Source: Calothrix sp. MO_192.B10 (GTDB lineage Bacteria; Cyanobacteriota; Cyanobacteriia; Cyanobacteriales; Nostocaceae). From it: 48,637 bases of DNA. Shown here in pieces: positions 1 through 48,637 of the stretch. Location of the stretch: positions 1 to 48,637 of the forward strand of contig JASJDS010000082.1 in NCBI GenBank assembly GCA_030065055.1, given 5' to 3'. Position 1 is the stretch's first letter. Every line of letters begins with the position of its first letter. Position numbers and translations under genes: made by a program. The notes beneath the pieces were generated by a model, which ran no database searches, was not told the origin of the DNA, and saw nothing but the letters and a program-made list of their open reading frames with translations.

Positions 1-197
1 AACTTTGCGCTCTACCCTACCCTTCGGGAAGCCACTGCGTGTCTACGGGAAGCCACTTCGTGTCTAATGCGCCTTTGCGGTTAATTCCTTCACCCAGCAA
101 AGTTGCCTTGCCAGAGTACTAGTTATAAATATTTTCGCAACATTATCAACCTTAAATACGTCTACACATATGATAAACTGACGGTTAATTTTACAAT

Positions 198-235
198 ATA
201 ATCTAAGTAAATTTACATAATCTAAGTAAATTTAC
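198..235. promoter_or_regulatory. Two tandem 19-bp repeats upstream of the CHAT gene
   Basis: Two exact, directly adjacent 19-bp copies (198-216 and 217-235) each contain the perfect 10-bp palindrome GTAAATTTAC. They end 35 bases before the start codon of the CHAT gene. Spaced palindromes this close to a start are typical of operators for dimeric repressors or activators, but which regulator would bind is unknown. Confidence 0.5.
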
Positions 236-270
236 TATTTTTAACCAAAAAATAACACTAAATTTCTCTG

Positions 271-2889
271 ATGGGAAACAGGCTTTACCATACTCCTGTC
301 CTTGGCTATTTTAAATTGATATTGACTTTAATCCTCATATTTAGCTTCTGGTTAGGCAATGTACTATTTATAACTGATTTAGGAGGATTTCGAGAAGCAA
401 CAGCACAAACCATTATCCCCAAGCAAGTAGCTAATCAAAAACTTGTAGGTGAAGTTACTTATCTTGATGTCAACCCATTACTAGAAGAAACTCTCAAAAA
501 AAATCGGATAGATAATTCATACAATACAATTCTAGACTTGCAATCTAGTTTGAGAATCTACAGGAGTAAAAATTATAGCTCCAAAGCAGCCATAGTCATG
601 ACACAACTGGCTTTGGCTTATCAAAATATAGATGAAAATATTAAAGCGATCGCTTATTGGGAGCAATCTATTCCTTACTACCGCCAACAAGAAGATTGGC
701 AACAGATAGGAAAAATTCTCATATTTGAGGCCTCTGCATATAATAGGTTGGGCAATGTAAAACGAGCGATCGCTTTATCAGAAAGTGTTTTGCAAATAGG
801 TATTATTTATAATTACGAATATTTACGGGCATTAGCTTTGTTGAATAGGGCACTCTCCTATAGGCTAATAGGTAAATACAGCCAAGGGATTACAGATGGC
901 AACAATAGCTTGCGAGTTGCTCGGAAGATTAATAACGATCAATATCAAGCCGCCGCATTCAATAATTTAGGCATAACTTATATGGATCGGGCTAAATTAA
1001 ACAGTCGGCGAGCAGAATTTGCCAGAAAATCGGGCGATTTGGTAGATGCGGATAAATGGAAAAGAAAATCTTTTACAGATAATTTACAAGCTTTAAATTA
1101 CTTGAAAAACAGTCTGAAAAAATATCGCAATAATCAAGATATAATTAGTGAAATTTGGATCCTAATTAATTCTATCAAAATAGAGAAACAGATCCAAAAG
1201 AATCATGTATTTTCAGCTAAATTCCAACTAGCCCTATTGTTATTAGAACGTTTACGAGATTCTCGTAAAAAAGTCTATACAGCCATTGAATTAGCCAAAT
1301 TATCCCCCAGGTTATCAGATGACCGCACTCGTTCTGTAGCTCAATGCTCCCCATCCACAGCAGATAATTCCATGCTCAAATTACTCCAGGGAGCTGTTAC
1401 TATTGCTCGACGTTTACAAGACTTACGAGCTACCTCCTTTGCCTTGGGTAATTTAGCTCATATTTATGAATGTCAAGGGGATTACTCATTAGCTCTCCAA
1501 TTAACCAAACAGGCAGAGAGAGCATCCTCCGAAATACCAGAAAGCCTTTATTTATGGCAATGGTCAACAGCACGTATTTTGCAAGTGCAAGCAAAATCAT
1601 CGTCAGCGATCGCTAGGTACGAATCAGCAATTAATACTTTAAAAAGTATCAAAACTAGCCCTTGGAAATCAACTTTTACTCAGGATATAGAGACAATATA
1701 TCGTCAGTTAATTAGCTTAAAATTAAGTTTAGTTAACAATCAGAATCAATCAAATTTAAATTCTGTGATCAATACCATCGATAATTGGCGACAAACAGAA
1801 TTAAAAAACTATTTTGGCAAAGGTTATAACCTGAAAGTAGCTAATCACCAGGAAGTAACTTTAATTAACACAAACCAACCTACAGCCTTTTTCTTTTCTA
1901 TCATTCTTGAAGACCGGACGGCAATAATTGTCAGTCTACCGAATGGGATCAAGAAATTACACTGGATAGAACTGGATAGTCAGAAATTACAACAAGAAAT
2001 TAACCAGTTTCGCATTGGCTTAGAAAGATATAGCGATATCATTTATCGTACCGGACCAGCACAACGTTTGTACAACCAAATTATCCGTCCCTTCAGGGAT
2101 GATTTAGAATCATTATCCATTGCCACCCTCATTTTTGTCCCTGATGGGATTCTTCGCACCACACCAATCACAGCATTATATGACGGAGAACAATTTTTAT
2201 TCCAAAAATATGCGATCGCTATTACCCCCAGTCTCAGCTTAACCAGTCCATTCCGTTCCCAACGCAAATATTTCAAAGCATTAGCCGTAGGTTTGAACCA
2301 AAAAGCCACGGTCAACGGTCAAAGATATAATGCCCTAGTCAACGTCAAACAGGAAATTAATCAAATTTTGCGAATTATCCCCGGTAGCAAACAACTACTG
2401 AATGAAAAGTTTACCCGCGATCGCTTATTTAAGGAATTGGGTAAATCTGTATACTCAATCATTCACATCGCTACCCACGGAGAATTTGGTATCGCTCCAG
2501 AAGAAAATTTTTTAGTCACAGGAAATAATCAGAAGTTAACTATCGCCGATATAGAACAAATAATTCGTAGAATTAAAGGAAAAAACATCAACATAGATTT
2601 GCTTACCCTCACAGCCTGTGAAACAGCAGTAGGTAACGAAACATCTGCCCTAGGTATGGCTGGTGTGGCAATACAAGCTGGAGTTGGTAGTGTGCTTGCC
2701 TCTTTATGGTCTATTAATGATAGTTCCACTGCCACCTTAGTGACAAAATTTTACGAGGAATGGCAACATCACCAACTGAGCAAGGCAGAGGCTTTACAAA
2801 AAGCACAACAATACTTGTTCGCATCAAAGAAAAAATATACCCATCCCTATTACTGGGCGCCATTTATTTTGGTAGGTAATTGGCTGTAA
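271..2889 (+). CDS. TPR-CHAT domain caspase-like protein
   Basis: The 872-residue protein starts with a hydrophobic segment (about residues 13-35), either a signal peptide or a membrane anchor. It continues with degenerate TPR helices (about 85-450) and ends in a CHAT domain (about 560-872). The CHAT catalytic dyad is visible: H736 in ATHGEFG and C783 in TLTACETA. The C-terminal YWAPFILVGNW motif is typical of the family. CHAT proteins are caspase-like cysteine peptidases, and their TPRs usually bind partners or substrates. In cyanobacteria such genes often lie near DUF928 and FHA-domain genes, and both follow here at 3910-4665 and 5538-8120. Export and substrate are inferred, not shown. Two direct repeats sit just upstream and a weak terminator hairpin follows. 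Confidence 0.9.
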   Translation: MGNRLYHTPVLGYFKLILTLILIFSFWLGNVLFITDLGGFREATAQTIIPKQVANQKLVGEVTYLDVNPLLEETLKKNRIDNSYNTILDLQSSLRIYRSKNYSSKAAIVMTQLALAYQNIDENIKAIAYWEQSIPYYRQQEDWQQIGKILIFEASAYNRLGNVKRAIALSESVLQIGIIYNYEYLRALALLNRALSYRLIGKYSQGITDGNNSLRVARKINNDQYQAAAFNNLGITYMDRAKLNSRRAEFARKSGDLVDADKWKRKSFTDNLQALNYLKNSLKKYRNNQDIISEIWILINSIKIEKQIQKNHVFSAKFQLALLLLERLRDSRKKVYTAIELAKLSPRLSDDRTRSVAQCSPSTADNSMLKLLQGAVTIARRLQDLRATSFALGNLAHIYECQGDYSLALQLTKQAERASSEIPESLYLWQWSTARILQVQAKSSSAIARYESAINTLKSIKTSPWKSTFTQDIETIYRQLISLKLSLVNNQNQSNLNSVINTIDNWRQTELKNYFGKGYNLKVANHQEVTLINTNQPTAFFFSIILEDRTAIIVSLPNGIKKLHWIELDSQKLQQEINQFRIGLERYSDIIYRTGPAQRLYNQIIRPFRDDLESLSIATLIFVPDGILRTTPITALYDGEQFLFQKYAIAITPSLSLTSPFRSQRKYFKALAVGLNQKATVNGQRYNALVNVKQEINQILRIIPGSKQLLNEKFTRDRLFKELGKSVYSIIHIATHGEFGIAPEENFLVTGNNQKLTIADIEQIIRRIKGKNINIDLLTLTACETAVGNETSALGMAGVAIQAGVGSVLASLWSINDSSTATLVTKFYEEWQHHQLSKAEALQKAQQYLFASKKKYTHPYYWAPFILVGNWL

Positions 2890-2995
2890 TTCAATGGGCT
2901 GGAGAAGCCAAAAATTGTGTAGAATATTATTGAAGAAGGAAGAAGGTTTGAGCGGGGTTTTGAGATGGGCATTATCACCCCAACTCAAAACGGAC

Positions 2996-3019
2996 AACCC
3001 ATAGGGGATGGGTTTTTTT
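2996..3019 (+). terminator. Probable intrinsic terminator after the CHAT gene
   Basis: A 6-bp stem (AACCCA pairing with TGGGTT) around a 7-base loop is followed by a run of seven Ts. It lies about 110 bases after the CHAT stop codon. The stem is short, so efficiency is uncertain. Confidence 0.45.
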
Positions 3020-3117
3020 AACCCTACAGTCAGAAGTTTGAACAACAGGACGCTCAAACCTCCTGATTTCAAACTTCTGCCTGAGATAAAATTTCTCAAT
3101 CAAAGCTGGGAAAGTAT

Positions 3118-3672
3118 ATGACAGTCACTACCGCCAAATGGACGCTAGACGACTATCACTGTATGATTGAAGTTGGTCTTCTGGAAGGTCGCCACGTCGA
3201 ACTGTTAAACGGAGAAATCATTGAGATGCCTCCAGAAGGTCCCGAACACGCCCAACTGAGTACGGATGCGGCGGATTATTTGCGGTCAAAGCTTGGCAAC
3301 CAAGTACTTGTGCGCGATGCCAAGCCAATTACAATCCCTGAAGCTAATTCGGAACCGGAACCAGATTTAGCAATTGTTCAACCTCTGAGGATGCTTTATC
3401 GCACTCGTCACCCATACCCTGAAAATATTTTTTGGGTGATTGAATATTCAAACACTAGCTTGAGTAAAGATTTAGATGCAAAACGCAAGACTTACGCTCT
3501 TGCTGGAATTTTGGAATATTGGGTTGTTGATTTAAAAAATCACCTCGTTAAAGTCCTACGTAATCCCATCAATGGTGATTATGCAGATGAAATTACTCTA
3601 ACTGAGGGAGAAGTTAGTCCTTTAGCATTTCCAGAAATAAAGGTTTTAGTGCGACGATTATTTAGCTATTGA
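3118..3672 (+). CDS. Uma2 family (DUF820) PD-(D/E)XK protein
   Basis: The 184-residue protein has the usual Uma2 length and signatures: LLNGEIIEMPPEGPEHA near residue 30, SEPEPDLAIVQP near 80 and WVIEYSNTSLSKDLDAKR near 105, followed by EYWVVDLKNHLVKVLR. The fold is a PD-(D/E)XK nuclease. The family is greatly expanded in cyanobacteria and its physiological role is unknown. It stands alone between the CHAT and DUF928 genes. Its stop codon overlaps a sequence like an IS605-type transposon end, so the extreme C-terminus may have been set by that insertion. Confidence 0.9.
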   Translation: MTVTTAKWTLDDYHCMIEVGLLEGRHVELLNGEIIEMPPEGPEHAQLSTDAADYLRSKLGNQVLVRDAKPITIPEANSEPEPDLAIVQPLRMLYRTRHPYPENIFWVIEYSNTSLSKDLDAKRKTYALAGILEYWVVDLKNHLVKVLRNPINGDYADEITLTEGEVSPLAFPEIKVLVRRLFSY

Positions 3673-3800
3673 CACTCCCCCGCTAACTGGCGTGCCTCTT
3701 AGCCCTTGAGCGGGCGGCTGCGCCAACAGAGGAGCTTTGCTAACACCAAGTGTGCCCGGAGCGTATAGCCGAAGGGCTTACCGAAGGCTAGGGTAGGGTA
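3670..3800. repeat. Transposon-end-like and palindromic repeat cluster
   Basis: The segment begins with TTGACACTCCCCCGCTAA, the reverse complement of the kind of hairpin end that follows IS605-type tnpB genes (compare 35326-35360 here). Positions 3701-3727 recur exactly but inverted at 26190-26216 (27 bp). The remainder carries GC-rich fragments of the GCTAAC / CGAAGG type seen elsewhere in the window, including 1-75 and 41817-41862. It looks like a nest of small mobile repeats. Confidence 0.55.
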
Positions 3801-3909
3801 ACCCCACAAAAACCTATTTGCTGTTGGGTTTGGTTTCGTTCAACCCAACCTACGAAAAGTTAAGTTTTTAGCCGTTTGGAGCATAACACTTTTGCAACAG
3901 GTCTACTTA

Positions 3910-4665
3910 TCATTGACTGACAAGGGAATAAATACCTCCTTCCTCTTCCAAACCAGGAGAAATTATTGGGGAATCAGAACTATCAATTCCCTGCTCCAAA
4001 CGAGTCAAATCTTCTAATAAATGAGTTGCATTACCAGGAGTCACCAAGGCTTCCATCAGGGCATCATACCATATACCAGATGCAGCAAATAACTTGGATC
4101 TTTCTGTGCGTGAGCTAGTAGCAGCAAGAGCAGTATTTAAAGCAGATGGCACTTCCACCACCTCCATTTCTGCCCTCACCAGAGAATTTCGTGACGGACG
4201 ATTATGGCTACACAAACTTTCCACTTGCCAGAGATATTTTTTCCCCACCTTTAATCCCGACACATCCTGAGGTAGAGACACTTTTTGAATACCCTGTAAG
4301 GCTGGTAATTCTCGCTGGTAAATTAGTCGCTTCGGCTCATCATTATTATCGAATTCATAAATTGAAAACTTCACTGACATCGCTTGTTTTTGGGGTATAA
4401 GCCATGCGAACGTTGGATAAACTGAAGTCGTTTGTCCTACGTGTTGTCTTGGAGCCAACAAAACCACCTCATCCACACCATTTCCTTGACATCTACCCCG
4501 TACCCCAGACGATTCCGTATAACCACTAGGGGATTTTTGTGATGCCGGTGGACGGTATCCAGCGATCGCAGCATTACCAAAACCCAAAACAATTGCCAGA
4601 GTACAACAGATGAAAATCCTGAGGTCAAAACGACTGTGCAAAGGTCTCTTCCTGTGAGTGTTCAT
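3910..4665 (-). CDS. DUF928 domain protein, exported
   Basis: This 251-residue protein has a signal peptide (hydrophobic core about residues 13-35, ending near AIAGY). The following region matches the DUF928 pattern as I know it: a GRCQG segment, VVLLAPRQHVGQT, YPTFAWLIP, and later KYLWQVESLC and ASGIWYDAL. DUF928 is a cyanobacterial family of unknown function, often found beside CHAT and FHA-type secreted proteins, as here. It probably acts in the periplasm or outer envelope. It is transcribed convergently to the Uma2 gene and divergently from the FHA gene. The start ATG has a purine-rich AGGAGG-like site a few bases upstream on the minus strand. Confidence 0.85.
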   Translation of the reverse strand: MNTHRKRPLHSRFDLRIFICCTLAIVLGFGNAAIAGYRPPASQKSPSGYTESSGVRGRCQGNGVDEVVLLAPRQHVGQTTSVYPTFAWLIPQKQAMSVKFSIYEFDNNDEPKRLIYQRELPALQGIQKVSLPQDVSGLKVGKKYLWQVESLCSHNRPSRNSLVRAEMEVVEVPSALNTALAATSSRTERSKLFAASGIWYDALMEALVTPGNATHLLEDLTRLEQGIDSSDSPIISPGLEEEGGIYSLVSQ

Positions 4666-5128
4666 CTTACCTCCTAGGGGATTGCACTAACAAAAATTCA
4701 TCAAACAGAATTTTTTTTACATAAGCTTTATATACATCTCCATTTTATTACTTTCCACTAACGAACTCATTTAGTTTTATAAAATCTTCCTCTAGGCTTA
4801 AAATCATTACATAACATTAATTTTTGTATCCAATAAATGTTTTCAATTGCATTAGATACATGACTAAAAAATCAACTGAATATCAGACCTCTTTCCGGGT
4901 AAAGGGAAAAGACTGTTGTCAAAGCATTTCTCTATTTGGTAAGGTACATACTTGAAACTGAAAGGCTTGGCAATTCTGGCTGCTGGCGTACCTCATTTGA
5001 GTAAGAACCGCTATATTACTTATTACTTATTACTTACTTTTTCTGGCTCTCCCCAGTTGCCTGAAGTGGGGTCTCTACCCATTTATCAACTTTCATACAC
5101 ATTAGTAAATTTAATTGATTATGTTCTC

Positions 5129-5215
5129 ATGGATGCAATACAAAAAATTTTCAATTTAAAGGGTTAAACCCTTATAAATTAGTCTAAAATACATCAAGTG
5201 CTGTATTGCATCCAT
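5129..5215. repeat. MITE-like unit with 14-bp inverted ends
   Basis: Perfect 14-bp inverted repeats ATGGATGCAATACA (5129-5142) and its complement (5202-5215) bound an 87-bp AT-rich unit. The interior contains a second small palindrome (AAGGGTTAAACCCTT). No coding capacity. A small non-autonomous mobile repeat is the likeliest reading, and a structured RNA is possible. Confidence 0.55.
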
Positions 5216-5224
5216 TTGAAATCT

Positions 5225-5260
5225 GAAGAAGGAAGAAGGAAGAAGGAAGAAGGAAGAAGG
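5225..5260. repeat. Heptamer tandem repeat (GAAGAAG)n
   Basis: About five tandem 7-bp units of GAAGAAG. It belongs to the short tandemly repeated repetitive (STRR) class known in heterocystous cyanobacteria. A two-unit version occurs at 2932-2945. Confidence 0.8.
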
Positions 5261-5537
5261 TTCAATGTTCCTGGGAGATTCTGACCCCCAGTAATTGTAG
5301 ACCAGTAAATCTATGATTTACTGGGGTTCTTAAACCCAGGTTGGGCAAGGAATTCATGGCTTACCTTAAACCTTATTTTTGACAAAAAATATATAATTTC
5401 CCACCCAAACCAGTATAAATAACTAAACTTTTTGTAAAAAACATATTCCCCAAGCAGTAATAATCCAGTAGCAATCCAGATAACAAATGCATAAAATTTA
5501 ACAGTAGATAAACAAGTATATAAATTCAAAGAGGAAA

Positions 5538-8120
5538 ATGCACCCTCATAGCACACTCCTCAAATATATTTTTCCTAAGCATAAAAATATTCGATTATTT
5601 TTTATATTCTCCCTGCTGTTACAAATGCCATTGTCGGTATGGGGAAAAAATCCAGTGAAGGATGGTAGCACTCCCACGAATATTACTAGGACAAATAATA
5701 TTACTGATATTACTGGTGGTATTAGACCAAAAAACGGGGGTAACTTATTCCACAGTTTTACGAATTTTTCTATTAAGTCTGGTGAAACTGTCCGCTTTGT
5801 TCATGCTCAGGGAATTGACAATATTATTAATCGGGTAACAGGTAGTTCTGCTTCTAATATTGATGGCACTATTCAAACTTTAATTGATGGCACTAATAAT
5901 CAGGGTGATGCCAATCTTTTTCTGGTTAATCCCCGGGGAATTATCTTTGGTAAAGATGCCAACTTAGATATTGGTGGTTCTTTTGTTGGTAGCACTGCGG
6001 ATAGTATTAAATTTTTGGATGGTTCAGAGTTTAGTGCCACCAACCCCTCAAGTGAGCCGATTCTGACTATTAGTGCTCCCGTGGGTTTGCAGTATGGAGC
6101 TAATCCCGGAAAGATTCAGGTGCAAGGAACCGGGAATAATCTCGATATATCTGAGGGTTTCTTAAATACCAGGAATCGAACTGCGGGCTTGCAAGTAGCA
6201 GATGGGAAGTCTTTGGTTCTGATTGGGGGAGACATTCAGCTTAATGGAGGGAATTTGACTGCCAAGTCAGGCAGGGTTGATTTATTGTCCGTAAATAACA
6301 GTGAGGTGTCTTTAGTTAATAGCAATGGACAGATAAAACCAGAACCCACCCAGGGCATCAACTACGGTAATATTGAACTGATTAACGCTGCTTCTGTGGA
6401 TACCAGTGGTATTAGTGCTGGTGATATTCAGGTGCAAGGTAAGAATGTTTTCCTCAAAGATGGTTCAGCTTTGGTGACAAATACTACGGGGAATGGTGTG
6501 GATGGTATATTGAATGTCAAAGCCACAGAATTATTTCAGGTGAGTGGTATTTCAGCTAGCGGTAAAATGGTGAGCAGCTTATATGCAGATGTAGCACCAG
6601 GTGCAACTGGTAGCGGTGGTCGTATAAATATTAATACCAAGGGTTTGCTAATTAATGATGGCGGTTTAATATCCAGTGGGACTTCTGGCTTTGGCAATGC
6701 TGGTACATTAATAGTGAAAGCGGAAGATATTCAGTTAATTGGGATATCACCTCCAGGTGTAAATGGTTTCTCGTTAGGACCAAGTGGCTTGATTTCTATA
6801 GTTGCTCCAGGAGCAACAGGGAACAGTGGAGATTTAAGTATTGAAACAGGTAGTTTACGAGTTGCTGATGGTGCTGTGATAACGACAAATACTTTGGGAG
6901 TTGGAAATGCTGGGAATTTGAACATTAAAGCTAAGAATGTGGAAGTGACAGGGGGATCGAACAGAAGTACCAGCAATATTTCAGCTTCAGTCAGTAAAAG
7001 TTCCGGCAAGGGGGGGAATGTATTGATTGAAACCGGAAAGTTACGGCTGATAAATGGCGGTCAAATTACTACCATTACTACTGGAACAGGGGAAGCCGGA
7101 AATACGGATATTAGGGCTAACTCAGTGGAATTAGTGGGTTCCAAATTTCTGAAATTGTTGAATCAGTCTCGTAATAGTGGCTTATTTGCAAATGCGGTTA
7201 AAAAAGATGGTCAAGGTGGGGATTTAAGTGTCACAGCTGATAGAATAATTCTCCGGGATGGAGCAACTATCGATGCCAGTAATTTTTTCCCCAATGATTC
7301 AGAAAATCTTCGCGGTTTTGCAGGTACAGGTTCTGCAGGAAATATTAATATCAATTCCCCGTTTATCTTACTGGAGAATCAAGCCACAATTACAGCCAAT
7401 ACCAATGCTGGAGATAAGGGCAATATCAATATCCAATCTCAAAACTTACAGCTGCGACAAGGTAGTGCAATTAGTACCAATGCTCGTAACAGTTCCAATG
7501 GTGGTAACATTACCATTGCCACAGATACTTTAACAGCGTTGGAAAATAGCGATATTACCGCTAATGCTCAACAAGGCTTTGGTGGTAGAGTCAGTATTTC
7601 TGCTCAAGGAATTTTCGGTACCGAAGTTCGCAATCAATTGACATCAGGGAGTGACATTACTGCTAGTTCAGACTTGGGTATACAATTCAGTGGAATCGTG
7701 GAAATTAATGGTGTAGTAATTGACCCTGTATCTGGATTAGCCAACTTGAAATCAGATGTAGTAGATGCATCTAAGCTGATTCCTCCTAGCTGTGTTGCCC
7801 AATATCGTGATAATAAATTTTACTTGGTTGGTAGGGGCGGGCATCCTGTCGCCCCTTCAGATGTGCTAGGAAGTGATACTGTACTAGTGGATTTGGGTCA
7901 AGTAACTGGGGATGCTCCGGTACAAATAGCTTCACTGAGTCTGCCACGGAATACCCAGTCATCCCAAAATCTATCCCGCTCTGAGAATTCCGCACCCATG
8001 GTTGAAGCACAGGGTTGGGTAATTAGTGCTGAGGGTAAAGTTACTCTCACTGCTAATTTGCCTACAGCCAAGGTGCAAAACCCTTGGATGAAAAATCCTC
8101 AGTGCGGTTCTGTTAATTAA
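5538..8120 (+). CDS. FHA N-terminal (TPS) domain secreted protein
   Basis: The 860-residue protein has a signal peptide (about residues 18-36, ending near SVWG). A two-partner-secretion domain follows (about 40-165) with FHSFTNFSI, IDGTIQTL and the NPRGIIFG motif. After it come many beta-helix-type repeats rich in GNAGNLNIKA and GDLSIETG (about 190-720), then a small C-terminal domain with SCVAQ. Such proteins are exported through the outer membrane by an Omp85-type TpsB partner and act as adhesins or surface proteins. No TpsB gene is in the window. At 7830-7857 a palindromic repeat (GGGGCGGGC...GTCGCCCC) has been accommodated in frame, encoding GRGGHPVAPS. The gene sits with CHAT and DUF928 genes, a common cyanobacterial grouping. 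Confidence 0.9.
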   Translation: MHPHSTLLKYIFPKHKNIRLFFIFSLLLQMPLSVWGKNPVKDGSTPTNITRTNNITDITGGIRPKNGGNLFHSFTNFSIKSGETVRFVHAQGIDNIINRVTGSSASNIDGTIQTLIDGTNNQGDANLFLVNPRGIIFGKDANLDIGGSFVGSTADSIKFLDGSEFSATNPSSEPILTISAPVGLQYGANPGKIQVQGTGNNLDISEGFLNTRNRTAGLQVADGKSLVLIGGDIQLNGGNLTAKSGRVDLLSVNNSEVSLVNSNGQIKPEPTQGINYGNIELINAASVDTSGISAGDIQVQGKNVFLKDGSALVTNTTGNGVDGILNVKATELFQVSGISASGKMVSSLYADVAPGATGSGGRININTKGLLINDGGLISSGTSGFGNAGTLIVKAEDIQLIGISPPGVNGFSLGPSGLISIVAPGATGNSGDLSIETGSLRVADGAVITTNTLGVGNAGNLNIKAKNVEVTGGSNRSTSNISASVSKSSGKGGNVLIETGKLRLINGGQITTITTGTGEAGNTDIRANSVELVGSKFLKLLNQSRNSGLFANAVKKDGQGGDLSVTADRIILRDGATIDASNFFPNDSENLRGFAGTGSAGNININSPFILLENQATITANTNAGDKGNINIQSQNLQLRQGSAISTNARNSSNGGNITIATDTLTALENSDITANAQQGFGGRVSISAQGIFGTEVRNQLTSGSDITASSDLGIQFSGIVEINGVVIDPVSGLANLKSDVVDASKLIPPSCVAQYRDNKFYLVGRGGHPVAPSDVLGSDTVLVDLGQVTGDAPVQIASLSLPRNTQSSQNLSRSENSAPMVEAQGWVISAEGKVTLTANLPTAKVQNPWMKNPQCGSVN

Positions 8121-8159
8121 GCTGGTGTCACAGAAATTTCTCGGACAAGGATTAATCCC

Positions 8160-8372
8160 TTAGCACCAAGGATCACATATCCCACAATAATCAGGATGGC
8201 AGGTTAGAGGGTTACCTTGTCTTGGAATTGAGACAGACAGAACTTTCTGACTCTTCTCAGTAATCTCCGCAGCAATCTTCCAAGCAGAGTTGAAGTTAAA
8301 AGGATTAGCTGTCACTACTAAAGCCGACATTGCCATTACTGAAGAAAAAGCAATTGCGTGTGTTTTTTTCAT
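8160..8372 (-). CDS. Small secreted cysteine-rich peptide
   Basis: The 70-codon frame encodes a likely signal peptide (MKKTHAIAF..., hydrophobic to about residue 23) followed by a mature part of about 40 residues. It ends in a short tail with four cysteines (TCHPDYCGICDPWC). A GAGG-type ribosome binding site lies just upstream of the ATG, which supports it being real. I do not recognise the family. It is convergent with the FHA gene, 39 bases away. It could be a disulfide-rich or metal-binding peptide, and a peptide natural product precursor is also possible, but no processing enzyme is nearby. Confidence 0.55.
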   Translation of the reverse strand: MKKTHAIAFSSVMAMSALVVTANPFNFNSAWKIAAEITEKSQKVLSVSIPRQGNPLTCHPDYCGICDPWC

Positions 8373-8966
8373 ATTGCCTCTAGTGTTCTTGGGAAACTAC
8401 ACTTGTCCATTCGGGCTTACAGCAATTTTCAGGTAAATCAACCACAAAACAAAACTTAAAACCCTTGAGCACTCCTAACTTGCACCTAACCGTATAAACC
8501 ACAAAAAGCTAAAAAGTGGTGCAAGAAAGCTACATTATTTTATTTGGCTTTTATCGTGTTTATTAAGGTTTTGATCTTAATACTGAGTAATTAAATTACA
8601 TCAGTCTTGATTGGTGCAATCTGTGAGTGCCCAGCTAGCGGTGTTTTTTTCAACCCTAGCAACGAATGAAACAAACAAATTTTTCTTGTTTGGCTAAAAG
8701 CCTTGTTTTATAAGGGTTTTAAAATGTGTTAGTTAAGAGGTAGAGAAATTGAATCCAATTTCTCCACTGTGGTCTAATTAGATGAAAATAGCTGTAAGAG
8801 TATAACTGTAGTTTAGACTAAGGACTAAACTCCAGTTATCAAAGACTTACGACCCGACTGTATCATAATACTATCCGCAACGTCACCCATCATTTAGGAC
8901 GTGGTGCAAAAATATTACACCTATTTCTCCCCGTATACTCTAATTACCTTCTGATTTCAGTTTTTT
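8373..8966. other. Gene-free spacer
   Basis: About 600 AT-rich bases without a credible open frame on either strand. It contains the upstream region of the small peptide gene and the 3' side of the histidine kinase gene. No strong hairpin or tandem repeat was noticed. Confidence 0.5.
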
Positions 8967-10742
8967 TCATTGGTTTTCAGAGTTAGAAACCAACACAGGC
9001 TGTTGATTCAAGGGGACAGTAAATGTCACAGTAGAACCCAAACCTTCTCCTAAGCTATAAAAATTAACCTCTCCACCCATAGCTTCAATCAATTTTTGGG
9101 ATATTGCCAAACCTAAACCCGTACCACCATACTGACGAGTTCTAGAGCCATCTATCTGAGAAAATAATTGAAATAACTTATCCTGCTTGTCTAAAGAAAC
9201 ACCAATCCCTGTATCTGCAACCCTTACTCTGACCATACTGGGGAATTGCTGACCTTGAAATACTACTTTTTTATTAATCACATCCGCGCTAACAGTGATA
9301 CCACCTTCATGGGTAAATTTAAGGGCATTACCCAAAAGATTGAGCATGACTTGCTTCAGACGCTGGTAGTCGCCAAGAATCGTGATTTCATCACAAGTAT
9401 CAGGCATTTGCATTTGGAAACTCAGGTTTCTGGCTTCAGCCTGGGGACGGGAAAAATTCTCAACATCAGAGAATAATTCATTTAATGTTACTGATTGCAA
9501 TTCCAGTTCCATTTTGCCCGCTTCAATGCGGGAAATATCGAGAATATCGTTAATAATATCTAACAGGTGTAGGGATGATTTATGGGCTTCTTGCAGGAAC
9601 TGTCTCTGTTCCTCAGGATCTTCCGCCATTCCCTCCAAAATCAGCTTCAAAAAGCCAATCATACCATTTAAAGGCGTTCGCAATTCATGGGAAACATTGG
9701 CAAGAAAATCGCTCTTGCGACGGGTTGCTTCTTCCGCTTGTTGCCGTGCATCTTTTAATTCTTTACACAGAGTAGCATGGGCGATCGCTGTTCCTAATTG
9801 TTCGCCTACTTCCTTGGCTAACTCCATTTCCGAAATAGTAGGAGGATGGCAAGTTTTGCGGGTTGCTACGGCGATTAATCCATTGGGTTGCCCTTGATAA
9901 GAGGTAGCAACTACCAGCAGATGATACTGACTGAACAAAGGATGAAGGGGTGATTCAATAAATACAGGCTCCAATGTTGTTAATGCCTGCTTAAAACCTG
10001 GTTCTCCAGCAATATTTATATCTAAACCCAACATGGAACTAACTGTGGGCTGATGGTATTCTGCTTTTACTTTCAGAGCATAATCATCAGGTTGGTATGG
10101 ACAAATAATACAATGCTCTGGATTGAGGACCTCACCTAAACCATCAACAGTTTGTTGCCAGATAATATCTATATCTAAAGTTAACAGGATATTTTTAGTA
10201 ATTTGCTGAATTAGCTTTTGATTGCGCTGGGAACGTAAAACTACATCTAGCTCCTGGGTTTGCTGCGTCCCCAGATTCATTTCTAATGTTTTATTTTCTA
10301 TCTGTAATAGTCGCCCCATAGCTAACACTTTTGTTGCCGCACTTCCTCGTTTTGGCATAATTGGGCTAATCACCAGTTCAAATTCCAGTAAATGTTGATG
10401 GTAACTAAACCAGCACCTACATTTTTCTGGCTCTAAATTTGATAGTACCCGGTGTAACCTTTGTAAATAGGTAATTTGATCTACCGGAGCAAAAATTTCA
10501 TCTCCAGAGCACTCATTGACTATTTGCTGTAAGTTCAATATTTGACTTGGAGGCGATATCCCTTCACTTCCTGGGACATCGCCTTGCTGCCAATAAAAGC
10601 TTAGATAGCGTCCCGTTTCATCCTGAGTGTATACTAACTCGGCTCCCAAATTTAGTAATGAACCATTAATGTTACTGGTCATAGACTCCAGATTCTCGGA
10701 CAACAATACATCGGATATTCGGGAATTTGCGATAATACTCAT
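8967..10742 (-). CDS. PAS-GAF sensor histidine kinase
   Basis: This 591-residue protein has a PAS-like N-terminal domain (about 30-145), a GAF domain (about 180-325), a short coiled linker and a HisKA domain with H352 in ANVSHELRTPLNG. The ATPase domain follows, with an N-box (LLGNALKFTHEG, N472), G1 (VADTGIGV) and G2 (YGGTGLGLAIS). It should autophosphorylate on H352 and pass the phosphate to a response regulator, but no receiver domain or regulator gene is adjacent, so it is an orphan kinase. There are no transmembrane segments, so it is probably cytoplasmic. The GAF domain lacks an obvious bilin-binding Cys-His pair, though CIICPYQ near 211-217 is cysteine-containing. The ligand is unknown. 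Confidence 0.93.
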   Translation of the reverse strand: MSIIANSRISDVLLSENLESMTSNINGSLLNLGAELVYTQDETGRYLSFYWQQGDVPGSEGISPPSQILNLQQIVNECSGDEIFAPVDQITYLQRLHRVLSNLEPEKCRCWFSYHQHLLEFELVISPIMPKRGSAATKVLAMGRLLQIENKTLEMNLGTQQTQELDVVLRSQRNQKLIQQITKNILLTLDIDIIWQQTVDGLGEVLNPEHCIICPYQPDDYALKVKAEYHQPTVSSMLGLDINIAGEPGFKQALTTLEPVFIESPLHPLFSQYHLLVVATSYQGQPNGLIAVATRKTCHPPTISEMELAKEVGEQLGTAIAHATLCKELKDARQQAEEATRRKSDFLANVSHELRTPLNGMIGFLKLILEGMAEDPEEQRQFLQEAHKSSLHLLDIINDILDISRIEAGKMELELQSVTLNELFSDVENFSRPQAEARNLSFQMQMPDTCDEITILGDYQRLKQVMLNLLGNALKFTHEGGITVSADVINKKVVFQGQQFPSMVRVRVADTGIGVSLDKQDKLFQLFSQIDGSRTRQYGGTGLGLAISQKLIEAMGGEVNFYSLGEGLGSTVTFTVPLNQQPVLVSNSENQ

Positions 10743-10927
10743 GATTCGAGTTGTTTAGACAAAGGGACGCTCAAAGCATTTTCGTGCATCGACACTTAGA
10801 TGATGGCATATTTTTTTACCAATAAGCCAGCATTTAAATGGGTATTTTGTGGGTTATAACACTGTAATGAAGAGGAGGTAGGAGCTTTTTTATACTCCTT
10901 ACATACCTTGATGCTTGACTTGAAACT

Positions 10928-11182
10928 TCAATCATTCCATTCACCCCGAGGTGGTACGTGCATTCGTCTAGGGGTTCTGGTTAGTTCATCATCTCTATTG
11001 GTTTCACCCCGTAACCACTGGCGAATGGCAACTTCAATCACTTTACTGGGATCGTTAGTTAAATGTTGGATTTGTTCTAGCAGCTCAGAATCTAAGCGGA
11101 TAGCAATTTCTACCTTTTTGGCAAATTTTTGATTCACCTCGGTGGCTGTATTGGCTGTATCGGCTGTATCTTTCATATTCAT
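10928..11182 (-). CDS. Ribbon-helix-helix (CopG-like) DNA-binding protein
   Basis: This 84-residue protein has a basic strand and two helices at about residues 23-60 (KVEIAIRLDSELLEQIQHL, then SKVIEVAIRQWLRG), the layout of ribbon-helix-helix repressors and antitoxins. A second Met at codon 3 is an alternative start. The N-terminal DTADTANTA stretch is encoded by three tandem 9-bp units (11144-11172). No toxin gene adjoins it, so a stand-alone regulator or an orphan antitoxin is possible. Confidence 0.7.
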   Translation of the reverse strand: MNMKDTADTANTATEVNQKFAKKVEIAIRLDSELLEQIQHLTNDPSKVIEVAIRQWLRGETNRDDELTRTPRRMHVPPRGEWND

Positions 11183-12207
11183 AGGTTGGGATGCTCTAAT
11201 TGGGTTTTTTCCAAAACTTTGTAAACAGTAAACAGCTTGATTGATTTACTATCCAGGGCTTTCACTAATGGAATTTGCCCCTTGATTCTGCATTACACAA
11301 TGCTTCATATTTATTGTACGCCTCTGACCGCATAATGCCAGTAGCCGTAATTAGACCTTTATATATTGTTGACAGTTCATTCGTCCACCGTTAAACCTGT
11401 TTGACAACGAATTTCTGCTCCTATCAAAATAATACGGGAGGATGAGAACCCCTGTCTTTTAAGATGTTATTGGCGAATTAGGGTTATCACCCTCTTGGGA
11501 GTGGGGGAGAAAAAACCAAGTCCAAATTATTCCAATAATCCCCAATTTTTAGCCTAGTGAGGGGTCAAACCTACTATTCGCCAACAGTATCCTTTTAAGG
11601 AGGGGATGAAATCCGACCCGTCAGGTTTTAATCCGGCGTTTCTGGTAAAGTGTAGATACCAACACAGGATGAGAAACTCCTTTAACAAAACCTGTTGAGG
11701 TTCACCAACTACGACAACTGAAAGTATAGGGTTGTGCTGAGAAGTCTTTTTTTTGCACCTTTGGCACGTAAAACTTTCAAGGCTGGAAGACCTAAAGTAG
11801 CCGTACAGCCCTTCAGGGTCGAGGCGGGTAGGACTGTTTGAGCCAGTCAAAGCCCTTTGGGGCAGAACAACGTTGCTCCCTCCGATTTTTAATCGGCTCA
11901 GCAACAACAGTTCAGAATCCTGGTTTTTCCAAAGCCAAGAGAGTTCAATTATAGATTACAACCAAGAAGGTAGGTGTAGAGGATGGTTGATACGTTGATA
12001 GTTGATGGTTGACAGTCTTTAATTCATCATTCCTTCCCTCCTTCACTCTTTCACTCCTTCACTCCCACACTCCGGGGTACAGAAGCCTTCCCTTGTCTAC
12101 TACCTGATGGCTTTTGCTATAACTAGAAGCGCGATCGCCCAGAAAGCATTAAAATACGTTAAGTAACTACGTTTTTATCCTCAGTTGCTGGTAAAGCAAA
12201 AAAGTAT
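11183..12207. other. Long intergenic region before lepA
   Basis: No credible protein gene. It contains the candidate structured RNA at 11564-11930, then heptamer-like TTGATAG/GTTGATG repeats (about 11985-12020) and a CTCCTTCACTC polypyrimidine tract (about 12030-12072). The lepA promoter must lie in the last 100-200 bases. A 117-codon minus-strand frame (11554-11907) lies inside the RNA candidate and is judged spurious. Confidence 0.5.
11564..11930 (+). ncRNA. Candidate HEARO/IscB-type omega RNA, no iscB gene
   Basis: This stretch is more GC-rich than its surroundings and full of short stems: CCCT/AGGG near 11811, GCCC/GGGC near 11853, and a compound hairpin 11872-11905 (GTTGCT and CCGATT arms pairing with AATCGG and AGCAAC). 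It begins right after a GTGA tetranucleotide (11557-11560), and HEARO RNAs are known to insert after ATGA or GTGA. HEARO elements occur widely in cyanobacteria, often without the IscB nuclease, and no iscB is seen here. Orientation and ends are inferred. A decayed element of another type is the main alternative. Confidence 0.35.
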
Positions 12208-14019
12208 ATGACTGACGTTCCCGTAAATCGCATTCGTAATTTTTGTATTATTGCCCATATAGATCACGGGAAATCCACCCTTGCCGATCGCTTGCTACAA
12301 GTTACTGGTACTGTGGAAACACGGCAAATGAAGGAACAGTTCCTCGACAGTATGGATTTGGAACGGGAGCGCGGCATTACAATTAAGCTGCAAGCTGCCC
12401 GGATGAATTACAAGGCAAAGGATGGACAGGAGTATGTACTGAATCTAATTGATACTCCTGGACATGTTGATTTTTCCTATGAGGTGTCCCGCTCTTTGGC
12501 CGCTTGTGAAGGGGCTTTGCTGGTGGTGGATGCTTCCCAAGGGGTGGAAGCACAAACCCTGGCAAATGTATATTTGGCACTGGAACACGATTTGGAAATT
12601 ATCCCCGTTTTAAATAAAATTGACTTGCCGGGGGCTGAACCAGAGCGAGTTGTGGGGGAAATTGAAGAAATTATTGGCTTGGATTGTAGCGATGCGATTC
12701 AAGCTTCTGCTAAGGAAGGTATTGGGATTGATGAAATTTTAGAATCTATTGTCAAACGAGTACCACCACCCCGTGATACCGTAGAACAACCTTTACGGGC
12801 ACTGATTTTTGATAGCTACTATGACAGCTACCGGGGGGTGATTGTCTATTTCCGGGTGATGGATGGTACGGTGAAAAAAGGCGATCGCATTTACTTAATG
12901 GCATCGGGTAAGGAGTATGAAATCGACGATTTAGGTGTGCTTTCTCCCAATCAAAAGCCAGTGGAAGAATTACACGCTGGGGAAGTAGGCTATCTCTCAG
13001 CGGCGATTAAAGCCGTGAGTGACGCGCGGGTAGGAGATACCATTACTTTAGTTAAGTCGAAGGCTCCAGAGGTATTACCGGGCTATACAGAGGCAAATCC
13101 AATGGTGTTCTGTGGGATGTTCCCCATTGATGCGGATCAGTTTGAAGATTTGCGAGAGGCTTTGAATAAGCTCAAACTCAATGATGCGGCGTTGCAATTT
13201 GAGCCGGAAACTTCCAGTGCTATGGGTTTTGGTTTCCGTTGCGGTTTCCTCGGCTTGCTGCACATGGAAATCGTCCAGGAACGGTTGGAACGGGAATATA
13301 ACCTGGATTTAATTATTACTGCCCCTTCCGTAGTTTATCGGGTCACAACGGTGAAGGGTGAGTCAATGTATATTGATAACCCCAGCCATTTACCTCCTCC
13401 CAATGATCGGGAAAAAATTGAAGAACCCTACGTCCAGGTGGAGATGATTACTCCCGAAACCTTTGTGGGAACTTTGATGGAATTGTCACAAAGTCGCCGG
13501 GGTATTTTTAAGGATATGAAGTATCTCACCCAAGGGCGAACTACCTTAACCTATGAGTTGCCCCTAGCGGAAGTGGTGACAGACTTTTTCGATCAAATGA
13601 AGTCGCGATCGCGGGGCTATGCTAGTATGGAATATCACCTGATTGGTTACCGGGAAAATCCTTTGGTCAGGCTGGATTTAATGATTAATGGCGATCCGGT
13701 GGACTCCCTAGCTATGATTGTTCACCGGGATAAGGCCTATGGTGTAGGTAGATCCATGGCAGAAAAACTGAAAGAACTTATCCCCCGCCATCAATTTAAA
13801 GTTCCCATCCAAGCTGCGATCGGTAGTAAAGTAATTGCCAGTGAACATATTCCCGCTTTACGTAAAGATGTACTGGCTAAGTGTTACGGTGGTGACATCA
13901 GCCGTAAGAAGAAACTCTTACAAAAACAAGCCAAAGGTAAAAAGCGGATGAAATCTGTAGGTACTGTTGATGTGCCCCAGGAAGCGTTTATGGCGGTGCT
14001 GCGTTTAGATCAGCAATAA
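12208..14019 (+). CDS. lepA: Elongation factor 4 (LepA) GTPase
   Basis: The 603-residue protein matches LepA in length and order of domains. G1 is AHIDHGKST (about residues 16-24), the switch region [10 protein letters not shown]3 DTPGHVDF, G4 NKID and G5 SAKEG. Domain II, the EF-G-like domains ([14 protein letters not shown]) and the LepA-specific C-terminal domain with [13 protein letters not shown] follow. LepA is a ribosome-binding translational GTPase that affects back-translocation or initiation under stress. It is monocistronic and ends in a strong hairpin shared with the convergent gene at 14025-14456. Confidence 0.98.
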
Positions 14020-14064
14020 ATGAACTACCAGCCCTTACTTCGTTGAAGGGCTGGTAGTTCATTT
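14018..14064. terminator. Bidirectional hairpin between lepA and convergent gene
   Basis: A perfect 19-bp stem (14018-14036 with 14046-14064) closes a 9-base loop. It begins inside the lepA stop codon and contains the last codons and stop of the minus-strand gene 14025-14456. It has no long U-run but ends in ATTT on one side and ATTT on the other, so it could terminate both transcripts. Confidence 0.8.
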
Positions 14065-14456
14065 GGGTAAAGATAAACATAGACCTTTTTTACCTGCTGA
14101 TACTGATAGTTGCGCCAATTTCGCCATAATACCCTAGCTTCTGTAAAGTTCATTGTATAATTGTCAGGAATTGGACAGTATTCATACCTAGTCCATCCAT
14201 TTTGTGTACTGCTAATTGGCATGAGGTGATGCTCTAGCAGTACTTTGTTGATCAATTCCCAATAGCGAGATTCACCATTGACAAGAAATGACTGAAAGTT
14301 GCTTGCCTCATCAACATTAGCTAGCATATTCCCACTTTTACTCATCAACAGAATTTTTTTACAGGCTGTTTCGATACGCAAATTATGGTTAAACCATGAC
14401 TCCGTTTCTCCCTGTACAAATTTATGAATCAGAGTGATATCGTCAACCACATTCAT
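14025..14456 (-). CDS. Hypothetical protein, 143 residues
   Basis: Not recognised. The protein is acidic to neutral, without membrane segments or a signal peptide. It begins MNVVDDITLIHKFVQGE and has an aromatic central part (NGWTRYEYCPIP) and WRNWRNYQYQQVKKVYVYLYP near the end. The last ten codons (LPALQRSKGW and stop) lie within the 19-bp terminator stem, so the C-terminus may have been replaced or extended by the hairpin sequence. It is convergent with lepA and has no partner gene beside it. Confidence 0.65.
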   Translation of the reverse strand: MNVVDDITLIHKFVQGETESWFNHNLRIETACKKILLMSKSGNMLANVDEASNFQSFLVNGESRYWELINKVLLEHHLMPISSTQNGWTRYEYCPIPDNYTMNFTEARVLWRNWRNYQYQQVKKVYVYLYPNELPALQRSKGW

Positions 14457-15031
14457 GACTCATCTTTGATAAATAGGCACTTATAGCGCTACGCGCAAGT
14501 CAACAGTCAAAAGTCACGCATTTTACTATTCATAGGTTTGGTGCGTTCAATAATGTCCTAACCTAATTGCGTAATGCTATATCTGACAACTGATGCTCAT
14601 TAATATCAGTAACCACGGATATTAATGTCCTTAATTACACATTCAGCTTCAGTAATGTAATTCAGGATGATTTATCCCATAAATGGTAAAACTTTTTTGC
14701 TGTCACTCTCGTGCCAAGGCTCTGCCTTGGTAGGTGTGACGTGAGGCTCTGTCTCGATTTGGAGGCAGAGCCTCCAGCCCTGTGTTCCTTGCCAGAGTCA
14801 AGGAACAAGTCTTGTCACAGATGTAGGATGAACTTTTACCCTCGAAAGATTATTTAGATATGGCTGAAATAGCCGCACAGCAAGGGATTACGGAATGGTA
14901 ACTAATGAGCCGACTAGTAGAAAACTGTAAAAAAGCCAAAACCGAAGCTTTGCAGTGTAGGGGTGGAATCGGATAATTGAGTGAGGGGTACAGCTCAATA
15001 AGGCACATTCATAATATTAAGGAGATTGCCA
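14457..15031. other. Repeat-rich spacer
   Basis: No intact gene. It includes the composite palindromic repeat 14701-14820, a short coding-like scrap (about 14869-14900) ending early, and the first of two related segments (about 14918-14978) that flank the next gene. The last 15 bases carry the ribosome binding site of the gene starting at 15032. Confidence 0.5.
14701..14820. repeat. Composite palindromic repeat, copy A
   Basis: Three successive small hairpins: CCAAGGC-TCTGCCTTGG, GAGGCTC...GAGGCAGAGCCTCC and TTCCTTG...CAAGGAAC. The same block, inverted and somewhat shorter, occurs at 44301-44400, with the outer 22 bases matching at all but one position. No coding capacity. Confidence 0.75.
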
Positions 15032-15358
15032 ATGTCCGAGTTAGTTTATGGTATTGCACAATTAGAAGTTTATAGTGTCGCTAAAAAATATTGTTCAGAT
15101 ACTTTCAATATTTTTGAATTATGCGGAATCATTAAAAATTTGGAAAAACAATTAGATAAATATATACAGAATGATTTAGAAGATACAAGATTAGAAATAC
15201 GTGCAATCGGAGAATATTTAGCTGAAAATGGAGGTTATGAATTAATGTTTGCTGTTTGTTGTTTATTAAGATTAAAAAATAATGATTTTGAACTAATTAC
15301 AGAGAGTATATGGAGTGGGATAAAAGATATCAATGGTAATGTTTGTTGGTTGGCATAG
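15032..15358 (+). CDS. Hypothetical protein, about 108 residues
   Basis: Not recognised. The ATG at 15032 is chosen because TAAGGAG lies 7-8 bases upstream. A TTG two codons earlier is less likely. The protein looks alpha-helical and soluble, with LEKQLDKYIQNDLEDTRLEIRAIGEYLAENGGYELMF in pieces resembling small helical cyanobacterial proteins. Its codons are more AT-rich than the neighbours. It is bracketed by two related segments (about 14918-14978 and 15620-15682), which hints at mobility. Confidence 0.6.
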   Translation: MSELVYGIAQLEVYSVAKKYCSDTFNIFELCGIIKNLEKQLDKYIQNDLEDTRLEIRAIGEYLAENGGYELMFAVCCLLRLKNNDFELITESIWSGIKDINGNVCWLA

Positions 15359-15822
15359 TATAAACATAAACTATCTAATTAGGGTCTGCCGAATAACTTT
15401 AAAAATCTTATGCTGTAAGCTTTTCAGGCGATTCTTGTCGGAAAAAGTGCAAGAGAATAAGGATATAAGGCTTAAAAATCTTGTATTGACAATTTATTGG
15501 AATTCAAAAAATTGTCAACAGGAAGGCTAAAACTGTTAAGAGTTCCCTGTTAAGAGTTCCCTACCCCCACAATCATGACTTTTTCAGCAAGCCCTAATTA
15601 CTAGCTAACAGCAAGAAAAATGTAGAAAAACTAATTCTAAAGCTCTAAAGCTTTGCTATGTAAGGGTAGAATCGGATAATAATTAAAAGCTACCCTTAAA
15701 CCAGGGGAAAATATGCCAGTTGCGTAAGTCCTAACTTATTACTTATTACCTACTTTTTCTAGCTCTCCCACACATTTTTTTATTCACCCGGTGGGCAGTG
15801 CCCACCCTAATAATGAATAATC
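15359..15822. other. Gene-free spacer with repeats
   Basis: No supported gene. It contains the second flanking segment (about 15620-15682), a TGCGTAAGTCCT half-element (15721-15732) that matches the ends of the unit at 33250-33341, a TTACTTATTACT tract (about 15735-15757) and the palindrome at 15790-15806. Confidence 0.5.
15790..15806. repeat. 17-bp palindrome GGTGGGCANTGCCCACC, copy 1
   Basis: A perfect palindrome around one central base, 16 bases downstream of the malic enzyme stop. Copies occur at 33171-33187 (15 bases after psbA) and 41021-41037. It may act as a 3' hairpin. Confidence 0.7.
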
Positions 15823-17214
15823 TTAACAAGAAGCAATACCTTCTTGACGAGCAGCTCGTTGTACTGCACCAGCAACAACAGTAGCTACTCGCTCATCGAA
15901 AACAGAAGGAATGATATGTTCTCGATCTAGATCGGAGGGTTTGATTAATGAAGCGATCGCATTTGCAGCTTCTAGGTACATGGTAGCTGTAATGGTAGCA
16001 GCTCGACAATCTAATGCACCGCGAAATACCCCAGGGAAGGCTAAGACGTTGTTAATTTGGTTGGGGTAGTCGCTGCGGCCGGTAGCAATCACGGCAACAT
16101 CGTTGTAAATTAATTCTGGCTGAATTTCGGGAATGGGGTTTGCCATCGCAAAGACAATTGGATCTTTCGCCATAGATTTCACCATTTCTGGGGTGAGTAC
16201 TCCTGGGGCACTCAAGCCAATAAACACATCAGCCCCTTGCATTGCACCAGCTAAAGCACCTTGGGCTTTGACAGCAAATTCCTGCTTTTCTGGGGTTAAA
16301 TGGGGGCGACTGGTGGAAATAATTCCTTGGGAATCGCACATCCAGATGGTTTCTGCTCCAGCTTTACGCAGCAGCCGAGCTACGGCAACTCCAGCGGCTC
16401 CGGCACCATTAATTATAATCCGGACTTGTTCTATGGGTTTATGTACTAATTTCAAAGCATTTAATAAAGCCGCTAGGGTGACAATCGCGGTACCATGTTG
16501 ATCGTCATGAAATACAGGAATATCTAATTCTTGCCTGAGTCTGGCTTCAATTTCAAAGCAACGGGGAGCTGCAATATCCTCTAAGTTCACCCCCCCAAAC
16601 ACGGGGGCAATATTCTTAACTGTACGCACAATCTCCTCTGTATCTTGGCTATCTATACAGATGGGGAAAGCATCGATACCAGCAAATTCTTTAAATAACA
16701 TGGCTTTCCCTTCCATTACAGGTAAAGCTGCTGCTGGACCCAAATTACCTAAACCCAATACAGCACTACCATCAGTCACAATGGCAACCATGTTTTGTTT
16801 GACAGTTAGATTATATACTTCCTCTGGATTTTGAGCGATCGCACTACAAATTCTACCTACCCCTGGAGTATAAGCCATTGCCAAGTCAGAAACGCTTTTG
16901 AGGTGAATACGACTGGCAATACTAATTTTCCCCCCCCGGTGTAAATTAAAGGTGCGATCGTAGACATTTAACACCTTAATATCAGGTAAAGCCTTCACCG
17001 CTTGCACAATTCCCTCAGCTTGTTCCGTACTTGCAGCATCGACGGTGAGATCCCGGATGGAAATTTTCCTAGTTTGCTCAATTAAATCAATTTGTCCTAA
17101 ATTACCCCCACTAGATGCGATCGCATTGGTAACACTAGCCAACATACCTATGCGGTTAGGTATTTCAATGCGAATTGTCAAACTGAAGCTGGGATTAGGT
17201 GTGAGGTTTGCCAT
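15823..17214 (-). CDS. ACT-domain malic enzyme
   Basis: The 463-residue protein has an ACT regulatory domain (about residues 9-80, IRIEIPNRIGMLASVTNAI), then the malic enzyme N-domain with AMAYTPGVGRIC, VTDGSAVLGLGNLGP and MEGKAML, and the NAD-binding domain with INGAGAAGVAVARLL near 270. It decarboxylates malate to pyruvate with NAD or NADP. The cofactor cannot be fixed from sequence alone. The short bacterial form with an N-terminal ACT domain suggests allosteric control by a small ligand such as an amino acid. Pyruvate could feed the PEP synthase encoded at 26421-28877. It is monocistronic. A palindrome follows the stop. Confidence 0.95.
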   Translation of the reverse strand: MANLTPNPSFSLTIRIEIPNRIGMLASVTNAIASSGGNLGQIDLIEQTRKISIRDLTVDAASTEQAEGIVQAVKALPDIKVLNVYDRTFNLHRGGKISIASRIHLKSVSDLAMAYTPGVGRICSAIAQNPEEVYNLTVKQNMVAIVTDGSAVLGLGNLGPAAALPVMEGKAMLFKEFAGIDAFPICIDSQDTEEIVRTVKNIAPVFGGVNLEDIAAPRCFEIEARLRQELDIPVFHDDQHGTAIVTLAALLNALKLVHKPIEQVRIIINGAGAAGVAVARLLRKAGAETIWMCDSQGIISTSRPHLTPEKQEFAVKAQGALAGAMQGADVFIGLSAPGVLTPEMVKSMAKDPIVFAMANPIPEIQPELIYNDVAVIATGRSDYPNQINNVLAFPGVFRGALDCRAATITATMYLEAANAIASLIKPSDLDREHIIPSVFDERVATVVAGAVQRAARQEGIASC

Positions 17215-17268
17215 GCTGTTATGGTTTGATATGAGTAGCTAAATTTGGAAATTGACATGATTTGATGA

Positions 17269-17669
17269 CAATCTCCAATTAATTGGTTTCAGATCAAAGA
17301 TTATCTTACATATAAACTGGGTATACTCAAAAATAATCCCCACCGTGCAGCATATTATATTGAATTGATTGCTAGCTGATGAATATCTCAACCAAACGAC
17401 TTGAAGAAATTCAGAATATTCCCGATGAAGAACTTGACACTTCTGATATTCCTGAATTAGATGCTCATTTTTGGGAAAATGCCAAACTTGTTCAACCAAT
17501 TACGAAACAAGCAATCTCATTAATAATTGATAGTGATGTTTTGCAATGGTTTAAATTTGTAGTGCGGGCCGGAAAGCCCGCATCAGATATCAAGGGAGCT
17601 TTCCGGCTCCCACTAAGCAATATTTTTGAAAAATTGGGATGCTCGGCGTGCGCCACCATCATAAATTAA
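17269..17669 (+). pseudogene. Decayed antitoxin-like gene disrupted by a palindromic repeat
   Basis: The frame from 17379 encodes MNISTKRLEEIQNI... and ...QAISLIIDSDVLQWFK, which resembles the core of BrnA-type antitoxins (DxDVLxWFK). The expected ribbon-helix-helix tail after WFK is missing. Instead the frame enters a GC-rich palindromic repeat at about 17562-17610 (GCGGGCC...GGCCCGC-like and AGCTTTCCGGCT elements) and ends in unrelated residues. Just upstream, a short frame (17269-17379) ends with TGA overlapping the ATG by one base, as in a toxin-antitoxin operon, but I cannot identify it. The truncated protein may be expressed but is unlikely to be a working antitoxin. Confidence 0.6.
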
Positions 17670-17698
17670 CCTCTTCACTTCCAAGATAATCGCTACAA

Positions 17699-19633
17699 CT
17701 ACGGCTTGATAAGATTTTTCTCAGAATGACGATATTTCGTGATTAATCTATGGTGCTTGATGGGTGTATAAACCATCTCATATAACAAGAGTATTCCTGT
17801 TATTCCCAGCGCCAACATAGTAAATTGATTGAGAAAGCCAACCACAAAAACAAGACCTACACTAATTCCAAATACTGTAGCAAGTAGGGACAACCAATCA
17901 TTTACAATCTTCAAAATAGCCCAGGTAAGAAAATAAGTTACAAATCCAATTATCGATCCAGCTATTCCACCAGTTATTCCACCGATAATACAAGCAAAAA
18001 AGCCTCCACTTATAATTCCCCATATCGACATCCCAATAATTCCCACTAAATCGTTCGGTCTAGATGAACTAACAATTGTTCCGTAAACACCGCCGATGAT
18101 AATTCCCAACACACCAGTAATCAGCATTCCATAAAACAAAGATGATCTCATCAATTTCCCGTATTCCTTTAAATATGGCTCTGGCTTTGGATATGGGGAA
18201 ATATTTTTTAACTTTTGCTTTTTTTCCTGAAATAAATTGTAAATTATAGCAATTACAGGACTTGCTATAGACCCAAAAATTGCCCCTACTGTACCAAAAA
18301 TTCCAGCTCCAATAGTACCGTCTGGAATTCCAAAAAATATACCAGACCAATTCCAGAATACGATATCATAAAACGCCATGATTTCTATAATTTTAGTCGC
18401 TGTAATTGTAGCTATCTCACCAGTTAAAAACGCCCAAATTAGACTTGCATAAGATTTTCTTCTTTCTTGAATTGGAATCACAGCCGTTCGTACTTTTACA
18501 GTCAAAGTGTGAGTCTTTGGGTATCCATTTGTATGCAAAAATAACTGGCGTTTATACAATTTACCTGCCATCAACTGACTAGTATCTACTTCGATATTAC
18601 ACGTCGTATGATTACCAGTAAAATTCATTGGCGTAATGCTAATCCAAGGGTGAGAGTTAGGCTTATGCAATGGGTCACGAGGATGGTAAGCGACTTCCCA
18701 ACGACCTTCCAGTGATGTATCTGGTATTAAATTTTCAATAGTGATAGATTGCCGTATTTTTTCGTCTAAGTGTGTTGCTTTGAAATCCCGTATCTGATGA
18801 CTGAACTCAACTTGTGGACAACGAGTCATATCAAGAGGCTTCAAAGCATCCAGTGCTTCTTGTGCATTTTCAAAACGGTCTTTGAGTTTGGGTTGTACCA
18901 TCATTTCCAACCAGTCCAAAAAACCCAGACTGAGTTTGGGTAAATGTCGAAATCGAATTTGGTAGGGTTCATCCTCATCCAGTAAAGTTTGGACTTTTGT
19001 TGATTTGGTTCCTGTCAGCAAGCAAATTAATGTTACCCCCAAAGCGTACAAATCTGTAGCTGTCGTGGGCTTGAATAACTGCTCTGGTGGAATAAAACCA
19101 GGAGTACCGACGAAAACGCTACTACCTGATACTTCTTGACTAGCAATACGAGCAAAACCAAAGTCAATTAAGTAAACATTTAATTGCTCATCTACCAAAA
19201 GATTTTCTGGTTTAATATCTCGATGAATTATACAAGGAATACGATTTTGTAAATATACCAATATATCTAATACTTGAATAGCAATTCTCTTGACTTCCTC
19301 TCTTTCAAAACTGCGAGAAATAGCTAAAGAAGGAGCATCAATATATTCCTGAACTAAGCAAAAGCCATTCAATGTAGGGAAGGCTTTTAAATATCTAGGA
19401 ATCCTTGGGTGATTGAGTCCCCTTAATACTTCTATTTCCCGTTCGTGAGCATTAAAGCTAGACCAATTGGAATCGGTTTGAGCAAAAGAATACTGTTTAA
19501 TAACTACTTGGTCATCTGTTTCAATAAATGAAGCTAACCAAGTAATTCTTCCTCCTTCTCGGTTGCGTCCTATTTCTTTGATAATTTTGTAGCCATGTGC
19601 CGAATAATCTGGATAATCTGGTATGCTGTTCAT
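17699..19633 (-). CDS. Membrane Ser/Thr protein kinase
   Basis: The 644-residue protein has a Hanks-type kinase domain (about residues 14-275): glycine-rich loop IGRNREGG, K46 in VVIKQ, HRDIKPEN with D139, DFG at D157 and a GTPGFIPPEQ activation end. A middle beta-rich region (about 300-390) follows, then several hydrophobic, glycine-rich segments (about 405-625) that probably form a multi-helix membrane domain. This predicts a cytoplasmic kinase anchored at the C-terminus. It lies 65 bases downstream of a WD40 gene on the same strand and is likely co-transcribed. The WD40 protein may be a partner or substrate. Confidence 0.92.
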   Translation of the reverse strand: MNSIPDYPDYSAHGYKIIKEIGRNREGGRITWLASFIETDDQVVIKQYSFAQTDSNWSSFNAHEREIEVLRGLNHPRIPRYLKAFPTLNGFCLVQEYIDAPSLAISRSFEREEVKRIAIQVLDILVYLQNRIPCIIHRDIKPENLLVDEQLNVYLIDFGFARIASQEVSGSSVFVGTPGFIPPEQLFKPTTATDLYALGVTLICLLTGTKSTKVQTLLDEDEPYQIRFRHLPKLSLGFLDWLEMMVQPKLKDRFENAQEALDALKPLDMTRCPQVEFSHQIRDFKATHLDEKIRQSITIENLIPDTSLEGRWEVAYHPRDPLHKPNSHPWISITPMNFTGNHTTCNIEVDTSQLMAGKLYKRQLFLHTNGYPKTHTLTVKVRTAVIPIQERRKSYASLIWAFLTGEIATITATKIIEIMAFYDIVFWNWSGIFFGIPDGTIGAGIFGTVGAIFGSIASPVIAIIYNLFQEKKQKLKNISPYPKPEPYLKEYGKLMRSSLFYGMLITGVLGIIIGGVYGTIVSSSRPNDLVGIIGMSIWGIISGGFFACIIGGITGGIAGSIIGFVTYFLTWAILKIVNDWLSLLATVFGISVGLVFVVGFLNQFTMLALGITGILLLYEMVYTPIKHHRLITKYRHSEKNLIKP

Positions 19634-19698
19634 AGTTAATAAAAAGAATTAGACGTATAATTTAATTACAATTACCAAGAAAATAAAATATCAAATAT

Positions 19699-20892
19699 CT
19701 AATTACCAGATGTAATTCGCCAAATATTAATATTATTATCCTCAATACGAGTAGCCACAGTTTTACCATCAGGACTAAAAGCGAGGATATCATCTTTTAT
19801 TTCGAGAGTATTTCTCAGTTTACCTGTTAATACATCCCAAATTTGGATGCCAGAATATTCTTCAGTCATAATATTTTTACCATTAAAAGTTATGCTATAA
19901 AATTCTCTAGAATCTTTCAGAGGTTTAATAGTATGTTTTAAATTACCATTTTGCAAATTCCAAATTTTTATTGCTTTATTGTTCTTATTCCAACTTACAA
20001 GTGTATTGTTATTAGGTATTACTATTCTAACAGGATATAAATGTGAATAATTGTGCCCAGTAAAGGTTATTTTCATTTTCCCAGAAATCAAATCCCAAAT
20101 TTTAATTTGTCCATTATCTTCAGTGCTGACAATTGTTTTTTCATCTGGGCTGATAGCAATAGATTTAATCTCAGTTTCATGTCCTATTAGCTTTTTTTGC
20201 AATTTCCCACTTCGTAAATTCCAAATATTTAATTTACCTTCATTATCTCCAGTTACTAAAATATTTCCACTAGAACTAATTTTTACTTGAGTCAATAAAT
20301 TTTTATGAACAAGTTTTCTATTTGTGCCAGTTTTTAAATTAACAACATTAATGAGATATTTTTTTCGCTCGTCAGAATAAATGTAACCATCCTTATTATA
20401 TTGAATCTTTTCAATTTGAGTACCACCATCCATTACTAGAGTTCTTCCATCTTTACTTGTTCTAACAAAGCGAATGGTTCCTGAATTTTCTAACTTACGT
20501 ATCAATGCACCCGTTTGTAGATTCCAAATTCTAACGCTTCCAGAGTCAGCACTAACTATATGCTTTCCATCAGGAGTAACACTAAGATAATTCACAACTC
20601 CTGTATGACCAGAAAGAGTGCGTTCTAACTGACTACTTCTGAAATTCCAAACTTTGATAGTGTTGTCTTCACTGCCACTTATTATTCTATTGTTATCAGC
20701 AGTGATAGCCGCAGAAGTCACTTTTAATGCGTGACCTTTAAGAGTAGTTATATGGGATACTGTTGAAGATTTTGTAGTGTTTTGTTCAGCCTTAGTATCG
20801 CTTAAGACTATGTGGTCTATCATGGGAACTATTTTCCATAGTCCTAATTGCACTAACACTAATATAAATAATGCAGTCAGATTACGCTTCAT
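19699..20892 (-). CDS. WD40 repeat protein with N-terminal anchor
   Basis: The 397-residue protein has an N-terminal hydrophobic segment (about 7-25), a short linker and a WD40 propeller. At least seven blades can be counted by their ending strands: NTIKVWNF, SVRIWNL, KLNIWNL, QIKIWDL, AIKIWNL, GIQIWDV and NINIWRI. Blade three carries an insertion (about residues 150-190, with DGGTQIEKIQ). Such propellers are protein-interaction platforms. The anchor suggests the propeller lies outside the cytoplasmic membrane or tethered to it. It is the first gene of a two-gene unit with the Ser/Thr kinase. Confidence 0.88.
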   Translation of the reverse strand: MKRNLTALFILVLVQLGLWKIVPMIDHIVLSDTKAEQNTTKSSTVSHITTLKGHALKVTSAAITADNNRIISGSEDNTIKVWNFRSSQLERTLSGHTGVVNYLSVTPDGKHIVSADSGSVRIWNLQTGALIRKLENSGTIRFVRTSKDGRTLVMDGGTQIEKIQYNKDGYIYSDERKKYLINVVNLKTGTNRKLVHKNLLTQVKISSSGNILVTGDNEGKLNIWNLRSGKLQKKLIGHETEIKSIAISPDEKTIVSTEDNGQIKIWDLISGKMKITFTGHNYSHLYPVRIVIPNNNTLVSWNKNNKAIKIWNLQNGNLKHTIKPLKDSREFYSITFNGKNIMTEEYSGIQIWDVLTGKLRNTLEIKDDILAFSPDGKTVATRIEDNNINIWRITSGN

Positions 20893-20980
20893 TCTTTGAA
20901 CTTCTTCACTGATATATGCGGAAATACTGAAGTTATTTTATGCAATTTTGAAAATTTATTTGATTAATTTTGGTAAACAT

Positions 20981-21058
20981 AACCCAACTAGAAATAAATT
21001 TTATCATCAAACCACAGAGCGATCGCATCCTGGTATTCTTAGTGATGATGAAAATATA
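20981..21058 (+). repeat. About 78-bp direct repeat, left copy
   Basis: This copy starts AACCCAACTAGAAAT and includes ACAGAGCGATCGCATCCTGG. The right copy at 21771-21847 matches with only scattered differences. The two copies bracket the clpB remnant and lie about 790 bases apart. Confidence 0.8.
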
Positions 21059-21345
21059 AACAGCGATCGCACCAATACTTAGAACAATTTTGGTTATTGT
21101 AACGGTTTTCCACGGTTAAATATTTATCATTTTGCAATAATTCTTTGATGTACTTAATTTAATCGATATCTTTGTAACGAAATTGTTACTTAAAATCGAA
21201 AAAACTCGATAAATTGTAGCCAAATATACGGTTTGATGAACGAGAAATTAAGGTTTTTTGGGTTGCCTTTTTATACAAGTTAGTGCTATGATAGCCAACT
21301 ATATAGTGGGCATATTTTGACTAAAAATAGGAATAGATGATCACA

Positions 21346-21384
21346 AAAAGACGCAAACTCATATTTCATGTTTTTGCGTCTTTT
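21346..21384 (-). terminator. Intrinsic terminator of the clpB remnant
   Basis: Perfect 12-bp stem (21346-21357 with 21373-21384) with A/T-rich flanks on both sides, located 25 bases after the remnant's stop. It is probably the original clpB terminator carried along with the fragment. Confidence 0.8.
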
Positions 21385-21408
21385 GATGATATTAATCTAC
21401 AATCCAAA

Positions 21409-21744
21409 CTAAGTTGTCAACAACTCTGCGGGTAAACGCTTAAAGGCAAGACGCTCATTCTCTACATCCACATAAATAGTGTCACCATCGCTAAACTCAC
21501 CCCGCAAAATCGCCTTAGCAATCTGCGTTTCTAACTCCCGTTGAATAGCACGTTTGAGGGGACGGGCACCAAACACCGGGTCAAAACCAACATCGGCGAC
21601 AAAGTCAAGGGATGCATCAGAAAGCTTGAGAGACATATTGCGATCGCCCAATCTTTGGTGTAGTTTTTCTACTTGTAACTGGACAATTTTCCGTAGTTGC
21701 TGTTTGAGGAGGGCATGGAAGATAAGAAGTAGGCGTGCTGACAA
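21409..21744 (-). pseudogene. clpB: C-terminal fragment of clpB chaperone
   Basis: The translation carries the last part of ClpB (disaggregase, HSP100): QLRKIVQLQVEKLHQRLGD, LSDASLDFVADVGFDPVFG, ARPLKRAIQRELETQIAKAI and LRGEFSDGDTIYVDV. An intact ClpB is roughly 870 residues. Here only about 100 remain, and the first residues (MSARLLLIF) already deviate from the family. The rest of the gene is absent upstream, where the right copy of the direct repeat starts about 30 bases away. The frame is intact to its stop, but no functional ATPase can be made. It is presumably a relic of a duplication or rearrangement. Confidence 0.9.
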
Positions 21745-21770
21745 CTTGCACCAATTTCACGTAGATCAAT

Positions 21771-21847
21771 AACACAATTGGAAATCAATTTTATCATCAA
21801 CTACAGAGCGATCGCATCCTGGTATTCTTGATGATGCTGAAAATATA
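21771..21847 (+). repeat. About 78-bp direct repeat, right copy
   Basis: Second copy of the repeat at 20981-21058, in the same orientation. It lies on the side where clpB sequence ends, so it marks one breakpoint. Confidence 0.8.
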
Positions 21848-23032
21848 ACAGGACTAAAGCTGCGTGTCACAATCAATGATTGGTGCGTGACGTTACAAGT
21901 TTCATTGCTAAGTTCAAATATTCTCGCAGCGTCATGCACCCTACAGAAAAAATGATTCTTGGACTGTTTTGTGGCAAAACTGAGAATTTTTGCCGCACCA
22001 CAGAGCGATCGCTTTTCTCTCAAAAAGAGTGGTGATAGTTGATTTTAGCAATAGCAACTGGGTTGATGTGAATATTTGTATTCATGCCAATAGTACTCGG
22101 TTAAGCATTTTGAACTCAAAATTTGGTTTGGGGAAAAGGTTAAAGGGTAAGGGTTAAAGATTGTTTCTTCCACCTTTTCCCCTTCCCCTTTTCCCCTTAA
22201 CCGACAAGTATTGGTATTCATGCGATCGCATTAACCCAACAATTACTCTTAACCTATCATCAGAAATATTGATACTTTTCAGAATATATACTTAATTATT
22301 CAGTAGTTGCAAATTTTTTCATCTATCTATAGATATAAAAAACTTAATATATTGTTTGCAAAAATTATTTAAATTCGGTGTAGTTGTTTTCACAGGTAAC
22401 TAAAACTGATCACAAAGTAGAGATTTTTATATCCTCCTAAGTCTGTTATCAGTATAAAATCACTGTATAAATTCTACCGGTATCAAACCAATATACTTGC
22501 TCTCAAAGTATTTTTACTCAAAATGAACTGGATATTAACATATTTTTGATACATTTAATCTGATTACATCAACAACAGGCAAGTATATCTGGTATCAATT
22601 TTTATCGAAAAAATGTCTATTTTTTTACCAAAGCAACATAAAAAAGTATCATATTTTACGATTTATCGAGTGATACAAAATCTGATTGATTGTTATACTG
22701 TTACTTAATGGGATTTATATCCTAATTGCCTGACATTAAAATATTAGTTCCCAAAAACACTTTCAAGCTAGTTTCACTCAGCACTAGATGCTAATGTATT
22801 CTAGTGAAAATGAGTACCTGGGTTCTATAGACCTGAGCATCGTTAGTTGCATTAACTGCTATCAGCAGGGTGTATACCAGTTAGCCTTGGTAAAACGACG
22901 CAATAGAGTGAATGTCATTATTAATGCTTTCTATCTTCACAATTTATTCATTATTTATTAATAGAATGAAGATAGGAGTTAAATGTTGGTTGTGTAGTAT
23001 TTCGATTTAGAAAAAGCTTTAGGAGATGGGTG
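21848..23032. other. Long gene-free AT-rich region
   Basis: About 1.2 kb with no credible gene. Near its left end, 21912-21954 resembles 33403-33448 (GTTCAAATATT, then GCACCCTACAG). A purine/pyrimidine tract (AAGGGTAAGGGTT, CCCCTTCCCC) lies near 22130-22200. The rest (22250-22980) is very AT-rich and could contain a long leader or distant promoter for the DUF4327 gene, but nothing specific was recognised. Confidence 0.5.
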
Positions 23033-23257
23033 ATGGTTAATACTGCTGTTAAATATGACATAGAAGTAATCAGAGATGAAGCGCGTCAACTAGTAAGAAA
23101 AGGACTGGTTAACCCCAATCAACCAATTTATGCTCTTTGTCAATACATCCCCGGTCGGGAATGGGTATGTGTGGAGGTAGAATTAGAAAGAAACGAATTT
23201 TTGCTGAGAGACCACATTATCGATTTGTTAGGTAGTGAGGAATGGTCAGAAGATTAG
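23033..23257 (+). CDS. DUF4327 family protein
   Basis: The 74-residue product (MVNTAVKYDIEVIRDEARQ...) matches the small cyanobacterial DUF4327 family over its whole length, including IYALCQYIPGREWVCVE, FLLRDHIIDLLG and EEW near the end. Function is unknown. The ATG at 23033 is preferred over the GTG one codon earlier because AGGAG lies 7 bases before it. The gene is monocistronic with a clear terminator. Confidence 0.88.
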   Translation: MVNTAVKYDIEVIRDEARQLVRKGLVNPNQPIYALCQYIPGREWVCVEVELERNEFLLRDHIIDLLGSEEWSED

Positions 23258-23405
23258 CATTCAATTTAGTCACTGCAAATATGTTATGATCCCTGGGAAT
23301 AAAATTGAGATCATTAACATTCCTAAGTATCTATAGCAAGCATCCAAGTAGATTAATTTGAATCAACCGGAATTGACTGCTAAATTCAAAATTTAAGCCT
23401 GAAAC

Positions 23406-23437
23406 AAAAAAACCTCGAATATCTTCGGGGTTTTTTT
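23406..23437 (+). terminator. Intrinsic terminator after DUF4327 gene
   Basis: A 14-base stem with one G-T style mismatch (23406-23419 with 23424-23437) around a 4-base loop ends in seven Ts. On the other strand the arm of As gives the same signal, so it may also stop transcription of the convergent gene at 23499-23768. Confidence 0.85.
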
Positions 23438-23498
23438 ATCTATCAATTTCAATCAATTTCGATAATCTTGTATATTCAGCTTTATAAACTAATATTAC

Positions 23499-23768
23499 TT
23501 ATGAGGTTGTATGAAGAAGTTCCGATAATTCTTCAACTCCAATCCATTCTTTTTGAGAGGACTGGGGAACGAGAGGTACAACAACCTGTTTTGCTTGGGA
23601 TATCTCTTGTTTACTAGAAACTTGTTCTGCAAACAAGTTAGTGAATGTAATTGACCTATTTTCACTGAATACAGGCATTTCTTGCCAACAATGACGACAA
23701 AACCAATAAGTAAGAGAACCGCGTACATGTTGTAAAAGGGTGTGGGAGCAGCAAGGACAGTCAGCCAT
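23499..23768 (-). CDS. Small zinc-ribbon protein
   Basis: The 89-residue protein begins MADCPCCSHTLLQH and continues to WFCRHCWQEMP. The CPCC and CRHC pairs, about 20 residues apart, form a plausible four-cysteine zinc ribbon (residues 4-28). The remaining part is polar, without clear motifs, and ends in a short helix (GVEELSELLHT). Conserved-looking cyanobacterial hypothetical. The role may be nucleic-acid or protein binding, which is inference. A shifted frame in the same stretch is a shadow. Confidence 0.75.
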   Translation of the reverse strand: MADCPCCSHTLLQHVRGSLTYWFCRHCWQEMPVFSENRSITFTNLFAEQVSSKQEISQAKQVVVPLVPQSSQKEWIGVEELSELLHTTS

Positions 23769-24163
23769 GATTTTTAAAACCTCATTCTAAATTCTCGATC
23801 CCGAACTTGTTGAGTTATTGATTACTCAAGAAATATCTTCTATAAAGCTATTTGTTAGGTATATTGCCGTCATCATTTTTAGTGCCGATTTGTTTCAAGG
23901 ATAGGCGGCAATTGTGAGAATGTCGTGAGGGTACCCTGACATTTGTAATCATTTGTCACAATTCTCAATTCTTTTTAGCTAAAAAGTCTTCATACTTTCA
24001 TTGAAGGAGGCAGGGGGCAGGAGGACAAATTTTTCCCATCACCTCTTACAAATGAAAGGGGTTAGGTGTTAGGGGTTTCAAGCTGTAATCTAATTACTAC
24101 CCAAAACTGGACATAACTACCGGAACGTCCATATAATAGTGTGTAGTCACTAGGGTAGTTAAA

Positions 24164-24405
24164 ATGGACAATTCCAAAGAAATGACTGTCAGTATTGGCG
24201 AAGCCGCCGAAAAACTAGGTATCTCTGTTAAAACGCTTCGCCGTTGGGCAGATGCAGACAAGAGAAGTCCTTTGAACACGAGTTAGTCACGGACATGATC
24301 GAACTTGTTACTGTTTTCAGTGCCAGATTGTACGGCTCTCGTAGCCGCAAGAATAAAGCTATCGTTGACAGTGTGGTCAAATCTGTACAAAAATATTTAA
24401 ATTAA
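24164..24405 (+). pseudogene. tnpA: IS607 serine transposase TnpA, internally deleted
   Basis: The 5' part (24164-24286) encodes a MerR-type helix-turn-helix, MTVSIGEAAEKLGISVKTLRRWADAD, and then stops. In another frame, 24270-24405 encodes the usual tail of the same family (FEHELVTDMIELVTVFSARL and YGSRSRKNKA). The catalytic serine domain between them, over 100 residues, is missing, and the two parts are out of frame. The enzyme is certainly inactive. Confidence 0.88.
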
Positions 24406-24473
24406 ACCATGACAACTGGGTAGATATGGAGATATATTCGTTATAGGTCGAAAGAACAGGAGAAACATCGAAA

Positions 24474-25955
24474 ATGAGCATTCTTACTTATACAAAAGGT
24501 CTTCCAACTCCCGCAGACGAAATGAATGCGGTTGGGTTTACCGAATTTGAGATGTTTCTCTACGCTTTCACTCCGATTTATCGTTCGGCAGTTTGCGAAA
24601 CTGTAAATCATCTAATTACGCTTGAGAAAGGTGTCAAATTCAATAAAGGTGGGTGGAATACCCATTTACAGAAAACCTATGGTCTGAATAAGCGTCAAGC
24701 TAACGGTGTTATTTCTGACGCTAAAGGTCAATTCGATGCAGCTAAAGAACATCGCAAATTACACATCAAAACTCTCGAAGGTAAATTAAAATCCGCTAGA
24801 GAATGGGTTCGGAAAGCTGAGAAAAAGTTAAAGAACGCTCGGAAGTTTTATCATAAAAAGAACTGGCATAATTCTAAAACAGGTTGCTGCTTTCCTATCT
24901 CCTGTTCGTTAAAATTTCGTGATACTAATTGGCAAAATTTACGTTTTCAACTTCACAATAAAAAGCGTATAATTGCTGATTTAGAACGTCGTATTGAGAA
25001 GTTAAAAAACTTAGCTACACGAGTGAAAGTACCGCATAATCAGGTTTTCATCGTTGGTTCAAAAGGTGAAACACTCGGCAATCAGAGTTGTCAATGGGAT
25101 GGCGAATACATTAAATTCCGCGTTCCTTACTGTCTAGAAAATCGTTTCGGTAAATTCGTAACCACTCGCTTAGGTGGGTTTGACCGCAATATTAATCGTT
25201 TACCTGCGTGTGACAATCAGAGCGCTAAAAGTTGGCAATTCTATTACAAAAATGGTAAATGGAATGCTGCTGTTCAATTCACACCAACTACGGTTAAAAC
25301 TGAAGAATATCAGTTTACAGATGGTGGTGTTGTTGCTTACGATTTGAATGTTGCTTCTGTCGATTGGGCTTACATTGATTCCCAAGGGAATTTAAAGCAT
25401 CACGGTAAAATCCCATTTGAACTTGGTTTAAGAACAGGAAAACAGGACGCTCAAATTGTCGAAGTAGCGTTACAACTTGCGACATTAGCAAAAACATTTT
25501 CTTGTCCTGTTGTTGGGGAACACTTAGATTTTTTTAAGAAAAAAGAACAGCTAAAAGAGCAAGGTAAAAAATATGCTCGAATGCTGTCCGGATGGGCTTA
25601 CGCTCGATTCAATCAGCTTTTAGCTTCAATCCTAACCAATCGTGGTATCAAATTAATCCACGTAAACCCTGCTTATACAAGCCAAATTGGTTTGATTAAA
25701 TACCTCAGAATGTATGGCATTTCCAGCGGTGTAGCTGCTGCGATTGCAATCGGCCGTAGAGCAATGTATTTGAGTGAAAGATTACCCCTGGCTTTAACCG
25801 CTTTGGATGGAGTGAATCCATCTAAACACGTCTGGTCAGGATGGCGTACAGCCACCAATAGTCTGAAGTCTTGTACTGTTCTTAATCGTCGGCACGATTA
25901 TTACAGTATCCCTAACTGGGGACTCGTGGTCAAGAGTTGTAATGAGGCGGTGTAA
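24474..25955 (+). CDS. tnpB: TnpB-like protein of IS607 element, atypical RuvC
   Basis: The 493-residue intact protein has a coiled, basic N-terminal half (about 75-190) and a RuvC-like C-terminal half. RuvC-I is GGVVAYDLNVASVDWAYID (D near 290) and RuvC-II is CPVVGEHLDFFKK (E near 349). Where TnpB normally has a zinc finger and a DxNAAxNI motif, this protein has NPAYTSQIGLIKYLRMYG then SSGVAAAIAIGRRAM: no CxxC pairs and no obvious third aspartate. It belongs to the large cyanobacterial group of TnpB-related accessory proteins, about 500 residues long. TnpB proteins are RNA-guided nucleases, but activity of this group is uncertain. A GGAG-type ribosome binding site precedes the ATG. Confidence 0.85.
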   Translation: MSILTYTKGLPTPADEMNAVGFTEFEMFLYAFTPIYRSAVCETVNHLITLEKGVKFNKGGWNTHLQKTYGLNKRQANGVISDAKGQFDAAKEHRKLHIKTLEGKLKSAREWVRKAEKKLKNARKFYHKKNWHNSKTGCCFPISCSLKFRDTNWQNLRFQLHNKKRIIADLERRIEKLKNLATRVKVPHNQVFIVGSKGETLGNQSCQWDGEYIKFRVPYCLENRFGKFVTTRLGGFDRNINRLPACDNQSAKSWQFYYKNGKWNAAVQFTPTTVKTEEYQFTDGGVVAYDLNVASVDWAYIDSQGNLKHHGKIPFELGLRTGKQDAQIVEVALQLATLAKTFSCPVVGEHLDFFKKKEQLKEQGKKYARMLSGWAYARFNQLLASILTNRGIKLIHVNPAYTSQIGLIKYLRMYGISSGVAAAIAIGRRAMYLSERLPLALTALDGVNPSKHVWSGWRTATNSLKSCTVLNRRHDYYSIPNWGLVVKSCNEAV

Positions 25956-26050
25956 ACTGCCAGGTTACAATTCAAGCCGATAGGCACTTCGAGTCGAGCA
26001 AACTTAAACCGTGGAGTTCGGTTTGTCGAGGTTTATCCAGAAATGGGTAG
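25956..26050 (+). ncRNA. Candidate omega RNA scaffold at the IS607 right end
   Basis: Between the tnpB stop and the proposed right end is a 95-base stretch with short pairings, notably AAACCG...CGGTTT near 26009-26028. In TnpB systems the guide-carrying RNA covers the 3' end of tnpB and the right end, with the guide taken from flanking DNA. Location fits, but no RNA evidence is available. Confidence 0.35.
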
Positions 26051-26420
26051 ATTTGTTAAGACTTTTAGAAGCGGCGTAATTGCGTAGTGCTATATTTTTG
26101 AGAAATTGGGATGGGATGCTCTAGCGGAGCTGGACGCGAAGCGTCATACAATACCTGTTAAGAGTTAAGAGTTAAGAGTTCCCTCTCCCGTTGGCGCAGC
26201 CGCCCGCTCAAGGGCTAGGGAGATAACCAATTCCTGAAAAATACTCAACTTTGCCACCACCTCTGCTTGATTTTGTAACAATGTCCTCACAAGATCCTCA
26301 AATTATATTCGTATAACCATAAGTGCAGGAAAAGTAGAGGAACAAAGGAGTGTAGGAGTGGATAATTTATTGAGCTTAGTGTTGCTTATGTATATGTATT
26401 AAATAAAGGATATAAAAAAT
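26051..26420. other. Spacer before ppsA
   Basis: No gene. It contains a palindromic-repeat scrap related to 17625-17650 (about 26090-26120), AGAGTTA heptamers (26160-26180) and the inverted copy 26190-26216 of the repeat at 3701-3727. The ppsA promoter should lie between about 26300 and 26410. Confidence 0.5.
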
Positions 26421-28877
26421 ATGCTGAAAACAGCGATCGATCAACAAACCCCTGGTAAAGTTTTCGGTGAAGATGCTCTGGTATTGCCTTTTACTCAAGT
26501 AGGAATTGCGGATATTCCTCTAGTGGGTGGAAAAAATGCTTCTTTGGGGGAAATGATTCAGCAACTTATACCCAAAGGGGTAAAAGTACCAGATGGATTT
26601 GCCACTACAGCTTATGCTTATCGTTACTTTATCCAAACAGCAGGATTAGAAGCCAAGTTAAGGGAGATTTTTGCCAATCTGGATGTGGAAGATGTAGATA
26701 ATTTGCGTCAATGCGGCAAACAAGCTCGATATTTAATGCTGCAAACCCCCTTTCCAGAAGAATTGCAACAAGCGATCGCTACCGCCTATGATCAGTTATG
26801 TCAAGAATATGGTGCGAATACCGATGTAGCTGTACGCTCCAGTGCCACAGCAGAAGACTTACCAGATGCCAGCTTTGCCGGACAACAAGAAACCTACCTC
26901 AATGTCCACGGACTATCGGCAGTTCTAGATGCTTGCCACAAGTGCTTTGCATCAATTTTTACTGACAGAGCCATTTCCTACCGACAAATCAAAGGCTTCG
27001 ACCATTTCAATATTGCCCTCTCGGTAGGGGTACAAAAAATGGTACGTTCTGATTTGGCTTGCTCTGGGGTGACGTTCTCCATTGATACCGAAACTGGTTT
27101 TAAAGATGCAGCATTAATCACCGCCGCCTATGGCTTGGGCGAAAATGTGGTTCAGGGATCGGTAAACCCAGATGAATACTTAGTATTTAAACCGACTTTA
27201 GAACAAGGATATCGCCCCATTTTAGCTAAACGGTTGGGTACTAAGGAAATTAAAATGGTTTATGACCAGGGTGGTTGTAAACTGACTAAAAATGTTCCAG
27301 TACCCAAAAAAGAACGCCAGCAATTTGCCCTGAGTGATGATGAAATCCTGCAATTAGGTAAATGGGCAAGTTTAATTGAACAACACTACTCCCAAGTTCG
27401 TGGTGTCCACACACCTATGGATATTGAATGGGCAAAAGATGGGATCACGAATGAATTATTTATTGTCCAAGCCCGTCCAGAAACCGTACAATCACAAAAG
27501 CAACAGAATGTCCTGCGTACCTATCGTTTGCAAGAAAAAGGTGAGGTACTGATCGAAGGACGTAGTGTGGGTGAAATGATTGGACAAGGAAAAGCCAGAG
27601 TGATTCTGGATGTCCAGCAAATTAATCTGTTTCAGCCCGGTGAAGTATTGGTAACAAATCGTACAGACCCAGACTGGGAACCAATCATGAAAAAAGCCAG
27701 TGCGATTGTTACTAACCAGGGGGGAAGAACCTGTCATGCAGCAATCATCGCTCGGGAAATGGGTATTCCTGCCATAGTTGGTTGTGGCAATGCTACCACC
27801 GCTATTAGTAGTGGGGAAGAGGTGACGATTTCCTGTGCAGAGGGGGAAACAGGAAAGGTTTATCAGGGTTTATTATCCTATGAAGTAGAGGATATACCCT
27901 TAGACGAATTACCCCACACCCGCACCAAAATCATGATGAATGTGGGTAATCCAGAAACAGCATTTGGTTATGCGGCGATTCCCAATGATGGGGTGGGATT
28001 GGCTCGGATGGAATTTATTATTGCCAACCATATTAAAGTACACCCCTTAGCATTAGTTCATTTTGACCAGTTAGAAGATGAATTTGTCCAACATCAAATC
28101 CAAGAATTAACCGCTAAATACCCAGATAAAAAGGAATTTTTCATTGATAAACTGGCACAGGGTATGGGAACCATTGCCGCAGCATTTTACCCCAACCCTG
28201 TAATAGTTCGTCTCAGTGATTTCAAGAGTAACGAATATGCCAACCTGCTTGGTGGGCAACAATTTGAGCCAAAAGAAGAAAACCCCATGCTTGGTTGGCG
28301 TGGTGCTTCTCGCTACTACGACCCCCGGTATCAATCAGGTTTCGCTTTGGAATGTCAAGCCATGAAGCGGGTAAGGGATGAAATGGGTTTAACCAACGTG
28401 ATTTTAATGGTGCCATTTTGTCGTACCCCCGAAGAAGGCAAGCGGGTTGTAGCGGAAATGGCAAAAAATGGCTTGGTGAAGGGTGAAAACGGCTTGCAAG
28501 TGTATGTCATGTGTGAGTTACCCAGTAATGTGCAACTTGCAGACGAGTTTAGCCAAGTATTTGATGGTTTTTCCATTGGTTCCAACGATTTAACCCAGTT
28601 GACATTGGGATTAGATCGGGATTCTGAATTAGTCGCCCATTTGTTTGACGAACGTAACAACGCCGTCAAGAGAATGATCGCAAAAGCGATCGCAACTGTA
28701 AAATTACATGGACGTAAAATCGGTATTTGCGGTCAAGCACCAAGCGATTACCCAGAATTTGCCCGTTTCTTAGTTGACCTAGGCATCGACTCCATCAGCC
28801 TCAACCCAGATTCTGTCCTCAAGACACTATTGGAAGTGGCTGCAGCGGAGAAGAGGAGTGAAGGAGTGAAGGAGTGA
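26421..28877 (+). CDS. ppsA: Phosphoenolpyruvate synthase
   Basis: The 818-residue protein has the three PEP synthase domains in order: the ATP-grasp domain (about 15-355, with GGKNASLGEM, VRSSATAEDLPDASFAGQQET and MDIEWA), the swivelling phosphohistidine domain (catalytic H439 in GGRTCHAAIIAREMG) and the PEP/pyruvate TIM barrel (about 480-800, GFSIGSNDLTQLTLGLDRD). It converts pyruvate, ATP and water to PEP, AMP and phosphate, for gluconeogenesis. The family normally ends near LLEVAAAE. Here the last residues (KRSEGVKE) are encoded by GAGTGAAGGAGTGAAGG, the unit that links the downstream hairpin repeats, so the repeats have invaded the 3' end of the gene. AAAGGATAT serves as ribosome binding site. 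Confidence 0.97.
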   Translation: MLKTAIDQQTPGKVFGEDALVLPFTQVGIADIPLVGGKNASLGEMIQQLIPKGVKVPDGFATTAYAYRYFIQTAGLEAKLREIFANLDVEDVDNLRQCGKQARYLMLQTPFPEELQQAIATAYDQLCQEYGANTDVAVRSSATAEDLPDASFAGQQETYLNVHGLSAVLDACHKCFASIFTDRAISYRQIKGFDHFNIALSVGVQKMVRSDLACSGVTFSIDTETGFKDAALITAAYGLGENVVQGSVNPDEYLVFKPTLEQGYRPILAKRLGTKEIKMVYDQGGCKLTKNVPVPKKERQQFALSDDEILQLGKWASLIEQHYSQVRGVHTPMDIEWAKDGITNELFIVQARPETVQSQKQQNVLRTYRLQEKGEVLIEGRSVGEMIGQGKARVILDVQQINLFQPGEVLVTNRTDPDWEPIMKKASAIVTNQGGRTCHAAIIAREMGIPAIVGCGNATTAISSGEEVTISCAEGETGKVYQGLLSYEVEDIPLDELPHTRTKIMMNVGNPETAFGYAAIPNDGVGLARMEFIIANHIKVHPLALVHFDQLEDEFVQHQIQELTAKYPDKKEFFIDKLAQGMGTIAAAFYPNPVIVRLSDFKSNEYANLLGGQQFEPKEENPMLGWRGASRYYDPRYQSGFALECQAMKRVRDEMGLTNVILMVPFCRTPEEGKRVVAEMAKNGLVKGENGLQVYVMCELPSNVQLADEFSQVFDGFSIGSNDLTQLTLGLDRDSELVAHLFDERNNAVKRMIAKAIATVKLHGRKIGICGQAPSDYPEFARFLVDLGIDSISLNPDSVLKTLLEVAAAEKRSEGVKE

Positions 28878-28885
28878 GGGTGTAG

Positions 28886-29356
28886 GGGCACGGCATCCAC
28901 AATCCATTGGTATATAGGGGAATAATCACCCACGCCGTGCCCAAATAGAGTGAAGGAGTGAGCGTGTAGGGGCACGGCATCCACAATCTATTGGTATATA
29001 GGGGAATAATCACCCACGCCGTGCCCAAATAGAGTGAAGGAGTGAGTCGGGGCACGGCATCCACAATCTATTGGTATATAGGGGAATAATCACCCACGCC
29101 GTGCCCAAATAGAGTGAAGGAGTGAGTCGGGGCACGACATCCACAATCCATTGGTATAGAGGGTAATAATCACCCACGCCGTGCCCAAATTCTTCAAACA
29201 AGAGTGAAGGAGTGAGTCGGGGCACGGCATCCACAATCCATTGGTATAGAGGGGAATAATCACCCACGCCGTGCCCAAATAGAGTGAAGGAGTGAGTCGG
29301 GGCACGGCATCCACAATCCATTGGTATAGAGGGGAATAATCACCCACGCCGTGCCC
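28886..29356 (+). repeat. Tandem array of six 57-bp hairpin units
   Basis: Six near-identical units start at 28886, 28970, 29050, 29130, 29220 and 29300, each 57 bases. Every unit is bounded by the inverted arms GGGCACGGC and GCCGTGCCC, and unit 4 has one change (ACGAC). They are joined by AAATAGAGTGAAGGAGTGAG-type linkers, giving periods of 84, 80, 80, 90 and 80. A solo, diverged unit lies at 33490-33545. The array fills the space between ppsA and the universal stress protein gene. Transcribed, it would form a chain of six hairpins. Confidence 0.92.
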
Positions 29357-29399
29357 AAATTATTTCAGGGAGCAATCCAAAATCCAAAATTGTAAAATT

Positions 29400-29930
29400 A
29401 TGTTTCAAAAGATCCTCGTTGCCATAGACAATTCAGAGATTTCCCAATTAGTGCAGGAAGAAGCTCAATCCCTGGCAAAAAATATGGGTGCAAGGGTGAT
29501 GTTGATATACGTTCAAACTTCCTTTGACGAACGGTATCTTAACCCAGTATTTCTCGAACCAGATAGCCTTTATCCCAGTTTGCATACAGAAGCCGTGCAA
29601 AACTATATGAAACAATGGGAAGAACTCAAACAAGAGAAAATAAACTGGTTGCGATCGCTATCTCAAAAATTTAGTAATCAAGGCATTCACACTGAGTTTA
29701 CCTTGAATTTTGGCGATCCCAGTCGCATGATTTGCGAACTCGCTAAAACTTGGAATGCTGACTTGATTATGTTAGGTCGTCGGGGTCACACTGGATTAAG
29801 CGAAATGTTCTTAGGTAGTGTGAGTAATTATGTATTACATCATGCCCCCTGTTCCGTACTCACCATCCAACCCCCAGAAGTTCGCACTAGTCCCGAATTA
29901 ACCCAGCAAGAAGAATTCGAGGCTGTGTAA
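29400..29930 (+). CDS. Universal stress protein (UspA family)
   Basis: The 176-residue protein begins MFQKILVAIDNSE and contains the ATP-binding signature GRRGHTGLSEMFLGS (G-2x-G-9x-G-S, about residues 142-156), followed by VSNYVLHHAPCSVLTI. It is a single-domain USP, longer than the 140-150 residues usual because of an inserted helical stretch (about 50-85). USPs bind ATP and respond to stress such as starvation or low oxygen. It lies on the same strand as ppsA, across the hairpin array. Confidence 0.95.
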   Translation: MFQKILVAIDNSEISQLVQEEAQSLAKNMGARVMLIYVQTSFDERYLNPVFLEPDSLYPSLHTEAVQNYMKQWEELKQEKINWLRSLSQKFSNQGIHTEFTLNFGDPSRMICELAKTWNADLIMLGRRGHTGLSEMFLGSVSNYVLHHAPCSVLTIQPPEVRTSPELTQQEEFEAV

Positions 29931-30056
29931 TTAATCTTTGATCTTGCGATCGCTCTATTGTTTAATTTCTATCTTTATGAACGGCAAAAATTTCCAATCG
30001 TCAATCTAAAATCCAAAATTGATTGACTTCTCCGAATTTAGTTCACGGAGGTCATC

Positions 30057-30524
30057 ATGAACAGAATCATTCATCAGCTCGCCATCAGTGCTAGCGTATT
30101 TGTAATTAGTCTCCTCCCAGCCAATCCAGCACTTGCCCAACCAGGAGGTTGCTGTGGTTATGGGTCTTGTTACGGAGGAAACTACCAACAAAGGATGTAT
30201 AAAACTCAATCCATAGAAGACATTACTGGTCAAGTAATTAGTGTTCATAATATTACTTCACCTAGAAACACTTCTGGCGGCGTACATCTAATAGTTAAAA
30301 CAGCAAAAGAAGACATTGATGTCCATCTTGGACCCGCTTGGTACATCAATAACCAAAATATCAAAATAAATCTGCAAGATAAGATTAGAGTCCGGGGTTG
30401 GAGAATTTCCATTGCCGGAAAACCAGCCATTATTGCAGCTGAAGTGGCAAAAGGCGATCAGGTTATTACCTTGCGGAATCCAGATGGTTCCCCACTGTGG
30501 AGTGGTAGAGAAAGATGGTACTAA
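30057..30524 (+). CDS. Small exported protein, putative OB-fold
   Basis: The 155-residue protein has a signal peptide cleaved near PALAQP (residues 1-28), a short Gly/Cys/Tyr-rich stretch (GGCCGYGSCYGGNY, about 31-44) and a beta-rich domain (about 53-150) with GQVISVHNI, VHLIVKT, DIDVHLGPAWYI and DKIRVRGWRI. The strand pattern recalls small periplasmic OB-fold proteins. A strong GGAGGT ribosome binding site lies 4 bases before the ATG. Function is unknown. The cysteine cluster might bind metal. Confidence 0.75.
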   Translation: MNRIIHQLAISASVFVISLLPANPALAQPGGCCGYGSCYGGNYQQRMYKTQSIEDITGQVISVHNITSPRNTSGGVHLIVKTAKEDIDVHLGPAWYINNQNIKINLQDKIRVRGWRISIAGKPAIIAAEVAKGDQVITLRNPDGSPLWSGRERWY

Positions 30525-30570
30525 CTGATAACTGGCACCATTCAAGGACAAGAACCAGAGGCTCTATATT

Positions 30571-30599
30571 CTAGTTACCAGGCTCAGCCTGGTAACTAG
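30571..30599. terminator. Perfect 14-bp hairpin after the exported-protein gene
   Basis: CTAGTTACCAGGCT pairs with AGCCTGGTAACTAG across a single base. It lies 46 bases after the stop. It resembles the common cyanobacterial GTTACCAGGC-type palindromic repeats and may serve as a 3' end. There is no T-run. Confidence 0.5.
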
Positions 30600-30619
30600 G
30601 GGAATATACCAAGTATTTC

Positions 30620-30668
30620 AGTGCGTTGAAACGCACTTCGTTTATTAGCCCGCAATTCATTGCAGGGC
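30620..30668. repeat. Double-hairpin element, copy 1
   Basis: The palindrome AGTGCGTTGAAACGCACT (30620-30637) is followed by the hairpin GCCCGCAAT...ATTGCAGGGC (30648-30668). An inverted copy of the layout, with altered stem sequence, lies at 33604-33652. Such structures often mark ends of IS200/IS605-type elements and derived MITEs. Confidence 0.6.
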
Positions 30669-30742
30669 GCTCAAGAACGGCAAAGCGAGGTTTTCAGGGT
30701 GATGTATTTGACCCCTCACTTCATTGCTCCACAACATCATAA

Positions 30743-30777
30743 AATTTGGGGGCTTGATACCGATTACTGCTTGGTCA
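30743..30777 (+). repeat. 35-bp dispersed repeat, copy 1
   Basis: AATTTGGGGGCTTGATACCG onward matches 41931-41965 at all but one of 35 positions. No open frame is shared. Its origin is unknown. Confidence 0.7.
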
Positions 30778-31008
30778 AAATTAAAGGGAACAGGGAACAG
30801 GGAGCAGGGAACAGTGCAGGCGTTGGACGAGGATTTAAACCCCGTCCAAAGCAATCGTCCCACTCATGACGGGGCTTGGAACCCACTGGTGGGTCGAGGG
30901 AACTCAAGGGCAACAACCTTTGACTGTTGCCTGTTGCCCGTTCCCTATTCCCTCGACCGAAGGTCGGTCAAAAAAAATCAAATTTCATCAAATTCAAGGA
31001 AGAAAAAC

Positions 31009-31632
31009 ATGGAAAGAAAGGCAACCAACCCATTATTACCACTCATGGAAATTCCTGCTGGATACCTCAACATCATGGGCTACATTGATGAATCAGAGGT
31101 AAACGGACCTGGTTGTCGTGCCGTTGTTTGGGTACAAGGTTGTCTGCGGGAATGTCCTAGTTGTTTTAATCCCGATTCTTGGTCATTTGAGATTAACCAA
31201 TTAATTACTGTGGAAGCTTTGGCAGAAAAAATTCTCAGTAATCCCCGCAATACTGGTGTAACATTTTCCGGGGGAGAACCATTTTGGCAAGCACCAGCAT
31301 TGGCTGCTTTGGCACGTAAGCTCAAAGCTGCTGGATTAAATGTGATGTCATTTACAGGCTTTACCCTAGAAAGATTACAATCTGAGTATGCCCCTGCTGG
31401 GGCACAAGAATTAATTGACCAATTAGATATTTTAATCGATGGGGCATTTGTAGAGTCCCTGGCAATTAACGATCCCACCTCTCCTGTATCTTCGAGTAAC
31501 CAGCGAGTACACATATTCAATCCTGCCTTCCAAGATAAAATTACTTGGGCAAGCGATCAAACAGAAATTCATATATTTAAAGATGGTAGCCGTATTGTAA
31601 CTGGCTATCGCGGTTGGATGGAACAACCTTAG
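31009..31632 (+). CDS. NrdG-like radical SAM activating protein
   Basis: The 207-residue protein (start ATG at 31009 with AAGGAAG about 8 bases before) has the radical SAM cluster CLRECPSC (C45, C49, C52, CxxxCxxC), the SAM-binding GGEP motif (88-91) and a short, incomplete barrel. These features fit class III ribonucleotide reductase activases and similar single-cluster activating enzymes. Such enzymes make a glycyl radical on a partner and work only without oxygen. No nrdD or other glycyl-radical enzyme is in the window, so the partner is unknown. An upstream extension of the frame to 30724 runs through repeats and is rejected. It precedes the rogue psbA on the same strand. Confidence 0.87.
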   Translation: MERKATNPLLPLMEIPAGYLNIMGYIDESEVNGPGCRAVVWVQGCLRECPSCFNPDSWSFEINQLITVEALAEKILSNPRNTGVTFSGGEPFWQAPALAALARKLKAAGLNVMSFTGFTLERLQSEYAPAGAQELIDQLDILIDGAFVESLAINDPTSPVSSSNQRVHIFNPAFQDKITWASDQTEIHIFKDGSRIVTGYRGWMEQP

Positions 31633-31633
31633 G

Positions 31634-31821
31634 AGTTGTTAGTTGTTAGTTGATAGTTGTTAGTTGTTAGTTGTCAGTTGTTGGTTGATGGTTGGTGGTT
31701 GGTGGTTAATGGTTGATGGTTGATGGTTGGTGGTTGACGGTTAGGAATTTTTTATCCTTCCCTCCTTCCCTCCTTCCCTCCTTCCCTCCTTCCCTCCTTC
31801 CCTCCTTCCCTCCTTCCCTCC
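31634..31821. repeat. STRR arrays: GTTAGTT/GTTGATG heptamers, then CCTTCCCT octamers
   Basis: From 31634 to 31743 run about 15 imperfect heptamers of the GTTAGTT, GTTGATG and GTTGGTG types. From about 31755 to 31821 run eight exact CCTTCCCT octamers. Both are typical of short tandem repeats in filamentous cyanobacteria and separate the radical SAM gene from psbA. Confidence 0.9.
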
Positions 31822-32079
31822 ATCACTACTTCTTCACAAATTCCTCAAATTGTTCACCTATAACTAAAGTGAGAAAATAGGTTCTTGAATCAGCTAAATG
31901 CAGCAAACATAGGGTGCTGTAAGGCTGTTCCTTTGGAACATCGCAGTTCAGTGATTCACTTTTAGATTTTGGATTTAATCTCAACCAAAAAGGTAAGTGA
32001 TATCAATTGTTTTGATTCTCCTCTCCATCTCATTGGCTGCGTGCAAATGATGCTGCATATAGGCTGAGGAGGAAGTTGT

Positions 32080-33156
32080 ATGAATACAGTTATTCTTCGC
32101 CGCAAAAAATTTAACATCTTTGATATCTGGGATCGTTTTTGTACTTGGATTACCAGCACCGAAAATCGCATCTATATAGGCTGGTTTGGCGTGCTAATGA
32201 TTCCTTGTCTACTCGCCGCCACCATTTGTTTTGTACTAGCTTTTATCGCCGCTCCTGGGGTTGATATGGAGGGGATTCGGGAACCAGTTTTAGGTTCTCT
32301 GATGAGTGGTAACAATATAATTACAGCCTCTGTGGTTCCTACTTCTGCTGCCATTGGTTTACATTTTTACCCCATTTGGGCAGCAGGTTCCCTTGATGAA
32401 TGGTTGTATAATGGCGGACCATATCAATTAATTGTGTTCCACTTTTTAATTGGTATTTGGTGCTATTTGGGAAGGCTGTGGGAGTTGAGTTATCGCCTAG
32501 GAATGCGTCCTTGGATTACTGTTGCTTTTTCTGCACCGGTTGCAGCTGCTACAGCAGTTTTGCTAGTTTACCCCATTGGTCAAGGTAGCTTTTCTGTCGG
32601 TTTACCCCTAGGCATTGCAGGCACTTTCCACTTTATGATGGCATTCCAATCCGCTCATAATATCCTCATGCATCCCTTCCATATGTTGGGTGTCGCAGGA
32701 GTGTTTGGTGGGGCGCTCTTGAGTGCTTTACATGGCTCCTTAGTTACATCAACCCTGATTCGACAAACTCAGGCAGATGAATCGCCCAGTTTAGGATATG
32801 AGTTAGGTCAACCTCAAGTTACTTACAAATATCTTGCTGGACACCATAGCTTCTTGGGAAGGTTGCTCATTCCTACCTTTGGTAGTAAAAATCACCGCGC
32901 TTTTCATTTCCTGTTAGTAGCTTTGCCAACTATCGGTATTTGGTTCGCTGCTTTAGGTGTATGTGTTATGGCATTTAACCTCAATGGCTTTAACTTTAAC
33001 CATGCCATCTTAGATAGTCGGGGTACAGTCATTAGTACGGATGCGGAGATGCTCAATCGTGCTAATTTGGGTATACAAGCAATGCACGCTCCCAATACCC
33101 ATCATTTCCCGATTCTTCTGTCGAGTGGCGAACCTGTTCCCGTACCAATGTCTTGA
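32080..33156 (+). CDS. psbA: Rogue photosystem II D1 protein (PsbA paralogue)
   Basis: The 358-residue protein aligns with D1 along its length (five membrane helices) but lacks most Mn4CaO5 ligands. With D1 numbering mapped: D170 is V173, E189 is A192, E333 is A337, D342 is L346 and A344 is S348. H332 (H336) and H337 (H341) remain. Y161 (Y164), H190 (H193), chlorophyll-ligand H198 and iron ligands H215 and H272 are kept. In the QB pocket S264 is G268 and F255 is L259, while H252 is kept. This fits the rogue or sentinel D1 class, which forms PSII unable to oxidise water. ChlF (chlorophyll f synthase) is an alternative, but no far-red cluster genes are near. A strong GAGGAGGAA site precedes the ATG. 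Confidence 0.93.
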
Positions 33157-33170
33157 GAATTACAGCGTAA

Positions 33171-33187
33171 GGTGGGCATTGCCCACC
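33171..33187. repeat. 17-bp palindrome GGTGGGCANTGCCCACC, copy 2
   Basis: Perfect palindrome 15 bases after the psbA stop, similar in placement to the copy behind the malic enzyme gene. Possibly a 3'-end hairpin for the psbA transcript. Confidence 0.7.
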
Positions 33188-33249
33188 CTACGAACGTCGC
33201 AATTTACAGGAAAAGTGCTTTGTAACTAATTGATTACAGTTACAGAGTC

Positions 33250-33341
33250 AGGACTTACGCAAGGACAACGTAAACACAGTCATTGCGACGCAAGGAAGCA
33301 ATCCCAAACGCCTGATTTTTCGTAGCGAGTGCGTAAGTCCT
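33250..33341. repeat. MITE-like unit with 12-bp inverted ends
   Basis: AGGACTTACGCA (33250-33261) and its exact complement (33330-33341) bound a 92-bp non-coding unit. A lone copy of one end lies at 15721-15732. This is a non-autonomous element; the parental transposon is not in the window. Confidence 0.7.
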
Positions 33342-33489
33342 AAGAGTATTTATCAAAAGCTGAATCAACAGTTATGATAGGTATATTTTCAGTTATAGAT
33401 TCGTTCAAATATTTTCGCGCACCTCACGCACCCTACAGGAAAAATATGCCTAATGCAAATAATGTTTGCGACATATCCATGATTCGTAA

Positions 33490-33545
33490 GGGCACGGCAT
33501 CCACAATATTTTGGTGTATAAAATTATCATTATGATGCCGTGCCC
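33490..33545 (+). repeat. Solo copy of the hairpin-array unit
   Basis: A 56-base unit with arms GGGCACGGCATC and GATGCCGTGCCC, sharing the CATCCACAAT and TTGGTGTA core with the tandem array at 28886-29356. It is diverged in the middle. It shows the array unit is a dispersed element that has been amplified locally near ppsA. Confidence 0.85.
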
Positions 33546-33603
33546 CTACCCATCTGTGCCACTCTTTTTTAAAAATGGTATAACAACTTAGCCCGATAAT
33601 TCA

Positions 33604-33652
33604 CCTGGAAATTTATTTCCAGGCTCATCAACGAAGTGCGTTTCAACGCAGT
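33604..33652. repeat. Double-hairpin element, copy 2 (inverted)
   Basis: The hairpin CCTGGAAA-TTTA-TTTCCAGG (33604-33623) is followed by AAGTGCGTTTCAACGCAGT, the near-palindrome seen at 30620-30637. Orientation is opposite to copy 1. The hairpin could also mark the left end of the tnpB element that follows. Confidence 0.6.
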
Positions 33653-33720
33653 CTTATAAAACTGGTCGAAGTTCAAAACCCCTGGCTTGTAGCTGGGGGA
33701 TGTAGAACGAGGTAGCACGT

Positions 33721-33900
33721 TTACGTGCCTGATTCTTCAATCAGTGTATCAATATAATCTCTAAGCCGTTCCTGCCAATGTGGGATGGCTTTTAGTTTTT
33801 CTAATTGTCCTTGGCGAGGTTTAAAACTAACTGGTTTTTCTCCTAAAGGCTTGTCACCAATAGATTTTGCCCTATATCGATTATTTTTCTGGAAAGGCAT
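33721..33900 (-). CDS. Small protein divergent from tnpB
   Basis: A 59-codon frame starts with ATG at 33900 and encodes MPFQKNNRYRAKSIGDKPLG, then GEKPVSFKPRQGQLEKLKAI and an acidic helical tail (WQERLRDYIDTLIEES). The layout (basic strand, then two helices) resembles small cyanobacterial ribbon-helix-helix-like proteins that often stand beside transposon genes. It is divergent from tnpB with 56 bases between starts. Short size limits confidence. Confidence 0.55.
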   Translation of the reverse strand: MPFQKNNRYRAKSIGDKPLGEKPVSFKPRQGQLEKLKAIPHWQERLRDYIDTLIEESGT

Positions 33901-33956
33901 TTACTTTTGCTGTATATGTTCGTATACTAGCATAATAAACATTGAAAGGTCGGTCA

Positions 33957-35315
33957 ATGGCTAAAAAGAAAACTAAAAAAATTAAGAAACAAATGGGTGT
34001 GCAACAGATATTGTTACATCCTGATAAGGAGACTAAAGCAATATTAGATTATCTGTGTGAGCAGTCCGGCAAGTTGTATAACTGTGGAGTTTACTTTGCT
34101 CGTCAGACATTTTTCAAGACAGATAAATTACTGACTGGTAAGTTTGATTTGATATATGAAGCGACTGTGGGTAAAACTACTATTGCTCAATCATTACCAT
34201 CTGTTCCGGCTCAACAAACCTTGTTGTCAGTTGCAGAGGCTTTTAAATCATTTAAAGAGTTGAGAAAAAAATATTTCGCTAAAAACTTGCACTTTAAACC
34301 AAAGCCTCCAAGCTATCTAAAAGGTTCAAAGCTGTTTAAGGTGGCGTACCCGAACTGTGGAGCAGGTAAACCAAGCTTAAACGGTGACAATATCAGGTTC
34401 CCGCTTGGTTTGACTATTAAAAGATGGTTCAAGATTAAGGAGTTTTTTCTCCCTATGCCCTCAAACCTAGATTTCAACAAGGTTAAAGAGTTTACTATTT
34501 TCCCTAAAAATGGAGCATATTACCTTGAGTGTAGCTACCAACTAACATCACACACACCTGATTTAGACTTTGAGCAAGCACTGTCTATCGATTTAGGTAC
34601 AGCGGATAATTTAGCAGCTTGTGTTGATACCTTGGGTAACTCTTTTTTGGTGGATGCTCGCCATATGAAAGCAATGAACCAGTTATGGAACAAAAAAGTT
34701 GCTACCTATAAGGAAGATAAGCCACAAGGTTTCTGGAACTCTTGGCTGGATAGAGTTACTAGAAAACGTAACCATCAACTACGAGACGGCATAAATAAAG
34801 CAGCAAAGCTAATTGTTAACCATTGTTTAAAGCATGGTATCGGCAATCTAGTAATAGGTTGGAACGAAAGCTTCAAAGTTAATGCTGACATGGGTCGGGT
34901 TAACAATCAGAAGTTTGTTCAGATGCCATTAGGCAAGCTTAAAGACCGATTAGAACAGCTTTGTAACCTGCACAGGATTAAGTTCCACCCAACAGAGGAA
35001 GCGTATACATCCAAGGCTAGCTACCTTGATGGTGACTCCCTACCCAAGCACGGAGAAAAGCCGAGTGGGTGGAAAGCTAAGTCCTTCGGACACGCTTCGC
35101 GAACAGGTAACAGGACTAGACGCGGTTTGTATCGCACTCAGAAAGGATACTTAATAAACGCAGACCTTAACGGGAGTGCGAACATTTTAAGAAAAGTAAG
35201 CAGTAGGTTAGGCGTTGACCTAGCCAGACTGAATAGACGTTGCTTGACCAACGTAGCTAGGATTAAGCTTTGGCACGGGTCGAGTAAGACCCCTCTGCAT
35301 TGCCCAAACCTGTAA
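33957..35315 (+). CDS. tnpB: IS605-type TnpB nuclease with an in-frame repeat insertion
   Basis: The ATG at 33957 is preferred to an upstream TTG at 33942 and gives 452 residues. RuvC motifs are complete: D in ALSIDLGTADNLAA, E in LVIGWNESFK and D in LINADLNGSANILRK. The usual TSKCS / zinc-finger segment is present in the cysteine-free form YTSKASYLDGD. TnpB is an RNA-guided DNA nuclease encoded by IS200/IS605 elements. No tnpA transposase is beside it, so it is a solo copy. At 35079-35105 a 27-base sequence (encoding KSFGHASRT) splits the WKA-GNRTRRGLY segment, matching a small cyanobacterial repeat. It keeps the frame. Confidence 0.9.
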   Translation: MAKKKTKKIKKQMGVQQILLHPDKETKAILDYLCEQSGKLYNCGVYFARQTFFKTDKLLTGKFDLIYEATVGKTTIAQSLPSVPAQQTLLSVAEAFKSFKELRKKYFAKNLHFKPKPPSYLKGSKLFKVAYPNCGAGKPSLNGDNIRFPLGLTIKRWFKIKEFFLPMPSNLDFNKVKEFTIFPKNGAYYLECSYQLTSHTPDLDFEQALSIDLGTADNLAACVDTLGNSFLVDARHMKAMNQLWNKKVATYKEDKPQGFWNSWLDRVTRKRNHQLRDGINKAAKLIVNHCLKHGIGNLVIGWNESFKVNADMGRVNNQKFVQMPLGKLKDRLEQLCNLHRIKFHPTEEAYTSKASYLDGDSLPKHGEKPSGWKAKSFGHASRTGNRTRRGLYRTQKGYLINADLNGSANILRKVSSRLGVDLARLNRRCLTNVARIKLWHGSSKTPLHCPNL

Positions 35316-35365
35316 GTGAAAGAATCTCCCGCTTTTCGCGAAGTGGAAGCGGGAGAGTGTCAATC
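35260..35365 (+). ncRNA. Candidate omega RNA scaffold at the tnpB 3' end
   Basis: The 3' end of tnpB runs into the hairpin CTCCCGCTT...AAGCGGGAG (35326-35334 with 35347-35355), followed by AGTGTCAATC. Conserved structure directly after tnpB, ending at the element's right border, is where the guide RNA scaffold lies in TnpB systems. The guide would then be read from bases after about 35361. The exact border is inferred. Confidence 0.45.
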
Positions 35366-35400
35366 ATTGTCCAGTCTGATTTATCAGACTTTGTCTTTGA

Positions 35401-35422
35401 GCCTAGGAATGAATTCCTAGGC
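35401..35422. repeat. Perfect 10-bp stem hairpin
   Basis: GCCTAGGAAT and ATTCCTAGGC pair around two bases, 86 bases after the tnpB stop. Similar AATGAATTNCNGGGC hairpins occur at 30648-30668 and 33604-33623, so it is another member of this small hairpin family. It lies 53 bases from the 3' end of the SET gene and could terminate either transcript. Confidence 0.6.
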
Positions 35423-35474
35423 GGACATTGGGGCTAGTTAAGAATGGTGCAAGTTATCAGTAATAAGTTACTTT

Positions 35475-35942
35475 TTAAGAGACTTTTTGTAAATCTAGTT
35501 CAAGAAGGTAAGGAGCTACAAAACCTGTATATTCTTTTTTTCTGCTTTCTGGTAAGTCTTTCCATCCAGTTATTTTTTTTCGACAGTTTTTCGAGCCACA
35601 TTCACATAGCATCAAAAAATGATCTATCGAGTAATTTCTCATCGCGTAATCGAAGGTTATTTCTTCATTAACATTGATGTTTATCATGGCGACAAAATCA
35701 TGACCACCAGTTTGATTAACTTTGATACCACAATTGGGATCGCAGGAGTGATTAACTTTTGATATTAATCCAGCATGACGAACATATTTATCCTTGGCTA
35801 TTTGTGAAGCATGAGAGTCATTTTTATCTAGAACTTTTTCAATGATTCCCACCATTACCGTTTCTCCAGCTTGAAACGAGCGAGTTGCAAAAATACCTTC
35901 TCCTTTTCCAGGAGTTGCTCTTAATTCAAATCCATCTGACAT
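35475..35942 (-). CDS. SET-domain protein
   Basis: The 155-residue protein shows the SET fold: GKGEGIFATRSFQAGETV (N-SET, about 12-30), NHSCDPNCGI (SAM/catalytic core, about 64-73), NEEITFDYA (about 92-100) and a post-SET-like CECGSKNCRKKITG (about 113-126). SET proteins are lysine methyltransferases; the bacterial substrate is unknown. Start: ATG at 35942, preceded on its strand by a GGAACC-type weak site. The gene is 12 bases downstream of the pterin dehydratase gene on the same strand, so the two probably form an operon. Confidence 0.9.
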   Translation of the reverse strand: MSDGFELRATPGKGEGIFATRSFQAGETVMVGIIEKVLDKNDSHASQIAKDKYVRHAGLISKVNHSCDPNCGIKVNQTGGHDFVAMININVNEEITFDYAMRNYSIDHFLMLCECGSKNCRKKITGWKDLPESRKKEYTGFVAPYLLELDLQKVS

Positions 35943-35954
35943 TGTTAATGGTTC

Positions 35955-36305
35955 CTACCTAGCAAACTCTGCACTTATTTTATCAGTCTTGGCTGCCATA
36001 ACAAAATCGTTACGATGCAGTCCTTTAATTGCGTGTGTCCACCAAGTTACCGTTACCTGACCCCATTCGGTGAGTAAAGCAGGGTGATGTCCTTCTTGTT
36101 CGGCTGCTTCACCCACACGTTGAGTAAAGGCGAGCGCTGTCTGAAAATCGATAAATTTATAAATGCGCTGTAAATGAGCTTCTCCATTTTCTAAGATAAT
36201 ATTCCAATCGGGAATTTGAGGTTTGAGTTCGGCAATCTCCTCCTCAGTTACTGGTAGGGATTTACCTGTGCAGGGAACGCAAGTTTGTTTTAATAAGGCT
36301 TCCAT
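35955..36305 (-). CDS. Pterin-4a-carbinolamine dehydratase
   Basis: The 116-residue protein carries the family signature: EQEGHHPALLTEWGQVTVTW with two adjacent histidines (about residues 71-72) and WWTHAIKGLHRNDF with a third (H about 90). The reaction is dehydration of 4a-hydroxytetrahydropterin, needed after aromatic amino acid hydroxylation. Cyanobacteria often carry it without an obvious hydroxylase; some homologues are moonlighting proteins. It is first in a pair with the SET gene. Confidence 0.93.
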   Translation of the reverse strand: MEALLKQTCVPCTGKSLPVTEEEIAELKPQIPDWNIILENGEAHLQRIYKFIDFQTALAFTQRVGEAAEQEGHHPALLTEWGQVTVTWWTHAIKGLHRNDFVMAAKTDKISAEFAR

Positions 36306-36356
36306 TTTACTTATTCCTTCACAATTGAATTTTCAACCAACATATTTATGGATTAG

Positions 36357-37949
36357 TTAAAAATTTAAAATATCAAGGGATGCTTCTATTTCTAAGTCTA
36401 AAATTCTTTGCCGAGCATTTTTATGTTCTTTCAGTTTACCTTGCTGGCGATAAATATCAGTTGATTTCTGAAAATCTTCCCTAGAACCTTGCTTATCTCC
36501 GAGTTGATAACGGGAATTACCACGGCTATAATAAGCATCTGCATCTTGGGGATAAATATTTATTACCTGGGTATAGTCAGCGATCGCATTTTCATAGTCT
36601 CCTAAATCATAATGGATATTGCCCCGATTGTAGTAAGCATCGGCATCCTGGGGATTTATCTGGATGGCTTGGGTATAATCTGCGATCGCACCTTGGTAGT
36701 CTCCTAAATCACATCTGGTATTACCACGGTGTTTATAGGTATCAGCATCATCGGCATTGACTTCTATTTCTTGGAGCAATATATCAACCTCTGGCTGATT
36801 ATGTTCTCCCTGTTGGTGATGGGGATTAATTTTCACAGCTTGGGTATAATCTTCAATTGCTCCCTGTTTATCCCCAATGCAAGAACGAGTATAGCCACGG
36901 TTGATATAAGCAGCACTATCATCGGGATTAATGCGGATGGCTTGGGTATAATCTGCGATCGCTCCTTCATAATCTCCTAATTTATACCGCGTTAAACCGC
37001 TTTTTTTATAAGCTTGGGCATGGTGGGGATTAATTTGGATAACTTGGGTATAATCTGCGATCGCTCCTTCATAATCCCCTGTTTCATAACGAGCTAAACC
37101 ACGTTGATAATAAAGCTCGGTATTGTTTTTTTGATTATTTAATAATCTATTAAAAACATCAATTGCTGCTTCATAATTACCCTGCTTAAATAATTCTTGC
37201 CCTTGTTTTATATCGGGATAATTAATGCTATTTATATTAGGTAATAAAGGTTTAACTATTTGAATATTTGATGAAATAATACTTGATAATTTTTGCTGTT
37301 TTGGTGGAGTGAATTGAGATATTTTTGGGGGAGTATAATTAATGGTAGATAACTGTAATTGTTCTAGATAATAGCGCAATCCACCACCATACAATAATTG
37401 CTGAATACCAAAGGAAATTCTACCTGTTTTTAATTTTATCATTTGGGTAGGTAGAAAACCGGCAAAAAATAGGTGATATTCTGTTTGTGCTTCATTCACT
37501 TCTTCTTGAATTAAAATACAAACTACCACCGCATTTTTTTCCACTTCATCGGAACTAACCGACCATCTTACCTTATCAATAGTACCGTGGCGGGATTTGA
37601 CCTCTACACCAATCGAGGGATGAGAAGTTAAAGTAAAATCCATATTGCCATCACCACCGTAACGCTTTTCGTAATCGATTTCGGTGATAAAATCTGCTAA
37701 CCTTTCCTTAACAACTTCTTCCCCTAATTTTCCCTTGAGATTATTGATAAAAACATCGCGGACTTGGTGATTGCGTTTATATTTTTCTGCCATCTGCCAG
37801 CAAAAATCTCGTAGCTTTCTTAACCTCTCTCCAGAGATAATAGTTAATTCGCTATAGTCACCTTCCCTCTGACAATGCAGCAGACAACCAGACGATAACC
37901 TTCTAATAAAATCAGACTGTAGCGATCGCAGTAAGGTAATCCAGTCCAT
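36357..37949 (-). CDS. PD-(D/E)XK nuclease-like domain fused to TPRs
   Basis: The 530-residue protein has an N-terminal domain (about 1-200) with a nuclease-like core: KGKLGEEVVKERL (E77/E78), GGDGNMDFTL (D104) and GVEVKSR (E116, K118). That E...D...ExK pattern is that of PD-(D/E)XK enzymes. A linker follows and then about seven TPRs (about 250-500) with GDYEGAIADYTQAIQINP-type units. One unit (about 372-400) is degraded. TPR fusion is unusual for this nuclease fold. A role in DNA repair, defence or damage response is inference. Start: ATG at 37949. No partner gene adjoins. TPR units share near-identical DNA with HIP1 sites, so they probably arose by duplication. Confidence 0.7.
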   Translation of the reverse strand: MDWITLLRSLQSDFIRRLSSGCLLHCQREGDYSELTIISGERLRKLRDFCWQMAEKYKRNHQVRDVFINNLKGKLGEEVVKERLADFITEIDYEKRYGGDGNMDFTLTSHPSIGVEVKSRHGTIDKVRWSVSSDEVEKNAVVVCILIQEEVNEAQTEYHLFFAGFLPTQMIKLKTGRISFGIQQLLYGGGLRYYLEQLQLSTINYTPPKISQFTPPKQQKLSSIISSNIQIVKPLLPNINSINYPDIKQGQELFKQGNYEAAIDVFNRLLNNQKNNTELYYQRGLARYETGDYEGAIADYTQVIQINPHHAQAYKKSGLTRYKLGDYEGAIADYTQAIRINPDDSAAYINRGYTRSCIGDKQGAIEDYTQAVKINPHHQQGEHNQPEVDILLQEIEVNADDADTYKHRGNTRCDLGDYQGAIADYTQAIQINPQDADAYYNRGNIHYDLGDYENAIADYTQVINIYPQDADAYYSRGNSRYQLGDKQGSREDFQKSTDIYRQQGKLKEHKNARQRILDLEIEASLDILNF

Positions 37950-38128
37950 TTACATTTCTGTGCATATTACCATGAAGTTATTTTATGCACATATTCCCCT
38001 GAGGTAAAGCGTTTTCTAGCTACTGAATTCAAAATTAAAATTTTTTTTAGAAATAGCCAACTGGGAAAGAGGAGTGGAGGAGGGAAGGAGTGGAGGAGGG
38101 AAAGAGGGAAAATGGGATATGCTAACTT

Positions 38129-38356
38129 TTACAACCCAGTCAAATTCCTAAACTGGGTGACTATATCGGCGATAGTTTGGGGTAGGTTAGACAATTCCCT
38201 AACTAAATCTTCAGGAGTCACGCCAAAAACCATTAAAATTACTACAATAATCAAAACTGCGATCGCTGTACTGATTACCGTCTTTAACACTTTGAATAAA
38301 GCTCTAAATACTAACCAAGCGACAATTAAAGCTGCAATTAAAATAATTAAACTCAT
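38129..38356 (-). CDS. Small membrane protein
   Basis: The 75-residue frame encodes one long hydrophobic stretch, or two helices (about residues 2-44; LIILIAALIVAWLVF and VLIIVVILMVFG), followed by a polar tail (TPEDLVRELSNLPQTIADIVTQF). Small proteins of this shape are common in cyanobacteria, but the family is unknown to me. The opposite-strand frame is a shadow. It may or may not belong to the T4SS-like operon upstream. Confidence 0.6.
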   Translation of the reverse strand: MSLIILIAALIVAWLVFRALFKVLKTVISTAIAVLIIVVILMVFGVTPEDLVRELSNLPQTIADIVTQFRNLTGL

Positions 38357-38458
38357 TGGCGTGATATTGCCTAAATGACTTTTGTATGATAGGCCATTTT
38401 ACCCCACAGGTAAGCGTAACATTGATTATTTCACGTAATGATTTTTTTATTGGTCACT

Positions 38459-39040
38459 TTATGATTGCGGAAGTCTCACACAAGAAGGGGTAGTAGGCGC
38501 AGGAGGGTCAGGAAAAACCGCTAGTGTATTGTACTCTGGACTACCATTACCATAAAGTACTCGGAAAGCATATAACTTTTTTTGACCTTCTTTTTCAGTT
38601 ACCACAGTTAACAAAGTTTTATTAGTGTGAGGAAGTCCAGGAATATTTAATTTTTTGATTCTACGTAGGTGAATCACATTAGCCGCAGAATTATTGCAAT
38701 TTCCTGTATTCCCATTTGATTGACCAAATTGCAAGCACATTGGGCCATCAAAATCCAAAGTTACCTGGGAAGGATCATCCAACCAAACCTTTCTAATAGT
38801 TTCTCCTGCTGGAATAAAACTTAAGTTAGTCCCTTGCTGAAACCAGACTTTGATAGTAGGTATAGCGCCCCCTAAGCCCTGTGCTTGACAAGAGAAAATA
38901 GAACGGAGAACAGCATTATTTGCTAGCGCACGACCAGTAAAAAATAAAATTGTACCTCCCACAGTTAGACCAAGCAAAGATAGTAAATAAGGATTTTTAG
39001 GGATAATCCTAGGAAAAGAAATACGTTTTATCATCACCAA
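38459..39040 (-). CDS. VirB9/TrbG-like conjugation protein (putative)
   Basis: The 193-residue protein has an N-terminal hydrophobic segment (about 16-42). A beta-rich domain follows with FIPAGETIRKVWLDDPSQVT, VIHLRRIKKLNIPGLPHT, NKTLLTVVTEKEG and KKLYAFRVLYG. This order, with PGE-x-V...D..., then NL-x-V-x-T and YxFRL, resembles the N-terminal domain of VirB9/TrbG/TraK proteins, part of the outer-membrane core of type IV secretion systems. It has no C-terminal VirB9 domain. Assignment relies partly on its position after a VirB10-like gene. It is the last clear member of the minus-strand gene set. The start could also be the second Met (residue 3). Confidence 0.6.
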   Translation of the reverse strand: MVMIKRISFPRIIPKNPYLLSLLGLTVGGTILFFTGRALANNAVLRSIFSCQAQGLGGAIPTIKVWFQQGTNLSFIPAGETIRKVWLDDPSQVTLDFDGPMCLQFGQSNGNTGNCNNSAANVIHLRRIKKLNIPGLPHTNKTLLTVVTEKEGQKKLYAFRVLYGNGSPEYNTLAVFPDPPAPTTPSCVRLPQS

Positions 39041-39149
39041 TTAAAATTGGATTGCATCCGTAATTTAGATTGTAAGAAAGGCAAGATTGTCACCAACACA
39101 TCATGCCAGTAACTGGTATCAGGATATATGAAAAAAGTTTATTTCAACT

Positions 39150-39197
39150 CCTAACTATCAACTATCAACTGTCAACTGTCAACTATCAACCATCAAC
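39150..39197. repeat. Heptamer repeat (ACTATCA)n
   Basis: About six tandem units of the CAACTATC/CAACTGTC type fill the gap between the VirB9-like and VirB10-like genes. STRR-type sequence. Confidence 0.85.
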
Positions 39198-39199
39198 CC

Positions 39200-40831
39200 T
39201 TAAAATCGCACTCTTTGATTGACAAATACTTCCACCTCTGTCCCTACTGGTAAAAACCAAATATTAGTGCGCCTATTTCTTCTTCGGGAACTAGTTCTTC
39301 GAGTAGTGCGGCGCCTAACTTGGGGAACTACAGTTCTCACACCTCCTTCAAATATTCCAGCTAACAAATCGCGGTTGCGATCGCTACTGGTAATGGTAGT
39401 ATTATTGGCGGTTGTAGTCACGTTTGATTCTGGACGATTGATAATTTCCGCCGCTTTACCCACTCCCCCTAATACAAATAATCCGGCATCATTCAAGGCG
39501 GTGGAAGAACTACCTTTACGATATTTCTTGGCAATTAAAGGTTTACCATTAACTCCGCGAATTGCTAACTCACTTCGAGAGATACTTCTTTCCCTAACTT
39601 TATTCTTCTCTGGAATCAGAACTCTAGTTACCTTTAGTTTTGTTAATCCTTCTCGAGAAAAGGAATCGACTTTCACTAACAGTTCTGTGTCTTTAGGTAA
39701 AGCAATATCATTATCCTGAGTTTTTAATGGTTCTTTTAACCGCACCACAAAAACATTATTATCCACATTATCTGTATTATTCACAGAGGTTTGACTATTA
39801 CGGCGGCGACTGCGGAACCTGGTTCTAGTGTTAGTGGTTTCTCCAGATATTGCTGTAGCTAATACAGCTTTAGCACTACTGCCGATAACCGTTGACTTGC
39901 CTGTACGTCGGCTAACTGTACTAAAAGTAGACCTTGTTCTATCTCTAGGCTGAATGGCGACGGGTCTTTTAAAGTCAAGATTTCTGCTAGGTGTTGCTCT
40001 AGGTGTTGGTCTAGGTGTAAAACTCGAATTACTCACCCTTGATTGTTGCTCGCCAGATACTTCACCATAACTACCCAATTTTGCCAACCTCGACCATTCT
40101 TGCATGGGATTAGGGGGAGTTGGAGAAGAACTGGGAGGATTGGGTGGAATTGTAACGACGGGTGGTTGGTTATTGAAAGGAAGGGTTTGTGGTGGAGGGG
40201 ATGGAACCGTTGTCCGGGGTTGGGGAACTCTAACCACCCGTTCTACTTCCCGGTAAACTGTCCTGACGGGGGTTGGTGTTTTTACGGTTGCTACCTGTTG
40301 CCTTTTTGCGGATGGCAACTGGGTAACATTGGGGGTACTTGGTTTATTTCTTAATCTTCTCAGTTGTTGCTGTGCGGCTTTGACATCCTTGGCTTGCTCT
40401 GCTAAAGCCAGCTTGGTTTTTAGGGTCTCTACTTCCGTTTCTAGTTGCTGTAGCCGGGGTTTTGCAGTTGGTTGGGGTTTAACTTCTGGTGCTAGGGTCT
40501 GAACTTTCGGTTTTTTAGCACCACCGCTCATTACCTGGGTTAAGAATATCCCGGCAAACATCACCATGATTAAGGTGCCTGTGCCGACTAAAGCTGCTTT
40601 GGCAAAGGGATTAGATGATAATTGTTGTTGAGTCTGAACAGCCTGTGGCTGATCATCGATAGCTGGCTGTGAGTCATTGGACTCTGTTGGTGAATTATCT
40701 GGAGTTTGATATTTCTCTTCCAATCCCACCAATTTTGCCATCCGTAATTCCCAATCCAGAGATTCTGAATTGAGGGAAGGATTACTAGCACCGTTTGTTG
40801 ATGGTTGGGAGGACATAGGAGATTGAGTCAT
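39200..40831 (-). CDS. VirB10/TrbI-like conjugation protein
   Basis: The 543-residue protein fits VirB10: a cytoplasmic N-terminus (about 1-70), a single membrane helix (about 76-97, AALVGTGTLIMVMFAGIFLT), a coiled-coil segment (about 130-160), a long Pro/Arg-rich linker and a C-terminal beta domain (about 350-543). The C-terminal domain has FVVRLKEPLKTQDNDIALPK, GTELLVKVDSF and ends with WFLPVGTEVEVFVNQ, like the PxGTxVxVFV of TrbI proteins. VirB10 spans both membranes and senses energy in T4SS. It is longer in linker than usual. Basic RRRTTRRTSSRRRNRR near the end is unusual. Confidence 0.75.
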   Translation of the reverse strand: MTQSPMSSQPSTNGASNPSLNSESLDWELRMAKLVGLEEKYQTPDNSPTESNDSQPAIDDQPQAVQTQQQLSSNPFAKAALVGTGTLIMVMFAGIFLTQVMSGGAKKPKVQTLAPEVKPQPTAKPRLQQLETEVETLKTKLALAEQAKDVKAAQQQLRRLRNKPSTPNVTQLPSAKRQQVATVKTPTPVRTVYREVERVVRVPQPRTTVPSPPPQTLPFNNQPPVVTIPPNPPSSSPTPPNPMQEWSRLAKLGSYGEVSGEQQSRVSNSSFTPRPTPRATPSRNLDFKRPVAIQPRDRTRSTFSTVSRRTGKSTVIGSSAKAVLATAISGETTNTRTRFRSRRRNSQTSVNNTDNVDNNVFVVRLKEPLKTQDNDIALPKDTELLVKVDSFSREGLTKLKVTRVLIPEKNKVRERSISRSELAIRGVNGKPLIAKKYRKGSSSTALNDAGLFVLGGVGKAAEIINRPESNVTTTANNTTITSSDRNRDLLAGIFEGGVRTVVPQVRRRTTRRTSSRRRNRRTNIWFLPVGTEVEVFVNQRVRF

Positions 40832-41099
40832 ACAATTTTAGATTTTAGATTTTTGATTTTGGATTCTTAGATGTTGGATTAATTCCACAGGTAAATAGCA
40901 ATACGATTTAGTTAAAAAGAATGTAGATTGGGTTGAGCGATAGGGAAACCCAACAAACCTTTGATAATGTTGGGCGCTCACATCTTGCACCACATGATTA
41001 TTGCGAAAATTATTTCGTAGGGTGGGCAATGCCCACCTTACTGTATTGAGGTAAATATGAGATTTATGCCATATATATATAGGAGTTAGTTTTCAGAAT
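40832..41099. other. Gap with palindrome between two T4SS-like genes
   Basis: No gene. It contains AGATTTTAGATTTTTGATTT-type repeats just upstream of the VirB10-like gene and palindrome copy 3 (GGTGGGCAATGCCCACC, 41021-41037). If the cluster is one operon, the transcript carries this hairpin. Confidence 0.6.
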
Positions 41100-41774
41100 T
41101 TATTGAGAACAGTTTTTATCTTCTATCTCACAAACATTATAAATTTCTAGCCTAGCTTCACCCAGTCTGTAGGCAGCTAGATTCCATGAAACTGGGGAAT
41201 TAGGCAGGGAAATTTCTGGTTTTTCTCTCACTCTGACCAAAATCTGCTTGTTGAAAGGGGTGGTTTGACCCAATCTGTCATAATTGGTAAACATTAATCG
41301 ATTAGCGCGGATTTCTACTTTCCATTTACCTTCTCCTATAGGTTGGGGTGGAGAGACTTTTTGGATTACCAGCACGCTCTCTCTACCGCTAAAATTTGCT
41401 GCTCTACTATCATCGGGAATAAATTGTGATTGAAATTTGCGTTTGAATCTGGGTGATAATAATTCTGAGCTGACTTGCCAAACCGTTTGTGGTGGTTGCT
41501 GCTGGGACCAAGTGAACAATAGGGTCATGGTTTCCCCCACAAAGCGACGAATGGTCTGAGGATTGCGTTCTACGGACTTTTGAGGGTCGGCTGTAATTGC
41601 TTTACCATCCAGCAGTTGTACTAAGCTGCGGGGAGTTAGTTGGCGACTCAACTGCTGCAACATGGAACCATGAAACATCAGTATCAATAAGGCGAATACA
41701 TTCAACCCAAAGGTACCTATGGCAAATAGGGGTAAGATATTCTTTTTATTCCTTTCTCGATTAATCAATTGCAT
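41100..41774 (-). CDS. VirB8/TraE-like protein, second copy
   Basis: The 224-residue protein has a short basic N-terminus, one membrane helix (about 14-36, LFAIGTFGLNVFALLILMF) and a periplasmic domain with SLVQLLDGK, RRFVGETMTLLFTWS, WKVEIRANR and PFNKQILVRVREKP. It shares this whole plan with the neighbouring 274-residue protein (LVQL-DG, RQFV-TMMSMFDWS, PFNKDLLVRA), so the two are paralogues. VirB8/TraE proteins are bitopic inner-membrane parts of T4SS with an NTF2-like periplasmic domain, consistent with the size and topology. Family assignment is structural inference. Confidence 0.6.
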   Translation of the reverse strand: MQLINRERNKKNILPLFAIGTFGLNVFALLILMFHGSMLQQLSRQLTPRSLVQLLDGKAITADPQKSVERNPQTIRRFVGETMTLLFTWSQQQPPQTVWQVSSELLSPRFKRKFQSQFIPDDSRAANFSGRESVLVIQKVSPPQPIGEGKWKVEIRANRLMFTNYDRLGQTTPFNKQILVRVREKPEISLPNSPVSWNLAAYRLGEARLEIYNVCEIEDKNCSQ

Positions 41775-41779
41775 CCAAT

Positions 41780-41965
41780 CAGTTATCAGTTATCAGTTAT
41801 CAGTTATCAGTTAGCCTCCTGCTCCCTCCGGGAGAGCTGCGCTAACGGAGGAGCTGCGCTAACAGTTTCCCCATCGATAAATCGAGGGGCAAGGGTTACG
41901 GGAAAAATTTTTTTCCACCTCCACAAATAGAATTTGGGGGCTTGATACCGATTACTGTTTGGTCA
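41780..41965. repeat. Mixed repeats between the two VirB8-like genes
   Basis: Four or five AGTTATC heptamers (41780-41813), a GAGCTGCGCTAACGG-type double palindrome (about 41817-41862) and the second copy of the 35-bp dispersed repeat (41931-41965, first at 30743-30777). Confidence 0.7.
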
Positions 41966-41968
41966 CAG

Positions 41969-42793
41969 TTATCTGGTAAAGCTACCCGATGTTCTTCTAT
42001 TGTTACAACTACTCAATTGATTTGTGGGTAATCCTTCATATTTATCGACCAAGCACAAATCGCGCATTTCGTAAATCTCTAGTTTGTCAGTGCGGACGCT
42101 GTAGATTGCTTTTTGCAGATTTGTAGCTCTTTGTGGGAGGGGATAATCAAAAGTATCTATAGCTCGAACTAGTAAATCTTTATTAAAAGGAACGATGACT
42201 TTTCTGTCGTCACCCCGTTTTTTTTGAATTAAGTCTGCAACCATACTCACCCGCCACTCTCCAGGTGCTGTTTGCTGTGGTATATCGACCCTTTTGATCA
42301 CTAATTTTGCCGATATAGCTTGCTTGACATTACTAGAAAACACTTCTGATGGGGTCATTTCCGCAATTGTGCTTAAAAAACCCTGGCGAAAGTCTTCTGA
42401 TAAAGCAAAGCTAGCCAACCAACTGCTGGTGGCAACCCTTTTACTACTACCATTAGTTGTGCGAATGATTATACCCCCATCTGCTTGGGGTTGGGATACC
42501 TGTTCGATGGTTTGTGGTGGTAGTTTACCAGACCAATCAAACATGGACATCATGGTTTTACTCACAAATTGGCGAATTTTCTCTGGTTCCCTGGTTAAAT
42601 TATCCAATTCCTTAACAAGTTGACCATCAACTAATTGGACAAAGGTAGGAGGTTTACGTGCATTTAATTGGCGAATTGTTAAACCTTGGAAAACTAGTAA
42701 AATTAAAGTCAATAAATGTAACCCAAAAGTAGCGATCGCTAAGGTGGTTAATGTATTGACTTTGCGTTTTTTTTTCTCTAATAAACGTGTCAT
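41969..42793 (-). CDS. VirB8/TraE-like protein, first copy
   Basis: The 274-residue protein has a basic N-terminus (KKKRKVN), one membrane helix (about 18-36, LAIATFGLHLLTLILLVF) and a periplasmic domain with FVQLVDG, RQFVSKTMMSMFDWSG, ISAKLVIKRVDIP and VPFNKDLLVRAIDTFDYPLP. It is a paralogue of the downstream 224-residue protein. The start codon lies 3 bases after the stop of the VirB6-like gene, indicating translational coupling. The C-terminus has cysteines (LCLVDK, LSSCNN) that the other copy partly shares. Confidence 0.6.
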   Translation of the reverse strand: MTRLLEKKKRKVNTLTTLAIATFGLHLLTLILLVFQGLTIRQLNARKPPTFVQLVDGQLVKELDNLTREPEKIRQFVSKTMMSMFDWSGKLPPQTIEQVSQPQADGGIIIRTTNGSSKRVATSSWLASFALSEDFRQGFLSTIAEMTPSEVFSSNVKQAISAKLVIKRVDIPQQTAPGEWRVSMVADLIQKKRGDDRKVIVPFNKDLLVRAIDTFDYPLPQRATNLQKAIYSVRTDKLEIYEMRDLCLVDKYEGLPTNQLSSCNNRRTSGSFTR

Positions 42794-42796
42794 AAA

Positions 42797-43828
42797 TCAA
42801 ATCCTTTCCCTTACCCAGGAGGAGGTATTACTAATCCCATTAAAAACAGCAAATCCCCCCGCAGCAGCTAACATTAAAGATAAAATCGGTGCTAAAATTC
42901 CCAGGAAAATTAAGAACCACATAAAATCTGGGTCTGCGGTAGCATCTTGCGCCGGACCATCTATAATTACCCTGGCAGTTAAGATGACAATTAGGTTAAA
43001 AGATATTTTGGCAATTCCCATCGATAAAAATCCAGTTATCCAAGCAAAAATAGGTTTACCAGCTACGGGAAGCAATGAACCACCCACCGCTAAGGGACCT
43101 AAAGCTGCTACTAACAACATTGTCCCTTCAATCAGATTTTGAAAAGCATATTGTAAGGAAATTAAGAAGTTTTTAATAGTAGTTTGGAAAGTAGAACCTA
43201 ACAAAGCATTAAATGCCGTATCCGATACCACTCCTGGTGTATCTGCAATTTGATTCACCTTAGTTTCTAGTTTAGTAATCCACAAGCGATCGCCATATAA
43301 ATTTCTATATTCCTGCCAGAGAATTTCTGTTTTTTCTGTGGCTTTATCAAAACATTGTCTCCTTAATTCTCCTGTGAGTGATTGACAAGGACGCAAGAAA
43401 GAGCCAGCAATTTCTTCAGCTACACTCATATTTAATGCTTGTTGGTAACTTAAATCCGCATCAGCAATTGTTACCACCTGTTGATTAATCCCATTGAGGA
43501 AATCCCTTACACCCAAGGTAAGGTTAGACAGGGTGGTACCATTACCCACATTTGCCAATAATACCACAACAATAAAGGGCCAAATTAACGATGATAGAGG
43601 GCGAGATAATTCGCTGTATATGGCATCTTTCAGCCATTGCATCATAAAGAATAATAGGGTGCCAACGGCAAAAAATGTTCCCAATCTAGTTAGGGAGCCA
43701 TACAAATTTTCACTAGCATTATTTTGTAATAAATCCAACCATTGTTTATCCCAACTTTCAGTAATACTGCGGGCAGCGATCGCTCCACTGTTAAGAACTT
43801 CATTAATACCAACTTCAGCAAATAACAT
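42797..43828 (-). CDS. VirB6/TrbL-like multi-spanning membrane protein
   Basis: The Met at 43828 (MLFAEVGINEVLNSG) is chosen. A longer frame to 43972 would add residues encoded by repeat sequence (DAKDAKKGF, LLLITYYLI). The 343-residue protein has hydrophobic segments at about residues 50-70, 80-100, 200-225, 232-250, 258-280 and 305-325, with a cytoplasmic or periplasmic stretch containing RPCQSLTGELRRQCFD between. Multi-spanning proteins of this size occupy the VirB6/TrbL place in T4SS operons. Sequence alone does not prove it. Its stop is 3 bases before the VirB8-like start. Confidence 0.6.
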   Translation of the reverse strand: MLFAEVGINEVLNSGAIAARSITESWDKQWLDLLQNNASENLYGSLTRLGTFFAVGTLLFFMMQWLKDAIYSELSRPLSSLIWPFIVVVLLANVGNGTTLSNLTLGVRDFLNGINQQVVTIADADLSYQQALNMSVAEEIAGSFLRPCQSLTGELRRQCFDKATEKTEILWQEYRNLYGDRLWITKLETKVNQIADTPGVVSDTAFNALLGSTFQTTIKNFLISLQYAFQNLIEGTMLLVAALGPLAVGGSLLPVAGKPIFAWITGFLSMGIAKISFNLIVILTARVIIDGPAQDATADPDFMWFLIFLGILAPILSLMLAAAGGFAVFNGISNTSSWVRERI

Positions 43829-44499
43829 TATTAAGTAATAAGTAATAAGTAATAAATTAATTGGCGTTGCTTCCTTTGCGGGATGATTTTCTTCTCTCTT
43901 TCTATCAGAAAATCCTTTCTTTGCGTCCTTTGCGTCTAAAGCCCTACGGGCATGGCTGAGTGCAAAGCACACGCTTCGCGTTAACGTAGTTCCTCTGTAA
44001 GAGGCACGCTAATGTGGTTCATTACTTCATCCCTCTATTGTGCAACGCCAATTAATCTTTTTTATCCACTCCTTCCCTCGTGGGCGGGGAAACCCCGCCC
44101 CTACACCTTCCCTCCTTCTCTCCTTCACTCCTTTTATTCACGCCTTCACTCCTTCCCGATGGGCGGGGAAACCCCGCCCCTACAGCTACCCTCGTGGGCG
44201 CAAGCCGCAGCGCCCCTACTTCTTCACCCCTTCCCTCCTTTACTTCTTCCCTAGGCTGTAGACTTTGTGCCCCCCTCCAGGATAAATATTCATCCCACAT
44301 CTGTGACATGACTTGTTCCTTGTCTCTGGCAAGGAACATGGGGTTGGAGGCAGAGCCTCCCACCACAGGTACCAAGGCAGAGCCTTGGCACGAGAGTGAC
44401 ACCAAATAAGTAATGTTGATAGTTGATAGTTGATAGTTGTTAGTTGACTTCCTCATCCCACCAACCATCACTCCTTCCCTCCTTCACTCCTCCCCTCCT
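43829..44499. repeat. Repeat-filled gap inside the T4SS-like cluster
   Basis: About 670 bases without a gene: AAGTAATAAGTAATAAG (about 43832-43855); GGGCATGG and CACGCTTCGCG fragments (43945-44010); three palindromes of the GGGCGGGGAAACCCCGCCCC type (44082-44101, 44161-44180, 44196-44215) in CCTTCACTCC tracts; the inverted composite repeat copy B (44301-44400); and GATAGTT heptamers (about 44415-44445). Frames in it are repeat artefacts. Confidence 0.75.
44301..44400. repeat. Composite palindromic repeat, copy B (inverted)
   Basis: Inverted, slightly shorter copy of 14701-14820 with the same three hairpin motifs (CAAGGAAC, GAGGCAGAGCCTCC, CCAAGGCAGAGCCTTGG). Confidence 0.75.
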
Positions 44500-45285
44500 T
44501 CACTCCTCCCCTCTCCCTAACAAATCCGTCTGGGAGGTATTTCTCAATAACCTGGCAGCTTCTGCGGAAGAATCTACCCTTCTAGCTCGATTTACTTGCT
44601 CCATTTGTTGAGAAATACTGGCTAAGTTTAAGTTAGAGTACTGCAACGATTGTCTCATCTCTATGGTTTGACCTAACAATTCCCCCACAAATTGTGCTTG
44701 TTCCCCCTGGATTCTCACAGATTGTAGTTGAAATCTAGATTGAGTGCGACTGAGTAATGAGGTAAGTTGGTTCAAAGGATTATTACCAGGGACAATACTA
44801 GGAATTTCATCTAAAAAATTGCGATAAGCTTGATTGGCATCTCTTGTTGAGTCTGCAATTGTTCTAATGGCATTTTCAGTACTTCTTAACTTACTCCTCA
44901 ACCTAATTTGGGCATTTGGTTCTAGAAATGCTGCCACTCTACCTCTAGTAATAAAACGATAGACTTCATTATTAATATCTTGGGCATATATTAATGAATT
45001 ATTTTCAAATTCATCAGTTAATGAATTGACGATAATCTCATTATTAATTGCCTGATTAACACTCAAAGGATTAGGTATATTCAGTACTCCATCATCAGTC
45101 TCAATCGCTATATCTGCTTCTGATTCAACGGATTGCAATGTTTGCCCCAGATTATCTTGCAAATAGTTTTGTAAATCCTCAGCATATAGGCGAAAATCAG
45201 ACCACAATCGTCCTAATTGAGCGGTTGCCGGCAAACTAAATAAAAGTGCGATCGCTACTATAAAAACACCAGCCCTTACCATCAT
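44500..45285 (-). CDS. VirB5/TrbJ-like exported helical protein
   Basis: The 261-residue protein has a signal peptide (residues 1-22, ending PATAQ), then a largely helical body: NYLQDNLGQTLQSVESEAD, RSKLRSTENAIRTIADSTRD, NQAYRNFLDEI and a C-terminal Q/R/S-rich coiled region (FQLQSVRIQGEQAQFVGELLGQ, NLNLASISQQMEQVNRARR). A helical exported protein after the signal peptide and before the VirB6-like gene matches VirB5/TrbJ proteins, which sit at the pilus tip or stabilise mating. Family similarity is weak and position weighs heavily. Confidence 0.6.
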   Translation of the reverse strand: MMVRAGVFIVAIALLFSLPATAQLGRLWSDFRLYAEDLQNYLQDNLGQTLQSVESEADIAIETDDGVLNIPNPLSVNQAINNEIIVNSLTDEFENNSLIYAQDINNEVYRFITRGRVAAFLEPNAQIRLRSKLRSTENAIRTIADSTRDANQAYRNFLDEIPSIVPGNNPLNQLTSLLSRTQSRFQLQSVRIQGEQAQFVGELLGQTIEMRQSLQYSNLNLASISQQMEQVNRARRVDSSAEAARLLRNTSQTDLLGRGEE

Positions 45286-45340
45286 GTCCCCCTTTAATAA
45301 TTAATAATTATGAATTATGAATTACGAATTACGAATTACC

Positions 45341-48088
45341 TCAGCTATCTCTAATTGCTGCTACTAATTGCCGCGCAAATGTAGAAATAGCTTCATATTT
45401 ATCCTGGTATTGCTGCATCATTTTTTGTCTGCCTGCTTGCTCCTGGGGATTATTGGCAACCACTGCCAGTTGTTCGTATCCTGGGTAATAACGACAAAAC
45501 GTATAAAGGCCGCTATCATCTAATAACCATTGGCTGTAAATACCTTCTTTTTTGGGGAAAAAGCTTTCTGTGGCGTTGCGGGCAATAATTTCTCGCGGAT
45601 ACTTTAAAATATCAACAAAGCTATCCACCGCAACTGGCTGAATCCTCCCAATTAATCTAGTGGTCAGGTTTTGCAGAATCTTCGATGCAGCTTTAGATTT
45701 AGCAATAGTATCTGGGTCTTGGGCTGATAAAATCACCCTAATACCAGCTTTGGCTCCATTGGCGCAAATTCTCCCCACTAAGTCCGAAATTTGGTCAAAT
45801 TCAAATAAAATTGGGGCTTCATCAATAAAGAATATGGAAGCGGGACTACTCAAGGCACGACGCAAAGCAGCAGAATAGGCACTGAGGGACAATACCGCCG
45901 CATCTTCGCTGTCAGCTAGGTTTCTCAAGGCAAATACCAATAGAGGCGCGTCGGTGCGGAAGCTGGAGGGGGAAGAGATGGCTTTACCCACCCGACTGGA
46001 TAGCCAGAACCGTAAACGCAGGTGAATGTGGCTGAGTGCATCTTCTACCCTGCCGCCGATGGTATCTAATTGCAGGTGTTCGGGAGCGCAAAAGGTGAGA
46101 AAATCTTGCAAGGTGGGTGTTTTATCCCAGGCAGGACTACCAAACCCTCCTACCATTGCCTCATGATATCGCTGTTGGATGCCCATATCAGCAAAGAAGG
46201 CTGTGATTGCTAAATTGAGGACAGAACGCACGGTTTGGGCTAATAACTGATTCTCGGTGGACGAGCCTAAAACCATGGTCATTAACGCTGATTCCAAAAA
46301 TCCGATATAATCTTGTTGTCGATCGCGTTGTTCTTCTGGAGATAAAGATCGCAAGTCTGGTTGTTCAAACAGATTATTGGATTGTTTGGAAATATCAAAA
46401 TATGCCCCGTTCCTGCCCATAAACTCCGTATAGTCGGTAAAGGTAGACGTACCGTCGGGTTTAGGGAAATCTAAGGCGACTACGGGTATATTATGAGCCA
46501 AAGCCTGGGTTAAAATCCCCGATACCAAAACCGATTTTCCGGCGCGGGTAGTAGCAAATAAAGCTAAGTTTTTATGTTGATTAAATAAGTCTAAATGTAT
46601 GGGGGTTCCTCCCTCCTCAGCAACTAATTCAAACCCTTGGCGATCGCCTTTTTTGGTCATTACTAAAGGCATTAACCCCGGCACTTCATTGGTTAAATAA
46701 AGTTGGCGGCGATTGAATGGTTTAGCTAACAAACCTTCCCACACAATTGGCAGGGTTTGTAACCAAATCTTCCAAGCATATTCTGTCTCCCTAATTACCT
46801 GTGCCGGACGTTGAAAACAGTTTTCAATATACTTAGTTGCTTCCTCTAATTTCTCTAAATTAGAACGATGGACTAGAATAGCAATGCTCGTATAAATGGG
46901 AACTGCACCTTCATAAATTTGTTCCTGTGCTGCTACGGACTTCCTTAACTTTAATTGAGCATTGACATCAATGGTTTTACTCTTTTCCTGAGCCATCAAT
47001 GCCGACATATTCGACTGTTTCAGCACCCGTTGCAAAGTAGTTTTGACAATAGCTGGATTCGCCGCACTCAACTGACAAAATATCTCCGTATCTACCACCG
47101 TTTCCCTTGCCAGCAATTCCCATAAATAGCGCAACTGTGATGATTTATTCTGCCATCCTCCCGGCTTCTCCAGAAACGTCATCACCCCCACATAACTATT
47201 ATTCACATTCACCCATCGGCGATCCGCACAAGGAACCTGAGACTCCATTAATAAGGTGGTACTATGCAAATTATCTATCAGTAATTTAGTGCTAGCTAAA
47301 TCTGAATAAACCTGCTCATGTAAACCATTTTCATCTAAAGTAATTAACTGAGGAATATCTATAGGTTGGCTATCATTAAATCTTTGCCAAACAGAACCCC
47401 ATAAATCCATCGCAGTCAACGCCCTCACATTCAATCCCATCTTGTTAGAGAGCAACTGTTCCCAACGGCGAAAACCTTCTTTATAAGCATTAATAACTAA
47501 AGTTTCTATCCGCTCACTTTCTGTATCTGCAACCTCACCCTTAAACTTTGACCACCACAACTCACCCTTGGCTAATAATCTTTCTATCCAATCATCTGTA
47601 TTTGTATTACTAGGCTCAATGGTATAAGTAACATATATTCTGAGAAATTTAGGCTTACGAATGCCAGTACGAGTTAATTCTTGGATTCTTGCCCGTTCTG
47701 CCATTAACAAATATTTTATATCTGCTGAAGGTGCCTTTTTGATTAATTCAGCTAACTCCTGCTGCCGTTCTCTTTGGTCACTAAAAGAACCTAAATGAAA
47801 AGTGATTCTTTCCCCTTCAGGAATATCCTTTAAACCAGCTTCAATACTATTACAAACAGTATCTATTTGTTCCGTTCTTAAAGTCGTGTGTATCCCTTCA
47901 CACTCAAAACCAAAAACAAAACAGAACCGATCCTTTTGGGTTCCCTTAGTTAAAACATATCCACCCACATCCCTACCATTCAAAGAGACGCGCAACATTG
48001 TAGCTAAATGTAGAGCATCTTCAAACGGTGTTAACCTAGTTTCACTTCCGGCGACGCTGACGCTTTTTTTTCCGATTTTCGGCTTCAT
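45341..48088 (-). CDS. VirB4/TraC-like conjugation ATPase
   Basis: This 915-residue ATPase has a Walker A motif ATTRAGKSVLVSG (K518) and Walker B SIFFIDEAP (D756, E757), followed by RVILSAQDPDT, a sensor-like motif. The N-terminal half carries the VirB4-type domain (YFPV-like FETR/ELVAEEGGTPIHLDLF at about 490-505 leading into the ATPase). VirB4/TraC/TrbE ATPases power T4SS assembly and transport and are the most conserved T4SS component. The start overlaps the upstream 123-residue gene by 47 bases, which indicates translational coupling. It is large and intact. Confidence 0.85.
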   Translation of the reverse strand: MKPKIGKKSVSVAGSETRLTPFEDALHLATMLRVSLNGRDVGGYVLTKGTQKDRFCFVFGFECEGIHTTLRTEQIDTVCNSIEAGLKDIPEGERITFHLGSFSDQRERQQELAELIKKAPSADIKYLLMAERARIQELTRTGIRKPKFLRIYVTYTIEPSNTNTDDWIERLLAKGELWWSKFKGEVADTESERIETLVINAYKEGFRRWEQLLSNKMGLNVRALTAMDLWGSVWQRFNDSQPIDIPQLITLDENGLHEQVYSDLASTKLLIDNLHSTTLLMESQVPCADRRWVNVNNSYVGVMTFLEKPGGWQNKSSQLRYLWELLARETVVDTEIFCQLSAANPAIVKTTLQRVLKQSNMSALMAQEKSKTIDVNAQLKLRKSVAAQEQIYEGAVPIYTSIAILVHRSNLEKLEEATKYIENCFQRPAQVIRETEYAWKIWLQTLPIVWEGLLAKPFNRRQLYLTNEVPGLMPLVMTKKGDRQGFELVAEEGGTPIHLDLFNQHKNLALFATTRAGKSVLVSGILTQALAHNIPVVALDFPKPDGTSTFTDYTEFMGRNGAYFDISKQSNNLFEQPDLRSLSPEEQRDRQQDYIGFLESALMTMVLGSSTENQLLAQTVRSVLNLAITAFFADMGIQQRYHEAMVGGFGSPAWDKTPTLQDFLTFCAPEHLQLDTIGGRVEDALSHIHLRLRFWLSSRVGKAISSPSSFRTDAPLLVFALRNLADSEDAAVLSLSAYSAALRRALSSPASIFFIDEAPILFEFDQISDLVGRICANGAKAGIRVILSAQDPDTIAKSKAASKILQNLTTRLIGRIQPVAVDSFVDILKYPREIIARNATESFFPKKEGIYSQWLLDDSGLYTFCRYYPGYEQLAVVANNPQEQAGRQKMMQQYQDKYEAISTFARQLVAAIRDS

Positions 48089-48413
48089 GGTTCACTTCCA
48101 GAAAGCTATGATAACGAGCAATACCCCTTGTCCAGTGAGGCACCCCAATAAACTTACTTAAAAACCGCCAACTCCTACCACCACTCAATATCCACCAAGT
48201 CCCCATTCCCCAACCAGTAATTAATCCCGTCCACAACCACCGTTGAAAATCATCGGCGAACAAACCCCCAAAAATCCCATTGATGATAAAGTAAGCGGCT
48301 AAGGCAATCACAGTCCAAGGAAAGATTTGATCCGCAGGAATTGGGCCCAAGGAAGGCTGGGTTCCTAATATTTGATTGACGGGTCGAAATTCTTGGTCTT
48401 TCTCTTGAGCCAT
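48042..48413 (-). CDS. VirB3-like small membrane protein
   Basis: The 123-residue protein has two close hydrophobic segments (about 31-52, FPWTVIALAAYFIINGIFG, and about 58-75, WLWTGLITGWGMGTWWIL) and a basic tail (RKKKKRQRRRK-like end). In T4SS operons a small two-helix protein, VirB3, directly precedes VirB4, and here the genes overlap by 47 bases. Family identity rests on size, topology and this position. Confidence 0.6.
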   Translation of the reverse strand: MAQEKDQEFRPVNQILGTQPSLGPIPADQIFPWTVIALAAYFIINGIFGGLFADDFQRWLWTGLITGWGMGTWWILSGGRSWRFLSKFIGVPHWTRGIARYHSFLEVNHEAENRKKKRQRRRK

Positions 48414-48637
48414 AACAATTCAGTTATCAGTTATCAGTGAGAAGTTGCGGTGGTGAGGTAGTGTGGTCTTGGGGAGCCATTGCGGTCTTGTGGAGCCAGT
48501 CCGGTCTTGGGGTCTCCCCAAATGGAGGAACTGGCGTGGTTTCCCACTAAGAGCAAATGGCGTGGTTTCCCCCATGAACAACTACCGAAAGGGTGAATCC
48601 TGCGGATACGCTGCGCGAGCCCCGGCATAAGCAAACT
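48414..48637. repeat. Direct repeats at the window's right edge
   Basis: CAGTTATCAGTTATCAG (about 48421-48437) followed by GGTCTTGGGGAGCC / GGTCTTGTGGAGCC / GGTCTTGGGGTCTCC and two GGCGTGGTTTCCC units. No gene was seen, and the T4SS-like cluster probably continues beyond the edge. Confidence 0.6.

Follow-up and report, generated by a model that had tools for sequence, protein, structure and literature searches.

The 48,637-nucleotide stretch of Calothrix sp. MO_192.B10 DNA analysed here (contig JASJDS010000082.1 of assembly GCA_030065055.1; hereafter the window) carries a rogue/sentinel-type D1 gene (rD1) that is real and under selection. As the preliminary description had proposed, the encoded protein is predicted to be unable to hold a Mn4CaO5 cluster, five of the six D1-borne ligands being altered while the cofactor residues are kept. 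By its residues and tree placement it belongs to the published rogue/sentinel (group 2) type and is largely ordinary for that class, apart from a donor site that is the most stripped in our sample and an NrdG-like neighbour that recurs beside rD1. The gene and its surroundings are listed in Table 1.

Table 1. Features of the window discussed in the text (D1 numbering for residues)
Feature	Position	Strand	Basis
Phosphoenolpyruvate (PEP) synthase	26421..28877	+	profile match
Universal stress protein (Usp)	29400..29930	+	profile match
155-aa protein without Pfam match	30057..30524	+	Pfam search
NrdG-like radical-SAM gene, CX3CX2C motif, 207 aa, orphan	31009..31632	+	profile matches
GAGGAGG, probable ribosome-binding site	32066..32072	+	read from the sequence before the rD1 ATG
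Rogue/sentinel-type psbA (rD1), 358 aa	32080..33156	+	ORF, alignment, tree; TIGR01151 match
Codon GTC, V at position 170 (residue 173)	32596..32598	+	alignment, sequence
Codon GCT, A at position 189	32653..32655	+	alignment, sequence
Codon GGT, G at position 264	32881..32883	+	alignment, sequence
Codon GCT, A at position 333	33088..33090	+	alignment, sequence
Codons CTT CTG TCG, L-L-S at positions 342-344 in place of the D-L-A end	33115..33123	+	alignment, sequence
TnpB-type gene, downstream of rD1	33942..35315	+	profile match

The rD1 reading frame opens with ATG and contains no internal stop. Alignment of its product to the two standard D1s of the same genome (L001 and L002; identical at 239 and 234 of 360 reference positions, respectively) confirmed the substitutions D170V, E189A, E333A, D342L and A344S, as well as S264G and F255L, all of which had been read from the letters of the window. 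Y161, H190, H118, H198, H215, H272, H332 and H337 were kept, in agreement with the earlier statement that TyrZ and the chlorophyll and iron histidines are retained. The same alignment revealed further changes at D61E, N87A, E/Q130L, N181H, F211L, A251G, F265S and L271F. Several Mn4CaO5 ligands are thus gone from an otherwise complete D1, and the LDLA motif for C-terminal processing of D1 (PMC9640542) is lost, the D-L-A processing site of standard D1 having become L342-L343-S344. The protein scored 574.3 bits against the psbA profile TIGR01151, below the curated cut-off of 596.05, and lacks both the complete ligand set and the above-threshold score of standard or microaerobic D1s (groups 3/4). 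Mis-registration of the ligand positions was ruled out, since a phmmer alignment to the solved D1 chain 7yq2_A and an HMM built from 33 standard-type rows each returned the same residue pairing as the alignment to the standard D1s. Gaps in the alignment were confined to the vicinity of the N-terminus and to one residue beside H252, with none between position 253 and the C-terminal ligands.

To place the protein, we aligned 91 D1, D2 and ChlF proteins drawn from the retrieved loci, after removing rows shorter than 300 aa (pieces from L008, L106, L107, L109 and L110), duplicate copies of the same genes and identical sequences. The tree, from which L078 (a run of N) and L103 (standard-type with a low profile score) were also omitted, comprised 89 rows (48 rogue-type, 33 standard, four ChlF and four D2). 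The window D1 fell in supported sets of 2, 11 and 20 rows, every one of them rogue-type; the 'rogue' labels were assigned from the loss of ligands, following the definition in the literature (PMC4773611), the alignment containing no published rD1 sequence. The branch uniting all 48 rogue-type rows was without support. The protein therefore groups with other rogue-type D1s, as had been anticipated, rather than among standard D1s with sequencing errors, the outcome named beforehand as refuting that view. It also lay outside the four ChlF rows, which rules out a ChlF (group 1) identity. With group 2 D1s, exemplified by Cyanothece 51142 PsbA4, it shares the missing Mn4CaO5 ligands, the altered C-terminus and the conserved TyrZ-H190 pair, but it differs in lacking D/E170 and in having no carboxylate or amide at position 189. 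ChlF (super-rogue) D1s likewise are D1 paralogues that lack a usable Mn site and keep TyrZ-H190, and three of the four ChlF rows have A170; they carry Q or R where the window D1 keeps H252, and S or T where it has lost S264. Standard D1 (group 4) and D1' (group 3) share its fold and cofactor histidines, with some 65-67% identity to the standard D1s of its own genome, yet have the full ligand set of which the window D1 lacks five of six. Two further types of protein were seen in the alignment: the rogue-type D1s of L020, L021, L025, L026 and L027 stop at position 343 without a C-terminal extension, and the D1s of two Vulcanococcus MAGs (L096, L097), placed within the standard rows on a long branch, combine a full ligand set with T264, M255 and a short C-terminal tail.

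Much of what distinguishes the window D1 from standard D1 is common to the class. A87, Y161, H190, H198, N298 and H337 each occurred in 48/48 rogue-type rows; position 333 was A in 26, S in 17 and E in five, and D342 was found in none (one gap). On the quinone side, position 264 was A in 25 rows, G in 17 and S in six, L255 was present in 43/48, and every row (48/48) had one residue more than the standard rows next to H252, in the D-E loop. S264 being lost from 42 rows, the S264G/F255L pair, which the preliminary description had singled out as noteworthy, is not a rare combination but close to the rule, so that the altered QB pocket characterises the class as a whole. QB is hydrogen-bonded by S264 and F265, and its protonation involves H252 (PMC12096807, PMC10535343), on which grounds slow QB chemistry is a fair expectation; the S264/F265 region was considered structurally well conserved across D1 groups in a structural survey (PMC12096807). 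These clade-wide changes mean that the acceptor side of rogue D1s is remodelled too.

The reading that best explains these observations overall, and which we hold with considerable confidence, is that the window D1 acts, as a group 2 D1, as a non-oxygen-evolving placeholder in PSII. The draft genome (7.76 Mb in 330 contigs, 96% complete) yielded four Photo_RC matches, namely two standard D1s, the window rD1 and one D2-type gene (L004). The latter, the single psbD-type gene found, we take to encode D2, and a CP43-like reading frame that lies downstream of and overlaps it, and keeps GGETMRFWDFRG, presumably encodes CP43. The window D1 would probably be built into PSII with this ordinary D2 and CP43. 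Because the TyrZ-H190 pair and the cofactor histidines are retained, charge separation to P680+/TyrZ and TyrZ oxidation should proceed. Replacement of E/Q130 by L removes a hydrogen bond to pheophytin. Since positions 170, 189, 333 and 342 all lack a carboxylate and the A344 used in C-terminal processing is missing, the Mn4CaO5 cluster is not expected to assemble nor oxygen to be evolved, and a donor side devoid of metal ligands could not store oxidising equivalents. As S264G, F265S, F255L, L271F and the extra residue by H252 remodel the QB side, quinol formation would probably be slow and the charges would mostly recombine. The most likely use of such a centre may be to keep a fraction of PSII silent in the dark or when oxygen is low; a dark or anaerobic role has been hypothesised for sentinel D1 in the literature. 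As reported in PMC9640542, Synechocystis relying on Cyanothece PsbA4 as its sole D1 was incapable of photosynthesis, and deletion of psbA4 in Cyanothece 51142 led to slightly faster growth without nitrate, modest photochemical effects and faster recombination at a single time point in the dark, the authors concluding that the main dark changes were independent of PsbA4. So mild a phenotype makes a strong physiological role less likely, and judging by this deletion the role of rogue D1 would be subtle. In PMC11070190, sentinel D1 appears in the reference list only.

A PSII containing the window D1 might instead serve as a photo-enzyme that oxidises a small molecule or pigment via P680+/TyrZ, as has been proposed for ChlF D1 in chlorophyll f synthesis. 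Consistent with this are the invariance of Y161, H190 and H198 in the rogue-type rows, the purifying selection documented below and the enzymatic function suggested for PsbA4 complexes in the same paper (PMC9640542). Nevertheless, there is no known substrate or partner, the window D1 stands apart from the four ChlF rows, and no ChlF gene was present among the four Photo_RC matches of this draft genome; we consider this explanation unlikely.

Where the window D1 departs from its class is at positions 170 and 189. Position 170 was E in 31 rogue-type rows, D in 11, Q in three, and S, A and V in one each, so that D/E170 was retained in 42/48; according to a 2016 review (PMC4773611), group 2 D1 carries E170 or D170, and the V, A, S and Q in our sample differ from that description. 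Nonpolar residues at both 170 and 189 were found in only two of the 48 rows, the window and its sister locus L055 (MAG Calothrix sp. MO_167.B12), which are also the only two without a carboxylate at 170, 189, 333 and 342. When 217 genomes belonging to this family were searched, 51 gave matches at E up to 1e-172; among the three genomes of the genus, those of the window and its sister had such a match and the third (G203) did not. Residues were tabulated in 49 of the 51 matches besides the window, leaving out G318 and a second match in G197. In this family-wide set, position 170 was D in 47, E in one and A in one, and position 189 was D in 36, N in 12 and A in one. D/E170 was paired with D/N189 in 48/49 loci, the exception being an A/A row (L160) from the same genome as L055; the 48-row and 49-locus samples overlap and are not additive. 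D170 exerts the strongest effect on Mn affinity at the first Mn site (PMC4853684). In the mutants described in PMC9304363, D170A abolished oxygen evolution and short side chains at E189 left none or a trivial amount, while D170V alone retained partial oxygen evolution in Synechocystis. V170 is therefore not decisive by itself; it is the set of changes that counts, the sister having A170. That 48 of 49 loci keep D/E170 and D/N189 despite their lost C-terminal ligands suggests that the inner site probably does something in most rD1s.

The same conservation, pointing to a first-metal site that matters, together with the retention of H332 and H337, could be taken to mean that a partial metal site made up of these histidines and the CP43 ligands survives and allows light-driven oxidation of Mn(II) or another metal by the complex. 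In this lineage V170, A189 and A333 have abolished precisely that site, and C-terminal processing probably does not occur, which leaves this alternative highly improbable for the window D1. The Cyanothece deletion having revealed little, the contrast with a genus in which the inner site is lost and the gene is still selected makes testable part of the question of why many cyanobacteria retain a D1 unfit for water splitting.

Evidence that the gene is maintained came from comparison with L055, whose D1 is 97% identical and carries A170, A189, A333, L342 and S344. The two genes differ at 49 codons, 12 of them with an altered residue, yielding dN 0.017 and dS 0.165 by NG86 and dN 0.018 and dS 0.146 by YN00. 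Given a dN/dS of ~0.1, the gene is kept under purifying selection and is not decaying; this and the matching changes in the sister genome led us to set aside sequencing error or a pseudogene. Although the assembly is a draft in 330 contigs and two other rD1 genes are split, a decaying or mis-assembled psbA copy has next to no probability in view of the full-length frame, the changes repeated in the sister genome and the dN/dS ratio. The split genes, in L008 (G090) and L109 (Pseudanabaena sp. SR411), are broken into two frames and possibly decaying.

The preliminary description had also held that the genomic setting deserved attention, and this was upheld for one gene. The PEP synthase, Usp, 155-aa protein and NrdG-like genes all lie upstream of rD1 on the same strand, the NrdG-like gene ending 447 bp before it. 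A conserved PEP synthase-Usp-NrdG-rD1 operon was rejected, since among 64 loci scanned the PEP synthase and 155-aa genes accompanied rD1 in the window and its sister only. The NrdG-like gene, on the other hand, recurs beside rD1 in several lineages: it was found within 5 kb of rD1 in at least eight of 49 loci (the window, L055, L036, L039, L042, L049, L050 and L069), a lower bound because at least two pairs of loci are the same contigs (L072/L038 and L076/L044) and several have short flanks. An NrdG-like gene also lies within 5 kb of the rogue-type D1 of L126; these arrangements span several families and differ in orientation. TIGR02491 matched in 47 of the 49 rD1 genomes, some weakly and none over the curated cut-off. 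Linkage was tested in a subset of 23 matched genomes, 19 of which had a match under 1e-20: an NrdG-like match lay within 5 kb of rD1 in 7/19 genomes versus 2/47 standard-D1 hits (four of the 47 being fragments), and both linked standard-D1 hits sit in clusters that also contain rD1. About 0.05 rD1 pairs would be expected by chance; the P values (2e-13; 3e-7 with four families counted once; Fisher 0.0016) are all overstated because the genomes are related. A dedicated rD1-linked NrdG subfamily was rejected, the nine linked rows not forming one clade (six label changes, as low in 9/500 shuffles), though they were somewhat more clustered than chance. Linkage thus arose or was lost more than once.

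The window's NrdG-like protein scored 105.5 bits against TIGR02491, below the cut-off of 126.1, and neither an NRDD nor a Gly_radical match was found in its own draft genome (96% complete). As the gene is an orphan, it cannot safely be called an 'anaerobic ribonucleotide reductase activator'. Across 14 genomes, NRDD gave no match in 13 and a weak one below cut-off in the other, and a Gly_radical protein was present in six. In literature searches pairing psbA with nrdG, microaerobic conditions, ribonucleotide reductase or Usp, no title or abstract opening pointed to an rD1-nrdG link, and psbA0 paired with microaerobic returned no paper. Taken jointly, these patterns would accommodate, as a speculative and quite doubtful reading, most rD1s being metal-handling reaction centres with a selected first-metal site (D/E170 and a carboxylate or amide at 189), this genus being a natural null mutant, and rD1 and the orphan NrdG-like radical-SAM enzyme forming one anoxia module.

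Downstream of rD1, the TnpB-type gene had no homologue at the equivalent place in the sister locus L055. A motif common to the upstream regions of rD1 genes was rejected: seven consensus patterns showed no excess in these regions of 49 loci, and among 7-9-mers upstream of 39 loci only AT-rich 9-mers slightly exceeded shuffles (seven loci versus at most five). Other recurrent rD1 neighbours were an SQR-like flavoprotein, an ArsR-type regulator, rhodaneses, a PetC-like Rieske protein, Hsp20, an adenosine-specific kinase and a FeMo-Co-type domain; the proximity of sqr to group 2/3 psbA has been published (PMC5061849). At L048, L079, L080, L081 and L083, the PetC-like Rieske gene (~178 aa) lies on the same strand as the rogue-type D1 and starts ~0.64-0.66 kb upstream of it, while a gene for a FeMo-Co-type domain protein is found downstream. 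Elsewhere in the window's genome, locus L113 (G000:C45) contains a 165-aa nifH-like frame matching the second half of the profile only, and an adjoining 266-aa frame that resembles the first part of what is presumably nifD; excision elements or breaks in the assembly may have interrupted these frames. Finally, a series of genes on the minus strand occupies positions 38459-48413 of the window; one of them, at 39200-40831, is TrbI-like (36.2 bits against a cut-off of 35), and the series is perhaps what remains of a conjugation system.
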